A DNA stretch of 64,000 nucleotides from Nostoc sp. CCCryo 231-06 (GTDB taxonomy: Bacteria; Cyanobacteriota; Cyanobacteriia; Cyanobacteriales; Nostocaceae), in assembly GCA_023522315.1 (NCBI GenBank), contig JAHCSU010000096.1, positions 1-64,000 of the forward strand, written 5' to 3'. The stretch's first letter is position 1; every line of letters begins with the position of its first letter. Positions 1-64,000 of the stretch are shown in pieces. The notes under the pieces are model-generated. The model had not been told where the DNA came from. It worked only from the letters and a program-made list of their open reading frames with translations, and did not search any database. Both the position numbers and the translations under genes were made by a program.

Positions 1-19
1 TAACTCTACTACGGCAGCC

Positions 20-796
20 CTATCTCTTCATACTCTTTTTTTGGCTAAGGTATTGCGCTGTTAATAAATTTTGTTCAATATATGTGGCTTGAACAAAAGC
101 TTGAAAAATTCTTTCATGATGGGGATCGTTAACTGAAAGCTCTGGATGCCATTGCACACCAATTGCCCAAGGGTGATGTTCATGTTCCACTGCTTCAATT
201 ACCCCATCTTCTGGGGCATGGGCTACAACACGCCAACCATCTGGGACTTTGTGTACTGCTTGGTGATGCCAAGAAACTACCGATATGTGAGTATTCTGAA
301 CAAACTTAGCTAGACGGCTTTCTCCATTTATTTTGACTAAATGTTCTGTGGGTAAACGCTTTCCAGGTTCAGGATCTATCCGATGTAATACTGAATTACC
401 ATAAACCTCTGGGACGTGGGGAATGAGAGTACCGCCAGAAGCAACGATGAGAATTTGTAAACCTCGGCAGATACCTAACACAGGTAAATGATGTTGCATA
501 GCATATTTGGCTAATTGCAATTCAAAAGCATCGCGATCGCTATCTATAGAATAAATACTGGGGTGATCTAAACCTTCATACCACACAGGGTTAATGTCTC
601 CACCACCGGATATGATTAAACCATCCAAAGGCTCTAATAATATCGCCGGGTCAGTTTCACCGGGTGGTAATAATATAGGAGTACCACCTGCGGCGCGGAC
701 TGCATCTATATAAACACTTGGCAAAGAAAACGGTAATGCTTCTTGCCGACCGTAGGTTGTAATGCCAATCAACGCCTTTCGAGACCTTCTACTCAT
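20..796 (-). CDS. Class I glutamine amidotransferase-like hydrolase (peptidase C26, gamma-glutamyl-GABA hydrolase type)
   Basis: The 258-aa protein has the C26/PuuD-type layout: a substrate-loop motif ISGGGDINP near residues 62-70, the nucleophile elbow LGICRGLQ with Cys at about 110, and the catalytic His-Glu pair in WHPE at about 216-219. The family hydrolyses gamma-glutamyl amide bonds in the cytosol, for example gamma-glutamyl-GABA in polyamine breakdown. The actual substrate cannot be read from the sequence. The ATG overlaps the last 8 bases of the upstream STAND/WD40 gene on the same strand (ATGAGTAG), so the two genes are probably translationally coupled. No polyamine-pathway genes are nearby. 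The triad residues are intact, so activity is likely. Confidence 0.85.
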   Translation of the reverse strand: MSRRSRKALIGITTYGRQEALPFSLPSVYIDAVRAAGGTPILLPPGETDPAILLEPLDGLIISGGGDINPVWYEGLDHPSIYSIDSDRDAFELQLAKYAMQHHLPVLGICRGLQILIVASGGTLIPHVPEVYGNSVLHRIDPEPGKRLPTEHLVKINGESRLAKFVQNTHISVVSWHHQAVHKVPDGWRVVAHAPEDGVIEAVEHEHHPWAIGVQWHPELSVNDPHHERIFQAFVQATYIEQNLLTAQYLSQKKSMKR

Positions 797-3700
797 CGTT
801 TTTCTTTGCTCCTAGGGTTTTTAAAGTTTTAATTTGAGCTTCTGTGAGATTCACTGCACCTGTGATATCCATCCCTTCACAGAGTCTGGGAGACCTGAGT
901 GTTTTTTTCAACTCTCCTGTTTCTGTATCCCAAAGTATAATAGTGCCATCTTCACTACTACTAGCAAGAGTTTGACCATCAGCACTAAAGACTACAGACC
1001 AGATTCTTTCTTGATGTCCGGTCAAAGTTTGGTAGAGTTTAGCGGTTTTGATATCCCAAATTTCAATGATTGGGTTTCCCCCTGCACTTGCCACAAAACG
1101 ACCTTTAGGGCTAAAAGCCACAGTCCGCACCCAACCAGTTTCTCCTTTCAAGGTTTGGATACACTTACCTGTAGTTACATCCCAGAGCTTAATCGTGTGG
1201 TCTTCGCTACCACTCACAAGGGTATTACCATCTGGACTAAAACGTACAGACCGCACCCATCCATCATGACCAAAGAGAGTGTTAAGGCATTTACCTGTAT
1301 CTACATCCCACAATTTGATTGTGCAGTCTTCGCTACCACTAGCTAAGATGCTGCTATCTGGACTAAAAGTTACAGACCAGAGCCAGTTTTTATGATTCTC
1401 TTGAGTTTGGCGATATTCACCTGAGTGAATATTCCATATTCTTAATATTTTGTCATCGCCACCACTGGCTAAATAACGACCATCTGGACTAAAAGCCACA
1501 GTCAAAATGCGATCAAAATGGTCTACTAAAGTTTTGCGATGTTGACCAGTTTGAGTATCCCATAATCTGATAGTTTGGTCGTCACTACCACTGGCAATCA
1601 TACTACTGTCAGGACTCAAGGCAACTGCGCGTATTCTATTGGTATGCCCTACCAAAGATTTACTTTCACCTGTATCTAAGTTCCAGAGTTTAATAGTTTT
1701 ATCGTCATTGCCACTAATTAAGATGTTACTACTGGGATGAAAAACTAGAGACCAAGCCCAATCTGTGTAACCTTGAAGAGTTTTGAGACATTCACCTGTA
1801 TGAGTATCCCAAAATTTCACAGTTTTGTCATCGCTACTACTGATTAAAGTTTTACCTTCAGGATCGGTAAAGGTAACAGACCAAACTTTTTCTGTATGTT
1901 CTGATAAAGTCCGGTAGCGTTTGTTAGCATCAATATCCCACAAAATTACCTTATGGTCTTCACTGGCACTAGCCAAAATGCGAGAATTTGGTTCTGGGCT
2001 AAATGCTAGCGATCGCACTCTTTGCGTATGTCCTGGTAAAGTTTGGAGATACTTGCCGCTATGAATATCCCAGAGCCTAATGGTATGGTCATCACTACCA
2101 CTGGCTAAAATCTTACCATCAGAACTAAAGGCAACTGTACGTACCCGCGCTGTATGTTGTCCTTCCAGAGTTCTTATGTAATTTCCCGTGTGTGCATCCC
2201 ACAAAATTACTGTTCTGTCACTACTACCACTAGCTAAAATTTTGCCATCTGGACTAAAAGCAACTCCACGTACCCAATGAGTATGTTTTTCGAGAATTTT
2301 CCAGCATTCAGCAGTATGAACATTCCATAGTCTAACTGTTTTATCTTCGCTACTACTAGCTACTGTTTTTCCATCTGGGCTAAATGCTACTGACCAGACT
2401 CTTTCTTTATGTCCTTGTAACGATCTCAAAAATTGACCAGTTGTGGTATTCCATAATCTGACGGTTTTATCGTCACTACCACTTACTAAGATTTCTCCAT
2501 CAGGACTAAAAGCCACCGATCTAATCCAATTTGTATGCCCTTCTAAAGTTAAAAGTTGATGACCTTTAGCATCTCTGAGGCGAATTTCACTTTTGGTATC
2601 ACCCAAGGCAATCATCGATTTTTTAGAGTTATACGCCACTGCTAAAACAATCCCAAAGGACTCTGTAAACCGTGTTTTGTTTAAATCTGCATTAACAAAT
2701 TTTACATCACGTAAATCTGCTCCTCTTAAATATGCCTGCCATACCGTGAAATTGGATAAATCAAGCCCAGATAAATTGTAGTTATGATAGCGTAATAAAT
2801 CTAAAATATTACCCACAAGATATCCTTTGGGTAAATCCCTAATTTTTTGCTTTTGCTCCTCCAGGAATTTAACTAGTTTTGTATCTAACTCATTAAGATT
2901 TTTAGCAATTGGTTTAATAATTAATTGCATCTGGCTATTTCTTACATAGTCTTGAGCAGTAGCTTTGGCTAAGGCAAATCTATTAAAAAATTGCATCTGT
3001 CCAGAATTTAGCTCTTTACTTACCTGCCGAATCAGAATACCAGTCATATATTCCAGTACGACATTTTGCAGAGTAAATTTACCATCAACGGCTTCAATTA
3101 ATGAGAATCGTTTCAGGTTTTCTAAGGCATTAATTACATCAAAATATATCGGTTTTTCGGTAATATCCTCAAATAACTCCATAGCAGATACTGGCTCTCG
3201 ATTAATTGCCAACCAGTACATAATTTCTTGTTCTAGTTCTGTCAGATGGGTAAATTGCTGCTCTAATAAACTTTCTATTCCCACAAACGGTGTCAAGGTA
3301 ATTTCTTGAGATAAAAATTCCGAAACATTTCCGCTAAATAAATCTTGAATAAAAGTAGAGACTATTTTTAAGGCTAAAGGATTACCACTGTATAATCTTA
3401 CTAGTTTTTGTATTTCCTGGTCTGTACCAGTAAGCTTTTTAGCCTCCAAGATTTTCATTACTTCTAAATCTTTTAAACCTTGGAGTGGTAAATAACAAAT
3501 TAGCAAATTTTCACCTTCTTGCAGAGCAATTTTTTTCGGTTTTATCCGACTTGTAAATACTAAACAACTTTGGTGATGTAATTCTCCGATCCGCTGAATT
3601 AAAATACTATAGTCTTGATATTCATCACGGTATTGTTCTGCATGGGAGCCATCCGCCAGGATTGATTCAAAATTATCTAAAATTAATAAACAACGGGAAG

Positions 3701-4334
3701 ACCTCAAGTGTTCCAGCAGCCGGGTGATTTTTTCATGAATATTACATGTAGTATTAATTTCTTCTTGATTCGACAAAAATTTAATGATCCCATTCAGTAT
3801 TGTCTCTAACTTGGGAGCCTCCCGGAGACTACGCCAGATAATATAATCAAAATCTGACTTTAATTGTGCCGCTAATTTCACGGATAAAGCGGTTTTTCCG
3901 AGTCCACCCATTCCGAGCAACCCCACAATCCGACACCGTTCGTTGACAATCCATTGTCGGAGAGTAGCTAATTCCTCGGTACGTCCGTAAAAAGTGACAG
4001 TATCCGGTGCTTCTCCTAAATCTTGTTTACTGTTGGAGGAGCTTTTCTCAGCCACAGGAACTATCTGATGAGAGGTTCCGTTGATGAGTTCTGGTTTGTA
4101 TTTAGCAAATAATGTGACTAATTCGGATTTTTTAGTGACATCAAATGCTCTATATAGTCTTTCTAGGTACTTTCTGACTGTCGCTGGCTGAATAAGCAGA
4201 ACTTGAGCGATCGCTTCGTCTAACTCCCCAGCCAAAACTAAACGCAACACCTCTTGGCGACGTGGCGTTAGTTTATCGAAGGTTTCATTCAACTGTTGTT
4301 GATTCATATCGTTTGGCGGCTTTCCACCTAACAT
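789..4334 (-). CDS. STAND NTPase: LuxR-type HTH, NB-ARC, pentapeptide-like segment and 14 WD40 repeats
   Basis: The 1181-aa protein starts with a LuxR/GerE-like helix-turn-helix (LTPRRQEVLRLVLAG, residues 22-66). An NB-ARC ATPase follows, with Walker A GMGGLGKTA at 141-149 and Walker B LLILDNFE near 215. Then come a helical sensor region, a short pentapeptide-like stretch (LSGLDLSNF, LRGADLRDV) and about 14 WD40 repeats, most ending in (L/I)W(D/N), enough for two seven-bladed propellers. STAND proteins are ligand-triggered ATPase switches: the propellers sense, and here an N-terminal HTH would be the output. The stop codon lies inside the start of the downstream hydrolase gene. ATG 4334 is used; ATG 4307 is an alternative. 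What it senses or regulates is unknown. Confidence 0.9.
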   Translation of the reverse strand: MLGGKPPNDMNQQQLNETFDKLTPRRQEVLRLVLAGELDEAIAQVLLIQPATVRKYLERLYRAFDVTKKSELVTLFAKYKPELINGTSHQIVPVAEKSSSNSKQDLGEAPDTVTFYGRTEELATLRQWIVNERCRIVGLLGMGGLGKTALSVKLAAQLKSDFDYIIWRSLREAPKLETILNGIIKFLSNQEEINTTCNIHEKITRLLEHLRSSRCLLILDNFESILADGSHAEQYRDEYQDYSILIQRIGELHHQSCLVFTSRIKPKKIALQEGENLLICYLPLQGLKDLEVMKILEAKKLTGTDQEIQKLVRLYSGNPLALKIVSTFIQDLFSGNVSEFLSQEITLTPFVGIESLLEQQFTHLTELEQEIMYWLAINREPVSAMELFEDITEKPIYFDVINALENLKRFSLIEAVDGKFTLQNVVLEYMTGILIRQVSKELNSGQMQFFNRFALAKATAQDYVRNSQMQLIIKPIAKNLNELDTKLVKFLEEQKQKIRDLPKGYLVGNILDLLRYHNYNLSGLDLSNFTVWQAYLRGADLRDVKFVNADLNKTRFTESFGIVLAVAYNSKKSMIALGDTKSEIRLRDAKGHQLLTLEGHTNWIRSVAFSPDGEILVSGSDDKTVRLWNTTTGQFLRSLQGHKERVWSVAFSPDGKTVASSSEDKTVRLWNVHTAECWKILEKHTHWVRGVAFSPDGKILASGSSDRTVILWDAHTGNYIRTLEGQHTARVRTVAFSSDGKILASGSDDHTIRLWDIHSGKYLQTLPGHTQRVRSLAFSPEPNSRILASASEDHKVILWDIDANKRYRTLSEHTEKVWSVTFTDPEGKTLISSSDDKTVKFWDTHTGECLKTLQGYTDWAWSLVFHPSSNILISGNDDKTIKLWNLDTGESKSLVGHTNRIRAVALSPDSSMIASGSDDQTIRLWDTQTGQHRKTLVDHFDRILTVAFSPDGRYLASGGDDKILRIWNIHSGEYRQTQENHKNWLWSVTFSPDSSILASGSEDCTIKLWDVDTGKCLNTLFGHDGWVRSVRFSPDGNTLVSGSEDHTIKLWDVTTGKCIQTLKGETGWVRTVAFSPKGRFVASAGGNPIIEIWDIKTAKLYQTLTGHQERIWSVVFSADGQTLASSSEDGTIILWDTETGELKKTLRSPRLCEGMDITGAVNLTEAQIKTLKTLGAKKNDE

Positions 4335-4791
4335 CCGATTTAGTGACTAAGAATAGCTTACAATCTAAAAGCTTTTGTGACACTTGTCACTTGTACGGAA
4401 ATCTTGATTTTTTGAGATACTCAATTGATGGGGAATGTGGAATATAGTAACGTGCTGATTGCTAAGGAGCCTTGAGCCAAAAGGCTTTGAGCAATCTACA
4501 CTCTGCTGGCGTATTTCACTACAGCCATACAAATAAAATTTTTCGCTTAACTGCTTGACAGTAATCGGATAGCCATGAGATAGTTCTATACATGAGACAG
4601 TTGTCACATATTACGACACCTGGTTCCTGGAAAAACACAATTAAAAACTGCCCACTCAATCATGTAAGCAAATCCCCTGGTAGATTCCTGTTCACAAAGG
4701 TGACACCTTTCTTTTTAGCAATTGAACGGTTGACACATTTGTAATTTTTAACTGAGAGTCTAGCACTGGTCTAGCATAAGGTTTCGTAACT
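4335..4791. promoter_or_regulatory. Divergent intergenic region with repeated GTGACA/TGTCAC boxes
   Basis: No gene is visible in these 457 bases; the track ORFs at 4365-4607 and 4771-4956 have no family-like sequence. The region separates the STAND gene from the rightward small gene. It holds GTGACACTTGTCAC at 4377-4390, TTGTCAC at 4601-4607, the 15-base palindrome AAAGGTGACACCTTT at 4696-4710, and TTGACAC at 4730-4736. The shared GTGACA/TGTCAC core suggests a protein-binding site, possibly for the HTH of the neighbouring STAND protein; this is inference. No convincing -10/-35 pair can be assigned. Confidence 0.4.
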
Positions 4792-5082
4792 ATGCCCAGA
4801 GAAACTAGCGAAGCGAATGAAGTTGACAGAATTGTGACTCAGCTGCTGGTAATTCTTCTTACTTGTTGGCATGAGACTGGATTCGGTCACATAGAAGTTA
4901 AAAGCGAACGAATTAAGCGTGGTCAAATTGTGGTGACTATCATGGGTTCTACCCACTATCGATATGTCATCAATAACGAGGATTTACAAAATTGGTTGAT
5001 GGATGAGAAGAAATCGGATTACGCTACAAGTGAAGCGCAAATTCTAACACAATTGAATAAGTATCAGCAAACAACAGAATAA
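4792..5082 (+). CDS. Small hypothetical protein (96 aa)
   Basis: A 96-aa soluble protein with no signal peptide or membrane segment and an alternating hydrophobic/charged pattern (GHIEVKSERIKRGQIVVTIMGS). I do not recognise a family. The ATG has AAGG about 9 bases upstream and opens a well-behaved reading frame that ends before a strong terminator at 5205-5239, which supports a real gene. It is divergent from the STAND gene and may share its control region. Confidence 0.55.
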   Translation: MPRETSEANEVDRIVTQLLVILLTCWHETGFGHIEVKSERIKRGQIVVTIMGSTHYRYVINNEDLQNWLMDEKKSDYATSEAQILTQLNKYQQTTE

Positions 5083-5204
5083 TTAGATATTCTTCTCAAA
5101 AATAAGTAAAGCTTAGGTATAGTTGTGACGACTAACCAATAGCAAGATGAAGAAAATACAGTCGAAAATATGCAACCCCTAGCCATGATAAATGTGATTT
5201 TTAC

Positions 5205-5239
5205 AAGGCAGGAAAAGTTTATCTAACTTTTCCTGCCTT
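5205..5239 (+). terminator. Intrinsic terminator
   Basis: A 15-bp inverted repeat (AAGGCAGGAAAAGTT / AACTTTTCCTGCCTT) with a 5-base loop, followed by ATATTTT. It lies downstream of the 4792-5082 gene and just before the next gene, and probably ends transcription of the first. Confidence 0.75.
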
Positions 5240-5298
5240 ATATTTTAAGGGGTGATTGATTGATAGAAAAAGTTAGCAAATTTTTGGAGAGCATAAGT

Positions 5299-5541
5299 AT
5301 GAAAACTCAACAAGAAAATAAAAATAACTTCTTATTTCGGTTAGCCTCAAGATTTTTAAAATACCTGCTACTGTTTGTATTTGGCTTGGCGATTACCTTT
5401 GTTATTTCTAGTATTGTGGGATTAGGGGGTGTGACTCAAATGCTGTTACCTGTGATTGCAGACTTGTTGGCAAAATTGACTATTATTCTAATATGTTTGT
5501 TTGCCGCCGCCATAATTATTGAGTCTTTACTAAAAAAATAA
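5299..5541 (+). CDS. Small two-TM membrane protein
   Basis: An 80-aa protein with two hydrophobic helices (LLLFVFGLAITFVISSIVGL and LTIILICLFAAAIIIESLL), a basic N-terminus and a KK tail, so probably an inner-membrane or thylakoid protein. The track start is TTG 5260; ATG 5299 is preferred because GGAG at 5286-5289 is well spaced before it. I do not recognise a family. It lies directly after a terminator, so it has its own promoter or read-through expression. Confidence 0.55.
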   Translation: MKTQQENKNNFLFRLASRFLKYLLLFVFGLAITFVISSIVGLGGVTQMLLPVIADLLAKLTIILICLFAAAIIIESLLKK

Positions 5542-5607
5542 ATTGATCGGCATCTCATAGATGGCTAATGATTCAATACCGTTCAGTTAAGGCTAAAAAT
5601 CAATATC

Positions 5608-5692
5608 CATGTAGGTTGAATTGAGCAATAAAATTCCACCTATGCGAAGCTTAATGTTTTGCACTCCGCTCTATCCAACCTACAATATACTT
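5608..5692. repeat. Inverted-repeat element (GTAGGTTG ... CAACCTAC)
   Basis: TGTAGGTTGAATTGAGC at the left and CTATCCAACCTACA at the right form terminal inverted repeats around about 55 bases. No coding potential. It resembles the short palindromic interspersed repeats common in cyanobacterial intergenic DNA. Confidence 0.5.
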
Positions 5693-5720
5693 GACTTTGA
5701 CTGAAATGTATTGCAATGCA

Positions 5721-5817
5721 CTAGTACCGCAAGGCGGAAGTCAAAAGTCAAAATGAATACAGTGTAGGCGTTTCGTTGATTTGGAATGGGTTGTTTATTT
5801 CCGCCACGCTGTACTAG
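5721..5817. repeat. MITE-like element with CTAGTAC termini
   Basis: A 97-base element starting CTAGTACCGCAAGGCGGAA and ending TTCCGCCACGCTGTACTAG, so the ends are imperfect inverted repeats of about 19 bases. It contains no ORF and lies in the 5542-5966 gap that otherwise shows no gene. This is a non-autonomous mobile-element signature. Confidence 0.6.
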
Positions 5818-5966
5818 GAGGCCAAAACTATCTTAGTTTGATTGGCATTACTATGAACTAGAAGCAGAAGTATTGAATCTTAAGATTTTAAGGTCGTAGC
5901 CAAGTTATGTATTGGCAGATGCTGAATATTGAGGGTGCGGTTGATGAAACCAAACGGATCAGAAGT

Positions 5967-6281
5967 ATGAAATTTAAATCCTCTGCACAATCCATGAATA
6001 ACAAACCAACTCCTAGTGATCATTCCACAATCGAACTATCCATTACCCAAGAACGCTTGCGCCAAGCACGTTACAGTTTTAACCTGTCCTTGATTGCCAC
6101 CACAGTATCTTTCTTTATTGGCTTTGTAGGCGCTGGGCTAATTTTGTCAAATAAAATTCCAGAAGGAACTGTTGCTGCTGCTGGAGGTTTGGTTTCAAGT
6201 GTACGTTGCATTCAACTTGCTAAGGACGCAAACGATAGACTTGACAAGATTTTAGCAGAAATAAAGAACGAAAAAAATTAA
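5967..6281 (+). CDS. Cyanobacterial TRADD-N-associated 2-TM domain protein
   Basis: The core ITQERLRQARYSFNLSLIATTVSFFIGFVGAGLIL...VAAAGGLVSSVRCIQLAKDANDRLDKI matches my memory of the cyanobacterial TRADD-N-associated 2TM domain (a helix, two membrane helices, then a conserved polar helix). The family is usually linked to STAND/death-like conflict and signalling systems and is thought to act at the membrane, possibly as a pore or anchor. Here it stands alone without the TRADD-N domain. The track start 5907 adds an atypical leader; ATG 5967 (104 aa) or 5994 is more likely. A STAND gene lies 1.6 kb away on the other strand. Family assignment is moderately secure; function is inference. Confidence 0.7.
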   Translation: MKFKSSAQSMNNKPTPSDHSTIELSITQERLRQARYSFNLSLIATTVSFFIGFVGAGLILSNKIPEGTVAAAGGLVSSVRCIQLAKDANDRLDKILAEIKNEKN

Positions 6282-6349
6282 ATGCTAAAATCATGGGATT
6301 GACTTCCCCTCCGCAACTATACCAATTAGCGATCGCTCAACTGAGAGCA

Positions 6350-6377
6350 TCCACTTTTTGCGATCGCAAAAAGTGGA
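6350..6377. repeat. 28-bp perfect palindrome centred on HIP1
   Basis: The right half of TCCACTTTTTGCGATCGCAAAAAGTGGA is the exact reverse complement of the left half, with the HIP1 octamer TGCGATCGCA core at the centre. It lies in a gene-free stretch (6282-6680) with two more GCGATCGC sites and the smaller palindrome TATGCCTGCCGCAGGCATA. Confidence 0.8.
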
Positions 6378-6680
6378 CAAGACCCTTAATCCTGGTTAAG
6401 TCGTCACCCCAAGCAGGTATCGCCATTTCCAGTAACAAAACTTTATAGGTAGAAGCACAGGACAAGCAGGTAGCTATGCCTGCCGCAGGCATAGCGATCG
6501 CCTTAGAAAATACCCAAGGCGAAACACTTTTTAAATATTCTGAGCAATTGACAATTAATTTTTTTTGAGAGTGCCTTCAGGTATAAGCAACTTTTTTAGC
6601 AGTTTCTGTTCTCGTAAATTATACGCGAACAAATAATTCTTTACTCCACCACCTATTTTCCCTTAACCGAGCAGTATTGA

Positions 6681-6770
6681 GAGGAGCGTGCCTTTCGTGT
6701 TGCTTGGAGTGCTGTGAAACGCGATTACGAAAAAGGCAACGATGGGCAGTGGCACAAAAAGCTAGAATAG
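6681..6770 (+). pseudogene. ChaB-family remnant (C-terminal end)
   Basis: In this frame the DNA reads EERAFRVAWSAVKRDYEKGNDGQWHKKLE and then a stop, which matches the conserved C-terminal half of ChaB-family proteins (VAWAAVKxKYEKxxDGxW). The codon just before is TGA, and no start or N-terminal half can be read in frame. Upstream, another frame reads RAVLR, suggesting a frameshift plus 5' loss. ChaB proteins are small and often associated with stress or cation-transport genes. The next gene is a stress-protein-like membrane protein. Confidence 0.65.
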
Positions 6771-6836
6771 CTGGGATGGTAATTAAGCCGTTTGATTAAT
6801 TTTGCACAAAAAAACTTTGTTAAAAAGGAAATCCTT

Positions 6837-7370
6837 ATGAATTACCTTGTTGCAGTTTTACCAGATCGAATACAAGTAGAAGCCGCCTACTCTGCTCTGG
6901 AAAAAGCCGGCTTGCCAACTTCACAAGTCAATATTTTGGGCGATGGTTATTTAAGCGCTGATGAATTTGGACTAATTGATCCCGACAAGCAAGCCCGCAA
7001 ACAATCAAATCGGCTCTTGGGGGGGCTTGTACTCTTTGGATTTGTTGCAGGTTATGCCTTCAACCATCTCACAGAAGTTGAAATATTTCCCCAGTTTGCT
7101 CGATTTGGCAATGAATTTCTTGCTGGGATCTTAGGAGCTATAGGCGGTGCTTTGGGCGCTGGTTTAATCGGTCGAAGTGTCGGGTTAACAGTTAGCAGTG
7201 GCGATGCTTTACCTTATCGTAACCGTCTGAATGCTGGTAAATACTTAATTGCAGTTACCGGAAATGAGGATTTAATACGCGAAGCTACACGCGTACTGCG
7301 TCAATTTGAACCAGAAAATATTCAAGGCTATACAGATTATTCACAAAAGAGCAAACTTGTGGGGAATTAA
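6837..7370 (+). CDS. Membrane protein resembling general-stress GlsB/17M-type proteins
   Basis: A 177-aa protein with an N-terminal alpha/beta segment (MNYLVAVLPDRIQVEAAYSALEKAGLPTSQVNIL), a central glycine-rich two-helix hydrophobic region (LLGGLVLFGFVAGYAF and FLAGILGAIGGALGAGLIG) and a C-terminal segment (KYLIAVTGNEDLIREATRVLRQF) that echoes the N-terminal fold. This is the layout of the general-stress 17M-like family. ATG 6837 is chosen over the track start 6792 because AAAGGAAA lies directly upstream and homology-like sequence begins there. Exact function unknown. Confidence 0.65.
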   Translation: MNYLVAVLPDRIQVEAAYSALEKAGLPTSQVNILGDGYLSADEFGLIDPDKQARKQSNRLLGGLVLFGFVAGYAFNHLTEVEIFPQFARFGNEFLAGILGAIGGALGAGLIGRSVGLTVSSGDALPYRNRLNAGKYLIAVTGNEDLIREATRVLRQFEPENIQGYTDYSQKSKLVGN

Positions 7371-7457
7371 GCCAAAATTTTTGAGTTCTAAATGTGCAAT
7401 TTTTCTATTAGATTTCTAAAAAAGCTAATCTACATCGGGTTCAACGCCGAGCGATGT

Positions 7458-8201
7458 CTAACGACAAGCCACTTCGTGTCTACGCAATTGTGCAATCAAC
7501 CGTTCAGCCCGTTGTTTTTCTTTTTCAGCCCGTTGACTTTCTTGTTCTGTAGAAGTCAATACCCAGCAGCCTGTCCAATCATACCAGGGTAACCAGGGCT
7601 GTTCTACATCTTGATAGCGTCCCCGCCACACACCCAATCCTAATTCTAGTTCTGGTATCCAAAAGCGTTGCTCTGACAGTGCTATCTCAGCATAACGACC
7701 ACCATCTAATTTAAATACTCTTAACTCATATTTATAGCGATCAAATACTACATAATAAGGAACACGCAGAATCTGCTCATATACTTCCCATTTTCCTGGT
7801 GGTTGCTTGATATCCCGCAATGTCTGCCCTAAGTCTTCCTTTTCAGTACCTGGAGACAGCAACTCAACCACAATAAAAGGATGAACTCCCTCTTGCCAAA
7901 CGACATAACTTAAGCGTAAATCTCGTTGTTCGTAGAGACGGGAAACACCTAAAACGGCAAACCAATCTGGTCGTTTATGCCACAGTGGATGGCGCGGGTC
8001 ATAATAAAGATTCAGATCGCTAGCAACAAATATCTGGTCGCTAGGGTAATTCTGTGGACGAAAGGTTTCGTCTAACAGACGAGGTTGCAATAAATGAAAC
8101 TGATCGGGCAAACCAGGCTCCTCAGGATCTTCACTGGGAAGATCATACATGGTCGGCAATACATCTTTTGGCGATCGCGGCGGGTCGGTTTGATACATCA
8201 T
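7458..8201 (-). CDS. Uma2-type (DUF820) endonuclease-fold protein
   Basis: A 247-aa protein with the cyanobacterial Uma2/DUF820 pattern: SDQIFVASDLNLYYDP, KRPDWFAVLGV, FIVVELLSPGTEKEDLG and YYVVFDRYKYELRVFKL. The fold is PD-(D/E)xK-like with Asp in PDW and Glu in VEL as likely active-site residues. The usual C-terminal coiled coil (EQESQRAEKEKQRAERLIAQL) is present but stops early at RRHEVACR, so the end may be slightly truncated. The cellular role of this abundant family is not established. Confidence 0.8.
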   Translation of the reverse strand: MMYQTDPPRSPKDVLPTMYDLPSEDPEEPGLPDQFHLLQPRLLDETFRPQNYPSDQIFVASDLNLYYDPRHPLWHKRPDWFAVLGVSRLYEQRDLRLSYVVWQEGVHPFIVVELLSPGTEKEDLGQTLRDIKQPPGKWEVYEQILRVPYYVVFDRYKYELRVFKLDGGRYAEIALSEQRFWIPELELGLGVWRGRYQDVEQPWLPWYDWTGCWVLTSTEQESQRAEKEKQRAERLIAQLRRHEVACR

Positions 8202-8234
8202 AAAGTAATCCTGATGATGAAACTCTCAGTTCTA

Positions 8235-8465
8235 TTATGATTCAAACAAGACTAAGCCATACTTCTCACCAGTAGGCAAAAAGCCAATTCCTCGATAAAC
8301 TGCTTGGTTATTATGACCTGTAAACAAGATAGCGCGTTTTACTAAGAGCGATCGCGCATCTACCAACGAGCCTGCTACCAAAACCCAATGCATAGCCGTA
8401 GCTTGACGGGCTTCAATTATGCGATCGCAAGCAGGTCTTAAACTGGGAGTATCGGTGTGTTGCAA
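8235..8465 (-). pseudogene. Probable GNAT acetyltransferase C-terminal remnant
   Basis: The last 35 residues (AILFTGHNNQAVYRGIGFLPTGEKYGLVLF) resemble the final strand-helix-strand of GNAT acetyltransferases (LFTxxxNxxAxxxYxxxGFxxxGxYxLVLF), with a short gap between NNQA and VYRGIGF. The preceding residues do not look like a GNAT core, and no acetyl-CoA loop (Q/RxxGxG/A) is visible. It is best read as the tail of a decayed gene. It could also be an unrelated small ORF. Confidence 0.4.
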
Positions 8466-8553
8466 GAGAAATTCTTCTAGCGATACTTCTTCTTCTCTTG
8501 CCGGACTTTGGATTTTTTCAGAAGTTGTTAATTATTATAATAACAATAATTAA

Positions 8554-9399
8554 AATATAAACAAGAAGGCATTACAAAATGAAATCAAAGAGATCCAGAG
8601 ATATACAGATAACCGGGTAGAGGCAATCCAAAACAAAGCTGAACAACAAAACCAATCAGAAAACACAAATTCAAGTTCTGAAAATGATGTTAATAAATTG
8701 AAACAAAGCAAATAAGAAATTAAAGAGTTAAGTATAATATCACAAAAAAATACTGAATTTAAAAGTACAGAGCTAACAACACTAAATAATAATCTTGCTG
8801 AATTGAATGCACAATATAGCAAAATGCAATCCGTAAATGAGAAGTATAATGAATTTCTTCTCCAACTAAGTTTAGCTATTTCGGCAGGAACATTAGGTAG
8901 CATTATCAGTATTTTAATCAGAATTGAAGAATTTCAAAAGAAGAAATATTCTGATCCACTAACTCCATTCCTTGTTGGTGCTTTTAAACCAATGATCGGA
9001 GGAGCATTTTCTGTTTTGTTTTTAGCCTTGATTAACTCTGGAATAATATTAATGTTTATTAATCCAAGTGTCTTTAAGCTAAATCCAACTACCAATCAAC
9101 AATCATCTCAAGACCAACAAAGGTCTTTGATTTTTGTAATAGCATTCGTTGTTGGTTTTAGTGAAAGGCTTGCCAAGGATTTTATCGGCAAAGCAGAAGA
9201 AATAGCAGGTGCTAACCGAGATAATCTTGAATATAAATCAGTTACTAATGAATTATCAATCGATGTAGATAGTTTAAATATGTCACAAAAGAAAGTAGCT
9301 AATAGTGTAGTTGTTTCAAATACACTGCCAAATCAAATAGATAGTAGTGATTCCCTAAATGGTGGAGATGATTTAGATCCTAACAAAGGCGATCGCTAA
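8554..9399 (+). pseudogene. Broken coiled-coil membrane protein with in-frame stop
   Basis: The track shows only 8803-9399 (TTG start, 198 aa, membrane helices near residues 20-40, 60-85 and 110-125). Reading upstream in the same frame gives a coiled coil (NEIKEIQRYTDNRVEAIQNKAEQ), then TAA at 8713-8715, then EIKELSIISQKNTEFKSTELTTLNNNLAELNAQYS running into the ORF. There is no plausible start at the left end, which lies against the GNAT remnant. A larger coiled-coil/TM protein thus appears to be 5'-truncated and interrupted by one nonsense codon. The 3' part could still be made from ATG 8824. Family unknown; the C-terminal tail is polar and acidic. Confidence 0.6.
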
Positions 9400-9406
9400 T
9401 TTTAAC

Positions 9407-9508
9407 TATAGCGGTTCCCATTCAGATGCAGTACAACATTGTATCGTGAGGTGTAGGGGCACGGCAGTGCCGTGCCCCTACGGGTGTACTCAATCGAGAA
9501 CCGCTATA
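9407..9508. mobile_element. MITE-like element, family A copy 1 (TATAGCGGTTC)
   Basis: Terminal inverted repeats TATAGCGGTTC / GAACCGCTATA enclose a perfect palindrome GTAGGGGCACGGCA-G-TGCCGTGCCCCTAC. There is no ORF. The element ends one base before the ATG of the nucleoside phosphorylase gene, so it forms that gene's entire proximal leader. Other family A copies are at 13587, 27949, 41615 and 45558. Confidence 0.75.
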
Positions 9509-9509
9509 T

Positions 9510-10283
9510 ATGCCAAATAAACGCTTCTATCACATTGGTTTTGGACAAGATGATTTAGGTTCATCCCCTCCCGCCATTGCCCTATTATCTGGCGATCCGG
9601 AGCGATCGCGTCTAATTGCCCAAACTTATTTACAAGATGTGCGCGTGTTGTCGGAGAATCGCGGACTCAATAGCTACGTAGGATTTTTGCCTAATGGTCG
9701 CACCATCTTATCAGCTACTAGTGGTATGGGTGCGCCTTCATTAAGTATTGTTGTCAATGAGTTAATCCAAGTAGGAATCCGGCAAATTATTCGCATTGGA
9801 ACTTGCGGTTCCATTCAACCTTATATACCAGTCGGTAGCGTTGTTATTAGCAGTGCAGCATTGTGTCGCCAAGGTGCAGCAAATGATATTGCACCTGTGG
9901 AGTATCCAGCCGCAGCTGATCCTTTTCTCACAGTCGCTTTAGTTAAAGCCGCACGAGAATTAAAGGTTGAACATTACATAGGAGTTACGGCATCAGTTGA
10001 TACTTTTTACGAAGGACAAGAACGCACTGATTCAGCGAATCCAAATTTAATGCGATCGCTGCATGGTATTACAGAAGAATATCGGCGATTAAATATCTTG
10101 AATTATGAGATGGAATGCGGTACATTATTCAAAATGGCAGGAGTGTATAATTTTCCTGCTGCCGCTATTTGTGGTGTAGTTGCTGGGCGTACTGTTAGTG
10201 AAAATATCATCTTAGAACAAAGAGATATTGCTGTGAAAAATGCGATCGCAACTGCTGTACATGCAGCAGAAACCCTTGAATAA
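9510..10283 (+). CDS. Nucleoside phosphorylase (uridine phosphorylase/PNP-I family)
   Basis: A 257-aa cytosolic enzyme of the PNP/UDP family. Visible motifs are the phosphate-binding ALLSGDPERSR (residues 25-35), TSGMGAPSLSIVVNEL (70-85), RIGTCGSIQ (about 96-104) and the ribose/base-binding YEMECGTLF (about 199-207). The family cleaves uridine or purine nucleosides with phosphate to give base plus ribose-1-phosphate (salvage). The motif set favours uridine phosphorylase, but the base preference is not certain. The ATG directly follows a MITE-like element and has no Shine-Dalgarno of its own. Confidence 0.85.
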   Translation: MPNKRFYHIGFGQDDLGSSPPAIALLSGDPERSRLIAQTYLQDVRVLSENRGLNSYVGFLPNGRTILSATSGMGAPSLSIVVNELIQVGIRQIIRIGTCGSIQPYIPVGSVVISSAALCRQGAANDIAPVEYPAAADPFLTVALVKAARELKVEHYIGVTASVDTFYEGQERTDSANPNLMRSLHGITEEYRRLNILNYEMECGTLFKMAGVYNFPAAAICGVVAGRTVSENIILEQRDIAVKNAIATAVHAAETLE

Positions 10284-10671
10284 TCACAAATTTATCTTAT
10301 CTAACTTCTTCGTTTGCCAGATTTAATATGCTCTAACTAGTTTTATCGTGTCTTTACCTAATCTTTAATTTATCAATCAGTAATTGTAGATAAAATGTAT
10401 TGAATTAAATGCAATTTAATCTTCTGGAGACATTTAAATAAACAGTAAAGTAAAAAAAATCAATAAATAACTTAAAAATACAATAGCTGTATGATTAATA
10501 TAGACAATAATTGTAACAAAAATAATGTCAATTATTTTGAATTTTGTTGTATAAAGGGTTACAATAATTAGCTTGTTGTCTTAAAAAGATGGATTTACAG
10601 TACCAATTATTGCAGCGATTATGATAAGTTAAGCTATTCAAAAAACTCAGCGAAATTGGAGAAAATATAAC
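10284..10671. other. Gene-free AT-rich intergenic region
   Basis: 388 AT-rich bases upstream of the aspartyl-protease gene. I see no ORF, hairpin of note, or repeat-family member. It probably carries the promoter of the downstream gene, but I cannot assign boxes. Confidence 0.5.
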
Positions 10672-11232
10672 ATGAAGAATGCTTGGAGGCGTTGGATTAC
10701 GACCGTTAACCTAGCTGCAATCGCACTAATGCCGACGCTGATATTTTTAGCATTCTCTCATCAGGCAACAGCTGACGATCCAGGAGCATGTTACATGATA
10801 ACCTCATCTGGTAAAACCGTTGGATTGGGAAGGCTTTGTGGCAATGTACCCATAGCTTCAGAGAACAGAGTTTTTCGAGTCCCAATCAAACGCCGCTTTG
10901 GTGGAACTCCTGTGATTGATGTTACCTTCAACGATAAAAAAACCTTTGAAATGATTGTAGATACAGGTTCTAGTGAAACTATTATCACTCAAGGGATGGC
11001 GAATACACTTGAACTCCAGGCTACAGGGACAATGCAAGCCCAAATTGCCGATGGTAGCCAAGTAGAATTCCCAACCAGTGAGCTAAAATCTATTGCAGTA
11101 GGTGGAGTTACAGCTAATAATCTTCGGGTAGCGATCGCACCAAAAGCAAGCATCGGCTTACTGGGTCACGATTTCTTTGGCAGCTATGATATCAAGATTC
11201 TGGAAAAAGAAGTCGAATTTCATCACCGCTAA
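10672..11232 (+). CDS. Secreted retropepsin-like aspartyl protease
   Basis: A 186-aa protein with an N-terminal signal or anchor helix (LAAIALMPTLIFLAFSHQATA) and then a single clan-AA aspartyl protease domain. The catalytic motif is IVDTGSSETIIT, followed by the flap region GTMQAQIADGSQVEF and the second hydrophobic-Gly motif IGLLGHDFFGSYDI. Single-domain members work as dimers and act in the periplasm or on the membrane surface. GGAG lies about 10 bases before the ATG. The stop codon overlaps the next ORF by one base (TAATG). Substrate unknown. Confidence 0.8.
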   Translation: MKNAWRRWITTVNLAAIALMPTLIFLAFSHQATADDPGACYMITSSGKTVGLGRLCGNVPIASENRVFRVPIKRRFGGTPVIDVTFNDKKTFEMIVDTGSSETIITQGMANTLELQATGTMQAQIADGSQVEFPTSELKSIAVGGVTANNLRVAIAPKASIGLLGHDFFGSYDIKILEKEVEFHHR

Positions 11233-11486
11233 TGTTCGCAGTTGAAAAGGAAGTGATGACTGGCCCCGGTGAGATTGATCCACTCATGCGCGAACTAATT
11301 TACATCGCCGTGAGTGCGACGAATGGCTGTGAGTATTGCATCGCCTCGCACACAGCAGGGGCGCGTGCTAAGGAAATGAATGATACCATGTTCGGGGAAC
11401 TAATGGCGATCGCAGCCACTGCCAACATGACCAATCGCCTCGCCAACGGCTATCAAATTCCAGTGGACGAGAGATTTAAGACGTAG
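11232..11486 (+). pseudogene. 5'-truncated carboxymuconolactone decarboxylase/AhpD-like gene
   Basis: The 84 aa hold the redox motif CEYCIASHT and the flanking helices (IDPLMRELIYIAVSATNG, MFGELMAIAATANMTNRLANGYQIPVDERF) of AhpD-like/CMD proteins. Complete members usually have about 50-60 more residues before this point. The match begins abruptly at VEKEVMTGPG, right where the ATG overlaps the stop of the protease gene. The CxxC and His are intact, so a small translated product is possible, but the fold is probably incomplete. The junction looks like a deletion or recombination scar. Confidence 0.6.
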
Positions 11487-11540
11487 GAGTGTAGCCTTGT
11501 CCATCCCTGCTTAAGATCAGGTTTAGCAGAATTATTGACT

Positions 11541-12353
11541 ATGCCCAAAGTTCAGATTAACGGGATTGATTTGTTCTACGACATTAAGGGAACTGGTGAG
11601 CCTTTGCTATTAATAGCTGGTTTCCTTTGCGATCATGCCTATTGGTCGCTGATTATGCCATCGCTGGTTTCGCAGTATCAAGTTATTCGCTTAGACAACC
11701 GAGGTATGGGGCGAAGTTCTGCTCCCGAAAACCCTTATAGTCTGAAACAGATGGCTAATGATGTTGCAGCATTGCTCGATCATATTGCGATCGATAAGGT
11801 GCATTTAGCAGGTCATTCAATGGGTGGTCAGATAGCCCAAGAGTTAGTGTTAGCACATCCTGAAAAGGTAGAAAGTCTGATACTACTTTCATCGTTGGCT
11901 AAGGGCGATGGATTATTTAACAGCATTATCGAGACTTGGGGCGAACTCTGCAAAAATGTAGACTTGAAACTTTATGAAAAAGTCGTATTACCTTGGATAT
12001 TTACAGATACGTTCTACTCGATTCCTGGGATGATCGAAGGTCTGATTGAATTTGCAATCAGATATCCTTTCCCACCTGCGGCTCATTCACTCTATCATCA
12101 CAGCCGAGCCATGCTTGACTTTGACACAACAAACCGCCTACAACAAATTCATTGTCCTACTCTAGTTCTAGTTGGTAAACAAGACATTCTCACCCCGCTA
12201 AAGTTTTCCCAGCAACTTGCTCAAGGGATTCCCAACGCTGAACTTTTAGTCCTCGAACGTGGGGGTCATGGCTTCTTAATAGAGTCGCCGGATGCTGTGG
12301 TTTCAGCCATGCTTAACTTCCTGCGGAAGTTGAAGCCAGCCTACACTATTTAG
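11541..12353 (+). CDS. Alpha/beta-hydrolase fold protein
   Basis: A 270-aa alpha/beta hydrolase. It shows the oxyanion region LLLIAGFLCDHAYW, the nucleophile elbow AGHSMGGQ with Ser near residue 96, the acid in LVGKQDILTP and the His in ERGGHGFLIE. The sequence is closest in feel to 3-oxoadipate enol-lactonase/peroxidase-type hydrolases, but its substrate cannot be assigned. ATG 11541 is preferred to the track TTG 11535. It follows the AhpD-like remnant, and hydrolase/CMD neighbours are a common combination in beta-ketoadipate-type clusters, so the pair may be the residue of such an operon. Confidence 0.8.
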   Translation: MPKVQINGIDLFYDIKGTGEPLLLIAGFLCDHAYWSLIMPSLVSQYQVIRLDNRGMGRSSAPENPYSLKQMANDVAALLDHIAIDKVHLAGHSMGGQIAQELVLAHPEKVESLILLSSLAKGDGLFNSIIETWGELCKNVDLKLYEKVVLPWIFTDTFYSIPGMIEGLIEFAIRYPFPPAAHSLYHHSRAMLDFDTTNRLQQIHCPTLVLVGKQDILTPLKFSQQLAQGIPNAELLVLERGGHGFLIESPDAVVSAMLNFLRKLKPAYTI

Positions 12354-12775
12354 GAACGTGAATTAAATAAAATGCAAAACTTCATCCTCTATCTAGCTTC
12401 CCTCTCCTTTATAAGGAGAGGGATTGAGGGTGAGGTAAGCCAAGGAAATAAATTGTATGTTATTTTAATTCTTATTCCTTAACGCTGCCTAAAAATTGTC
12501 ACGAGAACAAAAAATTTAAGGACAGGGAATGGCGATCGCTTTGTTAGTTAATTCCTTAAAGAGAGTGATGTTGCAAAAATTATCTTGACTACTTGTGTCG
12601 TAGTTAATCAACTTATACAATTCAACCATTAATCAAACTCTTATAGATACTCGATTTCAAACCTATGGTTGTTACACTTCTTATTAGAAACATCTGGAAA
12701 GCTTTTTGAGAACAGGCTGTACAGTAACTAAATGAATCTAAGCTTAAAACTATACACTTGTATTAAACAACACTC
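12354..12775. other. Gene-free region with a CCCTCTCC/GGAGAGGG hairpin
   Basis: No gene is seen. A hairpin repeat CCCTCTCCTTTATAAGGAGAGGG lies at about 12402-12424, followed by ATTGAGGGTGAGG. The same module occurs inside family A elements at 13640-13695 and 41650-41715. One HIP1-like GCGATCGC lies near 12531. Confidence 0.5.
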
Positions 12776-13132
12776 ATGTCGCATACGTTGATTAATTTAA
12801 CATTGCCAATAGTCATTCAAGAAATTGAGAATGTCTTAGATGAGTACCCTGAACATCCTTATCAATTAGCTTTTTCGATTCATGAATTGCGCCAAAAGTT
12901 AATTGCCCACATTCTAAGTCATGTCCCTAACCGCTATGTAGTCGAAGGGTTACAGGAATTATCCAGCACCCCCAAAAGCCGCTACTCTCTCCCTATACAG
13001 GAGCGGATACAGATAGAAACAGTAGTTCACGGTAGTATTCTGCATATCCTGCGCGAAAACGCTGATTGGCTAAGTCGCCAGATCGTAACTCTGTCTCTTG
13101 TTGGGTTAGTTATGCTCCCTAGTCTGATTTAA
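12776..13132 (+). CDS. Hypothetical protein, possibly ComFB-like
   Basis: A 118-aa protein with a helical pattern: IVIQEIENVLDEYPEHPYQLAFSIHELRQKLIAHILSHVPNRYVV, then a polar linker and a C-terminal helix ending hydrophobic. The YPEHPYQ...LRQKLIAHVL(S)xxPNRY segment is one I associate with short cyanobacterial proteins sometimes placed near the late-competence ComFB family. No catalytic motif is visible. It stands alone with a long leader. Confidence 0.55.
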   Translation: MSHTLINLTLPIVIQEIENVLDEYPEHPYQLAFSIHELRQKLIAHILSHVPNRYVVEGLQELSSTPKSRYSLPIQERIQIETVVHGSILHILRENADWLSRQIVTLSLVGLVMLPSLI

Positions 13133-13195
13133 TCACTTCGTACTCTTGGGAAATCCAAAAGTCTTGCCATGTTGTACACAAGGTAATTTAAATAT

Positions 13196-13543
13196 TTAAC
13201 GAGTTTCTAATTTAGAAACTCGCGCCTCTAATTTGTTGACTTGTTGCTTCAATTCAACCACCAAAGTTGCCAGCCGATCAAACATCTGATCTTGCTGTGA
13301 TAAGTTCCTTCTGGAACCAGTTGACTGGCGTGGGGTAAGTCTTGTTCTTGGGGATGGAGACTGGCGGCTTGAACCCAGTTGAGACTCTATCTGGTTTAAT
13401 CGTGACTCGACACGATTAAAGTCCGCTTCCAGATTGTAGATGCGGGAGTTCACTTGCTGGGATGAAGCAGTCTTTCCAAATAACCCACCCCATATAATTG
13501 TTGCTAAAATCCCGGCAAATATTAGCACTTGGATTTTTTTCAT
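13196..13543 (-). CDS. Membrane-anchored or secreted coiled-coil protein
   Basis: A 115-aa protein with an N-terminal hydrophobic helix (VLIFAGILATIIWGGLF), a first coiled coil (IYNLEADFNRVESRLNQIESQLG), a Ser/Arg/Pro-rich linker (SRQSPSPRTRLTPRQSTGSRR) and a second coiled coil (LATLVVELKQQVNKLEARVSKLE). This suggests a small oligomeric periplasmic protein. Family not recognised. A family A MITE-like element begins 44 bases upstream of its start. Confidence 0.6.
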   Translation of the reverse strand: MKKIQVLIFAGILATIIWGGLFGKTASSQQVNSRIYNLEADFNRVESRLNQIESQLGSSRQSPSPRTRLTPRQSTGSRRNLSQQDQMFDRLATLVVELKQQVNKLEARVSKLETR

Positions 13544-13586
13544 AACAGTCTATTTAGACAGGATATGTTGGGATGGCTACAGAGTA

Positions 13587-13736
13587 TATAGCGTTTCCTA
13601 ATAAGAGTGAGGTACAGCTTAACTTAACCTCACCCCGATAAAGCTGTGCTTTATCTCCCCTCTCCTTAGTAAGGAGAGGGGTTGGGGGTGAGGTTTTGAT
13701 TTTGATATGTACTTCATCCACCTGGGAATCGCTATA
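13587..13736. mobile_element. MITE-like element, family A copy 2
   Basis: Begins TATAGCGTTTCC and ends GGGAATCGCTATA, a slightly diverged terminal inverted repeat pair. The interior has two nested hairpins: GATAAAGCTGTGCTTTATC, and CCTCACCCC...CCCTCTCCTTAGTAAGGAGAGGGGTTGGGGGTGAGG. No ORF. Confidence 0.7.
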
Positions 13737-13754
13737 AGTTTGTAGTCACTTCAC

Positions 13755-15239
13755 TTATTTATCGTTTACTAAATTAGAAAATAGCTTCTGCCAATCGATA
13801 GAGTTAACAGTATTGTCTGTCTGTTTTACTTCAAACGTTACATTAGAAGCTTTTGCTAGTTTTAAAGCTTGCACGCAAAGTTCTGCCACATCCTCACGGC
13901 TGATTTTGCCCTTAATATTATCGCCTTGCTCGAATATTAATTCCTTGCCTCCTGGTTCTTCAGTTAAAGCACAAGGTCTAACAATTGTATAAGGAATTCC
14001 GCTTTCTCTTAAACTATCTTCTCCCTTCAACTTCCAAGTTAAAATTCCTCCCAATTGGTCATTTAATTTCACGGCTGGCGGTTCTTCATCTAAATTAATG
14101 CCAGGGCGACCGGGACGAGTCACGCCTGCTGAACTGACGAGGATAAATTGTGGTAAACTTGTCCCGCCGTAAGCTTTAATTGATTCCAACTGCAAAGCAA
14201 AACCACCGGGAGAAAATTTAGGATTCAAAGCGCCATCATATTCAAATTTGCTCAACATCAGTTGGAATGAACAAACTCTATTCTGCTCAATTGGCGGCGC
14301 ATCCTTGACAACTTTTGCCCGAAAGACGGGAATCAAATCTGCAAAGGGAATGTGAACATCTATCCAGGTATTAGCTACGGTGTCGAAAGAATAGCTATAC
14401 CCAATACCATCCCATTTTGTATCTGTTCGCAGGAATATTTTATAACGCTGACCGTCACCTTTGACGCGCAATTTCACACCTTCGCAATCAGATAAGTTGA
14501 AGGGTGGATCAAAATTCTTGGTTCTGATAGAAGCAAATCCACCAGAGTTAGCGGTGGAGACATTACCAGCAAACAAAGCTGTATTTTCTACTAATTGAAT
14601 ATTACTAGCACTCACGCCACCCATGACGACATCATCTAGCGCCCCCCAGTAATCTTTTAATTCTGCTGATGGCTTTGTGAAATCAAATATCGGTTTTTCG
14701 TTTGCTTGGGGTAAATATTTTGCCGCCGCTTGGACTAGGTTTTTAACACCTTGATATTCTACATTTTCTGGGGTGTCGCCAACAATTTCTGGTTGGTAAA
14801 ATTTAACACCTTGAGAATATTTGGCTCTATCTGCTGTGTCTCCTTCAACTGGTTGCACGCGCACTGCTGTGCAACAAATTACAGCTTGGATATCAGCCAT
14901 AACTAAAGAAGTTAAAGTTTCTGGTTGAGTGATATCCGCAACTACCAAGTCTATATCATTACCAAGAATTGACCGAGCTTTGTCAATGTCTCGAACTAGG
15001 GCGCGAACTTTATAACCTTGTTGGAGCGATCGCTGCACCACTCGTTTACCTACACCACCTGTTGCACCTGCTACTAATATTACACCCACGTCTCTTCCTC
15101 CATTGGGTCTATTTTGATTATCCTTAGGACGGCCTTGGATTAACTGCTGTACCCAGTTAAGGAAAGGAATTACCTCAAAGTAAGTCAGGGTTTCAATAAA
15201 CCTGCCTAAATCCCATTGAGAACGATTTTTGTCAGTCAT
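13755..15239 (-). CDS. SDR-family NAD(P)-binding protein with inserted CIA30 domain (HCF173-like)
   Basis: A 494-aa protein. An atypical-SDR Rossmann domain starts with VAGATGGVGKRVVQRSLQQGYKVRALVRD (about 55-83). A CIA30-type beta-sandwich (WGALDDVVMGGVSASNIQL...GGFASIRTK...LRVKGDGQRYKIFLRTD) is inserted at about 195-350. The SDR fold then resumes with FILVSSAGVTRPGR and GIPYTIVRPCALTEEPGG. This Rossmann-CIA30-Rossmann order is that of plant HCF173, which is needed for psbA mRNA translation in chloroplasts; cyanobacterial homologues are common. A role in photosystem II protein synthesis or assembly is inferred from homology only. Confidence 0.8.
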   Translation of the reverse strand: MTDKNRSQWDLGRFIETLTYFEVIPFLNWVQQLIQGRPKDNQNRPNGGRDVGVILVAGATGGVGKRVVQRSLQQGYKVRALVRDIDKARSILGNDIDLVVADITQPETLTSLVMADIQAVICCTAVRVQPVEGDTADRAKYSQGVKFYQPEIVGDTPENVEYQGVKNLVQAAAKYLPQANEKPIFDFTKPSAELKDYWGALDDVVMGGVSASNIQLVENTALFAGNVSTANSGGFASIRTKNFDPPFNLSDCEGVKLRVKGDGQRYKIFLRTDTKWDGIGYSYSFDTVANTWIDVHIPFADLIPVFRAKVVKDAPPIEQNRVCSFQLMLSKFEYDGALNPKFSPGGFALQLESIKAYGGTSLPQFILVSSAGVTRPGRPGINLDEEPPAVKLNDQLGGILTWKLKGEDSLRESGIPYTIVRPCALTEEPGGKELIFEQGDNIKGKISREDVAELCVQALKLAKASNVTFEVKQTDNTVNSIDWQKLFSNLVNDK

Positions 15240-15313
15240 ATTTGCGTCCTCATAACTTTCTTCAGTCTAGCCCAATGTTTGTTTCTCCAAATCCTCCGGT
15301 ACTCAGAGCTTGG

Positions 15314-15336
15314 ATAATAGACCTCTTGCAAAAGTC
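15314..15336. repeat. Solo terminal end of MITE-like family C
   Basis: ATAATAGACCTCTTGCAAAAGTC here is identical to the left end of the full element at 57776-57906. No matching right end follows, so this is a partial copy. Confidence 0.65.
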
Positions 15337-15368
15337 TATCCCCTTTTCCATATCCCGTGAAAAGTCAG

Positions 15369-15473
15369 GTTGAGCGATCGCATTTGCTTGTTGAGCGATC
15401 GCATTTGCTTGTTGAGCGACAGCGTTTGCTTGTTGAGCGATCGCATTTGCTTGTTGAGCGATCGCATTTGCTG
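15369..15473. repeat. 21-bp tandem repeat, five units, each built around HIP1
   Basis: Five contiguous copies of GTTGAGCGATCGCATTTGCTT, with variation only in the third unit (GCGACAGCGT in place of GCGATCGCAT) and in the last base of the fifth. Each intact copy has a GCGATCGC site. The track ORF 15365-15562 is a by-product of this repeat. The rest of 15240-15721 holds only short dispersed repeats. Confidence 0.9.
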
Positions 15474-15721
15474 TAACCTATTCCCTTAAGCCAAATCATT
15501 TGGCATGGAATGCCAAGCCGATAGCGAAGCGTTAGCCAGTCAGACGCTCCTGCGTCGCTCATAGCGTTGGCGTTGCCTCTTGAGTGCGAGTGCGTCTTTG
15601 ATAGGAGAAGGAGAAGAGAAGGTTTACGCTGCGTTATCGAGCGTCATAGCCCGTCGTAGACATCGCTCAATCACGTTAGGATACTTAAATGAGGTGTTCC
15701 TAATCAAACGGTAATTTATTT

Positions 15722-16231
15722 ATGAGCCAACTTGAAAACATTCAAGCTGAGTACCAAAAGTTTCCAGAAGAATTAGAGAGTGTAATTATTAGCACCGTGA
15801 ACGCACAGGCAATACCCAATGCTAGTTATACTCCCTTTGTAATAGATGATTCCAAAAACATCTACATTTACGTCAGTGGTCTTTCAACTCATACCAAAAA
15901 TCTCTATGACAATCCTCATGTTAGTGTCTTGTTTATCGAGGATGAAGCCAAGAGTAATCTAATTTTTGCCCGTCGTCGTTTGAGTTTTGATTGTACAGCA
16001 AATTTGATAGAGCGTGAAACTGACAAGTGGAATCAAATTGTTGAGCAATTTCAAGTCCGGTTTGGTCAAATTATCGAGGTTTTGCGCGGCTTGTCTGACT
16101 TTCGGATTTTCCAGCTAACTCCGAGTCAAGGCCGTTTTGTAGTTGGTTTTGGGGCAGCCTATCACATCAGTGGTGATAACCTCCATCAAGTTGTTCAGAT
16201 CACAGGAGATGCCGACAAAAAGCAAGAATGA
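15722..16231 (+). CDS. HugZ/HutZ-type heme-utilisation protein (PNPOx-like split barrel)
   Basis: A 169-aa protein with a PNPOx-like split beta-barrel: ESVIISTVNAQAIPNASYTPFVIDDSKNIYIYVSGLSTHTKNLYDNPHVSVLFIEDE, then ARRRLSFDCTANLIER and the C-terminal GRFVVGFGAAYHISGDNL. This C-terminal motif with its heme-contact His, plus the ARRRL(S/T)FD motif, is characteristic of the HugZ/HutZ family, which degrades or stores heme. Length fits. The heme oxygenase of this window is 20 kb away. Soluble cytosolic protein. Confidence 0.8.
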   Translation: MSQLENIQAEYQKFPEELESVIISTVNAQAIPNASYTPFVIDDSKNIYIYVSGLSTHTKNLYDNPHVSVLFIEDEAKSNLIFARRRLSFDCTANLIERETDKWNQIVEQFQVRFGQIIEVLRGLSDFRIFQLTPSQGRFVVGFGAAYHISGDNLHQVVQITGDADKKQE

Positions 16232-16383
16232 ATTATAAATTAGTTTGGCTATATGCAAATTAAATATGAAATAGCTTAGGAGACAAAAGGTTTACTTAGT
16301 CCGATATTTATCGGTAAGCTTGACTTTATACCTCATAATTTTGCCTTCGGGTAAAGTGCCATTAAACTATACTTTTTAATTTT

Positions 16384-17268
16384 ATGCTTCAGTTTCAACC
16401 TCCTGGCTTTGGACATAAACTTATCCATACATCCTTGGGGGCAATGGTTTACTATACCCAAACGAATGCACCTTGGGCGTTTGCTGATACTGAAGATTTA
16501 CCTCCACTACTGTTTCTCCATAACTTTGGTGGTGGGGCGTCTGCATACGAATGGTCTAAAGTTTACCCGGCTTTTGCCTCTAATTACCACATTTTAGCTC
16601 CCGATTTAATCGGCTGGGGAGAATCGGCTCATCCAGTCCGGGATTATAAAATTAGGGATTATCTCAGCACGATCGCAGAGTTTATCATTGAAACTTGTCG
16701 TCAACCAGTGACAGTGGTAGCATCGTCTTTAACAGCCGCTTTTGCTATTCGTCTAGCTATTATTCAACCCAATTTATTCAAAGCACTGTTTTTGGTGTCT
16801 CCCTCTGGATTTGATGATTTTGGACAGGGTGCTGGACGCAGACTTCCGCTTTCGGTGATCAATGCGCCTCTGTTAGACAATTTTATTTATATGCTTGGTG
16901 CTGAAAATGAAATTGCAGTCCGAAATTTTCTGCAAAGTTTTCTGTTTGCCAAATCACAACGAGTATCTCAAGAAATGGTGGAGGCTTATTTAACCTCTGC
17001 ACAACAGCCTAATGCCAAGTTTGCGGCTTTGTCATTTTTGCGGGGCGATCTTTACTTTGATCTGAGTTTATATATTAAGCAACTGACAATTCCCACGGTC
17101 ATTTTTTGGGGAGAAAAGGCACAATTTACCAGCATTAAATTAGGACGACGATTGGCAAATTTAAATCCAAGTGCAATTAAAGATTTTTGTGCGATCGCAG
17201 ATGCAGGAATATTACCTCATTTGGAAATGCCAGAAGTTTTCATTGGTTTATTGCAAAAGTATCTTTAG
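16384..17268 (+). CDS. Alpha/beta-fold hydrolase
   Basis: A 294-aa alpha/beta hydrolase: PPLLFLHNFGGGASAYEW (oxyanion region, about 40-56), DLIGWGESAHP, the nucleophile position VASSLTAAFAIRLA (Ser in the strand-turn-helix, without the usual GxSxG glycines), VIFWGEKAQFTS, and a late PHLEMPEVF region with His. The elbow VVASSLTAAF departs from GxSxG but fits a cyanobacterial/plant hydrolase subgroup. Substrate unknown. It probably has its own promoter in the 150-base gap after the HugZ gene. Confidence 0.75.
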   Translation: MLQFQPPGFGHKLIHTSLGAMVYYTQTNAPWAFADTEDLPPLLFLHNFGGGASAYEWSKVYPAFASNYHILAPDLIGWGESAHPVRDYKIRDYLSTIAEFIIETCRQPVTVVASSLTAAFAIRLAIIQPNLFKALFLVSPSGFDDFGQGAGRRLPLSVINAPLLDNFIYMLGAENEIAVRNFLQSFLFAKSQRVSQEMVEAYLTSAQQPNAKFAALSFLRGDLYFDLSLYIKQLTIPTVIFWGEKAQFTSIKLGRRLANLNPSAIKDFCAIADAGILPHLEMPEVFIGLLQKYL

Positions 17269-17302
17269 GAGTTAGGAGTTTGAATTCTTGACTTCTCACC
17301 TC

Positions 17303-17867
17303 TTACTTAGAAAGTAACTGTGCATTTAATGCTTTAGCAATGCGATCGCCAGAAGCTTCTAAGTGGGCTAAGGTGTAAATATCAAGGCTTTCACTGAGTT
17401 GTTTGAGCCTGACATCAATAGCTTTTTGTAGTTGACGCAATTCATACCAAGCCAGTGTCCGACCATCTTCAGGTGTATCATTAGTACCCAACATCATCTC
17501 TAGTAAAATATTCAGATATTCCCGTTGCAATGAACGGCGGATGCTAGAAATTGGCTTTGGTTCTCCTGGGGTTAAAACTTCTGTCCAAATGCCTGTTTGC
17601 AGGGTGTCGAACAGTTCCGGCATGGAAAGTGCTTCTCCAGGGAAAGTTTTTAATTCTATATCTTGTAAACGATTCAGGCGATCGCTGTCTAGTAGCGATC
17701 GCAGTACCGCACTTTGGAAACCCAGAATGCGATCGTGAATTGGATAATCAAGGCGGTTGTTAGGTACAGAACTACCCCAATGTTCCCAGCGCGATGGTGC
17801 TAATTGATTCAACAATTGTGCTTCTTTTCTGCTCTTAGCAAGATTATTGTCAGCACTTGCTAAGGCC
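17303..17867 (-). pseudogene. C-terminal remnant of a zinc-dependent metalloprotease (DUF5117/DUF4953 type)
   Basis: The frame reads LAPSRWEHWG, RLDYPIHDRILGFQSAVLRSLLDSDRLNRLQDIELKT and LSMPELFDTLQTGIWTEVL, which resembles the final about 170 residues of large (about 800-900 aa) cyanobacterial zinc metalloproteases of the DUF5117 type. The HExxH catalytic part is absent. The track start is a TTG at 17815, but the frame continues upstream (LLWALASADNNLAKSRKEAQLL) into the 3' end of a Coq4-like fragment, so this is a deletion remnant rather than a complete gene. The family call rests on remembered C-terminal motifs. Confidence 0.5.
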
Positions 17868-18066
17868 CAAAGGAGCCTTGAGGGTATTGGCTTAATTGCT
17901 TCAAATCAATTACGGGATAATATCCCGCTACTGGTTGCAGTTTGGAGGCGACTGTTGGAAAAACTTTAGCACCGAATAAATCAGATTTAAGAATGGCAAT
18001 ATCACCCAAGTTTTCTGACTTTGTGTAAGCGATAATCGCTTGGAGTTGTTGTAGTTTTTTGAACAT
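17860..18066 (-). pseudogene. Truncated Coq4-like protein (N-terminal half)
   Basis: From ATG 18066 the frame gives MFKKLQQLQAIIAYTKSENLGDIAILKSDLF...YYPVIDLKQLSQYPQGSFG, then P and a stop. This resembles the N-terminal part of cyanobacterial Coq4-family proteins, in which (F/L)PxGTFGxEYA continues into a second half holding the conserved HDxxH region. That half is missing. The frame runs straight into metalloprotease-tail sequence at about 17865-17875, so the two fragments appear joined by a deletion. The track N-terminal 20 residues are probably not translated. Confidence 0.5.
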
Positions 18067-18180
18067 AATAATTTTCTTTAGTAGATTGAAAAAATGGGAG
18101 CATCCCAATGCAAGCAAATTTACCAAAATCGTTACAAGTCAATTGCGAATGAAGCGTAAAGCCAACGCCATAGCTTCGCT

Positions 18181-18287
18181 TACAGCACTTCCTCCTGCTA
18201 TGAGGTACAGATACTTGGGATGCTATTAGGACATACAAACGATAATTTGATTAATTAGTGTACCTCATAACTTCGGGAAGTGCTGTA
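18181..18287. mobile_element. MITE-like element, family B copy 1 (TACAGCACTTCC)
   Basis: Begins TACAGCACTTCCTCCTGCTATGAGGTAC and ends GTACCTCATAACTTCGGGAAGTGCTGTA, long imperfect terminal inverted repeats around an AT-rich core. A second copy is at 57072-57174. The rest of the 18127-18494 gap holds GC-rich dispersed repeat scraps and an AT-rich leader. Confidence 0.75.
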
Positions 18288-18494
18288 ACGTCCTAGCGTC
18301 GCAACATCTGTACTTTGCGATTGCTTTGCTTCACTGCGTTCAGTTCGCAATGACCAATTAGCGTCTAACAAATCACATCTTCCCAAAGATTTAAAATATA
18401 TTTCTTTTTTATAACTAAAATATGCCTTTTGCTAGAAGGATAATTACCTTTCTATAGTTAATCTTTATTTGTAGTCAAAAAAAAGCTAATTGGC

Positions 18495-18890
18495 ATGATA
18501 AATTTAATTTCTAAGACGATTGGTAACATCAGTTCCCTACTTAAAGGACTTCAGGTAAAATCTTTTTTGGCTGTGGTCGTAGTTGGTTTTCTAGTGCTAA
18601 CGACAAATGTTAGTGATGGGCCAAATGACAAAGGCTTAAAGGAGAGAGTTCGCCAACAGGTAGAGCAAAATGATGCTGAAAGACCGAAAACAGTAGGGCA
18701 GTGGTTTAAGGATGCTCGTGAAACCGAAGATTCTCCTGGTGAAAGACTTCAGAAGATTGGGCAACAGTCAGGAGAAGCCCTTAAAGAGTTTGGATCTGGA
18801 TACGTAAAGGGCGCTAAAGAAACTGCTAGCGATGTAGGCGACAGTGCGGCAGAGGCAGCCAGAGATGTCTCAAACAAAGTTGGACGCTAA
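18495..18890 (+). CDS. Membrane-anchored LEA-like helical protein
   Basis: A 131-aa protein: an N-terminal basic/hydrophobic segment with one membrane helix (SFLAVVVVGFLVLTTNVSDG, about 25-45), then a highly charged, Ala/Lys/Glu-rich region (EALKEFGSGYVKGAKETASDVGDSAAEAARDVSNKVG) like LEA or hydrophilin helices. It may be a stress-related envelope protein. I do not recognise a named family. Confidence 0.6.
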   Translation: MINLISKTIGNISSLLKGLQVKSFLAVVVVGFLVLTTNVSDGPNDKGLKERVRQQVEQNDAERPKTVGQWFKDARETEDSPGERLQKIGQQSGEALKEFGSGYVKGAKETASDVGDSAAEAARDVSNKVGR

Positions 18891-19060
18891 ATGCCTTACC
18901 ATATCCTATTGGCAGCAAGTATTAATAACTTTTCGCCAATAAAAGAGTAATAATAGGGACGCTGGTGACTAATCACCGAATTCTAATACTTGGGTAACGC
19001 GCTTACCCTTGCAGATGATAGATTGTAGTCTTTCTCAATTGCATAAAATATAGTCCTTTA

Positions 19061-19092
19061 GTAGGGGCGTACAGTTAGCTGTGCGCCCCTAC
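19061..19092. repeat. GTAGGGGCG hairpin repeat
   Basis: GTAGGGGCGTACAGTTAGCTGTGCGCCCCTAC forms a strong hairpin, similar in sequence and shape to the GTAGGGGCACGGCA palindromes inside family A elements at 9450 and 27995. No other feature is seen in 18891-19178. Confidence 0.7.
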
Positions 19093-19178
19093 TGCAATAT
19101 TCAGATTAATACAAGATAAGTTCTAAAAATCGCTAACCCTGCCATCAGCGTGGTTAGCTAGGATAAACTGTTCCACCT

Positions 19179-19877
19179 TCAAGAAACTTGTATATCTTGT
19201 AGCTTTGCCACCATTTCTGCACGCGCCGAAACCTTCAACTTACGAAACATCCTCTTCAAAGCTTGTTTAACGGAATTTTGCGTAATCCAAAGTTTTTCCC
19301 CAATTTCCGCGTTCGTTAACCCCTGCGCCACTAAGTCGGCAATTTCTAACTCACGCGCTGTTAGCGGATTTACTAAAAGAGAATGGGATATTTTTGGTTT
19401 TGTCCGTAGATTTGCCATTTTTGCTGATAAATGAATGCATAAGGCACTCAAATCAGCTAAATCGTTGCCATTAAAAGCAGGATTTCCCTTGTCACGAGCC
19501 AAGTTAAGCGTTCCTACAAGACGACCATCGCAAACAATTGGCCCACTCATCACATGTTCGTGATCGGAGCGCGAGCAAAAATGCTTCCAGTCTCCTGGTG
19601 ATAATAATAACTGTTCATGGGCGGGAGCGTGACGCTCAACCACGTAGCGCCCGACTGGATTGCTTTCTAAGCATACTGCCGGAATGCTCTGAACATCGAT
19701 TTGGGCCGTTGGTTGCTCATCTAGGAAATAAATGCCCCAATTTTGCACACCAAAATGCTCACCAATTTTATCCGTGAGAGCTAGCCTTAATTCTTGCTCA
19801 TTTTGGACATTGGCGATCGCATCAAATACGGTGTGGAGAGAATTAACCATAAGTGTACCCAGTTGGGGACTATCCAA
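19179..19877 (-). CDS. GAF-domain LuxR-family transcriptional regulator
   Basis: A 232-aa cytosolic regulator. Residues about 15-150 form a GAF sensor domain (VFDAIANVQNEQELRLALTDKIGEHFGVQNWGIYFLDE ... GPIVCDGRLVGTLNLARDKGNPAF). Residues about 168-225 form a LuxR/GerE helix-turn-helix (LTARELEIADLVAQGLTNAEIGEKLWITQNSVKQALKRMFRKLKV). There is no receiver domain, so the input is probably a small molecule or redox signal bound by GAF. It is divergent from the DUF3386 gene, which may be a target. Confidence 0.85.
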   Translation of the reverse strand: MDSPQLGTLMVNSLHTVFDAIANVQNEQELRLALTDKIGEHFGVQNWGIYFLDEQPTAQIDVQSIPAVCLESNPVGRYVVERHAPAHEQLLLSPGDWKHFCSRSDHEHVMSGPIVCDGRLVGTLNLARDKGNPAFNGNDLADLSALCIHLSAKMANLRTKPKISHSLLVNPLTARELEIADLVAQGLTNAEIGEKLWITQNSVKQALKRMFRKLKVSARAEMVAKLQDIQVS

Positions 19878-19950
19878 GCCTCAACAATTACTTCTATGCT
19901 AATACCAAGGAAACTAAAACGCTAATTACAGTAGCGACTAGGAGAAGCAC

Positions 19951-20607
19951 ATGACAGTTACACAACTCTCTGCTCAGGAACTTTTCCGGGCTGCTTATGA
20001 GAACCGCTACACTTGGGACAAGAATTTCCCTGGTTATACCGCAAATATTACCTTTAAGCATGATGATAAAGTGTTTACAGGCAAAGTTATCATCAGTGCC
20101 AATCTCAAAGCCGAAGTTTTAGATGTAGATGACGAGCCAGCCCAGAAGGCAATTCATGGTCAAGCATGGGAGATAGCAATTCACCGCATCCGCCGCAGCT
20201 TTGAAGACACCCACAGTGCCAATACGTTTAGCTATGGTAAAACTGACGAAACTGGTGCAGTTGAGCTTTTAATGGGTGGTAAGGCTGAGGGCGATAAATA
20301 CAAAGTCCGCAATAATGAAGTATGCCATGTTCACCGTTTAATCCACGGTACTTATGTGACCATTGACACCTTCACCAGTCACGACACCGGGGAAGGTTAC
20401 TTATCTCACAGCTATGACTCTGTGTACCATGATCCCAAGACTGGGGAACAAAAGGGCGGTAGAAGCGAATTTATCGATGAATATGAAAAAGTTGGTGACT
20501 ATTTCATCCTAAATCGTCGGGAGATTCGCACCGAGACAGCAGGACAAGTTTCTATTCAAGAATTTATCTTTTCTGATATTAAATTGTTGGAACCTGTTGC
20601 TGCTTAA
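19951..20607 (+). CDS. DUF3386 family protein
   Basis: A 218-aa soluble protein: ELFRAAYENRYTWDKNFPGYTANITFKHDDKVFTGKVIIS at the start, QAWEIAIHRIRRSFEDTHSANTFSYGKTDETGAVELLMGGKAEGDKYKVRNNEV in the middle, and a beta-rich C-terminal half. This matches the cyanobacterial/plastid DUF3386 family, whose function is not established. AGGAGA lies before the ATG. An intrinsic terminator follows. Divergent from a GAF-LuxR regulator. Confidence 0.8.
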   Translation: MTVTQLSAQELFRAAYENRYTWDKNFPGYTANITFKHDDKVFTGKVIISANLKAEVLDVDDEPAQKAIHGQAWEIAIHRIRRSFEDTHSANTFSYGKTDETGAVELLMGGKAEGDKYKVRNNEVCHVHRLIHGTYVTIDTFTSHDTGEGYLSHSYDSVYHDPKTGEQKGGRSEFIDEYEKVGDYFILNRREIRTETAGQVSIQEFIFSDIKLLEPVAA

Positions 20608-20631
20608 GCTGCATTTTGTAATCTAAAAATT

Positions 20632-20659
20632 AGCGTGGGCGCAGCCTACGCTTTTTTTT
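20632..20659 (+). terminator. Intrinsic terminator of the DUF3386 gene
   Basis: The stem AGCGTGGGC / GCCTACGCT (one G-T pair) with a GCA loop is followed directly by a run of eight T. Confidence 0.85.
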
Positions 20660-20869
20660 CACATTGACTAATAACAATCAACTGTTATAGTGAAGTTACC
20701 TGTAGGCTTGTGGTTTTTTTCCTATCCATATAACTGCCAATTATCCTCTCAGAAAGTTAAATTTTTTACTGCCAGATATTGAGGTTGATATAGTCAAATA
20801 AATGACTGATCAACTACATAAATTATCTCCTAAATAACTCAGAAAGCTAATAGGTTATCAAGTTTAAAA

Positions 20870-21097
20870 TTAATCTTGGTTTAAACCACAACCCAAACAT
20901 CGCATACAAACAAAGAAAGCCGCTAAAACTGAGATTATCTCAAATAGCAATTGAAATGACAAAGGAGCTAGAGCAAATCCCCAAACCAGAACAATTGTTC
21001 CAACTACCATAGCCGCAATGCGATGAATTTCCTCCTTAGTCCTCAAAGCAAAGAAGAAAGTCCCTAACCCAATTAATAAGAAGACTAAGCTAATCAT
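20870..21097 (-). CDS. Small membrane protein with Cys-containing tail
   Basis: A 75-aa protein of two or three membrane helices (MISLVFLLIGLGTFFFALRTK; IAAMVVGTIVLVWGFALA; LLFEIISVLAAFFVCMRCLGC). Three cysteines in CMRCLGC at the C-terminus may bind a metal or form disulfides. Family not recognised. Confidence 0.5.
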   Translation of the reverse strand: MISLVFLLIGLGTFFFALRTKEEIHRIAAMVVGTIVLVWGFALAPLSFQLLFEIISVLAAFFVCMRCLGCGLNQD

Positions 21098-21392
21098 AAA
21101 AATATTTATTAATTTAGAAGTGAAAGTAAATCATGCAAAGCTACAATGCTGACAAAGATTGCAGATACCAATTATCTAAAATTTAGCATATAAAGATTTT
21201 ACAGCCTACGTTCAGAGACATTTGTGATTAAATATCAATACGGTTCAGTTTCAAGCGATACAGAAAGTACTAATTTCCTAGCCCTACAAACAGTAAAAAA
21301 TTCATTTTGGATGATTTAATCTGTAATTTTTATTACAACATTTGTCTTACTTGCATTAAGTATTAATGTTTGTTTAATTTGAGTTTAAATCA

Positions 21393-21557
21393 ATGGTGAG
21401 TCCTGGTTTACTGTTGTTTGTAGAATCTTTGGGCGTGGTTTTGGGTTCCAATATTGGCACAACTAGTGATGCTAGCGATGTCTATAACAACGGGCTACGC
21501 CTACGCATTTTTGCCCTGCACTACCCGTCGTCGTGCATTGGAACGGCTAATCCCTGA
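21393..21557 (+). pseudogene. Possible Na/Pi symporter remnant
   Basis: An ORF below the track cutoff reads MVSPGLLLFVESLGVVLGSNIGTTSDAS. The (I/V)LGxNIGTT motif is the hallmark of Na/phosphate cotransporters of the NptA type. It then runs into TCTATAACAACGGGCTACGCCTACGC, which resembles a dispersed Nostocales repeat, and stops. The track ORF 21454-21636 covers the same DNA in another frame. The rest of 21098-21858 is gene-free, with a weak hairpin CTGAC-CTAT-GTCAG plus T-run near 21675. Confidence 0.4.
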
Positions 21558-21858
21558 TGAAAAAAACCAAAATCGGCAGACTAAAGAGTGTAGGCGGGGT
21601 GCTGACAGAAGTAATGGTGATTTTGAGTTATTCTGACCGACCTAATTGATTCTACTTAACTTATCAATGTTTCCTGACCTATGTCAGCATTTTTTGTTTT
21701 AAAAACCAGTTAAAAAACGCATTTTCAAGCTCCTAGCGATTTTTTGGGAATTTATCTCTGATTATTTACTCAGATAATCTCCATTTGCGGTGTACTCTCA
21801 ATATACGGTAACTATCACACTCAACCTTTGAGATAAATTACACCCAGAGGTGAATACC

Positions 21859-22515
21859 ATGAAAAATTATGCTGTTCAACAGGAATTTATATTAAGTCAA
21901 ATCACAAATAAATATTTTCAGCGCCGAGATTTCAGTGGATGTGACTTGCGTGGAATCGACCTGAAAGGAATTGATTTAAGTGGTCTTAACTTCATAGGAG
22001 CGGATTTGCGTGATGCAAATTTGTGCGGTTGTGTCCTCACTCGTGCTAATTTAAGTGGCGCAAATCTGATGCAAGCTAACCTACGTGAAGCTAATTTGTA
22101 TGAAGCATCTTTGTGCGAAGCTAATTTGATTAATGCTGATTTAACACGAGCAAATTTGTGCGGAAGTTTCTTATGGCGGGCAAAATTCACAGGTAGTAAT
22201 CTTTGGGGTGCTTCTTTATGTGATGTGGATTTGAGAGAAGCAGACTTAAGTGAAGCCAAATTAATTGAAGCATCACTGATTGAAGCTAATTTAGTTAGAG
22301 CAAATCTCACAGGAGCAAAGCTATGTGGAGCAAAATTACTAGAAGCTAATTTAACTGAGGCCAACTTAACTGGTGCAGACCTGACATGGGCAAATTTAAC
22401 CAAGGCAAACTTGAATAAGGCAAATCTTTGGGAGACAAACTTGATTTATGCCAAGCTCCGGGATACTATCATGCCTGATGGCACAATTGAGCAACCTCAG
22501 ATAGTCATTATTTAA
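21859..22515 (+). CDS. Pentapeptide-repeat protein
   Basis: About 30 tandem A(D/N)LxX pentapeptides from residue about 22 to 205 (GADLRDANLCGCVLTRANLSGANLMQANL...), which fold into a right-handed quadrilateral beta-helix. The 219-aa product has no signal peptide. Start ATG 21859 is preferred over GTG 21850 because AGAGGTG is spaced correctly before it. Members of the family are structural or DNA-mimicking; which applies here is unknown. Strong codon-level repetition explains the long antisense shadow ORF 21918-22403. Confidence 0.85.
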   Translation: MKNYAVQQEFILSQITNKYFQRRDFSGCDLRGIDLKGIDLSGLNFIGADLRDANLCGCVLTRANLSGANLMQANLREANLYEASLCEANLINADLTRANLCGSFLWRAKFTGSNLWGASLCDVDLREADLSEAKLIEASLIEANLVRANLTGAKLCGAKLLEANLTEANLTGADLTWANLTKANLNKANLWETNLIYAKLRDTIMPDGTIEQPQIVII

Positions 22516-22587
22516 AAGTTAAGAGTTAGGAGTTGGGAGTTGGGAGAGAAGAACTTTCTGTTTGCTCCAATGCCCCATGCTCAATTA

Positions 22588-23367
22588 CTAAAACTCACGT
22601 TGTGAGAAGATAAAAATAGCGATCGCTAGCAACATTGCACTATAAAGTAAGCCATAGCCAGCACTTGTAATCAATGCAATTGTGTCAGGTAGTGCTTGCA
22701 GACCATAAACGGCATCGTTTTTTAAATTTAATCGAGACAAATCTGGTAAGATAAGAAACAAACCCTGAGTTAGACGTTCCATACCAGGGTTGCCGCTCAG
22801 GCGACCAAGTTGTACTAAATCTTGAGTAATGTTTCCGATTAAATATACCGCAAAGGTTAAAACAGTCGCCAGTAAAGAAGCAGTGAAAACACCGAAGGTA
22901 ATAGCCACAGAGGTGATTAATGACAACTGCAAAAATAAGAAAATTGCAGCAATTAAAATGCTGGTCGTTGAATGAGAAATGCTACCAAATTGCAGAAATA
23001 ATAGATAAATTGCTGTCATCGTGGCAACAAGCACAGCTAATACTGCGGATAAACCCAAGTATTTGCCGACGATAATTTCGCTGCGACTGACAGGTTTAGC
23101 AATTAACACCAAAATAGTGCGTTTTTCAATTTCTTTATTAACCAGTCCCGTACCAATAAATATCGTCACAATTAACCCGATGGCATTCATCGCCGCCATC
23201 CCAAAGTCTAAAAAGATTTTGTTTTCAGTCGTTGCTGCAAATTCAGGAAGGACACGGAAAGCAATGGCGATTATCAGCGCATAAAAACCAATAATATATA
23301 AGATGCGATCGCGTACCACTTCCTGAAATACATTCTTTGCCAATACAAAAATTCTGTTAATAGCCAT
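22588..23367 (-). CDS. fraE: FraE-like ABC-2 type permease
   Basis: A 259-aa integral membrane protein with six hydrophobic helices and the ABC-2 permease signature around VNKEIEKRTILVLIAKPVSRSEIIVGKYLG. It is third in a minus-strand operon after FraC- and FraD-like genes, the order known from Anabaena sp. PCC 7120, where FraE is needed for filament integrity and for proper heterocyst neck development and diazotrophic growth. The 38-base gap to fraD consists of a heptamer repeat and contains no clear Shine-Dalgarno. No ATP-binding partner is adjacent. The symbol rests on gene order as well as sequence. Confidence 0.75.
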   Translation of the reverse strand: MAINRIFVLAKNVFQEVVRDRILYIIGFYALIIAIAFRVLPEFAATTENKIFLDFGMAAMNAIGLIVTIFIGTGLVNKEIEKRTILVLIAKPVSRSEIIVGKYLGLSAVLAVLVATMTAIYLLFLQFGSISHSTTSILIAAIFLFLQLSLITSVAITFGVFTASLLATVLTFAVYLIGNITQDLVQLGRLSGNPGMERLTQGLFLILPDLSRLNLKNDAVYGLQALPDTIALITSAGYGLLYSAMLLAIAIFIFSQREF

Positions 23368-23376
23368 TTGTTATTA

Positions 23377-23413
23377 GTCATTGGTCATTGGTCATTGGTC
23401 ATTGGTCATTGGG
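23377..23413. repeat. Heptamer tandem repeat (TCATTGG) at the fraD/fraE junction
   Basis: About five head-to-tail copies of TCATTGG. The repeat contains the fraD stop codon (23406-23408) and fills the leader of fraE. Confidence 0.9.
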
Positions 23414-24461
23414 AGTTAGTTTTTTCCTTACTCTCCCCCAGCTGTGGAGGTGGTGTTCCACCAAAAAGTTTACTGCCGCGATCGCATTCAATTTCTGCAA
23501 CTGTAATCTTATTGTCTGAATTGATAGTTGCTGCAAGTGCTGCAATGCGACAAGATTTTTTCAAGTAATAGCCCCGTGGGTTAGAACTCGGGCCGCTCCA
23601 AATACTTAGTAAATCTAATATATATTCAGACATACTACCAGATTTAGTATTAGCTACGCGCGGTTCAACGCGCCATAGTTCTTTCTCTTCATATTTACCC
23701 AAGTTCTTTTGAATTACTCCTCTCCCTAGAGTTCCTACCCGCGGCTTCACATATTTCGGTAGCAGCCATCTCTCTACTTCCGACCAAGGTCTTTGGGCTA
23801 TTTCTTCTACCACTATTGGTTGAAGTTTCTCTAGAATTATAGCGCCGTTTTGTGGGATTTTTAGCCGTTCTTCTGTTCTGACAACAACGGTACTACTTTT
23901 AAAAGTATCTGCCTGCAAACTAGGATATTCTTGGAACCAATTATTCATCACAAAGTGAAACTGAATCCAGCAACTTAGCAGCATACTACTAGCAACTAAA
24001 ATTATGATTCTTTGGCGGTCTTCTGGTTTAGGAATTCGAGCTTTAGCATCAGTATCATTACCTTCAATAAATTCTGGTATTGCCGTAATTAGCGCTGAAA
24101 TTGTCGGCCAAAAAACGATTGTCCTTGGTGTAATAACATCCTGTTGATTTCCAAATGCAAAAACACTCACTAAGAATCCAGTTATCACTGCCCCGACTGG
24201 CATAAAAGTACCAGGAACCCTCAAAGGATCTTCAGTTGTATACCAAGCCGTGCCAGCAATTAAAAATAACCAACCGAAAAAGGCAATTATATCTTTGATA
24301 TAACCTATAGCAAAATATGAAACTACCCAAGAAAAAACACTCAAATAAATAAATGTTTGCCAAGAATAAGCTTTCGGTGGAACTAATACCTTTCTAATTC
24401 CTGCATAAAGCCCTTCAGCAAATTTAAAAACCCCAAATACATCTTTAAGTAGCGTATTCAT
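23406..24461 (-). CDS. fraD: FraD-like septal-junction protein
   Basis: A 351-aa protein with about five membrane helices in residues 33-190 (FIYLSVFSWVVSYFAIGYI, IIAFFGWLFLIAGTAWYT, PVGAVITGFLVSVFAFG, TIVFWPTISALITAIPEF, IIILVASSMLLSCWIQFHF), followed by a large periplasmic-type C-terminal domain. Size, topology and position between FraC- and FraE-like genes match FraD (DUF5357), the septal-junction plug/channel component that supports cell-cell communication in filamentous cyanobacteria. The C-terminal residues TNSQ are encoded within the heptamer repeat, so the extreme end may be unusual. Confidence 0.85.
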   Translation of the reverse strand: MNTLLKDVFGVFKFAEGLYAGIRKVLVPPKAYSWQTFIYLSVFSWVVSYFAIGYIKDIIAFFGWLFLIAGTAWYTTEDPLRVPGTFMPVGAVITGFLVSVFAFGNQQDVITPRTIVFWPTISALITAIPEFIEGNDTDAKARIPKPEDRQRIIILVASSMLLSCWIQFHFVMNNWFQEYPSLQADTFKSSTVVVRTEERLKIPQNGAIILEKLQPIVVEEIAQRPWSEVERWLLPKYVKPRVGTLGRGVIQKNLGKYEEKELWRVEPRVANTKSGSMSEYILDLLSIWSGPSSNPRGYYLKKSCRIAALAATINSDNKITVAEIECDRGSKLFGGTPPPQLGESKEKTNSQ

Positions 24462-24521
24462 ATTCTTACCTCCACCTGATTAATTAATCACTAGTCTTCC
24501 TTTTAATAAAGTAAGTTTTTG

Positions 24522-25061
24522 CTATTTTGAGCGAAAGAATAAAATAATGGTTATAGCACTATAACTCAGAGAATTCGCAATTAAGGTAGTAATCAATAAA
24601 TTGGTATTTTGTAATTTAGCACTGCTAAAACTACGCCATCGCCGCCGTTGAGATGTTTGAGGTTCCTCTTCTTTTTTAGCAACTGGTTCACTCAATGATA
24701 TTAGCAATACCCTTAAAATGAAAAATTTAATTATAAAAGTAGCAAAGAAAATTATACAAGCAGTTAAAATTAATAAACTTTGTGTATTCGCTGATTTAAA
24801 ATTGTTAAAAAACATATAGTTAATTAATTCTGATTTAAACTGTATTGGCAGCATTGGTTCTACTACAAAAAATATGAACCAACCAATTACACTAGAAAAC
24901 AGATTCATAGAGATAGCATAAAAAATACTAGTTTTTTTGTCAAATTTTAGTCGATTGTGCAAAACATACGCTTCAATGGGGATGGCAATCAGTACAAATA
25001 AAAAGTCAAACAAAATTCCACCAATAGGAAAAATCCTGGGAAGCATCCAATTTTCAGGCAT
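24522..25061 (-). CDS. fraC: FraC-like septal-junction protein
   Basis: A 179-aa protein of the FraC length with membrane helices near residues 12-33 ([21 protein letters not shown]), 46-66, 95-117 and 155-176, and a basic cytoplasmic loop ([16 protein letters not shown]). PRIFPI(G)[20 protein letters not shown] is characteristic. FraC acts with FraD at cell septa for filament integrity and intercellular transfer. It is first in the fraC-fraD-fraE operon and divergent from the corrinoid adenosyltransferase gene; the promoter must be in 25062-25285. Confidence 0.85.
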
Positions 25062-25285
25062 AAATGGTCAAGGGTAAGGGTTAACTGTAGAGAGTATAAC
25101 TGGGATAGTGAGGGTGATGGTGGAAATTATCTGATTGTTTTTGCCCTTTACTATGTTGGTGTGCCAATATGATATTGTCGATATTATTTATACATTATAC
25201 GGACGCATGAGAGGAGCAGTTTCTCTACCTAAGAGTACAAGACGTTAGGTAAGATTAAAGACTGCCACTTATAGCTTTTCAAGAA

Positions 25286-26422
25286 ATGACAAGGAACGGT
25301 ATTGGTATCCGCACGGCGCAAGTGCGTCAAGAACGGCTCGTTGGTCAAATTCACGTCTACGATGGCGTGGGTAAAGGTAAGTCCCAAGCGGCTTTGGGGG
25401 TGGTTTTGCGCTCTATTGGCTTGGGGATAAATACGCCTAGCAATTCTAACCGCGTTTTACTGCTGCGGTTTTTAAAAGGGCCTGAACGTGATTATGACGA
25501 AGATGGCGCGATCGCAGCTTTGCAACGCGGGTTTCCTCATTTAATTGACCAGGTTCGCACTGGGAGAGCCGAATTTTTTGGACATGAGGAAATTACCACC
25601 TTTGACCGAGATGAGGCAATGCGGGGTTGGGATGTGGCTAAAGGCGCGATCGCTAGCGGTTTATATTCAGTTGTCGTCTTGGATGAAATTAACCCAGTTC
25701 TGGATTTGGGTTTGCTAGCAGTAGATGAAGTGGTAAAGACATTAAAATCCAAACCCCAAGAGTTGGAAATCATTGCTACCGGACGCGCCGCACCGCAAAA
25801 GTTGCTCGATATTGCAGATTTGCACTCAGAAATGAAACCTCATCACCACCCAACAGCCAAAGCCCTCTTACTTGAAGGGATTGAAATTTATACTGGTGCT
25901 GGTAAAGGCAAGTCTACTAGTGCTTTGGGCAAAGCGTTACAGGCCATTGGTAGGGGAATCAATCATCCTGGGTCTACCCGTGTGTTGATTATGCAGTGGC
26001 TGAAAGGTGGTACTGGCTATACAGAAGACGCAGCGATCGCCGCCTTGCAGCAGTCATATCCAGAAGTGGTGGATCATCAACGCTGTGGTGGAGATGCGAT
26101 CGTCTGGCGAAATTCCCGACAAGAATTAGACTACGTAGAAGCCGAAAGGGGTTGGGAAATTGCGAAAGTTGCGATCGCCTCTGGATTGTATAAAACTATT
26201 ATTCTCGATGAACTTAATCCCACCGTTGACTTAGAACTACTCCCCGTTGAACCCATTGTCCAAGCTTTACTCCGCAAACCCCGCGACACCGAAATTATTA
26301 TTACTGGTCGCTGCCAAAATCCACCAGCATACTTCGATTTAGCTAGCGTCCACTCAGAGGTTTATTGCCACAAACACTATGCAAATCAAGGTGTAGAACT
26401 TAAGCGAGGGGTAGATTTTTAG
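25286..26422 (+). CDS. Corrinoid adenosyltransferase-like protein with two CobO/BtuR domains
   Basis: The 378-aa protein is a head-to-tail duplication. Domain 1 has HVYDGVGKGKSQAALGVVLRSIG (residues about 23-45) and VVLDEINPVLDLGLL; domain 2 has EIYTGAGKGKSTSALGKALQAIG (about 206-228) and IILDELNPTVDLELL. Both keep the GxGKGKS P-loop and the LDE(I/L)N motif of CobA/CobO/BtuR enzymes, which adenosylate the cobalt of corrinoids. Both also carry an RG(F)P/SYPE..D loop. Single-domain enzymes are about 180-200 aa and dimeric, so the fusion could be a covalent dimer. His-rich segments (HHHP, CHKHY) follow each domain. Catalysis by both halves is inference. Confidence 0.8.
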   Translation: MTRNGIGIRTAQVRQERLVGQIHVYDGVGKGKSQAALGVVLRSIGLGINTPSNSNRVLLLRFLKGPERDYDEDGAIAALQRGFPHLIDQVRTGRAEFFGHEEITTFDRDEAMRGWDVAKGAIASGLYSVVVLDEINPVLDLGLLAVDEVVKTLKSKPQELEIIATGRAAPQKLLDIADLHSEMKPHHHPTAKALLLEGIEIYTGAGKGKSTSALGKALQAIGRGINHPGSTRVLIMQWLKGGTGYTEDAAIAALQQSYPEVVDHQRCGGDAIVWRNSRQELDYVEAERGWEIAKVAIASGLYKTIILDELNPTVDLELLPVEPIVQALLRKPRDTEIIITGRCQNPPAYFDLASVHSEVYCHKHYANQGVELKRGVDF

Positions 26423-26511
26423 GCGTTGCTGATTAGTTGATATGCTAGATTTTCTAGAAATACAACAAATTTGTTTACCAAAATGGTAAATTTATATTAG
26501 TCTAGTAACGC

Positions 26512-26841
26512 ATGGAAATCACCTTCGCTGACCGCAAACTGCAAAACCTATGCCAACAACAAGACTTAGCGCAAAGAAAATTGGGTGCAAACTGTGCCAA
26601 GAAATTGATAGCCCGATTGGCTGATCTTGCAGCTGTTAGCTGTGTCAAGGAATTATTTGCAGGTCGTCCTCATCCCTTAAAAGGAGATCGTGCAGGTGAA
26701 TTTGCAGTAGACCTAGAAGGTGGTAAACGACTTGTATTTAAGCCAGCTAACGACCCCATCCCCCTTACCGAGGATGAAAGCATTGATTGGTCAAAAGTTA
26801 CTGCTGTTTGTATTGTTTTCATTGGAGATTACCATGACTAA
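26512..26841 (+). CDS. HigB-type toxin (RelE superfamily)
   Basis: A 109-aa protein: MEITFADRKLQNLCQQ, KKLIARLADLAAVSCVKEL, HPLKGDRAGEFAVDLEGGKRLVFKPA and the final VCIVFIGDYHD. This is the family often labelled killer-suppression/HigB-like; the RelE-type ribosome-dependent mRNA endonuclease fold is typical. It comes before the antitoxin gene (toxin first, as in higBA), and its last 8 bases overlap the antitoxin start (ATGACTAA). Confidence 0.8.
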   Translation: MEITFADRKLQNLCQQQDLAQRKLGANCAKKLIARLADLAAVSCVKELFAGRPHPLKGDRAGEFAVDLEGGKRLVFKPANDPIPLTEDESIDWSKVTAVCIVFIGDYHD

Positions 26842-27940
26842 GACAACCCGGCCATTCACTCCAGATTGGGTATCTCCTCCCGGTGATACCATTGCTGATT
26901 TCTTAGAAGAGCGTGATTGGACACAAGTACAGTTAGCAGAGCGATTAGGCTACACCACAAAACATATCAGCCTACTGATCAACGGCAAAGCACCCATCAA
27001 TGAAGAAACAGCCCTGAAGCTAGAACGAGTTTTAGGGAGTACAACAGCATTTTGGCTCAATCGTGAAGCCCAATATCGGGCAGGTTTAGTACGGATAGAA
27101 GAAGAAAACCGCTTAAAGGAGTGGACACCCTGGTTAGATCAGTTACCAGTCAAAGAATTGATGAACCAAGGTGTAATTCCTAAGTGCCGTTTAATTGACA
27201 AGAATAAGCCTGGTTTAGTAAAAAACTTACTGCAATTTTTCGGTGTTGCCTCGCCGGAAGATTGGCAGAATTATTATGCAGGTATGGAAGTTGCTTTTCG
27301 TCGTACACGCGAAGAGCAAAGTGATGTTGGTGCTATTTCCACTTGGTTACGGTTGGGCGAAATAAGAGCAGAACAACTAGAGTGTCCCAAGTACAGTAAA
27401 TCAAAATTTGAAAAGGCTGTGCGGCAAATTCGCACTTTGACAGTGTTACCGTCAGAAGAGTTTGAACCACAGATGCAAAAGTTGTGTTGGGAAGCAGGGG
27501 TTGTGCTTGTTTTAATACCATCAATCAAGAAAGCGCACGTCAGTGGTGTCGCACGGTGGTTAAATCCGCATAAGGCACTGATTCAACTTTCGCTTTACGG
27601 TAAAACCAATGACCGCTTCTGGTTTAATTTTTTCCATGAAGCAGCACATATTTTGCTACATGATAAAGAAAATATTTTTCTTGATGAATGGAATAGTGGG
27701 GAAAGTTTGAAATCGGAGCAGGAACGCCAAGCAGACAAATGGTCGCGGGAATTTTTGCTCCCACCTGAGTATGAGGGGAAATTAACGGAGCTTAAATCTG
27801 AAACTGATGTGATTCATTTTGCGGAACGTATCAGTATTCATCCTGGTATTGTTGTAGGTCGGCTGCAACATGATCATCTAATTGATCAGTCTTGGATGAA
27901 TGGTTTAAAAGTAAATTTACATTTTCAAGGCATAGAATAA
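26834..27940 (+). CDS. HigA-type antitoxin fused to an ImmA/IrrE-like metallopeptidase domain
   Basis: From ATG 26834 the 368-aa protein has an XRE/HigA helix-turn-helix (DFLEERDWTQVQLAERLGYTTKHISLLINGKAPINEETALKLERVLG, about 18-65), a middle region, and a C-terminal ImmA/IrrE zinc peptidase motif FFHEAAHILLHDKENIF (HExxH, about 257-273) with downstream ERQADKWSREFLLP. The track start at 26720 adds 38 unlikely residues. Such proteins repress the TA promoter and neutralise the toxin; the peptidase may allow induced cleavage of a partner. Translationally coupled to the toxin gene. Confidence 0.85.
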   Translation: MTKTTRPFTPDWVSPPGDTIADFLEERDWTQVQLAERLGYTTKHISLLINGKAPINEETALKLERVLGSTTAFWLNREAQYRAGLVRIEEENRLKEWTPWLDQLPVKELMNQGVIPKCRLIDKNKPGLVKNLLQFFGVASPEDWQNYYAGMEVAFRRTREEQSDVGAISTWLRLGEIRAEQLECPKYSKSKFEKAVRQIRTLTVLPSEEFEPQMQKLCWEAGVVLVLIPSIKKAHVSGVARWLNPHKALIQLSLYGKTNDRFWFNFFHEAAHILLHDKENIFLDEWNSGESLKSEQERQADKWSREFLLPPEYEGKLTELKSETDVIHFAERISIHPGIVVGRLQHDHLIDQSWMNGLKVNLHFQGIE

Positions 27941-27948
27941 GTAGACGA

Positions 27949-28055
27949 TATAGCGGTTCCTATTCACATGCGGTACAACATTATATTGCGAAGTGTAAGG
28001 GCACGGCAGTGCCGTGCCCCTACGGGTGTACCTCACGTAAACGAGAAACGTTATA
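27949..28055. mobile_element. MITE-like element, family A copy 3
   Basis: TATAGCGGTTCC at the left, GAGAAACGTTATA at the right, with the inner palindrome GTAAGGGCACGGCA-G-TGCCGTGCCCCTAC. Its sequence closely follows copy 1 at 9407. It starts 9 bases after the stop of the antitoxin gene. Confidence 0.75.
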
Positions 28056-28203
28056 ATACAAACCGATACGTTGAAAATAGTGTGGAAATGTGTGAACTTT
28101 GGTGCGCTAGTAGTTTGTCAAGGCAACTCTTTTTTCTCTAACTCTGTGACCTCTGCACCTCTGTGGTTCGTTCTTTACCCTTCAAACTTCAGTTGAGAGA
28201 CTA

Positions 28204-29172
28204 CTAACGGCAATTTTTACTTTTGGGTAATACAATATTTTGCACAAAGCGATCGCGTCCTGCTGCCTTTGCTTGATACAATGCCCGATCTGCGGCGGAA
28301 ATCATTTCTTCCAAGTCAGAATCTGGCTGAGGAATTTCTGTCGTAAACCCGGCACTCAGGGTTACATAAGGACTAACTTGGGAATTTTTATGAGGAATTG
28401 CTAGTGTGCGGACAGCATGGCAAATGTTGTCGGCAACATGAGCCGCCCCCTCGGTATCTGTGTTAGGTAAAATCACAGCAAATTCTTCCCCACCATAACG
28501 GGCAACTAAATCTCCGGGACGTTTAATAATATCTTTGATAGCTTTAGCAATTTCTTGAAGACAGCGATCGCCTACCCGATGACCATAGGTATCGTTATAT
28601 AATTTAAAGAAATCAACATCGCAAATAATCAGGGAAAGGGGGCATTTATCCCGTTTCATGCGCTGCCATTCTTGGTTAAAATACTCTTCAAACCGTCGGC
28701 GGTTAGCTATTTGAGTTAATCCATCGATAGTAGCTAATCGCTGCAATTCCACATTAACGGCTTCCAGCTTTTGCTGTAACTGAGATTGCTGAATCAAGCG
28801 TTTTACCCGTTGTCGCAAAACTGGCCAGTGGACAGGTTTGGTAATATAGTCCATTGCCCCCACTTCAAATGCACGGTCAACTGACTCTTGATCTTCAAGT
28901 CCTGTAATCATTAAAATTGGAGTATGCTTATTATGATCAAGAAGATCCAATTGAGTGCAACACTCAAACCCATCCATATCTGGCATTAGGGCATCAAGGA
29001 GTACTATATCAGGATGCAATTGCTTAAAAATTTTTATTGCCTCTATGCCATTTTGAGCTTCCGCTATTTGATAGCCTTCCCGCTCCAAGAAATGCCGCAG
29101 TATCAGGCGGATAAAAGGTTCATCATCAACAATTAGAACTAAAGATTGGCTTTCTTGAGCATCAGCTTTCAT
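28204..29172 (-). CDS. Response regulator with diguanylate cyclase output (REC-GGDEF)
   Basis: A 322-aa protein: receiver domain ([18 protein letters not shown]; phosphoacceptor Asp in [14 protein letters not shown]; conserved Lys in DYITKPVHW), short coiled coil ([20 protein letters not shown]), then GGDEF domain ([17 protein letters not shown]; active-site GGEEF in [13 protein letters not shown]). It should make cyclic di-GMP on phosphorylation. The RxxD inhibitory site is not obvious to me. Its ATG overlaps the stop of the hybrid kinase (ATGA), so it is the likely output of that kinase. Confidence 0.9.
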
Positions 29173-32100
29173 GGTACTTCCTTCGCAAGTTCTTGTTCTA
29201 AGGTAGTTTTAACTTGTTCATATTCCTGATCTAGTTGCGAGAGTAATTCTAAGCTGTTTTCTAACTTACTGCTGCGTCCCTGTGCTTCTAACACCTTGCA
29301 AAGCTGTGCCAGGGCGATCGCTCCCACAGAAGCACTGCTAGACTTAAGTTGGTGGGCTGTGTTCCATAGAGTCTGGGCATCCTGAGTTGTGATAGCAGTG
29401 CTGATATCTTGTACCAGTCTCGGTGCCTCTGTAAGATAACACTCAATCAGTTCAACAAATGCCAGACGATCTCCTCTGAGCATATTCTGCAAGGATTGGA
29501 GAATTTTGGCATTAATTTTGACGCTTTTGAATGTCTGGTTTTGCCCTGACTGTAGGATATATGAGGAAGGTTGCAATTCTAAGCACATCACTTTACCTTG
29601 CTTTCCTCTGGAAGTGAATTCAGAACTTCTTTGGGGTGGGCATTTGCTGAGTGCCTCAGCTAACTCTTCAAGCTGAATCGGTTTGCTAATGTAGTCATCC
29701 ATACCAGCGGCAAGGCAGACTTCGCGATCGCCCCGCATTGCATTGGCAGTTATCGCAATGATATGGGGACGAAAACCCACTCCCCATTCTTGACAGATTC
29801 TCCGAGTTGCTTCTAATCCATCCATTTTGGGCATGTGGACATCCATCAACACTAAGTCATAGGGCTGTTTTTGCAAAGCCTTGAGTACTTCTAGCCCATT
29901 AGTGACGACATCCGCCACATAACCCATTTTCTGGAGCATCAGTAGGGCAACTTTCTGATTGACAATCGTATCTTCTGCTAGAAGAATCCGCAGTGGCAGT
30001 CGATGGGCTAAATGCCGATCAAGCAACGGAAAATGAGAAATACTGGCCGGGATTGGCTGATTTGCCAAAACACGGGTAATAACATCGTAGAGTTGCGACT
30101 GTTTGATCGGTTTGCTCAAAGAGGCAGCAAACTGGACATCATTAAAATCAGAGGAAGTTTCTAGTCTACCCAAAGAGGTCAGAATCACCAAAGGCAGATT
30201 TTGACAACCAGGTTGCTTGCGGATTTGACGAGCTAGGGTTATGCCATCCATTTCCGGTATCTGCATATCTAAAATGGCAATATCAAACTGCATTCCCTTA
30301 GCAAGTTGAGCTAAAGCTTCTTTACCAGATTTGACAGCATAAGCTTGCATCTTCCAAGACTCTGCTTGCAAGGTGAGAATTTGGCGATTGGTGAGATTAT
30401 CATCCACAATCAACAGGCGTTTTCTGGCAAGCTGCACTGGCGAAGTGCTTAATTCAGCTTGCTCTGACACAGCAGCCACTTTAGTAGTAATAGTGAAGTA
30501 GAATGTTGAACCTTGAGAACATTTTCTACTTTCCCATAGAGGTTTAGGATTGCCACCGACAAACCCTTGGCTTTCCACCCAAAGGGTGCCGCCCATCATC
30601 TTAGTGAGCCGTTTACTTATAGCCAGTCCCAATCCTGTGCCGCCATATCGTCGAGTCATGGAGACATCAGCCTGAGTGAAGGGTTGAAATAACCGCTCTA
30701 TTTTCTCTGGTGCGATGCCAATACCTGTATCTTTGATAGCAAATTGAATTTCGTAGAGAAGTTGCGGCTCTCCAACAGGTATAGGGGACTGGGAAGAGGC
30801 ACAGGGGCAAAGGGAAGGGTGCAGAGGAGAGGAATTTTCCTCCTGCTTTCCTTGTCTCCAGTCCCCAATACTTCGGCAAGGCTCAGTACAAGTCCCTAGA
30901 TCAACAGAGAGTAACACTTCTCCATTTTCAGTAAATTTAATAGCATTGTTGAGAAGATTCATCAAGACTTGGCGCAGACGTGTCATATCGCCGATGATCT
31001 GAGTGGGAACTTGCGGCTGGATCAGGTAAGCTAATTCGATATCCTTTTGAGCAGCTTTAGGAGCTAATAGGGAAATAGCCTGCTCCACACAAGCTCTCAA
31101 ATCAAAAGACTGTTCTTCTAATTCCAGTTTGCCCGACTCAATTTTGGAGAAATCTAAAATGTCGTTGATGATGGTGAGCAAAGCATCTCCGCTACTTTGA
31201 ACTGTTTCTACTAAGTCTTGCTGTTGAGGTGTGAGTTCAGTATCCAGCAGTAGATGAGTCATGCCAATAACAGCATTCATTGGAGTCCGAATTTCGTGAC
31301 TCATCATCGCCAAAAACTCACTTTTTGCCCGATTTGCGGCTTCTGCCTGACGTTTTGCCTGCTCCAAGGCAAAGTTTTTCAAGGTAAGTTCTTCACGTTG
31401 GCGGGTTTCTTGTTCCAGTAAGCGAGCCTGTGCTAGAGCAATACCTAGTTGAGCCGCCACTGCTTCTAGTAATTCGATTTCGTCTTGTGTCCACTGGCGA
31501 AAAGAGCTGTACTGATGTAAAGCGATCGCACCATTGGGTTCTCCTTGATAGGAGGTGCGAATTGACAGCATAGACTTCAGCCCCATTTGTCGGCAAATAG
31601 GTTCAGCCGCCTGGAGTAAAGGATCAACGTACACATTGGGAGAAGCGATCGCTATTTCTTGTGCCATCATCTGCTCGGCATGAGGATTATTGGTCATGGG
31701 AACTTCCAATTTCAACATGGAGCAATAACTAGGAAGTGTACTATACTCTGCTACTAAAGGAATTTCGGGTGTGGGGTCGCTAATGGAAGAATAGATCAGA
31801 CAGCGTTCAACTCCAAATGCTTTGCCAATTTGGGTAGCAGCCGTCTCAAATATTTTTCTGCTGTCAAGGCTTTGACGAATTTCCTGAGTAATTTGTTCAA
31901 GTAGTAGAGTTCGATGCAATTGCCGTTGCAGTGCTTCTTTGGCTCGTTTGTTTTCGGTAATGTCGTGATTAATGCCAACAGTGGCAACAGTTTCCCCCTG
32001 TTCATCCTGTAAAGATACTACGGTTGTTTCGCAAATTCCTTGACTGCCGTCTTTGCGAATAAAGTGTATCTCCCCTGACCAGCGTCCTTGCTGTTTGAGC

Positions 32101-33356
32101 CTTTCAATAATTTTGTTGGTCAGCACTGCGGCTTCTTCCGGTTTATGCAAAATACTAGGAGTTTTACCTAAAACCTCTGCTTTGCTATAGCCAAACATGC
32201 TTTCGGCAGCAGAATTCCAGTCAATAATATTTCCAGTTAAATCTGTGATAATTACGCCATCATGCATGTTTTCAAAGGTGAGGGCTTGCAGACGCAGAGT
32301 GGCTTCGGCAAGCTTGCGTAAGCTAATATCTGTCTGAATTCCAATGAAGTGGCTTAACTTCCCATTTTCGTCATGGATAGGAGAAATACTTAATTCATTC
32401 CAGAATAAGGTACCGTCTTTGCGATAGTTGCGGAGAACAACTTTGCAACTTGTTCCAGATTGAATAGATGAGCACAGTTCATTGAGTGCTAGTTGCTGGT
32501 TATCTGTGCGTTGCAAAAATCGACAGTTTTGCGCAATCACATCAGTAGCACTGTAGCCTGTTATTTGCTCAAAAGCTGGGTTGACGTAAATAACTGGATG
32601 ATGGGCGAGTCTAGCATCGGCAATAATAATTCCATTACTGGTAGCAGCAAGTGCCCTCTCTCTCAGTCTCAAGGTTTCTTCAACCAGCTTCAAATCAGTA
32701 ATGTCAAACATAAACCCTCTCAGCATAGTAGGACTTCCTGCTTCCTCAACTACGCTAACGACATCTCGCAGCCAAACAACTCGCCCATCGGCTGCTAACA
32801 TCCGGTATTCCAATTCGTAATTTTCGCACCTAGCAGTTGCTTGTTGGCAAAAACGAAGAGACTTTTCCAAGTCATCTGGATGTAGATGATTAATCCAAAA
32901 ATTTTCTTCGTACCACTCTGCGATCGGATAATTTAGCAAGTCTACCGCTTGCGGCCCTACGTAAACAAATCGCCAAGTTTTTAAGTCTAATTCCCAAGGG
33001 ATGACTTTGACAGTTTCTAGTAACTGTCGCAAACGATTTTCGCTGGTGCGGAGGGAAATTTCTACCTGTTTCTGTTCAAAAATCCTGTGAATTAAATCCT
33101 GATTTTCTGCTTTTATCTGCTGGTTATTTGCTTGTCTATTCAAGGCAAAATAGATTGAGAATGTCAGCGCGACAATAACCAATAACCCTGCAATCAATAC
33201 TAATTGTCTTGATAACCCCAGAGTTTGGATTAAAAGTCTCTGCCAGAGTAAGACTACAGAAATTGACAAGAAAATCCCCAGCAACAGCCCTAGCAATTCT
33301 CGTTTACGGAAAAATTTCACAGCTTTTAACCAGTCATATTGGTGCTGTTTGACCAC
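29169..33356 (-). CDS. Hybrid sensor histidine kinase (2 TM, 3 PAS, GAF, HisKA, HATPase, 2 REC, HPt)
   Basis: A 1395-aa protein. Two membrane helices near residues 20-72, three PAS/PAC units at about 100-475 ([42 protein letters not shown], a LOV-like segment; [26 protein letters not shown]), a GAF domain about 490-650, HisKA with [16 protein letters not shown], HATPase with [18 protein letters not shown] and [13 protein letters not shown], two receivers ([21 protein letters not shown]) and a C-terminal HPt ([14 protein letters not shown]). The second PAS reads NCRFLQ, the cysteine motif of flavin-binding LOV domains, so blue-light sensing is possible. Coupled to a REC-GGDEF gene by a 4-base overlap. 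Confidence 0.9.
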
Positions 33357-34109
33357 TTATTAACCCTCCAGCACTTTCAGGGCATATTGCGCTAACTTTT
33401 ACTTTTAAGTAATCTCAAATATCAATAGCAAGGGGGCAATTACGGAATTTACTTATAAGTTAGATATTTGGATATAATCTTGTCAGAAAAACTTAATAAT
33501 TTCTGATTATAATTATCTTACCGTTTTTTTGATAGCAGCAAATTGTCCGTACTAGGTTTATCTACGAGACGGACTCGCGATCGCTAAGGTGCCTCTGACG
33601 CAAATAAACTTAAAGTTACTGGTTTACTAACACCCTACGCGCAAAGGCTTACTGGCTCAGAAACTCGGATTTTAAACGTAAAATACAAAGGTCGATATGC
33701 TCGTGACAACATCCAGAATTTTTAACGAATCGCGGAAGTCCCCATCTTCTCTGCGAGACGCTAACGCGAACAAGGTACTCCTAAGATGGGGATTGTGAGC
33801 ACTTCTCTACGAGACGCTGCGCGAACGACAAGCTCAGTGACCACGGGGGATGTTCGCGGAGCGTCACGGAGTGAGGATTGCATCTGGAATTGATTTTTTG
33901 CTTTGCAAAAACAAATTCTGGATGTATGACGAATCCCCATCGCCCTTGGCGTCTCCCCTTGGGAGAGGATTTTCTGGTAAGATACAGAGTGTCTTGACCA
34001 TCAATGCCACAAGCGAAAACCATTAGCTTTCAGGTATATGTTGCAAGAAAACCCAACTCTTGGAGACGCTGCGCGAACGACTTCGCTCAGGGTAAAAGAT
34101 TTGGGTCTT
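33357..34109. other. Gene-free region rich in dispersed GC repeats
   Basis: AT-rich leader of the kinase (33357-33540), then scraps of dispersed repeats: GAGACGCTGCGCGAACGAC occurs at about 33809 and 34060, and a CTCTGCGAGACGCTAACGCGAAC variant at about 33748. The track ORF 33781-34023 is built from these and is not considered a gene. Confidence 0.6.
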
Positions 34110-34224
34110 GGGAACCAGGACTCCTGCCCTTGGAGGGAATGTAAGACTAATAGAGCTACGGAGTAATAGATGGCTATTCCCGATGAATTGGGAAGCCCCG
34201 CTGTAAGACGGCGGGGTAGTTCAC
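34110..34224. mobile_element. Possible right-end remnant of an IS200/IS605-type (TnpB) element
   Basis: The stretch GGAACCAGGACTCCTGCCC ... GATGAATTGGGAAGCCCCGCTGTAAGACGGCGGGGTAGTTCAC ends in a GC-rich hairpin (GCCCCGC/GCGGGG) followed by TAGTTCAC. This is the shape of the structured right end, and of the guide-RNA scaffold, of IS605/IS1341-type elements. No TnpB or TnpA reading frame remains next to it. The call is from remembered patterns. Confidence 0.35.
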
Positions 34225-34229
34225 CTAGA

Positions 34230-34262
34230 AGATCCCCGACTTCTTAAAGAAGTCGGGGATCT
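34230..34262. repeat. Palindrome AGATCCCCGACTTCTT...AAGAAGTCGGGGATCT (left copy)
   Basis: 16-base arms with one base between. It lies downstream of the ABA4-like gene, and a near-identical palindrome lies at 34815-34847 on the gene's other side. There is no U-run on the minus strand, so terminator activity is uncertain. Confidence 0.8.
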
Positions 34263-34268
34263 GGTTTT

Positions 34269-34733
34269 TTACGCTTTTTCTCCTACCGTCACCGTTTCAT
34301 TCTGCTGAAACTTCGGGAAAAATGTCTTAGTAATCCAGTCAGTCAAGATGTGAGAGAGTAATCCCATAGGGCCAGCAAATAAACACAGTGCAAGGGAGTG
34401 AATTGTCCAAATACCTGTTTTTTGCCCTTCCCAATAAATCCAGCGGCCGACGAATAAATCCATCACTAAAAAATGAATCCAACCCGTTGCAGCAGCTGTT
34501 TCATTTGCAAAAAATCTTGCAATATCAGCTAATTGAGGATTCGATAAAGCTTGGGCATTTTCTGGTGTAATACTGTTGATAAACAAATATAAATATGCAC
34601 CAGCTAACAGCAAAAATGGCAAATATGATGACATTATCTGCCGTGTAACTTTCCAGTTTGGCAATAAAATCATCAACGCCCAAAAAGGTAACACAAAAAG
34701 ATTGGCGAAGTTAAAAAGTTGAGAGATCGTCAT
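34269..34733 (-). CDS. ABA4-like membrane protein
   Basis: A 154-aa membrane protein with four helices: LFNFANLFVLPFWALMILLPNW, YLPFLLLAGAYLYLFI, AATGWIHFLVMDLFVGRWIYWEGQKTGI and HSLALCLFAGPMGLLSHIL. The (G)WIHFLxxDLFVGRWI and CLFAGPxGLLxH motifs are those of the ABA4-like (DUF4281) family. Plant ABA4 is needed for neoxanthin formation; in cyanobacteria the role is less clear and probably concerns carotenoids. Bracketed by two identical-type palindromes. Confidence 0.85.
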   Translation of the reverse strand: MTISQLFNFANLFVLPFWALMILLPNWKVTRQIMSSYLPFLLLAGAYLYLFINSITPENAQALSNPQLADIARFFANETAAATGWIHFLVMDLFVGRWIYWEGQKTGIWTIHSLALCLFAGPMGLLSHILTDWITKTFFPKFQQNETVTVGEKA

Positions 34734-34814
34734 ATTTTTATAAGGTGAAAATTTTTCAGTTATTGTTTGTTTTGAATTAACTAATTATTCATAACTCGTA
34801 AATCTTAGCATTAT

Positions 34815-34847
34815 AGATCCCCGACTTCTTTGAGAAGTCGGGGATCT
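34815..34847. repeat. Palindrome AGATCCCCGACTTCT...AGAAGTCGGGGATCT (right copy)
   Basis: 15-base arms around TTG, 9 bases downstream of the CobW-type gene's stop. Same sequence as the palindrome at 34230. Confidence 0.8.
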
Positions 34848-34855
34848 GGGTATAC

Positions 34856-35896
34856 TTATAAAGCTACAAGTTGCGATTCGATTTCTGAAGATTTCAAATC
34901 ACGTCCGATGAAAACTAAGCGGGTTTGCCTAGCCTCTTCGGGTTTCCAGGGGCGATCGTAAAATTTATCAAATCGGGTTCCCACACCTTGCATGACTAGG
35001 CGCATGGATTTATTTGGCACTGCTACAAAGCCTTTAATTCGGTAAATTTCTTGTTCTTGTGCTAATTTCTCTAACTGCTGTTGCAGCTTTTCTGGGTCAA
35101 ATGTACGATCCAAAATTAAATTAGTTGAGATAATTTCTTCGTCGTGATTGTGGTCTTCTTCTGTATCGTGATGACTAGGACGAGAATCTAAATTGTCTTC
35201 GACTGCGGCTTGGAATCCTAATAATATAGATGCGTCTAGTTGAGAACGATCGCTCTCGACAATCTTCACCACTCTGGGCAATTCTTGCTTAATCAATTCC
35301 TCAACTCTCGCTTTTGTCTCGGCATCCACCAAGTCAATTTTATTCAACACCACCAAGTCTGCACAAGCAAGTTGGTCTTCAAACAGTTCTTGCAAGGGTG
35401 TTTCATGTTCTAGATTATCATCTGCTTGTCGTTGGGCTGCGATCGCATCTGGATCACTAGCAAATGTCCCTGCTGCTACCGCCGCACAATCTACCACGGT
35501 AATTACAGCATCCACAGTGGCGGCGTTGCGAATTTCTTGCCAGCGAAAAGCCTTTACCAATGGTTTTGGCAAGGCTAAACCAGAGGTTTCAATCAAAATG
35601 CAGTCGATGCTATCTCGCCGCTTGATTAACTCTTGCATCGTTGGGTAAAATTCTTCCTGTACGGTGCAGCATAAGCAGCCGTTGGTTAATTCAAAGATAT
35701 TAGTGTCGCCCTCACCATCTTCCGGGCAAACTTGACAAGACTTTAACAATTCGCCATCAATACCTAGTTCGCCAAATTCATTGACTAAAACGGCAATGCG
35801 GCGGCCTTGGTTGTTTTGTAGCAGGTGGCGAATTAGGCTGGTTTTTCCACTACCTAAGAAGCCTGTAATCACTGTGACAGGAATTTTCGTAGCCAT
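34856..35896 (-). CDS. cobW: CobW-type G3E GTPase / metallochaperone
   Basis: The 346-aa protein has Walker A TGFLGSGKTSL (about 11-20), the metal motif NGCLCCTV (CxCC, about 72-79), the E-T-SG switch CILIETSGLALP, NKID for guanine recognition (about 183-186), and a His/Asp/Glu-rich loop (HHDTEEDHNHDEE) before a C-terminal CobW_C domain. COG0523 G3E proteins deliver Zn, Co or Ni to targets; CobW itself is tied to cobalamin synthesis. The His loop favours metal binding. The exact metal is not given by the sequence, and the symbol reflects the family name. No corrinoid gene is adjacent; the adenosyltransferase is 9 kb away. Confidence 0.85.
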   Translation of the reverse strand: MATKIPVTVITGFLGSGKTSLIRHLLQNNQGRRIAVLVNEFGELGIDGELLKSCQVCPEDGEGDTNIFELTNGCLCCTVQEEFYPTMQELIKRRDSIDCILIETSGLALPKPLVKAFRWQEIRNAATVDAVITVVDCAAVAAGTFASDPDAIAAQRQADDNLEHETPLQELFEDQLACADLVVLNKIDLVDAETKARVEELIKQELPRVVKIVESDRSQLDASILLGFQAAVEDNLDSRPSHHDTEEDHNHDEEIISTNLILDRTFDPEKLQQQLEKLAQEQEIYRIKGFVAVPNKSMRLVMQGVGTRFDKFYDRPWKPEEARQTRLVFIGRDLKSSEIESQLVAL

Positions 35897-36106
35897 ATTT
35901 TTGCCTGATTTACTCAGTATAAGAAGTTTTACAAGTTACAAACTTAAATACTGAGATTAAGCTTGGTGTGAAGATTGACTTAGTTATTTTAAGCTGAAAG
36001 TCTATGGTAAGCCTGAAAATTTTGGCGCTACTGTTGAGTTTAGGTTTAGCTGAGATATTGCACTTGCCCAATCTCCTGCCAAAGAATAAATTCTCTGTCT
36101 AATAGC

Positions 36107-36201
36107 TTAAGTCCACTTAAGTGGACTTAAATCCATGCGATCAACGAGTTTAGTCCTCTTGAGAGGACTTTCGCTATTAGCCATAGGTTTCTAACCTATG
36201 G
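36107..36201. repeat. Cluster of three hairpins upstream of the CobW-type gene
   Basis: In order: the perfect 24-base palindrome TTAAGTCCACTTAAGTGGACTTAA (36107-36130), AGTCCTCT-TG-AGAGGACT (36152-36169), and CCATAGGTT-TCT-AACCTATGG (36181-36201). There is no ORF in 35897-36419, which also holds an AGGGGCAAT/ATTGCCCCT inverted repeat at 36249-36309. This is probably a dispersed structured repeat. Confidence 0.75.
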
Positions 36202-36419
36202 CGAGTTGTGAAACTGGTGTAATATCTGAGTTTTATTAAACATAATTGAGGGGCAATCTCCCCATGCTTGCTTTCACCAATAAAAAGCAGTCACAAGGCT
36301 ATTGCCCCTAAATATTTTGAGCGTCGATCGCTCTTTCCCCAGAAACACCTATGAATTATCCTTCATTAGGGTATCTGAACTTATGACTACACACACCATA
36401 CTCCGCAATCTCAACAGAG

Positions 36420-37136
36420 CTACTCAGCTGTGACCAGTTCAGTGCTGCCGCGTGTCCGTCGCCGTGTGAGGCTGTTGTACAGCATTACACCGATAGCTTT
36501 GATCAAATTGCCTTCCAATTCTTGGAACATCGTCATATTTGTGCCAAAGGCGGCGTTAGCTTCATCAACGATGCGATCGCTTGTAGCATCATCAAGGGGT
36601 AATTCATCCAAAACTTGACGATATTTGGCTTTGAATGCCTTCTCGTCAAGAATCTCTGGAAACTCATAAAAGGCTGTTCCTTGCCCATCAGACAAATTCA
36701 TCGCCGTTACAGCAATATTTTTGAGAATTTGTCCCCCGGATAAGTCACCCAAGTAACGAGTATATGAATGAGCGATTAACAGTTCCGGTTCTGTTTGAGA
36801 TATTTCTCGGATGCGCTTTACATAAGCTTCACCTGCGGGAGACAGCTTGATTTGCTCTCTCCAGTTAGCACCAAAGTAATAACTCAGGTCTTGCTCTAAG
36901 GTATACTTGCGGTTTAGCTCTTGAAAGTTAATTTTAGAAAGAATTGGGTGCTGGCGATGCTTTTCCATTTCCTCTTCCATCGCTGAGTAGACGAAGTAGA
37001 AGTTAGCAACTAGTTTCCGGTAAGAGTTTTTCTCGACTACTCCTCTTAAAAAGCACTTGACAAAACCTACATTTTCTGCCATTGTGTGGGCTTTTTTAGT
37101 GCCTACACGTAATTTGGTTGCTAAATTGCTGCTCAT
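36420..37136 (-). CDS. ho1: Heme oxygenase (biliverdin-producing)
   Basis: The 238-aa protein has LRVGTKKAHTMAENVGFVKCFLRG at the start, with the axial His in KKAH (about 17), and the distal-helix signature YTRYLGDLSGGQILKNIA (about 121-138). Length and motifs fit cyanobacterial HO-1, which opens heme to biliverdin IX-alpha with ferredoxin as reductant, the first step toward phycocyanobilin and phytochrome bilins. Monocistronic on the minus strand; the start follows a 695-base region without genes. Confidence 0.95.
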   Translation of the reverse strand: MSSNLATKLRVGTKKAHTMAENVGFVKCFLRGVVEKNSYRKLVANFYFVYSAMEEEMEKHRQHPILSKINFQELNRKYTLEQDLSYYFGANWREQIKLSPAGEAYVKRIREISQTEPELLIAHSYTRYLGDLSGGQILKNIAVTAMNLSDGQGTAFYEFPEILDEKAFKAKYRQVLDELPLDDATSDRIVDEANAAFGTNMTMFQELEGNLIKAIGVMLYNSLTRRRTRGSTELVTAE

Positions 37137-37831
37137 GCTAAATTTCTCAACTTTTAAAAAGTTAACTGCCGGAGTTTTAATTCACTAACGGCTAAAAAAG
37201 CCATTAAAACGTTACCTTAAAACTATTTGATGAGAATTTATATTAAAATTTTTTAAGCTGCAATAATCGTGTAGCTTTTTACACAGCAACTATTTAAGCA
37301 AATAATTGCCCTGTACGCATGAAAATTACTTCCCCAGCATTGCCCATTCCCTATTTTCCAGTCAGAAAATCAGCTTTTGTGTTTCCAAAATTACGAAAGC
37401 AATAATACGCAAAAGTAGTGTAGATTTTTAATTTAAGGTAACTTCATACCCAAAGAAAACATCTCTTAATCTTTATATTAATTTTATCCAGATGAATGTT
37501 TAGATAATAAATTAGCAAGTTTTTATTATCTCAGTATTTCTCTCAAAAAATCAATAGATCAATACTAAATTAAGTACAGATACTGAGGAGTATAGAATAT
37601 GCAAGTGATATATTACAAATAGATTAACTGAGAAAACAACGTATATTTTCATTATTAATAATGTACTATACAGCAAGTTTCAACTCAGTCATTTACTCAA
37701 TTTAAGTCTCAAATCCAGACAGAGAAACTGTTTTACCTGTGACTACTGAGATATTAATTATGCTGTAACTACCAATCAATTAAATTTCAACCTTTGAGCT
37801 AGTTAATTCCAATAAATATTACATAAACAAT
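37137..37831. other. Long AT-rich divergent intergenic region
   Basis: 695 bases between divergent heme oxygenase and PIG-L genes. I find no ORF with family-like sequence, no MITE and no strong hairpin. It is AT-rich throughout and must hold both promoters. A small RNA cannot be excluded by reading alone. Confidence 0.5.
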
Positions 37832-38656
37832 ATGGTAAATATTTTAAATCGTTTAAAGGTTAGTTTGCACAACAAGCTATGGTTGTTTAACTACCGATTG
37901 CGAGAACTTCAGATCCGGCTACAGTTCTACTGGCTTTTGTATCGAGGTAGTCAACCGCTAAATGTTAGCGATAAATCGCTAATTGTGTTTGCTCCTCACC
38001 AAGATGATGAGGCACTGGGCTGTGGTGGAATTATTGCACTCAAACGAGAACAAAATATACCTATTAAGGTTGTTTTTGTCACGGATGGAGGGGGTTCTCA
38101 TCAAGGTAATCCCAAAATTAGCCGCTCTGAAATTATCCAAATTCGCAAACAAGAAGCACTGACAGCTTTAAACATTCTGGGTGTTGATTCAAAAGATATT
38201 CACTTTCTTAATAAATCTGATGGCTCACTACACAAGATGACAGAAGCCGAACAGCAGCAAACCATTGAAGAAATGGCGCAATTGTTGCATACCTTTCAGC
38301 CCCAAGAAGTTTACGTAACTCACAAAAGAGATCGGAGTCGAGACCATGAGATTACTTATCAACTTGTTGAGACCGCGATTGTTAAAGCTGGAGTGAAGGT
38401 TGATTTGTGGGAGTATGCCATCTGGTTGCTTTGGAAATCCTTACTATTTCGGGATCTCAAGTTTGACGAATTGGCAGGTGCTCATCGATTATCTATTCAC
38501 ACAGTGCAATCCAAAAAAAATGAGGCGATCAAAACCTATCGTTCTCAATATTTACCTATAGATGCTGAATCTAGCGCGGTACTACCTCCTGGTTTTCTCT
38601 GGCGGTTCTTCTTACCTCATGAGGTTTTTTTCAAATCAGAATTGCCAAAGCTATAG
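37832..38656 (+). CDS. PIG-L family deacetylase
   Basis: A 274-aa LmbE/PIG-L-type zinc enzyme: metal-binding FAPHQDDEALGCGG (about 49-62), VFVTDGGGSHQ (about 84-94) and the HKRDRSRDHEITY motif (about 164-176). Members remove N-acetyl groups from GlcNAc-containing substrates. An N-terminal amphipathic segment (KLWLFNYRLRELQIRLQFYWLLY) may attach it to the membrane. It is the first gene of a polysaccharide region, and a role in trimming exopolysaccharide precursors or lipid-linked sugar is inferred. Confidence 0.85.
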   Translation: MVNILNRLKVSLHNKLWLFNYRLRELQIRLQFYWLLYRGSQPLNVSDKSLIVFAPHQDDEALGCGGIIALKREQNIPIKVVFVTDGGGSHQGNPKISRSEIIQIRKQEALTALNILGVDSKDIHFLNKSDGSLHKMTEAEQQQTIEEMAQLLHTFQPQEVYVTHKRDRSRDHEITYQLVETAIVKAGVKVDLWEYAIWLLWKSLLFRDLKFDELAGAHRLSIHTVQSKKNEAIKTYRSQYLPIDAESSAVLPPGFLWRFFLPHEVFFKSELPKL

Positions 38657-38916
38657 CTTTCTCCTTTGGAATTGGAGAAAATGAAATTGTGTTTAACTTT
38701 GTTTGAATGAATAAGGCAGAAGAGAAATTAGTGGAACATTCGGAACAACCACTTTCTTGTTAATCACTAAATCTTAGATTTAATGTGGTTTTTAGCCATT
38801 TATTCATTAATCATAGCTGGTTTTTGATGTTTTTTTACATCAATTAATAGCTTCTGTCAAGAAAATACCTACTTTCAAAACCCCAAATTTTTTATTGGAA
38901 ATTAACAGAAAAATAA

Positions 38917-39786
38917 ATGATTCAATCAGAAAAAAACTTTTGCTTTTGTACTTTAGCACTAGGCAAAAAATATAGCGCTCTTGCTTCATTATTAGCAAAA
39001 GATATAGAGATATATTCCCCTAACACTTCTTTTATTATCTTAACTGATCATCCTGAAGAATTTAGTAAATATCGTCAAGTTTTAGTCTTTAAGCATGAAC
39101 AACAGGGTGTTAAGTGTTACCACGATAAAAGATTTGCGATCGCAAAAGCTCTTTCACTCTTTAATTCGTGTATATTTATCGACTCAGATATGCGAATCTT
39201 GGCATCAGTGCCAGAAGATATGCAATGGCTGCTAACACCAGGAATTAGCGCCAGAGCTTGTATGGATATGCCAAAAAAATTTACTAAAGTTATTGCAGGA
39301 ACTGCTAGTAGTAAATTTGTGAGAGAATTTACAGTTGTTAAAAATGCAACAAAAATTCTTAATTTGGAAACAAGTTGGAAAGATATTAGTTTTGTCCACG
39401 AGTACTTATTCTCAGTCACTAAAGATTCAGGCAAAGAAATTGAGTTTTTGCAACAATGGGATATGCTTGCTAATTACTTTGAGCTAAATGGAATTTATGA
39501 AGGTGAAGGGAATGCAATAGGTTTAGCTGCTTATAAAGCTGGACTGGCAGTTAGATGGAGTGAGATGGAAGGCATTTCATTTTTCAATAATAAAATTGAG
39601 TTAGTAAAAATTAGCAAGGGTCAATCAAATAGGGATGAAATATCTCAGTATTTTGAAGACCACGAAAGAATTTTATACCCTAAGCGCTCTTTCCTGAGCA
39701 AAGCTATAGATAAACTTGGAAAAGCAATTATGCATTTTTACAGAAAAATGCGGTTTAAAATTGTTCGCTCTTCTTTGTTAAACTGA
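38917..39786 (+). CDS. Putative GT-A fold glycosyltransferase
   Basis: A 289-aa protein with the GT-A look: FCTLALGKKYSALASLLAKDIEIYSPNTSFIILTDHPEEF at the start, then AKALSLFNSCIFIDSDMRI, with the metal-binding DxD as DSD at about residues 88-90. The end is basic with a hydrophobic patch (KAIMHFYRKMRFKIVR), suggesting membrane association. AT-rich relative to its neighbours. Donor and acceptor unknown; location suggests surface polysaccharide. Confidence 0.6.
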   Translation: MIQSEKNFCFCTLALGKKYSALASLLAKDIEIYSPNTSFIILTDHPEEFSKYRQVLVFKHEQQGVKCYHDKRFAIAKALSLFNSCIFIDSDMRILASVPEDMQWLLTPGISARACMDMPKKFTKVIAGTASSKFVREFTVVKNATKILNLETSWKDISFVHEYLFSVTKDSGKEIEFLQQWDMLANYFELNGIYEGEGNAIGLAAYKAGLAVRWSEMEGISFFNNKIELVKISKGQSNRDEISQYFEDHERILYPKRSFLSKAIDKLGKAIMHFYRKMRFKIVRSSLLN

Positions 39787-40155
39787 TATCTGAACACTGT
39801 TATCCAAGTTAAAAAATCAGGTTTTTAGGCAAAAAATCTAGGTTCTTGGCTTCGCAATTGCAAGAAACTCAATTCTCTTTTAAAACTACCTTTGAGAGCA
39901 TCCCATTAACGCGATCGCTATCATATCGCCTAGCATGAAAAATGCGAGTTCCGTTAAATGACAGTTTCTCATAGATTTAGATCAGAACTTCAAAGGGGGC
40001 TTACCCTACGGAACGCTACGCGAAGGTTTGTTTAGCCACTAATTCCAGTCATTCGGTTTTGTGGTGCAAGATTTGAGAAAAAGTTTTCTGTCAGAATTGT
40101 TGAATCAAGTGTTAAATGCTATTTTCTAGTGTGATTGTGTGGAGTATTGAAACAG
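39787..40155. other. Gene-free leader of glmM
   Basis: No ORF of note. It contains a GCGATCGC site near 39910 and a dispersed repeat scrap CCTACGGAACGCTACGCGAAGG near 40005. Confidence 0.5.
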
Positions 40156-41619
40156 ATGGTTTCATTTATAACTCGGACACCGGGCATTCCGGGGGATTCT
40201 GCTTCTGAAATTGACGGATTGGAGAAAGGGATTGAGAGCAGTTTTGAACTAAATTTAATCCCATTACCAGCAAATGCCTTATTTGGCACAGATGGGATTC
40301 GGGGACGAGTGGGAGAATTATTGAGTGCGCCCCTAGCATTGCAAGTTGGTTTTTGGACGGGGATTGTTTTACGTAACCATGCTACTCAAATAGGGCCAGT
40401 CATTCTCGGACAGGATTCTAGAAACTCCAGCGATATGCTGGCAATGGCTTTGAGTGCAGGGTTAACAGCAGCAGGGCTAGAGGTTTGGTATTTGGGATTA
40501 TGCCCCACTCCTTGCATTGCTTATCTCACCAGCATCAGTGATGCCATTGGCGGAGTGATGATTTCTGCCAGCCACAATCCCCCAGAAGACAATGGGATTA
40601 AAATTTTTAGTGGCGATGGTGGGAAGTTACCCCAAATATTGCAGGCAGAAATTGAAGCCGGACTGCGTGGCAAAATATCACCTATTGCTATCAGTAATTG
40701 CGGGCGGCATTACTCACGTTTCGAGTTAGTGGGGCATTATAGCTCGGCGTTGAAAAAAACCTTGAACAGTGCCACAAAGCTTCAGGGGATGAAGATTGTT
40801 TTAGACTTGGCGTGGGGAGCAGCAGTCGGGTTAGCACCAGCAGTATTTACAGAAATGGGGGCAGAGGTAATCTGCTTGCATAACGAAGCAGATGGCGATC
40901 GCATTAATGTTAACTGCGGTTCCACACACCTTGATATTCTTGCAGGCACAGTACAAGAACACAATGCCGACATTGGCTTTGCCTTTGATGGCGATGCCGA
41001 TCGCGTCTTAGCAGTAGACAATACTGGCAGGCAAGTTAACGGCGATTACATTCTCTACCTGTGGGGACGACACTTACAACAAAACCAACAACTGCCAGAC
41101 AACCTGATTGTATCTACAGTCATGGCTAACTTAGGCTTTGAGAAAGCTTGGCAAGAAATTGGCGGTAACTTAATTCGTACCGCAGTCGGCGACCAATATG
41201 TACAAGCCGAAATGTTGCGGACTGGGGGAATGTTGGGCGGCGAACAATCAGGTCATATTCTTTGCCGTCATTATGCCGTTACTGGAGATGGCTTGTTAAC
41301 AGCCTTACATATAGCAGCTTTGGTGAAAGAGGCGGGTGTTCCCTTTAGCGAATTAGTAGATCAAAGCTTCCAGACCTATCCGCAATTGTTGCGAAACGTG
41401 CGAGTTGTTGATCGCGATCGCCGTTTAGGATGGCAAGATTGCCAACCTGTGCAAGAAGCGATCGCTCTTGCTGAAGCTGCAATGGGTGATTCCGGCAGAA
41501 TTTTGGTTCGCGCCTCTGGTACAGAACCAGTAATCAGGGTTATGGTAGAAGCTGCCAATGCTGAACTTACCAACTACTGGACAAATGAATTAGTTTCAAA
41601 AGTCCAGCAACACATATAG
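40156..41619 (+). CDS. glmM: Phosphoglucosamine mutase
   Basis: A 487-aa alpha-D-phosphohexomutase: [24 protein letters not shown] at the N-terminus, phosphoserine loop [14 protein letters not shown], Mg loop [14 protein letters not shown], sugar loop GGEQSGHI and phosphate loop [12 protein letters not shown]. It converts glucosamine-6-P to glucosamine-1-P for UDP-GlcNAc. ATG 40156 ([10 protein letters not shown]) is preferred over the track TTG 40135. The TAG stop is supplied by the left end of a MITE-like element (TATAGCG), so the 3' end of the gene was probably altered or set by the insertion. Confidence 0.92.
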
Positions 41620-41747
41620 CGTTTCCTAATGCAATACACTCTGACCTCTCTCCTTTTAAGAGAGAGACTTTGAATCTTACCCCCCTTCCCTTGCTCTTAA
41701 GGGGCTGGGGGTTAGGTCTGTATTCCATGCAATTGAGAACCGCTATA
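41615..41747. mobile_element. MITE-like element, family A copy 4, overlapping the glmM stop
   Basis: Begins TATAGCGTTTCC and ends GAGAACCGCTATA. The interior has CTCTCTCCTTTTAAGAGAGAG and CCCCCTTCCC...GGGGCTGGGGGTTAGG hairpins. The glmM TAG (41617-41619) is part of its left terminal repeat. Confidence 0.75.
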
Positions 41748-41922
41748 TCTCACCTTTCAAAAGTGTAACTTTTTCGTCGTCACAGCTTCTGCAAATTAAC
41801 CAGCCTTGGTCTTCTACGGAAAATTGAGTATTTACATTTGCACTTTTAGGTACTATTGTAAACTTCCTTTCTAACAAAGAAGTCTGTGTATGTTCATTGA
41901 TTATCTTCTATAAGGTAATAAA

Positions 41923-42663
41923 ATGCTTGTTTTTGTTATCCCACTGAAAAGTCCACAAGTTTCCAACTCCTGGGAGCGTGTTACCCAATCATTTGAAAGA
42001 TGCATCAAATCAATTTGCAATCAAACCTCTCCTGATTTTCACGCTATTGTCGTTTGCCATGAACAGCCAAAAATAGAATTTAATCATCCCCAAGTTACGT
42101 ACATTACAGTTGATTTTCCTCCCCCCAACGAGACAAATCCTATAGCTAGAGGAGATACAGATAAAGGGCGAAAAATATTGAAGGGATTAATGTATGCTTA
42201 TCAATTTTCTCCAACTCACACTATGGCAGTTGATGCAGATGATTGCATCAGTAAAAACTTAGCTGCATTTATTAAGCAACATTCTAACTCTAATGGATGG
42301 TTTATCAATAAAGGTTATAAATATAAAGAAGGGAGTAAATATATATATATTAAAAGAAAAAATTTCTATTCAATGTGCGGTACATCTAATATTATCCGGT
42401 ATGACTTAAATTTCTTACCAGAAAACGCCGAATATAATCGAGGTTATGGATACTACAAATATTACATAGACCACGGAAAAGTTAGAGGCGTATTAGAAAA
42501 CAAAGCTAAACCTATTGAACCATTACCATTTCCGGGAGCAGTTTACATTGTAGAAACAGGAGAAAATCTTTTTTACGGTTCAATGAAGTTAAACTTCAAT
42601 ATTTTTGATCGAAAATCCCTAACTCAATCAGTTAAGGATGAATTCGGCTTGTACACGCTATAG
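41923..42663 (+). CDS. Glycosyltransferase family 2-like protein
   Basis: A 246-aa protein with a GT-A start (LVFVIPLKSPQVSNSWERVTQSFERCIKSICNQTSPDFHAIVVCHE) and the metal site MAVDADDCISKNL (DAD/DxD, about 103-112). It is shorter than typical GT2 enzymes and has no membrane helix. It precedes the HpsL-like gene by about 70 bases and probably belongs to the same transcription unit. Donor sugar unknown. Confidence 0.7.
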   Translation: MLVFVIPLKSPQVSNSWERVTQSFERCIKSICNQTSPDFHAIVVCHEQPKIEFNHPQVTYITVDFPPPNETNPIARGDTDKGRKILKGLMYAYQFSPTHTMAVDADDCISKNLAAFIKQHSNSNGWFINKGYKYKEGSKYIYIKRKNFYSMCGTSNIIRYDLNFLPENAEYNRGYGYYKYYIDHGKVRGVLENKAKPIEPLPFPGAVYIVETGENLFYGSMKLNFNIFDRKSLTQSVKDEFGLYTL

Positions 42664-42729
42664 CCATTGCAATCCATTTGTATGTAAGCTATAGATTGTT
42701 TTTTAAGGCTGATAGGCTACAGCGCCACT

Positions 42730-44376
42730 ATGCCGAAATCCAAGTCAAAAAATAAAAAATCAAAAAAACAGGCTGAAAAAGAAACTCCTACTTTTAGCCT
42801 CAGAGAACAGTTAGCCCAAAAGCGCAAAGCAGCCCAAGCACGTAAAGAACTCATTAGCTTACTCACCACCGCCACCTTTGGCAGTGTCTTAGTTGGCATT
42901 ATACTTTTTTTCGTAGGTGGAATTAAAGTAGCAGTCCCTGGCGTCTTAGGGATATTCGTCATATCCCTTTCCTACAAATACCCGCGCCAAGCGTTATATG
43001 CCTTCATCATTTACGTACCTATTGGGGGTACTATCACCTACTACTTGGGCAATAGTCCCCTACTCCAATTAGCTAAAGATGCCTTTTATGTTCCAGCCCT
43101 AATTGGACTTTGGCAGACTTGCCGTAAACAGGGGCTACCCCTAATTATTCCCCAAGGCATTAAAATTCCACTTTATATTGTTTTAGGTTGTAGTCTGCTA
43201 ACACTATTATTTATTAATGGTGGACAGCAGTTTAACCCGCCTAGCGTCGGATTATTAGAAAAAGCACCTCAAGAAATACCATTAGGTATGGGCATTCTAG
43301 GACTGAAAGTATTTTTAGGCTATGTCCCCTTGATTGGTTGTGCTTACTATCTAATTCGTGATAAAAGGGATTTTCTATTTTTATCGCGCCTCCAGATTGT
43401 CTTAATACTAATTTGCTGTGTGCTGGGATTTATTCAATACCTGTTACTACTAACGGGTGTATGTCAAGGCACTAGAGGTCTTGAAGGAAATGCCCTATTT
43501 GTCACATCATTAGAAGCCCGGTGTTATTTTGGGGGAGCGCTCTTATATAGTCCAGAAGAAGGAGTTATTCGCCTACCAGGGACATTTGTAGCTCCTTGGC
43601 AGTGGGCATGGTTCTTAATTTCCAGCACCTTTTTTACCTTTGCTACCGGCTTTACCGACCCCTCCCTAATATGGCGGCTGGTCGGTTTAGGTTCTTTAGT
43701 GACAGTCTTTATCAATGCTGTAATTTCTGGACAGAGAATTGCCTTAGCTTTAGTACCAATCTGCTTCGGAATTTTACTATTGCTCACTGGTCAAATTGGC
43801 AACCTGAAACGATTTATCCCCATAAGTATAGGACTTGCCCTAGTTCTGGGAATAGCAATGGTGACTAACCCTGCTGTCGTCCAAGAGAGAACCGAGAGTT
43901 TTACAGGTCGATGGGAGGCTTCACCACCTCAAGATTTTATCGTTCAGCAATTTGAAGAGAATTGGAAAAACGTAGACGGGCCATTAGGAAGTGGCTTAGG
44001 TCGAGCAACTAACTCTGCCCGCGTAATGGGTCAAACTAAGCTAGTGGAAACCTACTATCCCAAAGTACTTTTTGAAGTTGGAATTCTTGGAGTGCTAGCT
44101 TTTCTGGGTTTGGTAACAAGTTTAACAATTATTGGCTTTAAAACCTATCGCTCCATAAAGAACCGTAATTTCCGCAGTTACGGAGCAGCTTTGTGGGTGT
44201 TTATATTGTTTATTAGCTACAACACCTATTACTATCCTCTGGATGTTGATCCGGTTGCTGTCTATTATTGGTTTTTTGCGGGAGTTCTTTTTAAATTGCC
44301 AGAACTGGAGAAACAAGAGATAGAAGATGCTAACCCTGAGCAAAAAAATAAGAAAAAACGTCTAAAAACAATTTAA
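42730..44376 (+). CDS. hpsL: HpsL-like polysaccharide polymerase (Wzy/O-antigen ligase family)
   Basis: A 548-aa membrane protein with a Lys-rich cytoplasmic N-terminus (PKSKSKNKKSKKQ), 10-12 membrane helices, and the large periplasmic loop and GSGLGRATN motif near 417-425 of O-antigen-ligase/Wzy proteins. The sequence (SYKYPRQALYAFIIYVPIGGTITYYLGNSPLLQLAKDAFY; GVIRLPGTFVAPWQWAWFLIS) is what I remember as HpsL, the hormogonium-polysaccharide polymerase of filamentous cyanobacteria. The following glycosyltransferase genes support this. Role: joining lipid-linked repeats into exopolysaccharide for gliding hormogonia. Confidence 0.75.
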   Translation: MPKSKSKNKKSKKQAEKETPTFSLREQLAQKRKAAQARKELISLLTTATFGSVLVGIILFFVGGIKVAVPGVLGIFVISLSYKYPRQALYAFIIYVPIGGTITYYLGNSPLLQLAKDAFYVPALIGLWQTCRKQGLPLIIPQGIKIPLYIVLGCSLLTLLFINGGQQFNPPSVGLLEKAPQEIPLGMGILGLKVFLGYVPLIGCAYYLIRDKRDFLFLSRLQIVLILICCVLGFIQYLLLLTGVCQGTRGLEGNALFVTSLEARCYFGGALLYSPEEGVIRLPGTFVAPWQWAWFLISSTFFTFATGFTDPSLIWRLVGLGSLVTVFINAVISGQRIALALVPICFGILLLLTGQIGNLKRFIPISIGLALVLGIAMVTNPAVVQERTESFTGRWEASPPQDFIVQQFEENWKNVDGPLGSGLGRATNSARVMGQTKLVETYYPKVLFEVGILGVLAFLGLVTSLTIIGFKTYRSIKNRNFRSYGAALWVFILFISYNTYYYPLDVDPVAVYYWFFAGVLFKLPELEKQEIEDANPEQKNKKKRLKTI

Positions 44377-44387
44377 ATGAAAGAAAA

Positions 44388-45545
44388 ATGGCAAAAGTTA
44401 TCATAGTAGGTCAAAAGCACCTCAGCATTCCAAATCTACCTCGAAATTCTCGGCATATACTCATCCGCCCCAAGCCTTTCCCCGCAGGCAGATATCCTAT
44501 AGAAAAAATTTGGTATCCTTTAAGTAGCTTTTTTCCCTGGCAACCTGTATGGGGAAGATACCAAGCTATTCATTCTTTCAACAAAATTTTATATACAAAC
44601 AAACCTTGGTTTCTCACCTTTGAGGATCATCGTTTTTTATATAGAAATCCTCAAAATAAAGGTGAAGCTGCAATTTATGAATTGTTAAATAATCGATTAG
44701 GACTAGAAAATTGCCAAAAACTTGTAGCTATCTCAGATTATGCCAAATTGAGATTAATTAAGCGGATAGAAGGTTGGAATATAAAAGAAAAAATAAGTAA
44801 GAAATTGGATGTAATCCATCCAAGCTTTCCAGTAAGGGTTAACGAATCGAAACTTTATCAACAACAGCAAAACCTCCAGCTTATATTTATAGGAAATCAC
44901 ATTGCCCGCAAAGGCGGAGTTGTTGCTTTAAGACTTGCTAAAAAAGCTGAGAAATTAGGTTTACCTATTACTGTACATATAATTTCCGATCTGGGACATG
45001 GTTCAGGAGTTCCGACAGACTTTCCCGATGGCAGCAAATATGTAGACGATTTAAAATTGTTGGATTTAAATAATGTTGTCTTTCATAAAAATCTTCCTAA
45101 TGACAAAGTTATTGAGTTATTATCGCAAAGTCATTTTCAATTAATGGCAACATTACATGATACTTATGGCTATAGCATCATCGAAGGTTTTTCTGTTGCA
45201 ACTCCGGCAATTGCAACCAATGTATGCGCTTTACCAGAGTTTATTCGTCATGGCGAAAATGGCTATATTTTAGAGTTACCAATTAATGAATTTAGGCACT
45301 GGAGTAATTGGCTGTATGAAGAAAAAACTAAAACTAATGAATATTGGGAAATTTTAAATAGCACTTATGATTATTTGGCAGAGCAAGCATTGCAACAAAT
45401 CATTCAATTTCTTGATAGAAGTGATAAACAAGAACATTACGAATTTTTAAGCGCAGGAGCGTTAGCTCAAGCGCAAATTATGCATAACTCTGAAAAGCAA
45501 AATGAGTTATTTGATGATCTTTATGCAGCAGCAGCGAGAGGATAA
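44388..45545 (+). CDS. GT4-type glycosyltransferase
   Basis: A 385-aa GT-B protein starting 12 bases after hpsL. The Rossmann-type C-terminal half begins QLIFIGNHIARKGGVVALRLAKKAE, and the nucleotide-sugar motif is HDTYGYSIIEGFSVATPAIATNVCALPEFIRHGENG (E-x7-E type, about 262-297). No membrane helix. It probably adds a sugar to the exopolysaccharide repeat. Family A copy 5 begins 13 bases after its stop. Confidence 0.75.
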   Translation: MAKVIIVGQKHLSIPNLPRNSRHILIRPKPFPAGRYPIEKIWYPLSSFFPWQPVWGRYQAIHSFNKILYTNKPWFLTFEDHRFLYRNPQNKGEAAIYELLNNRLGLENCQKLVAISDYAKLRLIKRIEGWNIKEKISKKLDVIHPSFPVRVNESKLYQQQQNLQLIFIGNHIARKGGVVALRLAKKAEKLGLPITVHIISDLGHGSGVPTDFPDGSKYVDDLKLLDLNNVVFHKNLPNDKVIELLSQSHFQLMATLHDTYGYSIIEGFSVATPAIATNVCALPEFIRHGENGYILELPINEFRHWSNWLYEEKTKTNEYWEILNSTYDYLAEQALQQIIQFLDRSDKQEHYEFLSAGALAQAQIMHNSEKQNELFDDLYAAAARG

Positions 45546-45557
45546 AGAATTTTTAGC

Positions 45558-45663
45558 TATAGCGGTTCTCGGTTCAGTGAGGTACAAGAACCCCACCCCC
45601 AACCCCCTCCCCGCTCTTCGATAGGGGGCTATGATGTACCTCATCTGATTAGGAAACGCTATA
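45558..45663. mobile_element. MITE-like element, family A copy 5
   Basis: TATAGCGGTTCTC at the left and GGAAACGCTATA at the right. The interior is CCCCACCCCCAACCCCCTCCCCGCTC and related C-rich sequence. No ORF. Confidence 0.7.
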
Positions 45664-45764
45664 TTGACTGAATTTAAATTAAGGCAATAGTAGCTTATTG
45701 AAGTAAATGAAAACTAATTTTTATAAGGTTATTATCAAAGTAGAAAAATTTCTTAATAAAAATC

Positions 45765-46745
45765 ATGAATAATTGGCCATTAATTACTGTGGTTATCCCG
45801 ACCTATGGTCGAGAGGAAGCCCTACGGGATAGCATTGTAGATGTCCTGAAACAAGACTATCCAAATTTTGAAGTTTTAGTGGTAGACCAAACCCCAAAAC
45901 ACCAGCCAGAAATTCAAGCCTATCTAGAAGAGATGGCGGGGGTAGGTAAAATTAACTGGTTGCGCTTAGATTGGGCAAGTTTGCCAGGGGCGCGAAATTA
46001 TGCTGTGCGGCGGTCTTCTGGTGAAATAATATTATTTATTGATGATGATGTTCAGCTAACCCCAGAATTGTTAGCAGCCCATGCGAAAAATTATTTGCAA
46101 AATCCAGAAGTGGGGGCTGTCGCCGGACGGGTATTTGACAGAATGAAATTGGGTGATTCTGGAGGAGATTTACAGATTGAATATCTGCCTCCCCAAGCTA
46201 TGGATCCAGGAATTGCTTGGTATCATATTGATTTAGTACATACTATCAAACCTCAGCAAGTACTGACAGCGAGGGGTTGCAATATGTCATTTCGCCGTGA
46301 AATTTTTACTAAGTATGGGCTAAGGTTTGATGAGAGGTTTCGCGGTAGTGCTGTGCGCGAAGAGTCAGATTTTTGTTTGCGGGTGCGACAGACGGGGTAT
46401 AAAATTTGGTACGACCCAGAGGCCCATTTAGTGCATTTAGGTGAAGAAACAGGGGGTTGTCATGATATTAGTATGCGATCGCTCAAATATCAACTCACCT
46501 TTTATCACAACCATTTCCTACTAGGGCTGAAAAACCTTACTGCTACTCAAGCTTTACGCTTATACGCCCGTTTATTTGACTGTCACGTTCTCGGACACCC
46601 ACCTTGTAACAAAAGCGGTTCCCCTATCAAAATTGCCACTCGCGCTATTTTCTACACTTTGGGTTTTTTCAAAGCCTTGGGTACTGTCATTGAATCACTA
46701 TGGAACGACGGTCAAATTTACAGCCGATTGGATGAACTGGTTTAG
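45765..46745 (+). CDS. hpsN: HpsN-like glycosyltransferase family 2
   Basis: A 326-aa GT2 enzyme: PLITVVIPTYGREEALRDSIVDVLKQDYPNFEVLVVDQ (about 5-42), metal-binding FIDDDVQL (about 91-98), ARGCNMSFRREIF and the acceptor/catalytic ED-type region SAVREESDFCLRVRQTGYKIWYDPEAHLVHL. The C-terminus is hydrophobic. It matches my memory of HpsN from the hormogonium polysaccharide set. It contains a GGATCC site at 46202, which is relevant to the BamHI-like system. Confidence 0.7.
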   Translation: MNNWPLITVVIPTYGREEALRDSIVDVLKQDYPNFEVLVVDQTPKHQPEIQAYLEEMAGVGKINWLRLDWASLPGARNYAVRRSSGEIILFIDDDVQLTPELLAAHAKNYLQNPEVGAVAGRVFDRMKLGDSGGDLQIEYLPPQAMDPGIAWYHIDLVHTIKPQQVLTARGCNMSFRREIFTKYGLRFDERFRGSAVREESDFCLRVRQTGYKIWYDPEAHLVHLGEETGGCHDISMRSLKYQLTFYHNHFLLGLKNLTATQALRLYARLFDCHVLGHPPCNKSGSPIKIATRAIFYTLGFFKALGTVIESLWNDGQIYSRLDELV

Positions 46746-46747
46746 TG

Positions 46748-46820
46748 AGAAGTTAGGAGTTAGGAGTTAGGAGTTTGGAGTTAGGAGTTTGGAGTTAGGA
46801 GTTTGGAGTTAGGAGTTAGT
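46748..46820. repeat. Heptamer tandem repeat (GTTAGGA / GTTTGGA)
   Basis: About ten 7-bp units of GTTAGGA, alternating with GTTTGGA, start directly after the hpsN stop. Similar heptamers occur at 22525-22545 and, with a different unit, at 23377. Confidence 0.9.
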
Positions 46821-46870
46821 GAATAATAAAGAATAGCTGACAAAGAATAAATATAAATTACTAAATATCA

Positions 46871-48046
46871 ATGAAAATCTTAGTTGCTAGTCACACTTAT
46901 ATCGTAGACCTCAACTGTGAAAAACTACGTGCTTTATCTCAACTAGAACCGGGAATTGAAGTAACAGTTGTAGTCCCAAAGCGCTGGAAACCAGGGGGTG
47001 TACAAAATAGAATTATTGAAACTGAATACCGTGATGAAGGCACATTTAAAATAGTTCCCGTTTCTAATTTCAGTCAAAATCATCAGGGACTCCTTACCTT
47101 TGGGACTGATTTGATATCTTTGTTAAAAGAATTTCGTCCTCAAATTATCCAAGTTGAACAAGGGTCTAGGGGGCTAGCTTATACTCAGATGATTGTCTTA
47201 AATCAGCTATTAGGACTCAAGGCAAAAAATGTATTTTTTACCTGGTGGAATTTACCATATCATCTGAAATTACCAGTTGCTTTATTAGAAACATATAACC
47301 TCAATCACAGCCACGGCATTATTTCTGGTAATCAAGATGGAGCAGAAGTTTTGCGTCACCGGGGATATAAAGGGACAATTAAAGTCATGCCGCAACTGGG
47401 TGTAGATGAAAGTTTATTTACTCCCAAAGCCCAACCAGAATTAGCAGCTAAGTTTAGTATTAATAAAGAGGATTTTGTAGTAGGTTTTGTTGGGCGATTT
47501 GTGCAAGAGAAGGGGTTGCTAACGCTTTTGCAAGCCTTAATCATTTTGAAAAATAAACCTTGGAAATTACTACTGCTGGGACGCGGAGAGTTACAAACTG
47601 AATTAATCAAAATCGCGGCAGAAAACAATATTAAAGAACGGTTAATTTTGATAGAAAGTGTTCCCCATGACGAGGTTGCAAACTATATTAATTTAATGAG
47701 TACTTTGGTACTACCTTCAGAAAGAACTGACAAGTTTAAAACCTTAACATCTGCTGGCTGGAAAGAACAATTTGGTCATGTGTTAATTGAAGCAATGGCT
47801 TGCCAAGTACCTGTGATTGGTTCCGACTCTGGTGAAATTCCCTATGTAATTGGCGATACTGGTTTGGTATTTCCTGAACGTGATGCTCAAGCTCTTGCTA
47901 ATTGCTTAGTTCAATTAATGGATAAACCAGATTTTGCTCATACTCTCGGGAAAATGGGTTATCAAAAAGCAATGATTAAATATACAAATAAAGCTTTGGC
48001 TAAACAGCAATTAGAGTTTTATCAAGATTTAGTCATTAGTCATTAG
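46871..48046 (+). CDS. hpsO: HpsO-like GT4 glycosyltransferase
   Basis: A 391-aa GT-B enzyme: N-terminal acceptor domain (MKILVASHTYIVDLNCEKLRALSQLEPGIEVTVVVPKRWK), then VGFVGRFVQEKGLLTLLQAL and the donor-site motif EQFGHVLIEAMACQVPVIGSDSGEIPYVIGDTGLVF (E-x7-E). Order and sequence fit HpsO of the hormogonium polysaccharide set. Predicted cytosolic, acting on the lipid-linked repeat. The symbol is partly from context. Confidence 0.65.
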   Translation: MKILVASHTYIVDLNCEKLRALSQLEPGIEVTVVVPKRWKPGGVQNRIIETEYRDEGTFKIVPVSNFSQNHQGLLTFGTDLISLLKEFRPQIIQVEQGSRGLAYTQMIVLNQLLGLKAKNVFFTWWNLPYHLKLPVALLETYNLNHSHGIISGNQDGAEVLRHRGYKGTIKVMPQLGVDESLFTPKAQPELAAKFSINKEDFVVGFVGRFVQEKGLLTLLQALIILKNKPWKLLLLGRGELQTELIKIAAENNIKERLILIESVPHDEVANYINLMSTLVLPSERTDKFKTLTSAGWKEQFGHVLIEAMACQVPVIGSDSGEIPYVIGDTGLVFPERDAQALANCLVQLMDKPDFAHTLGKMGYQKAMIKYTNKALAKQQLEFYQDLVISH

Positions 48047-48288
48047 TCATCAATAAATCAATACGGTTAAGTTAAGGTTAGCAATCTTTGTAAAAGTCAT
48101 TTTTTTTAACGTGGACGCGGAGCGGCTTGCCGCAGGCTACCACAGAGGCGCAGTATTTCGACTTACTTCGACTACGCTCAGTACAAGTCGCTCAATAACC
48201 GAACACAGAGAGAAGAAAGAGAAGGAAAAATTTTATTAACCCAAGCTTATTGATTAATAAATAACAAATAAAAAAGTACAAAGAACAA

Positions 48289-49479
48289 ATGACAAATGAC
48301 AAGAAAATAAAAGTATTACAAATTGTTCCCTCAATTTCTCTGATTTACGGCGGCCCCAGTCAAATGGTACTAGGATTAGCTCCAGCGTTGGTAAAAGAGG
48401 GAGCGGAAGTTACAATTCTGACAACTGATAGTAATGGTGATAATGGTCAAATACCTCTAGATGTTCCTTTAAATCGCCCAATTAAACAAGATGGCTATGA
48501 AATAATTTACTTTCGTTGCGCCCCATTTCGTCGCTACAAATTTTCCCTAGATTTATTAAACTGGCTAAAACGTCATGCTCATGAGTTTGACATAGCACAT
48601 ATTCATGCTCTATTCTCTCCCATAAGTAGTGCTGCTGCTATTGTGTGTCGTCAGCAAAAGCTACCTTATATTTTCCGTCCTTTAGGTACTCTCGATCCGG
48701 CTGATTTACGGAAGAAAAAACAATTAAAACAGCTTTATGTCGCAATTATAGAACGTCAAAATTTAGCGGGTGCAGCAGCAATTCATTTTACCAGCGAGCA
48801 AGAAGCTAAAATATCAGAAAGATTTGGAGTATCTACACCAGATTTGGTGATTCCGTTGGGTGTGATTCTCTCTCAATCGCCCGTTAAAAATGTATATAGT
48901 CAGTTAGAAATACCAGAGGATGTGCCTTTAGTATTGTTTATGTCACGAATTGACCCGAAAAAGGGGTTAAATTTGCTGATTCCGGCGCTAGAGAAGCTTT
49001 TAGCGGTTGGTTATAAGTTTCATTTTGTCTTAGCTGGGACAAATCCCCAAGATCCAGATTACGAACAAAAGATAATATCCCAAATTCAAAATTCACCACT
49101 GCGATCGCACACTACAATTACTGGCTTTGTTACTGGTGAATTAAAAGTTAGTTTACTACAAGCTGCTGATTTATTTGTCTTACCTTCCTACTACGAAAAT
49201 TTTGGGATTGCTGTAGCTGAAGCAATGGTTGCAGGTGTACCCGTAGTTATTTCTGACCAAGTGCATATTTGTCAACAGATACGTGATAGTCAGTCGGGTT
49301 GGGTGGGTGCAACAGATGTTCAAGAACTGGTAGAGTTACTACAAGAAGCTTTGCAAAATCCCGCAGAACGCCAACGACGCGGATTAAACGCCCAAAAATA
49401 TGCATTGGAAAATTTTAGCTGGGATGCGATCGCAAAGCAAACAATCCAAGCCTACCAGAAAATTCTGGCAAACAAATGA
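48289..49479 (+). CDS. hpsP: HpsP-like GT4 glycosyltransferase
   Basis: A 396-aa GT-B enzyme: KVLQIVPSISLIYGGPSQMVLGLAPALVKEGAEVTILTTD with the glycine-rich acceptor loop, VLFMSRIDPKKGLNLLIPALEKL, and SYYENFGIAVAEAMVAGVPVVISDQVHICQQI (E-x7-E-like donor site). Last gene of the cluster. The order hpsL-GT-hpsN-hpsO-hpsP supports the name. The 240-base gap before it holds only dispersed repeat fragments. Confidence 0.65.
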   Translation: MTNDKKIKVLQIVPSISLIYGGPSQMVLGLAPALVKEGAEVTILTTDSNGDNGQIPLDVPLNRPIKQDGYEIIYFRCAPFRRYKFSLDLLNWLKRHAHEFDIAHIHALFSPISSAAAIVCRQQKLPYIFRPLGTLDPADLRKKKQLKQLYVAIIERQNLAGAAAIHFTSEQEAKISERFGVSTPDLVIPLGVILSQSPVKNVYSQLEIPEDVPLVLFMSRIDPKKGLNLLIPALEKLLAVGYKFHFVLAGTNPQDPDYEQKIISQIQNSPLRSHTTITGFVTGELKVSLLQAADLFVLPSYYENFGIAVAEAMVAGVPVVISDQVHICQQIRDSQSGWVGATDVQELVELLQEALQNPAERQRRGLNAQKYALENFSWDAIAKQTIQAYQKILANK

Positions 49480-49481
49480 AT

Positions 49482-49637
49482 TTAACCCAATGCAGACAAC
49501 AGCAGTTTTTGCCAAATAGGTGCTAGAACCGCTTTGACAACGATATCCGCAATCACAAAACCAATCCCAACTAACATATAAGTTTTCGGATTATTGCCAG
49601 ATGTGGAGAGTTTATTTATATTCAGTAATAACAACAA
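49482..49637 (-). CDS. Small membrane protein missed by the ORF track
   Basis: The minus strand reads STSGNNPKTYMLVGIGFVIADIVVKAVLAPIWQKLLLSALG and stops at 49482. The sequence is a good single membrane helix with a coherent amphipathic tail. Starts could be TTG 49637 (about 51 aa) or ATG 49577 (31 aa); an in-frame TAG lies just upstream at 49641. Possibly a small bitopic protein or the 3' end of a truncated gene. Convergent with hpsP and divergent from the parD-like gene. Confidence 0.45.
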   Translation of the reverse strand: MLLLLNINKLSTSGNNPKTYMLVGIGFVIADIVVKAVLAPIWQKLLLSALG

Positions 49638-49688
49638 TTGCTATTTACTGTTATAAAATGAAAAAAAGCATAAATAGCATAGTTGCTT

Positions 49689-49937
49689 ATGAATGTCTCC
49701 TTAACATCAGAACTTGAGCGGTACGTGCAGGAAAAAGTGAAGAGTGGAATGTACTATTCAGCAAGTGAAGTTATCCGCGAAGCACTACGTTTGCTCCAAG
49801 AACGAGATCATCTTCAAAAAATGCGCTTGCAGGAACTTCAAAGGGAAATTCAAGCGGGACTTGATAGCGGCGAAGCAACCCCATTAGATATACAGGAAAT
49901 TAAAGCCAAAGCAAGACAGCGCCGTTATCAGAAGTAG
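49689..49937 (+). CDS. ParD-type antitoxin (ribbon-helix-helix)
   Basis: An 82-aa protein: NVSLTSELERYVQEKVKSGMYYSASEVIREALRLLQERD is the classic CopG/ParD RHH domain, followed by an acidic, helical toxin-binding tail. ATG 49689 is chosen over TTG 49683. It is 8 bases upstream of the ParE-type gene. It should repress its own promoter as a dimer. Confidence 0.85.
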   Translation: MNVSLTSELERYVQEKVKSGMYYSASEVIREALRLLQERDHLQKMRLQELQREIQAGLDSGEATPLDIQEIKAKARQRRYQK

Positions 49938-49945
49938 AGTTCAGG

Positions 49946-50239
49946 ATGACAAATATTTTTAAACGTCCAGACGCAGAATTAGACTTACTAGAAATTTGGG
50001 AGTTTATTGCTGAAGATAACCTAGATCAAGCCGATGAACTTTTAGATTTTTTGGATGACAAGCTGCAAACTCTGGCTCGTAACCCCGGTATTGGTAAGCG
50101 GCGAGAAGATTTAGCTCCTGGTTTACGCAGTTTCGTTGTGAGGAATTTTATAGTTTTTTACCAGGAGATTGAGAGTGGAATTGATGTAATTCGAGTTTTG
50201 CATGGTTCGAGAGATATTGAGTCCATTTTTAGAGAATAA
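49946..50239 (+). CDS. ParE/RelE-type toxin
   Basis: A 97-aa protein: RPDAELDLLEIWEFIAEDNLDQADELLDFLDDKLQTLARNPGIGKRREDLAPGLRSFVVRNFIVFYQEIESGIDVIRVLHGSRDIESIF, a full-length ParE-family toxin. ParE poisons DNA gyrase in studied cases; RelE relatives cut mRNA. The neighbouring RHH antitoxin and the conserved LR/F..Y..IVFY pattern favour ParE. Complete, with no obvious inactivation. Confidence 0.85.
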   Translation: MTNIFKRPDAELDLLEIWEFIAEDNLDQADELLDFLDDKLQTLARNPGIGKRREDLAPGLRSFVVRNFIVFYQEIESGIDVIRVLHGSRDIESIFRE

Positions 50240-50378
50240 GTTATCTCGTATCCGAGAGTCTTAACAACCTAAAATTTTGTTTCAAACTGCTAAAATCCGA
50301 TTGGTAAATGGGGGTTTTATGTCATGATGGCATAGCATACTAAAATATATATGCCTTTCTAACTACAGGGAATCTCAA

Positions 50379-51017
50379 ATGGCTCTCCGTCTAGGTGACA
50401 CAGTACCCAACTTTACGCAAGCCTCAACACACGGCGACATCGATTTTTACCAATGGGCAGGTGACAGCTGGATTGTGCTGTTTTCTCATCCTGCTGATTT
50501 TACACCTGTTTGTACAACAGAACTCGGCACAGTTGCCAAGCTAAAACCAGAATTTGACAAGCGCAATGTCAAAGCGATCGCACTCAGCGTTGATGATGTA
50601 GAATCTCACAAAGGCTGGGTGGGAGACATTGAAGAAACTCAAAGCACCACCCTTAACTACCCAATTTTGGCGGATGCGGATCGTAAGGTTGCTGACCTTT
50701 ACGACATGATCCACCCCAATGCTAATGCATCTGTGACAGTGCGATCGGTTTTTGTAATTGATCCCAATAAAAAACTCCGTCTCACTTTCACTTATCCTCC
50801 CAGCACGGGACGCAACTTTGACGAACTTTTGCGGGTAATTGATTCTCTGCAATTGACTGATAATTACAGCGTGGCGACACCAGCTGACTGGAAAGATGGA
50901 GAGGATGTTGTAATTGTCCCCTCACTGAAAGATCCAGAAGTACTTAAAGAGAAATTCCCCAAAGGCTATCAGGAAGTCAAACCATATCTGCGGCTAACTC
51001 CTCAGCCTAACAAGTAA
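50379..51017 (+). CDS. 1-Cys peroxiredoxin (Prx6 type)
   Basis: A 212-aa protein with LGDTVPNFTQASTHGDIDFYQW, the active-site FSHPADFTPVCTTELG (Cys about 47, Thr and Arg support), YPILADADRKVADLYDMI and a C-terminal domain GYQEVKPYLRLTPQP. No resolving Cys near 170, hence 1-Cys. Reduces peroxides in the cytosol; in Anabaena such enzymes accumulate under oxidative stress. Preceded by GGGAATCTCAA leader sequence; own promoter likely. Confidence 0.93.
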   Translation: MALRLGDTVPNFTQASTHGDIDFYQWAGDSWIVLFSHPADFTPVCTTELGTVAKLKPEFDKRNVKAIALSVDDVESHKGWVGDIEETQSTTLNYPILADADRKVADLYDMIHPNANASVTVRSVFVIDPNKKLRLTFTYPPSTGRNFDELLRVIDSLQLTDNYSVATPADWKDGEDVVIVPSLKDPEVLKEKFPKGYQEVKPYLRLTPQPNK

Positions 51018-51048
51018 ATCTGAAAATGATTTCGGATAAAAAAGCAGA

Positions 51049-51208
51049 GGGAGCATCCCAAATGTTCAAAAACCTTGATAGCCCTCATCCCCTAACCCCT
51101 TCTCCCAAACATGGGAGAAGGGGAACTAGAGTCATTTCCCCCCTCTCCCAAACATGGGAGAGGGGCTGGGGGTGAGGGAAAAGAGTTAAGCAAAATTGGG
51201 ATACTCCC
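51049..51208. mobile_element. MITE-like element with GGGAGCATCCCAA ends
   Basis: Left end GGGAGCATCCCAAATG and right end TTGGGATACTCCC are inverted repeats. The interior has two nested hairpins, CTTCTCCCAAACATGGGAGAAG and CCTCTCCCAAACATGGGAGAGG, within CCTCATCCCC...GGGGTGAGG arms. A possible left-end relative (GGGAGCATCCCAATGC) is at 18096. Confidence 0.6.
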
Positions 51209-51301
51209 AAAGCAAAGACGCCAAGATATAACTTTGCGTCTTTGTTTTTTGCGTGAAAATATAGTTAGTGAGCTAGGCATCCGAACCTGGAGGATATCTC
51301 G

Positions 51302-51886
51302 ATGTTTTCATCCCCTTTGGTTTTGCAAATTCCGTCATCAATGCAAATGACAGACGAACAATTTTTTGAGTTTTGTCAGGTGAATCGTGATTTACGCATT
51401 GAGCGCAATAAATTTGGAGAGATATCAATTATGTCGCCTACAGGTGGGACAACAGGCAACCGTGGAGGCAACATCTTTGGGCAACTGTGGGTGTGGTCGG
51501 AACAAGATAGTGCAGGTATAACTTTTGACTCTAGTACCGGATTTAAGTTATCAACAGGTGCAAACAGATCGCCAGATGCTTCCTGGATTAAATTAGAACG
51601 GTGGAATTCTCTATCTCCAAAACAACAAGAAAAATTTGTACCCATTTGTCCAGATTTTGTAGTCGAACTCAAATCTCCTAGCGACAAACTCCAAACTTTG
51701 AAAGAAAAAATGGAGGAATATATGAAGGAGCCAGGAATACAGTTAGGTTGGTTAATTGATCGTAAGCAGCGTAAAGTCTATATTTATCGTCCTGGATTGC
51801 CAGAGGAATGTTTGGATAATCCTGCTAGTATAAGCGGCGAGTCGGTATTGCCTGGGTTTATTCTGAATATGAGTAAAGTTTGGTAA
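51302..51886 (+). CDS. Uma2-type (DUF820) endonuclease-fold protein
   Basis: The 194-aa protein has the family pattern MTDEQFFEFCQVNRDLRIERNKFGEISIMSPTGGTTGNRGGNIFGQL, SPDASWIKLERW, FVPICPDFVVELKSPSDKLQTLKEKMEEYM and GWLIDRKQRKVYIYRPG. Likely active-site residues are Asp in CPDFVVELKS plus E-x-K. GGAGG lies 8-9 bases before the ATG. Second Uma2 gene in the window. Convergent with the sensor kinase gene, with 7 bases between stops. Confidence 0.85.
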   Translation: MFSSPLVLQIPSSMQMTDEQFFEFCQVNRDLRIERNKFGEISIMSPTGGTTGNRGGNIFGQLWVWSEQDSAGITFDSSTGFKLSTGANRSPDASWIKLERWNSLSPKQQEKFVPICPDFVVELKSPSDKLQTLKEKMEEYMKEPGIQLGWLIDRKQRKVYIYRPGLPEECLDNPASISGESVLPGFILNMSKVW

Positions 51887-51893
51887 GAAGATT

Positions 51894-53285
51894 TTATTTA
51901 AATTTAGGCTGGCGACGATACAGCAATTTAAATTGGGAAATTGGCGTGACATCAAAGGGTAATTGAATGGTAAATGTGCTACCTTTGCCTAATTGACTCT
52001 GCACATTGAAATTACCTTGATGTGACTGAATAATTGCCTTAGCGATCGCTAATCCTAATCCAGAACCGCCAGTTTTACGAGAGCGATCGCTATTCACTCG
52101 GTAAAAGCGATCAAAAATCCGAGTCAGTTCCTGGTGGGGAATGCCAATACCTGTATCTTGAACCTGAATCACAGCATAATTTTCACTGCGTTCTAAGACA
52201 ACAGTCACCTTTCCAGATTGTGGCGTGTATTGAATTGCATTGATAATTAAATTAGAAACCAGACGATAGAGTTGGTCAGAATCGCCGACGATATTTAGAG
52301 GTTGCTCGACTCGGATTGCAGATGTTAGTGTCACTTGAGCAGAAAATGCGATCGCTGCAAATTCCTCTATTAAGTCGTTGACAATATCATTCAAGCAACA
52401 TAGTTCATGTCGTAATGGCAGAGGTTGCCGATCTAGGCGAGTTAACAAAAGCAAATCAACAACTAAAGTAGTGAGTCGCTGATTCTGACGCTGTATAGTT
52501 TGTAGAATGTCTCGTGCTTCGATCTCATCTAATTTCGGCATCAACAGGGCTGATTCCACGGTTGCTTGTGTCGCAGCTAAAGGTGTTCGCAACTCATGTG
52601 CTACATCTGCGGTGAATTGTTGGATTTGTTTATAGGATTGATAGATAGGTTGCATCGCTAATCCTGCTAACCACCAACTAGCAACGCTAACCACAACCAT
52701 CGTTGTAGGCAATCCCACGACTAAAATTAATTTTACGGCATCTATATAACTATTGAAATCTTCCAGACTTCGCCCCACTTGGATGTATCCCCAATCACGA
52801 TTGTCTTGAGTGTGTAGTACAAAGGAAATTTGGTGGTATGGATTGCCTTTGCTGTCTTTGAGAGTTTGCCAAAGTTCCTTATTAAAGACTAGGGAAATTC
52901 CCTCTGGATGATAACCTGCGATCGCAATCAAGCGTTCTGAATTATCAAAAAAACGTACATAATAGTAGCCTTGATGGATGGCGCTGAGAATATGCCGTTT
53001 AGAACTTGACTGCTGTTGAATGCATCTTTCCCCAAGTACACAAATATTTGGTAAGAGCTGTTGTACAACTGGTTCAATGCGTCCGGGTTGCTTTAGTTTC
53101 AGTTCGATACTATCGTGTATTGTTCCGGCGACAGATTCCAGTTCTCGGTCTAATGCTACCCAATGGGCATGAGATACGGCTTTGTATACGCCGAATCCGC
53201 ATAGGCTTAAAATCACAGCCATGACGAGCGCATACCAAAGAGCCAAACGTATCCGCGTTAGGTTAAAGAGTTTATTTTGATTCAT
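51894..53285 (-). CDS. rppB: RppB/CopS-type sensor histidine kinase
   Basis: A 463-aa kinase: N-terminal helix IRLALWYALVMAVILSLCGFGVYKAV, a periplasmic domain about 40-185, a second helix VKLILVVGLPTTMVVVSVASWWLAGL, HisKA with FTADVAHELRTPLAA (His about 233) and HATPase with DTGIGIPHQEL and GGSGLGLAIAKAI. This layout is typical of cyanobacterial RppB/NrsS/CopS kinases that sense Ni, Cu or redox state and pair with RppA/CopR. Its natural partner (55634-56344) is 2.3 kb upstream, with a restriction-modification cassette between. It now starts from its own promoter, divergent from the endonuclease gene. Confidence 0.8.
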   Translation of the reverse strand: MNQNKLFNLTRIRLALWYALVMAVILSLCGFGVYKAVSHAHWVALDRELESVAGTIHDSIELKLKQPGRIEPVVQQLLPNICVLGERCIQQQSSSKRHILSAIHQGYYYVRFFDNSERLIAIAGYHPEGISLVFNKELWQTLKDSKGNPYHQISFVLHTQDNRDWGYIQVGRSLEDFNSYIDAVKLILVVGLPTTMVVVSVASWWLAGLAMQPIYQSYKQIQQFTADVAHELRTPLAATQATVESALLMPKLDEIEARDILQTIQRQNQRLTTLVVDLLLLTRLDRQPLPLRHELCCLNDIVNDLIEEFAAIAFSAQVTLTSAIRVEQPLNIVGDSDQLYRLVSNLIINAIQYTPQSGKVTVVLERSENYAVIQVQDTGIGIPHQELTRIFDRFYRVNSDRSRKTGGSGLGLAIAKAIIQSHQGNFNVQSQLGKGSTFTIQLPFDVTPISQFKLLYRRQPKFK

Positions 53286-53377
53286 AATAAAACATTATTA
53301 ATAGCCGCTTGAACCTGTAGAAGAAAACGTTTAGTTAGGATTATCCTGATACTCCTAAATGTACACTTGCTATTCCT

Positions 53378-53971
53378 ATGAAGATTGTTCAAGAAGTTTC
53401 TTTGATTAGTGTTGGAAGTTTTGAAGAATCAAGTGATTGGTCTATCATTCGCACAGAAATTCGTGAAGCTGTGTCTCTAATTGTTCATCCTCCCGGTACA
53501 TCCAGCTTTACAATTAACCCAACAAAGCATGGTAACGGTGTCAAGCCAATTAAAGAAGCTTGCATGATTGCATTGAGGGATAGATTTGGGTGGAACTTGG
53601 AAAGTCGAATTAACTATGCAACTAGATCACCAGGAAACGTGGATGCAACAAAAATCATTGACAACTATCTTTTTGCTCTTGAGTGGGAAACCGGTAATAT
53701 TTCCTCAAGCCATCGAGCAGTCAATAAAATGGTTCTTGGATTGCTACGTAGTGTTTTTCTAGGTGCTGTCTTAGTACTCCCAAGTAGAAAACTTTACCCT
53801 TACTTAACTGATCGGATTGGTAACTATGAAGAGCTAGAGCCATACTTTGATGTTTGGCGTGCAGTCAGAATTGAAGAGGGTTTTCTTGCAATTTTCGTGA
53901 TTGAACACGACCGGATAGATAACAATGTACCAACGATTACCAAAGGAACAGATGGTCGTGCATTAGTCTGA
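53378..53971 (+). CDS. BamHI-family type II restriction endonuclease
   Basis: The 197-aa protein matches the remembered BamHI sequence at several points: SSFTINPTKHGNGVKPIKEAC (BamHI TFTINNTEKNCNGVVPIKELC), LEWETGNISSSHRAVNKMVLGL (MEFETGNISSAHRSMNKLLLGL), YLTDRIGNYEELEPYF (YLTDRVTNFEELEPYF) and NVPTITKGTDG (NVPLIPKGSDG). The catalytic D...ExE (VD about 90, EWE about 106-108) is intact. It should cut GGATCC or a close variant. Convergent with the methyltransferase gene, 5 bases between stops; divergent from the sensor kinase. Confidence 0.88.
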   Translation: MKIVQEVSLISVGSFEESSDWSIIRTEIREAVSLIVHPPGTSSFTINPTKHGNGVKPIKEACMIALRDRFGWNLESRINYATRSPGNVDATKIIDNYLFALEWETGNISSSHRAVNKMVLGLLRSVFLGAVLVLPSRKLYPYLTDRIGNYEELEPYFDVWRAVRIEEGFLAIFVIEHDRIDNNVPTITKGTDGRALV

Positions 53972-53976
53972 AGTAG

Positions 53977-54963
53977 CTATGTAGAATAAGGAATTGGCTG
54001 TTGTGATGCAGTTGTTTTACGTTGCTTCAATTTCTTACTTCCCCTTGCCGATTCCCATTGCTCTATTAATCCATTAGCCAGATCAGTCAATCGTTCTATT
54101 GCTGGCTCTGTGTCCCCAATTTCGGAACCAATCCAGTAACGCTGTAGTTTCTCGGCTGCATAAAATGTTGTACCAGATCCACCAAATGGATCAACCACAA
54201 TCTGACCTGGATTAGATGCCATTGCAATAATGCGTTCTAGCATAATGGGAGCAAGTTCGTTTGAAACGCGTTTTTTGTGCTGATGATGCCGAACTGGTGG
54301 AATATCAGTCCACATTTCCTCTGTCAATGTCCATAAAACTTCATTTAAATCAGCTTCGGGGGCATTTTCCCAAACATCGTCTGGCGTATCCCAGACATCC
54401 ATTAAATTAATACCCTTTTCATTAAGCTTGTTTCGATGACCACCATAATCACGAATTTCTCCACCACAATGGCGACAAACTTGAATAGGTGTGTAGACTT
54501 TGTTGAAGACTGCTGGTTCTCCTTTGGTATAGTATATTAGTCCGTAGTGGGCAGGAGACATCTTTTTACCTCTAGGAAAAGCTTTTGGCATTCTACAAGC
54601 AATCCAATGTCGAAACCACATCCCTTTTTGATTGAGGTATGCACCGTAATCTATACACCATTTAGGCAGGTTGAATACAAATAAACTTCCACCTTCTTTT
54701 AGTACTCGAATGCTCTCACAAAGCCACTGTTGCGACCAGTCTAAATACTTATCTGCTTCCATTTGATCGCTTACACCTTTACCGTATTCTTTGCCAAGAT
54801 TAAAGGGCGGATCGGCAAATACAATATCTACAGACTCATCTGGCAATGCTGACAGAAGTTTAAGACAATCTCCTTGATAGAGAATGCCGTGTTCACTCAT
54901 GTAGACCTGTTCCAGTCCCTTTTGAGTTGCAGCATCAGTTGTAATCAATTGAAACGGGAGCAT
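53977..54963 (-). CDS. DNA methyltransferase of the restriction-modification system (beta class)
   Basis: The 328-aa enzyme has motif IV ADPPFNLG (about 50-57) before motif I VVDPFGGSGTT (about 256-266), the beta-class order found among N4-cytosine and N6-adenine methyltransferases. A CRHCGGEIRDYGGH segment (about 170-183) looks like half of a zinc site. Paired tail-to-tail with the BamHI-like endonuclease, it should protect the same site. Which base is methylated is not clear from DPPF. ATG 54963 is used, but GTG/ATG alternatives nearer MSEHGILYQG exist. Confidence 0.85.
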   Translation of the reverse strand: MLPFQLITTDAATQKGLEQVYMSEHGILYQGDCLKLLSALPDESVDIVFADPPFNLGKEYGKGVSDQMEADKYLDWSQQWLCESIRVLKEGGSLFVFNLPKWCIDYGAYLNQKGMWFRHWIACRMPKAFPRGKKMSPAHYGLIYYTKGEPAVFNKVYTPIQVCRHCGGEIRDYGGHRNKLNEKGINLMDVWDTPDDVWENAPEADLNEVLWTLTEEMWTDIPPVRHHQHKKRVSNELAPIMLERIIAMASNPGQIVVDPFGGSGTTFYAAEKLQRYWIGSEIGDTEPAIERLTDLANGLIEQWESARGSKKLKQRKTTASQQPIPYST

Positions 54964-55013
54964 TCATTTAACCTTTAGTAGGTTGGTATAGTTTGAGTTT
55001 ACGTGTTCTATTG

Positions 55014-55256
55014 TCAATTGTCAACAGAGTTTTTTTGAGAAGTTGTACTACGTGGCTGATGAGGTTTTCCAGTAGGCTGATTCTTATATCTCTCTACTTC
55101 AGCAGCTTCTATGTAGTAGTAACGTCCAAGTTTGTGAGCTACAATCTGACCATTCTTAATTAGGTCGTGAACTCGCTGACGAGTTATATCAAGTAATTTG
55201 GCAGTTTGCGCTACAGAGAGTAATTCAAGGCTGTCATTTAAACCGGAGTCTGTCAT
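55014..55256 (-). CDS. Helix-turn-helix DNA-binding protein (excisionase-like fold)
   Basis: From ATG 55256 an 80-aa protein: LELLSVAQTAKLLDITRQRVHDLIKNGQIVAHKLGRYYYIEAAEVERY is a winged MerR/excisionase-type HTH, followed by a polar tail. The track start is TTG 55295. It lies 50 bases upstream of the methyltransferase gene on the same strand and is probably the regulator of the cassette, analogous to a C protein though of a different fold. It could also regulate DNA mobility. Confidence 0.7.
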   Translation of the reverse strand: MTDSGLNDSLELLSVAQTAKLLDITRQRVHDLIKNGQIVAHKLGRYYYIEAAEVERYKNQPTGKPHQPRSTTSQKNSVDN

Positions 55257-55346
55257 ATAGCTAGACTTGATGCCCAAAATCAGTTTTCTGGTCAATCTAA
55301 CATCATAAATCTAAAATTCAAAATTGATTGACCTACTTCTCTAGGA

Positions 55347-55463
55347 ACTAACAAAGCACAGGTTGAGATTTTGCGATCGCATCTAGCAACCTTTGCTGAT
55401 GATTGGGATAGTGCGGAAATGAGTATTTTTGACAACTATGACGCAGCCAAAACAAACCTTTAA
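55347..55463 (+). pseudogene. Decayed antitoxin of a MazEF/PemIK-like module
   Basis: The plus strand reads NKAQVEILRSHLATFADDWDSAEMSIFDNYDAAKTNL and a stop, resembling the C-terminal part of cyanobacterial antitoxins that precede MazF-like toxins. There is no start, and TGA lies upstream at about 55329 in the same frame. The stop overlaps the toxin remnant's ATG by 26 bases. Confidence 0.6.
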
Positions 55464-55515
55464 GCGAGGTGATGTTGTTCTGGTACTATGGCAATGCATC
55501 CCGATGCAATGTTAA
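55438..55515 (+). pseudogene. Decayed MazF/PemK-like toxin (N-terminal start only)
   Basis: ATG 55438 opens MTQPKQTFKRGDVVLVL, the typical N-terminus of MazF/PemK toxins (KRGDVVLVxFPxxD). It then changes abruptly to tandem-repeat sequence and stops after 25 codons. The remaining about 85 residues are missing from the window. Upstream and in a different frame is the antitoxin remnant. Confidence 0.6.
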
Positions 55516-55596
55516 TGCGTCCCTCTGCAATGCTAATGCATCCCGATGCAATGTTAATGCGTCCCCCTGCAATGCCAATGCGTCCCCCTGCATTAA
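55492..55596. repeat. 21-bp tandem repeat, five units
   Basis: Units alternate TAATGCATCCCGATGCAATGT and TAATGCGTCCCTCTGCAATGC type. They begin inside the decayed toxin gene and end shortly before the response-regulator stop. The repeat explains track ORFs 55469-55723 and 55486-55713. Confidence 0.9.
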
Positions 55597-55633
55597 AATA
55601 AAAACGCTCTTTCTACTTCTTCCCTTACACCGC

Positions 55634-56344
55634 TTAAGAAGAGGGACTTTCGTTGGTGAGATTAAGACGATATCCCACACCATGCATAGTTTCAATCGGG
55701 TTCCCGCAGCCACTATTAGCTAATCTGCGGCGCAGCAAACGTATTTGAGCCGCCACCACATTACTAACTGGTTCTGCACTCACCTCCCAAAGCTGATTGC
55801 GAATCTGTTCAGTTGTGACAATTTGGTGCGGGTGCTTCATAAAATACTCTAGTAGCTGGAATTCTTTATTAGTTAAAGGAATTACTTGTTTATCCCCTTG
55901 ATGATTCTGACTGACAACCATACTGTTACCGTAATCGAGAGTCAGATTACCAACAGTTAACTCCTTGGATTGAAATTGGGGCGATCGCCTCTGCAAAGCA
56001 CGCAACCGCGCTAATAATTCCGCCATACCAAAGGGCTTCACCAGATAATCATCAGCACCCGCATCCAACCCAGCAACTTTATCTTCCATCCTATCTTTAG
56101 CTGTCAACATCAAAACTGGCAGAGGATTACGCCGTGTTCGTAGGCGACTACACAGTTCTAACCCAGACAATCCTGGCAACATCCAATCGATAATAGCCAA
56201 AGTGTACTCTGTCCACTGGTTTTCTAGATAATCCCATGCCTCATCACCATCTAAAACCCAGTCAACTACATACTTTTCCAGGTTCAAGGTGCGCTTAATT
56301 GCCGAACCCAAATCTGGCTCATCTTCGACTAGCAGGATTCTCAT
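55634..56344 (-). CDS. rppA: RppA/CopR-type response regulator (OmpR family)
   Basis: A 236-aa protein: receiver MRILLVEDEPDLGSAIKRTL with phosphoacceptor Asp in LAIIDWMLPGLSG (about 52) and Lys in DYLVKPFGM, then an OmpR winged helix (IPLTNKEFQLLEYFMKHPHQIVTTEQIRNQLW ... VAAQIRLLRRRLA). This resembles the RppA/NrsR/CopR regulators of cyanobacteria. Its kinase partner is separated from it by the R-M cassette. The TTCAT-N6-TTCAT repeats upstream of nearby metal genes are plausible targets. Confidence 0.85.
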   Translation of the reverse strand: MRILLVEDEPDLGSAIKRTLNLEKYVVDWVLDGDEAWDYLENQWTEYTLAIIDWMLPGLSGLELCSRLRTRRNPLPVLMLTAKDRMEDKVAGLDAGADDYLVKPFGMAELLARLRALQRRSPQFQSKELTVGNLTLDYGNSMVVSQNHQGDKQVIPLTNKEFQLLEYFMKHPHQIVTTEQIRNQLWEVSAEPVSNVVAAQIRLLRRRLANSGCGNPIETMHGVGYRLNLTNESPSS

Positions 56345-56428
56345 ATAATTTATCCGCCAATGATTAATTTGTATCTCTTAGATGGCTATCCTGACAATCA
56401 CTTCACCTCTTCAAGGGTTAAAAATCTA

Positions 56429-56914
56429 TCAAAGGTAGATCCGAAACTGGGCTACACCTACGGGAATTTCTGCATCACTACCAACAAATTTAGCAGAAAC
56501 TCGGTAGAGCCAAGCATTTGAAGTTCCCCTTCGCTTTACCCTCTTCATATCAATATTGAGTATATTGGCAGGGGCAACAACTTGGGCGAAAGCGATCGCA
56601 ATCTTGCTACCGTTAATAGTGGTATTTGCCTGAATTTTTCTACCAGATTGGTCAGAAATACTGAAATCATTTTTTACACTCAACCCAGGCGGAACCTCGA
56701 TATTTATCTGGGTAATAGGATTACTGTTTTGAGGAATTTGCAATTTGAAACTATGGCGCATAATTCCCCATTTAGTCTGAGGAAATTGCACTGTGCTAAG
56801 AATATGAGGAAAACTCTTAGTATCTGGTATTTTACTTGCATAAGCAGCAGAAAGTGAAGCTGTAAGCGTCAAACTAACCGCAGTTGTAAAAATGAATTTT
56901 TTCAGCATTTTCAA
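56429..56914 (-). CDS. Secreted DUF2808 protein
   Basis: A 161-aa protein with a signal peptide (FIFTTAVSLTLTASLSAAYASK), then LSTVQFPQTKWGIMRHSFKLQIPQNSNPITQINIEVPPGLSVKNDFSISD and a final VPVGVAQFRIYL beta region. This matches the cyanobacterial DUF2808 pattern, predicted to be periplasmic or outer-envelope. It is upstream of the response regulator on the same strand, and its leader contains a TTCAT-N6-TTCAT box at 56994-57009, suggesting metal control. Confidence 0.8.
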   Translation of the reverse strand: MKMLKKFIFTTAVSLTLTASLSAAYASKIPDTKSFPHILSTVQFPQTKWGIMRHSFKLQIPQNSNPITQINIEVPPGLSVKNDFSISDQSGRKIQANTTINGSKIAIAFAQVVAPANILNIDMKRVKRRGTSNAWLYRVSAKFVGSDAEIPVGVAQFRIYL

Positions 56915-56993
56915 TCTCTAATCAATCTTGTTAATCTCTTCTCAGACTCATTTTTTTAAATAAATCTGCTATTAATTAGCTTGACAGAGACAG

Positions 56994-57009
56994 ATGAAAT
57001 AAAGATGAA
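56994..57009 (-). promoter_or_regulatory. Putative response-regulator box (TTCAT-N6-TTCAT)
   Basis: ATGAAATAAAGATGAA on the plus strand, i.e. TTCATCTTTATTTCAT in the sense of the DUF2808 gene, 80 bases before its ATG. Same 11-bp spaced direct repeat as at 62804 and 63775. Confidence 0.55.
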
Positions 57010-57071
57010 ATTTGGGTGCATCCCAGTACGGTTTAGTTAAAGCTGAAACTCTTTGTTCAATTTAATTTATT

Positions 57072-57174
57072 TACAGCACTTCCGCCTGCTATGAGGTACG
57101 CACACAGTCTCAAAAGTTAGGATAGGAAAGGGATATGGGTAAAATTGTGCTTCATAATAGCCGGAAGTGCTGTA
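57072..57174. mobile_element. MITE-like element, family B copy 2 (TACAGCACTTCC)
   Basis: Begins TACAGCACTTCCGCCTGCTATGAGGTACG and ends TTCATAATAGCCGGAAGTGCTGTA. Copy 1 is at 18181. It lies between the DUF2808 leader and the lipoprotein gene; GC-rich dispersed repeat (CGTAGACGCTTCGGCTTGCCGCAGG) follows it. No gene in 56915-57278. Confidence 0.75.
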
Positions 57175-57278
57175 ACGTAGACGCTTCGGCTTGCCGCAGG
57201 CTACCGCATAGACGCGGAGCCGCTTCCCGCAGGGTAGGACAGAAAGGACGCAAAGAGAAGAAAGGAATGCTTAGGGAT

Positions 57279-57773
57279 TTATTTATTAAAGCTAAAACGA
57301 CCATCTACTTTTTTGCCATCAATATCTACAAGCATCTTCACTTGATATTGACCAGAAGACTTTTCTGGGAGCAAAACAGTATAGTGTTTACCTTCTCGAT
57401 CGTAAGCAAGGTTTAAAGTTTTCTGCCTTCCATCAGGTGTCTGAACTTGAGCCTTTACCTTGGCATTAGATATTGCTTCGTGATTATCTCCTTTTTGTAA
57501 GTAAAAATCTATATGAGTTCCATTAGCTTCTTTCTCAGCTACAAACTCTAAATGATAGGCTCCTGTTTCCACAACTTGACCTCCTTTAGATTCACCGTGC
57601 TGGCTAGATGTTTTGGCAGCAGGCGAAGCTGGAGTTGAGGTAGAAATAGCTGGACTTTTTTCGGTAGTGGCTACTTGATTACTGTTACTACAAGCTCCCA
57701 AAAAAAGCAGCCCTGCACTTGCTATAAAAATCAAACTTGATTTTAGTGAAATCATTGATTTACTCCAGTTCAT
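57279..57773 (-). CDS. Lipoprotein of the metal-efflux region (FixH/YtkA-like)
   Basis: A 164-aa protein with lipobox LLFLGAC (Cys about 28), a Ser/Thr/Pro-rich linker (STPASPAAKTSSQHGESKGG) and a beta-sandwich with YHLEFVAEKEANGTHIDFYLQKGDNHEAISNAKVKAQVQTPDG. Short His/Asp positions may bind metal. Such FixH/YtkA-like proteins are often found beside RND heavy-metal pumps. It is downstream of the RND gene on the same strand, with a MITE between. Confidence 0.65.
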   Translation of the reverse strand: MNWSKSMISLKSSLIFIASAGLLFLGACSNSNQVATTEKSPAISTSTPASPAAKTSSQHGESKGGQVVETGAYHLEFVAEKEANGTHIDFYLQKGDNHEAISNAKVKAQVQTPDGRQKTLNLAYDREGKHYTVLLPEKSSGQYQVKMLVDIDGKKVDGRFSFNK

Positions 57774-57775
57774 AA

Positions 57776-57906
57776 ATAATAGACCTCTTGCAAAAGTCCC
57801 CTAACACCCCACCCCCAGCCCCTCCCCGCCTGCGGGGAGGGGAGACTTTGACGTAAGTCAAAGGCGGGGTGGGGTTCTTTCTTTTGACTTATGCAAGAAG
57901 TCTAAT
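57776..57906. mobile_element. MITE-like element, family C
   Basis: Left end ATAATAGACCTCTTGCAAAAGTC; right end GACTTATGCAAGAAGTCTAATA (inverted, about three mismatches). The interior carries CCCCACCCC...CCTCCCCGCCTGCGGGGAGGGG...GGGGTGGGG nested hairpins. A solo left end exists at 15314. Confidence 0.75.
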
Positions 57907-57926
57907 AAACAAATTTAAAATCCCAA

Positions 57927-60900
57927 TTATAATACTGGATTTTTGGCTATATCAATATTTTGTAAGAATATAGTATTTTTAGGAGCCAGAAACTTCCTAA
58001 ACTGAGAATACAGAGCAGGAATAACTAACAGTGTTAATGCTGTCGAGGTAAACAAGCCACCCAACACCACTATCGAAAGGGGTTGTAAAATTTCTTTACC
58101 AGGGCCACTCTCAACTACTAATGGTGCTAATCCTAAAGCAGAGGTAAAAGCTGTCATTAAAATAGCGTTAAGCCGTTCCATTGAACCTTGAATAAGCACT
58201 TCTTTAAGAGGCATCCCTTCAGCAAATTTGGTATTGTAATTATCCACCAGTAGCAAACCATTACGGGTGGCAACTCCAAAGAGAGTGATAAAGCCAACTA
58301 AGGAAGCAATAGAAATTACACCATCTGTCAAAGCTACTGAAAATATTCCTCCTACCAATGCTAAAGGCAAGTTAATCATAATCATGACAGTAGAAGGTAT
58401 AGATTTGACTGAAAGATACATAATTACTGTAATGACGACAAAGGCGATCGCACTGGAAATTAAGATATTCTGAGTGGCTCGTTCTTGCGCCTCAAATTGC
58501 CCTGCATATTGAATATAGTAACCAGAGGGAGGATGCACTTGTTGATTAACTTTGTCTCGAATTTCATTGACAATAGAGCGCAAATCTCTACCGCTAGCGT
58601 TAGCCGAAACCACAATCAAGCGGGAAACATTTTCTCGGTTAATCGTATTTGGCCCTGTGCCATTGCTAATTATAGCAACTTGTGACAAAGGAATCTTTTG
58701 ACCGTTAGGTGTATCAACTAATAAATTGCCAATGGTATCCAGACTTTGCCGCGCATCTGGTTTTAACCACACAACTAAGTCAAAAGTTTGTTGTTTTTCC
58801 AAGACTTGAGAAACTACTTTTCCATTGAGTGCAGTTTCCAGAATTTCGGAAAGTTTTCCTACTGTCAAACCATATCGAGAAGCGGCTTGGCGGTTGAACT
58901 TAATTTGTATCTGTTCGACTGGGACTTGAGGCTCAAGTTGTAAATCAACAATCCCATTAACGGTTTTCATTACTTCATTTACTTGGCTCCCAATGATGCG
59001 GAGTTGTTCTAATTCTGAACCGAAAATTTTGACAGCGATCGCACTTCTCACCCCAGACAAAACCTCATCCATTCGGTGAGAGATAAAACCACCAATATTC
59101 GGCGCTACCCCTGGTAATTTAGCAAATTCTCCTCGCAGCTTTTTAATAGTTCCTTCTCTGTCTTCCATCGCTGCTTTGCTCAACTCAATATCCAAATGTC
59201 CGATATTTACCCCTGCTGCATCTGCATCACCTGGCGCACGTCCAGAACGCAACTGCACGTAAGGAAATCTAGAATCTCCCTTCAGCGCGTCTTGAAGTGC
59301 TTCTCCAGCTACATTAGTAGCTTCCAAAGATACACCAGGATAGAGAGTGAGGGTATTCACCAAAGTTTGCTCTTGAAATTCTGGTAAAAACACTCTTCCA
59401 AAGGAGGGAGCAATCACAGCAGATGCTACCACACTGGCAAGAGCTAGGGTTAAAATAATTCCAGAATGCCGCAGAGAAAATGCTAATAGGGGATGATAAA
59501 GCTTCTTAAAAAATCTTGCTATCCAAGGCTCGGTTTCTGGCAAGTTACCGTAAGGTAATAAGATTGCACATAATGCCGGAGTCACCGTTAATGCTGTGAT
59601 ACTAGAAGCAATAACTGCTGCCATATACCCTAATCCCATTGGGATAAAAATACTACCTTCTACACCAGCCAAAGCAAAAACTGGAGAGAAGACAACTATG
59701 GTAATTATGGTGGCTCCAAATACCGAATCGCGTACCTCTTGACAACCGTCAAATACTACATCTAAAACTGGGCGCGGGTTGGGAGAGTATTTATTTTCTC
59801 TGAGGTTACGATAGACGTTTTCGGCATCAACAATTGCATCATCAACTGCTGAACCAATTGCTACTGCTAATCCTCCCAAAGTCATAGTGTTTAAACCTTG
59901 TCCTAGCCAATTTAGTAATAGTACTCCGATTAGCAAGGATAAAGGCAGGGCAGTTAGACAAATAGCTAGATTACGCCAATTCATCAAAAACGGAATCAGG
60001 ATAAGTGCCACAATAATACTGCCTTCAATTAAAGCTTCCCTAACATTGTCAATGGAAGAATCAATATAGCTTTCTTGACGGAAGGTAGGAGTTATATTAA
60101 TATCTTTGGGTAAGCCAGCTTTTACTTCCGACATCGCCTCTTCTATGGCACGAGTAACAGTAGGAGTATCGGCTTGAGGCTGTTTATTAATCATCACAAT
60201 AATTGCCTTTTGACCGTTAAAACTACCATCACCCCGTTTGATAGCTGCACCAATTTGTACATCAGCTACATCGGATATTTTTACAGGTGTACCGTTGCGG
60301 GCAGTAATTACTGACTGTTGTAATTCTTCAATAGATTCAATCCGTCCAATCCCTCGAATTAATTTTTCGCGATCGGGGGTAATTAAATAGCCACCTGGTG
60401 CATTAACATTGGCAGCAGATACAGCCTCCTGCACATCTTCTAAAGTGACATTAAAGGCTTGTAACTTCTCTGGGTCAATTAATACTTGATATTGGCGAGT
60501 ATCGCCACCATAAGCTATAACCTGACTAACACCTGGAACCGCTAAAAGACGATTTGTTACTTGCCAATCGACAATGCGCCGCACTTCCATCAAAGGAGTA
60601 TTTTGGGAAGTGAAGGCGTATTGCAGTACAGTACCGATGGGGGAACTAGTGGGGGAAATTTGTGGCATTTCCACTCCTTCAGGAAGCTTACTAGAACTCT
60701 GTTGTAATCGCTCTGTTACCAATTGGCGAGCTTGGTAAATATCGCTTCCCCAGTTAAAAATTACTTTGACAACCGAAACTCCCGACGCACTAGAAGAGCG
60801 GACTGCTGTGATTCCTGGAGTACCGTTAATCGCACTTTCAATTGGTAAAGTTACTAAAGATTCAACTTCTTCTGGTGCTAATCCTGGTGCTTCAGTTTGA

Positions 60901-61046
60901 ATTTCAACTTGGGGTGGTGCAAAGTTAGGAAAAACATCCAACGGCATTTGGATAATTGTCCGAAATATCCAAAGTGTTAGGATAATTGTACCCAGAATGA
61001 CTAACCAACGGCGGGCGATCGCCCATTTAATAATCGCACTCAGCAT
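57927..61046 (-). CDS. RND metal efflux pump, inner-membrane subunit (CusA/CzcA-like)
   Basis: A 1039-aa RND permease with the two-fold repeat: 12 membrane helices, large periplasmic loops after TM1 and TM7, N-terminal PLDVFPNFAPPQVEIQTEAPGLAPEEVESLVTLPIE and TM4 acidic relay LAVAIGSAVDDAIVDAENVYRN. The VTLPIE start fits the heavy-metal (HME) branch. Metal preference (Cu/Ag versus Zn/Co/Ni) cannot be read reliably; the neighbouring DUF305 and RppA/CopR-like genes favour copper. Its ATG overlaps the adaptor's stop (TAATG). It exports from the periplasm to the outside with a TolC partner, which is not in this window. Confidence 0.85.
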   Translation of the reverse strand: MLSAIIKWAIARRWLVILGTIILTLWIFRTIIQMPLDVFPNFAPPQVEIQTEAPGLAPEEVESLVTLPIESAINGTPGITAVRSSSASGVSVVKVIFNWGSDIYQARQLVTERLQQSSSKLPEGVEMPQISPTSSPIGTVLQYAFTSQNTPLMEVRRIVDWQVTNRLLAVPGVSQVIAYGGDTRQYQVLIDPEKLQAFNVTLEDVQEAVSAANVNAPGGYLITPDREKLIRGIGRIESIEELQQSVITARNGTPVKISDVADVQIGAAIKRGDGSFNGQKAIIVMINKQPQADTPTVTRAIEEAMSEVKAGLPKDINITPTFRQESYIDSSIDNVREALIEGSIIVALILIPFLMNWRNLAICLTALPLSLLIGVLLLNWLGQGLNTMTLGGLAVAIGSAVDDAIVDAENVYRNLRENKYSPNPRPVLDVVFDGCQEVRDSVFGATIITIVVFSPVFALAGVEGSIFIPMGLGYMAAVIASSITALTVTPALCAILLPYGNLPETEPWIARFFKKLYHPLLAFSLRHSGIILTLALASVVASAVIAPSFGRVFLPEFQEQTLVNTLTLYPGVSLEATNVAGEALQDALKGDSRFPYVQLRSGRAPGDADAAGVNIGHLDIELSKAAMEDREGTIKKLRGEFAKLPGVAPNIGGFISHRMDEVLSGVRSAIAVKIFGSELEQLRIIGSQVNEVMKTVNGIVDLQLEPQVPVEQIQIKFNRQAASRYGLTVGKLSEILETALNGKVVSQVLEKQQTFDLVVWLKPDARQSLDTIGNLLVDTPNGQKIPLSQVAIISNGTGPNTINRENVSRLIVVSANASGRDLRSIVNEIRDKVNQQVHPPSGYYIQYAGQFEAQERATQNILISSAIAFVVITVIMYLSVKSIPSTVMIMINLPLALVGGIFSVALTDGVISIASLVGFITLFGVATRNGLLLVDNYNTKFAEGMPLKEVLIQGSMERLNAILMTAFTSALGLAPLVVESGPGKEILQPLSIVVLGGLFTSTALTLLVIPALYSQFRKFLAPKNTIFLQNIDIAKNPVL

Positions 61047-62671
61047 TATTTTTTCTGAATCTTGATTTCTGAATCTTCACTCGCTGTACGGTGGTTATCA
61101 ACCCATTCTGGGGATGGTTCTACTTGTACAAAACTGGCTGGTTGAAGTTGATTAGTGCGACGACTAGACCAAAAAGCACCTGCGATGAAAGCGATCGCAG
61201 CTAATGCTGTTCCTGCTCCCAGCAGCCACAGTGGTACTGGCTCTGTTGTAGTCTGTATAGGGGTTTCCGGGTGTTCGTCTACCTTTGGCTTAGTATCACC
61301 ACGCAAAGACTGAGCATAAAGCTGAGGCGATCGCACTGTCACGATCAAATCCTCCTCGAATAAGCCAGTTTTGACTTCAACCATATCCCCAGAGGTTCGA
61401 CCTAAAGTAACTTCAACAGGCTGATAGGCGTTGCCATTTTGTACATAAACCTGTTGTTTGCCATTGGCTTCAACTACAGCCGCGCTCTTAATTGCTAATA
61501 TGGCTGATGATGCTTGGTTTGTAACAACTTCTAGTTCTGCAAACATTCCTGGTTTTAGCACTCCAGCAGAATTCTCTAGTTCAGCTTGCACTGGTACTAC
61601 TCGCGTTTCTCCTTCCACCACAGAACCAATTCGGGTAATTCGTCCGACGAAAGTACGGTTAGGTATGGAAGCAACTTTGACCCTTACCTGTTGACCACTT
61701 CTTACCTGATTCAAATCTTTTTCATAAATATTCGCTGTGGCAAAAACGCGGCTGTCATTGATAATTGTCATCAACTTCCCACCCGCATCCTCGAATGATT
61801 GACCGAGGGTAGCTTCTCTATCAGCAACTTTGCCGGAAATTGGAGAAGTCACGGTAACAAGTCCTTGAGCATTGGCGCGGGTTCCCAATTGAGCAAGCCG
61901 AGTTTGATAAATACTATTACTTAGTTGAATCCGAGACTTTGCTACCTGAACGGCTGAATCAGCGCGTTTTAGCTGATTTTCTGCCTCGATAACGTCCCGA
62001 CGGCTGGCGGCTTTGGCAAGGTCGGATTTGGCTTGAGCTAACTGGGTTTCGGATTCAAGAGCATTACGACGTGGTAAAGCGCCAGCATCAGCTAATTGTC
62101 GATCTTTGTTAAACTTTTCTTGAGCATAAGCCACTTGGCTTTGTGCTTGAGCTATTTCAGCTGCGGCTATTTGTTGATAGCGATCGCGGTTTTGTTGAGC
62201 TAGCCTTAAATCAGCCTCCGCTTCCTGTAAATCACCCTGACCTTGAGCAAGTTTTTCCTGGGAATTAACCCGCATTTCTACTAGTTCAGGACTGGATATA
62301 ACGGCAACTGGTTGACCTTTTTTCACCATGACACCAGGTTCCACCAATAACTCAACCACTTTCGCTTTAGAAATTGGCGTATTTACTTCCACTTTTTGGC
62401 TGGATAGAGTTTCAATCTGTCCAGTAGTTTTAATCCCAATAGCTAGCTGTTGGCGTTTGACAGGTTCAACTTTAATTCCTAGCCGTTTGGCTGTTTGAGC
62501 ATCAACTTGAATAGAACTAGTAGCACCCGTTGTTTCACTTCCTCCTTGAAACTCATTTCCGTGTCCAGCGTGAGCCAAAACAACTGCGGGACTAGCAAGT
62601 AACAAAACACTGAAAAGTGTCCCAGAAACACAGCGAGTAACTGTAAATGGTTGCGAATAGAAGTTAGGCAT
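61046..62671 (-). CDS. RND efflux adaptor (HlyD/CusB-like)
   Basis: A 541-aa periplasmic adaptor from ATG 62671; the track start 62737 adds 22 unlikely residues. Signal helix VSGTLFSVLLLASPAVVLA is followed by HAGHGNEF, a His-rich segment suited to metal. Then come barrel/lipoyl parts (GIKTTGQIETLSSQKVEVNTPISKAKV), a long coiled-coil hairpin (about 150-290) and membrane-proximal domains. A second hydrophobic helix (WLLGAGTALAAIAFIAGAFW, about 495-514) gives an unusual C-terminal anchor with an acidic tail. A TTCAT-N6-TTCAT box lies 133 bases upstream. Coupled to the pump gene by TAATG. Confidence 0.85.
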   Translation of the reverse strand: MPNFYSQPFTVTRCVSGTLFSVLLLASPAVVLAHAGHGNEFQGGSETTGATSSIQVDAQTAKRLGIKVEPVKRQQLAIGIKTTGQIETLSSQKVEVNTPISKAKVVELLVEPGVMVKKGQPVAVISSPELVEMRVNSQEKLAQGQGDLQEAEADLRLAQQNRDRYQQIAAAEIAQAQSQVAYAQEKFNKDRQLADAGALPRRNALESETQLAQAKSDLAKAASRRDVIEAENQLKRADSAVQVAKSRIQLSNSIYQTRLAQLGTRANAQGLVTVTSPISGKVADREATLGQSFEDAGGKLMTIINDSRVFATANIYEKDLNQVRSGQQVRVKVASIPNRTFVGRITRIGSVVEGETRVVPVQAELENSAGVLKPGMFAELEVVTNQASSAILAIKSAAVVEANGKQQVYVQNGNAYQPVEVTLGRTSGDMVEVKTGLFEEDLIVTVRSPQLYAQSLRGDTKPKVDEHPETPIQTTTEPVPLWLLGAGTALAAIAFIAGAFWSSRRTNQLQPASFVQVEPSPEWVDNHRTASEDSEIKIQKK

Positions 62672-62803
62672 CGCTATCAAAAGCCTTTGGATACAGAGGC
62701 AGAGAAAATACAATGATTCGTTGCACTGCTGAGGCATTCATTTTTCAAAGAAAATACCTTCTGCAATCTGAGATACACTCCCTACCCAGTCTTTCATAGA
62801 GAA

Positions 62804-62819
62804 ATGAAATTAGGATGAA
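62804..62819 (-). promoter_or_regulatory. Putative response-regulator box (TTCAT-N6-TTCAT)
   Basis: ATGAAATTAGGATGAA on the plus strand; as TTCATCCTAATTTCAT it faces the adaptor gene, 133 bases upstream of its start. Identical in all 16 bases to the box at 63775. Confidence 0.65.
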
Positions 62820-63018
62820 AATAATTATGCTGCGTAGGCGTAGCCCGCACTTCGACAAGCTCAGTGACCATCGTAGACATCGCTGCTGAAATAACCAAAC
62901 ATCTACCCCAAATTCACAACCACAAATACATATTTTCTCTTGGCGTACTTGGCGACTTGGCGGTTCGTTCCTTTTCACAACTCACATAAGATTACTATAT
63001 CCACCCAAAAACTTAGAT

Positions 63019-63726
63019 TTACTTGTTGTACCAAGCTTTTCGCCACTGTTGCATTTCTTTAATTTCTATCTCTTGGGCTTTAACAATTTCTTGGGCTAAT
63101 TTCTTGATTTCAGGGCGCTTAGACTTACTTAAGGCATCTTGCGCCATTGTTACAGCCCCTTGGTGGTGAGGAATCATCGCATTAATAAAGCGCAAATCAA
63201 ATTCAGCATCAGCTGCACCTAAGTTCTGACTCATCATCATAGTTTTCATTTGGTCAGATGACATCTCCGCCATCTGACCCATTTTACTGTCATAAGCCAT
63301 TGGTTTATTTCCCGCATTGGCATACCAAGCTTGTCGCCACTGCTTCATCTGAGTGATTTCTTGGTTTTGCGATTTGATGATATTGTCTGCTAATTTTTTG
63401 ATTTCAGGACGTTTTGATTTCACCTGCGCTTCTTTAGCCATTTCCACAGCCCCTTGATGGTGCGGTGTCATCCCGTCAAGAAACCGTAAATCAAAATTAG
63501 CATCGGCTGGGCCTAAATTCATTGCCATGCTGTGATTCATACCACCACCGTGGTTCATCATCTGCTGCTTGTCGTTACTATTGGTAGCAGTTGCGTTTGG
63601 GGCTTGACTTTGGTTTTGGGAAGCAGGACTAGTACAGCCTGTCATTAACCCACCTGCTGAAGCGATCGCACTAAAGGTTAATGCTAAAAAGCCATTCCTA
63701 AAAGATAGCAGTTGCATAAGTCTCAC
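63019..63726 (-). CDS. Double-DUF305 putative copper-binding lipoprotein (CopM-like)
   Basis: A 235-aa protein with lipobox GLMTGC (Cys about 31), a His/Met-rich segment (NHGGGMNHSMAMN), and two tandem four-helix DUF305 domains with LDGMTPHHQGAVEMAKEA (about 84-101) and INAMIPHHQGAVTMAQDA. The two halves are near-copies, ending in MKQWRQAWY and MQQWRKAWY. Double-DUF305 proteins such as Synechocystis CopM bind periplasmic copper. A TTCAT-N6-TTCAT box lies 48 bases upstream. The cop-like regulon includes the downstream RND genes. Confidence 0.85.
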   Translation of the reverse strand: MRLMQLLSFRNGFLALTFSAIASAGGLMTGCTSPASQNQSQAPNATATNSNDKQQMMNHGGGMNHSMAMNLGPADANFDLRFLDGMTPHHQGAVEMAKEAQVKSKRPEIKKLADNIIKSQNQEITQMKQWRQAWYANAGNKPMAYDSKMGQMAEMSSDQMKTMMMSQNLGAADAEFDLRFINAMIPHHQGAVTMAQDALSKSKRPEIKKLAQEIVKAQEIEIKEMQQWRKAWYNK

Positions 63727-63774
63727 CTAAAAGTTTCCTAATTCTATATTTACTTATTAGCTTTGCAGCCAGAA

Positions 63775-63790
63775 ATGAAATTAGGATGAA
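63775..63790 (-). promoter_or_regulatory. Putative response-regulator box (TTCAT-N6-TTCAT)
   Basis: ATGAAATTAGGATGAA, same as at 62804, 48 bases before the DUF305 gene start. Spacing of 11 bp between repeats is one helical turn, as expected for OmpR-type dimers. Confidence 0.65.
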
Positions 63791-63825
63791 ATCTAACTTA
63801 TTAAAGAAGTCCAGTATCTTGTTGT

Positions 63826-64000
63826 TTATTTATCACTCAAAATTGTGTAAGCATCATTAACTAAGTGCATTTTCTCTTGTGCTTGTTTTAGTAGTTGCGG
63901 CTGATTCACAAACAAATCTGGATGCCATTTTTTTACTAAAGTTCGATAAGCCTGCTTTACCTCAGCCTGAGAAGCATTTGCTTGCAATCCTAAAATGCTG
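63826..64000 (-). CDS. J-domain (DnaJ) protein, partial
   Basis: The minus strand from the window's right edge reads SILGLQANASQAEVKQAYRTLVKKWHPDLFVNQPQLLKQAQEKMHLVNDAYTILSDK, then a stop. The HPD motif (WHPD) marks a J-domain at the C-terminus, which stimulates an Hsp70 ATPase. The N-terminus is outside the window, so whether this is a short J-protein or a C-terminal J-domain of a longer one is unknown. Below the track cutoff. Confidence 0.8.
   Translation of the reverse strand, partial: SILGLQANASQAEVKQAYRTLVKKWHPDLFVNQPQLLKQAQEKMHLVNDAYTILSDK

Follow-up and report, generated by a model that had tools for sequence, protein, structure and literature searches.

The window analysed here is a stretch of 64,000 nucleotides from Nostoc sp. 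CCCryo 231-06; it begins at a contig end (G000:C717:1), so the region beyond the first gene falls outside it. This gene (20..796, minus strand, 258 aa) encodes a Peptidase C26, or class I amidotransferase-like, hydrolase and is preceded on the same strand by a gene of a STAND regulator (789..4334, 1181 aa). Both open reading frames were verified. As the first-pass annotation had described, the two genes overlap by eight bases; these, ATGAGTAG (789..796, minus strand), contain the hydrolase start and the STAND stop codon TAG. Upstream of the STAND gene, a candidate operator dyad, GTGACA-N2-TGTCAC, is located at 4377..4390. An orphan gene encoding a 96-aa protein (4792..5082, plus strand) is divergent from the STAND gene and shares an intergenic region with it.

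The STAND protein contains an N-terminal GerE (LuxR-type) helix–turn–helix domain (residues 21–75, approximately positions 4110–4274; 1.7e-9), an NB-ARC domain from approximately residue 111 (2.6e-13) with the Walker A sequence GMGGLGKT, a short pentapeptide stretch (residues 520–557; 1.5e-6), and a WD40 part with 13 recognisable blades (approximately residues 571–1150). A STAND/NB-ARC P-loop and a DNA-binding domain are combined in one chain, as in STAND NTPase transcription regulators. When orthologs are delimited at an identity of at least 58% (the next paralogs reach at most 51%), the gene is found in 23 of the 218 Nostocaceae genomes; NB-ARC paralogs are present in nearly every one. The locus has a patchy distribution that includes several losses; among its carriers are the culturable strains Fischerella muscicola PCC 7414 and F. 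thermalis PCC 7521. The gene is under purifying selection (dN/dS 0.13–0.18), the WD40 part is conserved about as well as NB-ARC or better, and the blades of the L101 and L114 proteins pair one to one. In the G363 genome, the N-terminal domain has been exchanged and is not GerE.

The first-pass annotation had proposed counting the gene pair and its overlap across genomes. Within Nostocaceae, the hydrolase gene adjoins the STAND gene in 22 of the 23 genomes with an ortholog, and the eight-base overlap is exact in 21 of these 22 pairs, in the variants ATGAGTAG, ATGAGTAA, and ATGGCTAA; the only pair without it is L133. No overlap with a downstream gene was found in any of 20 STAND paralogs examined. 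Given these three counts, the arrangement is beyond chance. The overlap taken alone says little, since unpaired hydrolase genes also start with ATGAGTAG, which simply encodes Met-Ser-Arg/Ser. A Shine–Dalgarno-like AGGAG (809..813, minus strand) is located in the coding end of the STAND gene, 12 nt before the hydrolase ATG. Its GGA codon is kept in 20 of 21 loci (the exception is again L133); this is not decisive proof of Shine–Dalgarno selection, as the codon is unexceptional among invariant Gly codons.

The hydrolase matches the Peptidase_C26 profile (PF07722) at 1.1e-56. Its catalytic Cys and HPE motifs are intact, as they are in all 22 STAND-paired copies. In family, fold, and catalytic motifs it resembles the PuuD-type gamma-glutamyl amide hydrolases; however, its score against the NCBIfam PuuD equivalog is 102 bits, below the cut-off of 266 bits, and no putrescine genes were seen beside it here. 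In other cyanobacteria (L010 and L030) the hydrolase gene adjoins a type III glutamine synthetase gene, and in some Nostoc a gene of a GCS2-family ligase, which is compatible with ordinary gamma-glutamyl metabolism. It is present in 56 of the 218 Nostocaceae genomes, 34 of which have no STAND ortholog, and only a remnant is left in G363, where the STAND gene and the HDO-like gene described below are retained. The hydrolase gene is the loosest member of the unit; since it can be separated from the rest, the earlier suggestion that it encodes the effector is rejected.

The strict partner of the STAND gene is not the hydrolase gene but a convergent gene of about 240 aa, the HDO-like gene, seen in relatives beyond the point at which the contig of the window ends. 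It was found in 21 genomes, all of them with a STAND ortholog and always at the STAND locus, and in none of the 195 Nostocaceae genomes without STAND; there was likewise no copy in 390 sampled cyanobacterial genomes and no match on plasmids. The window's own assembly does not contain the gene, presumably because the contig ends there. It is also absent from G255, where the STAND gene and the dyad are present. The AlphaFold2 model of the protein (pLDDT 85) has a heme-oxygenase-like fold, and the best Foldseek matches are CADD (1e-4, TM 0.65/0.74), HamA, and PqqC, with BesC lower. A CADD/BesC-like heme-oxygenase (HDO) fold is therefore predicted. The predicted fold and the conserved His and acidic residues (E153, E189, H192, and D85-87/H95-96 are invariant) liken the protein to the HDO superfamily of CADD, HamA, PqqC-like proteins, and BesC (PMC13108848). 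It differs in that no Pfam family matches it and NCBIfam gives nothing significant; of the three His and three carboxylate metal ligands expected of HDO enzymes, one canonical His ligand of CADD is aligned to a position that varies. These proteins would constitute an unnamed family of the HDO fold.

The pairwise distances of the STAND, hydrolase, and HDO-like proteins are correlated in 18 loci (Spearman 0.88–0.91) and are consistent with vertical inheritance accompanied by losses. Genome counts such as those given above overstate independence, since the genomes share ancestry. A wider block, MiaB-STAND-hydrolase-HDO-Ddl, is kept in several loci.

The dyad in the STAND promoter has no second exact copy in the 7.08-Mb genome. 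It occurs in all 22 promoters of GerE-bearing STAND genes, exactly in 21 (20 aligned promoters and L155); the remaining one, L134, carries a version without the spacer. All 12 specified bases are invariant across the 20 aligned promoters, while the flanks vary, and in 12 of 16 genomes the dyad is the sole exact copy. It is absent from all hydrolase loci without STAND and from the entire G363 genome, whose STAND N-terminus is not GerE. A third half-site, GTCAC (4343..4347, minus strand), is situated between the dyad and the STAND gene, 29 bases away from the former; it can be discerned in 19 of the 20 promoters of the alignment, at a distance of 25–31 bases. CRP-type sites have the core GTGA-N6-TCAC, with which the dyad is compatible as well. 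In the 160 bases preceding the HDO-like gene no dyad was seen, nor, allowing one mismatch, elsewhere in the loci where it could serve that gene; these searches thus do not show common control of the strict partner.

We propose, with about even confidence, that the STAND protein is a self-regulated transcription switch. It would govern a small Nostocaceae locus of regulatory and enzyme genes, the greater part of which is contained in the window. A cellular ligand would most likely be bound by the WD40 propellers, and the protein would then change state or assemble with ATP, as the family suggests. Judging from the promoter alignments, its GerE domain probably binds the dyad and the third half-site in its own promoter. 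The bound protein would control the STAND–hydrolase operon, whose genes are probably cotranscribed, and perhaps also the divergent 96-aa gene. The hydrolase would be translated by coupling from the overlapping start, and the convergent gene of predicted CADD/BesC fold would complete the locus, as in relatives. Predicted activities are cleavage of a gamma-glutamyl amide for the hydrolase and oxidation of a small amine or acid for the HDO-like protein; a pathway common to the two is a guess. A more specific version, in which the STAND protein is a dedicated metabolite-sensing switch with a private operator that controls a lineage-specific pathway in which a gamma-glutamyl hydrolase is joined by an oxidase from a new HDO family, is tentative and rather doubtful.

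Other explanations can be considered. CRP sites have the core GTGA-N6-TCAC, and this match raises the possibility that the dyad binds a CRP-type (cAMP receptor) or other regulator that controls the STAND gene, the STAND protein not being the binder. However, the inner CA..TG is invariant in the 20 promoters, the T preceding GTGA is missing in most of them, the spacing differs in L134, there is usually one exact copy per genome, and the dyad was lost along with the GerE domain in G363; we regard this alternative as unlikely. It is equally improbable that STAND regulates another process and that the hydrolase and HDO-like genes are functionally unconnected neighbours inherited by synteny. The wider block and the separability of the hydrolase speak for it; against it, the outer neighbours have changed in Nostoc and related genera while the trio stayed together, and every genome without STAND also lacks the HDO-like gene.

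Less probable still is a conflict or immunity role, with STAND sensing an invader and the HDO-like, 96-aa, or hydrolase protein acting as the effector. In favour of it, such systems typically contain STAND proteins and WD40 sensors (PMC7159879), the locus occurs patchily and was lost several times, and one genome has an exchanged N-terminal domain. The locus also shares the STAND architecture and the filamentous cyanobacterial setting with the STAND/TRADD-N conflict systems of multicellular bacteria (PMC7159879, PMC8195603). However, in place of an enzymatic effector domain and a fast-varying sensor, this STAND has a DNA-binding GerE domain and a stable, well-conserved WD40 part; its promoter contains a private operator, the partners look like metabolic enzymes, and the distances between the proteins agree with vertical descent and losses. 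The TRADD-associated membrane gene noted earlier 1.6 kb from STAND does exist (CyanoTRADDas_TM, 5907..6281, plus strand, opposite to STAND) but was judged to be outside the unit: genes of this kind were found in 112 of 193 Nostocaceae genomes and accompany STAND at only 8 of its loci, so no conserved membrane gene marks the locus as a TRADD-N associated system. Second copies of the dyad in G210, G213, and G214 fall in the CyanoTRADDas_TM gene of those genomes (checked in L107, where they are N-V-T-A-V-T codons) and were rejected as operators. Of the small undescribed signalling module suggested at first, the conserved and co-inherited unit stands, and no description of it was found in the open-licence literature; the hydrolase effector, the TRADD component, and the conflict role are not supported. 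On the whole, the unit resembles a regulated enzyme locus, small and so far undescribed, more than it does a weapon or a defence system.

The self-regulated switch proposed here resembles the MalT-type STAND regulators with a LuxR-type domain in combining an NTPase switch with a DNA-binding domain, for which specific promoter sites are expected. In MalT the GerE domain is C-terminal, whereas here it is N-terminal, the putative sensor is WD40, and a dedicated palindrome lies in the gene's own promoter. Filamentous cyanobacteria have numerous NB-ARC/WD40 STAND genes in each genome, and the open-licence literature searched yielded neither a defined target nor a defined function for the class. The protein belongs to the same broad class as the cyanobacterial members of a survey of prokaryotic WD40 proteins (PMC5587647). 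The STAND paralogs examined overlap no downstream gene; this ortholog has fixed partners and one candidate operator, whose sequence is known. Together with the natural experiments among genomes (STAND lost, hydrolase lost, N-terminus exchanged), this makes the role of a cyanobacterial WD40 STAND directly testable.

The 96-aa orphan protein belongs to no family, and its predicted fold was set aside (pLDDT 54, low confidence). Its gene was found in 13 genomes, all with STAND and in each case at the STAND locus.

At its start the window (G000:C717:1-64000) coincides with the end of a draft-genome contig. Two mechanically called genes lie there on the minus strand: a STAND regulator gene (789-4334, 1181 aa) and a hydrolase gene (20-796, 258 aa). 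They have 8 bases in common, ATGAGTAG. The STAND protein carries a GerE (LuxR-type) HTH at residues 21-75, together with an NB-ARC domain, a short pentapeptide stretch and WD40 repeats, 13 of which are picked up by a simple pattern. The hydrolase is a Peptidase C26 protein with intact Cys and HPE motifs. Both genes, their overlap and their domains were found as the first-pass annotation had described them.

All counts are of one genome per species, and the genomes share ancestry. Orthologs of the STAND gene, defined by at least 58% identity to the HTH and NB-ARC part of the query, were identified in 23 of the 218 Nostocaceae genomes; below them lies an identity gap, with paralogs at about 51% or less in nearly every genome. 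The hydrolase is present in 56 of the 218 genomes and is the next gene after STAND in 22 of the 23 ortholog genomes. As for the retention of the overlap in relatives, which the first-pass annotation had proposed to count, it is 8 bases long in 21 of 22 pairs, as ATGAGTAG, ATGAGTAA or ATGGCTAA; only at locus L133 is there a gap between the genes. None of the 20 STAND paralogs fetched as a baseline overlaps its downstream gene. An AGGAG in the end of the STAND coding sequence precedes the hydrolase ATG by 12 bases, and its GGA codon is retained in 20 of 21 loci, the exception being the non-overlapping L133. Since 5 of the 38 invariant Gly columns are equally uniform, this conservation is only suggestive of a translation signal.

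The dyad GTGACA-N2-TGTCAC is located upstream of STAND (4377-4390 in the window). In a comparison of 20 promoters, all 12 specified bases are invariant and the flanks are variable; the exact dyad is also found at L155 and a spacer-less version at L134, and all 22 GerE-bearing STAND orthologs carry it in one of these forms. A third half-site lies 25-31 bases from the dyad in 19 of the 20 aligned promoters. In 12 of the 16 genomes with an exact dyad at STAND, this is the sole exact copy in the whole genome; about one copy per genome would be expected by chance, so the position is telling, not the copy number. No hydrolase locus that lacks STAND has the dyad. Nor does the dyad occur anywhere in the genome of G363, the one whose STAND ortholog (L171 7559-9528; L170) has its GerE domain replaced by another N-terminal sequence, HTH-like in appearance and without a match in Pfam or NCBIfam. 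Such a pattern is compatible with the GerE domain regulating its own gene at a putative operator; possibly, a CRP-type regulator acts at the dyad instead.

Extra dyad copies were found in G210, G213 and G214 inside the coding region of CyanoTRADDas_TM, a TRADD-associated membrane protein family, and one additional copy in G255. At L107 a perfect dyad lies in this coding region at -5090 from the hydrolase start (also at L105, L108 and L111). The CyanoTRADDas_TM copy was rejected as an operator, being accounted for by Val-Thr-Ala-Val-Thr codons.

By its sequence, the STAND protein is a candidate STAND transcription regulator with a LuxR-type HTH, and two defining features of such regulators were found in it. 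The locus lacks the defining features of conflict systems and of TRADD-N systems. A conflict role, suggested in the first-pass annotation, is not supported; the WD40 part is conserved as well as NB-ARC or better. WD40 blades correspond one to one in L101 and L114, and the splitting pattern missed blades in other orthologs. The dN/dS values in close pairs are 0.13-0.18 for STAND, 0.05-0.41 for the hydrolase and 0.12-0.35 for the partner gene described below. An immune receptor that varies rapidly would be expected to look different. The suggestion that the module is undescribed holds for open-licence papers, in which no description of it was found.

The partner, a gene of about 240 aa, follows the hydrolase in convergent orientation; it is there in 19 of the 20 paired loci whose sequence extends far enough. 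Across whole genomes, 21 of the 218 have it, every one of them a carrier of this STAND, and the 195 that lack this STAND have no copy (Fisher p 3e-27, inflated by shared ancestry). No match was found among 390 sampled genomes of the class, none of them a known carrier that could have served as a positive control. The window's own assembly lacks the gene, the probable reason being that only 19 bases follow the hydrolase before the contig end. The protein has no Pfam match and no significant NCBIfam match. The best structural matches of its AlphaFold2 model (pLDDT 85) are CADD, HamA and PqqC, and BesC ranks lower; all four are heme-oxygenase-like folds. The partner's sequence profile matches CADD and PqqC weakly (E about 0.3). 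By the CADD ligand numbering, the candidate ligand residues are invariant at most positions, but one position, aligned with a CADD histidine, is variable. HDO proteins usually bind metal through three His and three carboxylate ligands (PMC13108848). Fold prediction assigns the partner as a putative HDO-like protein. G255 (L172, L140) lacks the HDO-like gene; there the hydrolase is separated from the D-Ala-D-Ala ligase block by several unrelated genes, one of them for an AAA-like ATPase.

G363 retains both the STAND gene and the HDO-like gene, and between them only a remnant of the hydrolase, matching residues 210-238. The hydrolase occurs without this STAND in 34 genomes. In two non-Nostocaceae cyanobacteria (L010, L030) the gene immediately upstream of the hydrolase gene encodes a type III glutamine synthetase, a candidate gamma-glutamylation/hydrolysis pair, and at four Nostoc loci (L122, L124, L131, L146) the unpaired gene lies just downstream of a GCS2-family carboxylate-amine ligase gene. 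Therefore, the hydrolase is a separable enzyme and probably metabolic. It does not reach the PuuD equivalog cut-off and is best named C26-family, with gamma-glutamyl amide probably its substrate class.

Paired hydrolases are scattered across deep branches of the hydrolase tree. Nested among the paired rows are eroded STAND copies (L109; L112 and L113), of which only the last ~40-60 codons remain, and an unpaired clade of 19 rows. The simplest reading is therefore a single gain with several losses. The order MiaB-STAND-hydrolase-(HDO-like, convergent)-D-Ala-D-Ala ligase, found at some loci, is an older arrangement; Nostoc and its related genera have other outer neighbours and still keep the inner genes together. 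In genus g102 (L142-L145) the hydrolase adjoins the D-Ala-D-Ala ligase gene; at L143-L145 there is no STAND, MiaB lies upstream, and the small gene before the hydrolase is a different one. These loci may represent the ancestral state or a clean loss.

A 96-aa orphan gene (4792-5082) is divergent from STAND in the window and was found in 13 genomes, always at the STAND locus; a further weak match (32% identity) is at another locus in G274. About 185 bases upstream of this gene, a near-match to the dyad with one mismatch, GAGACAGTTGTCAC (4594-4607), is common to the window and L101 and is not found in L100 or L102. A strong terminator-like hairpin of 15 pairs (5205-5239) separates the 96-aa gene from the next small ORF.
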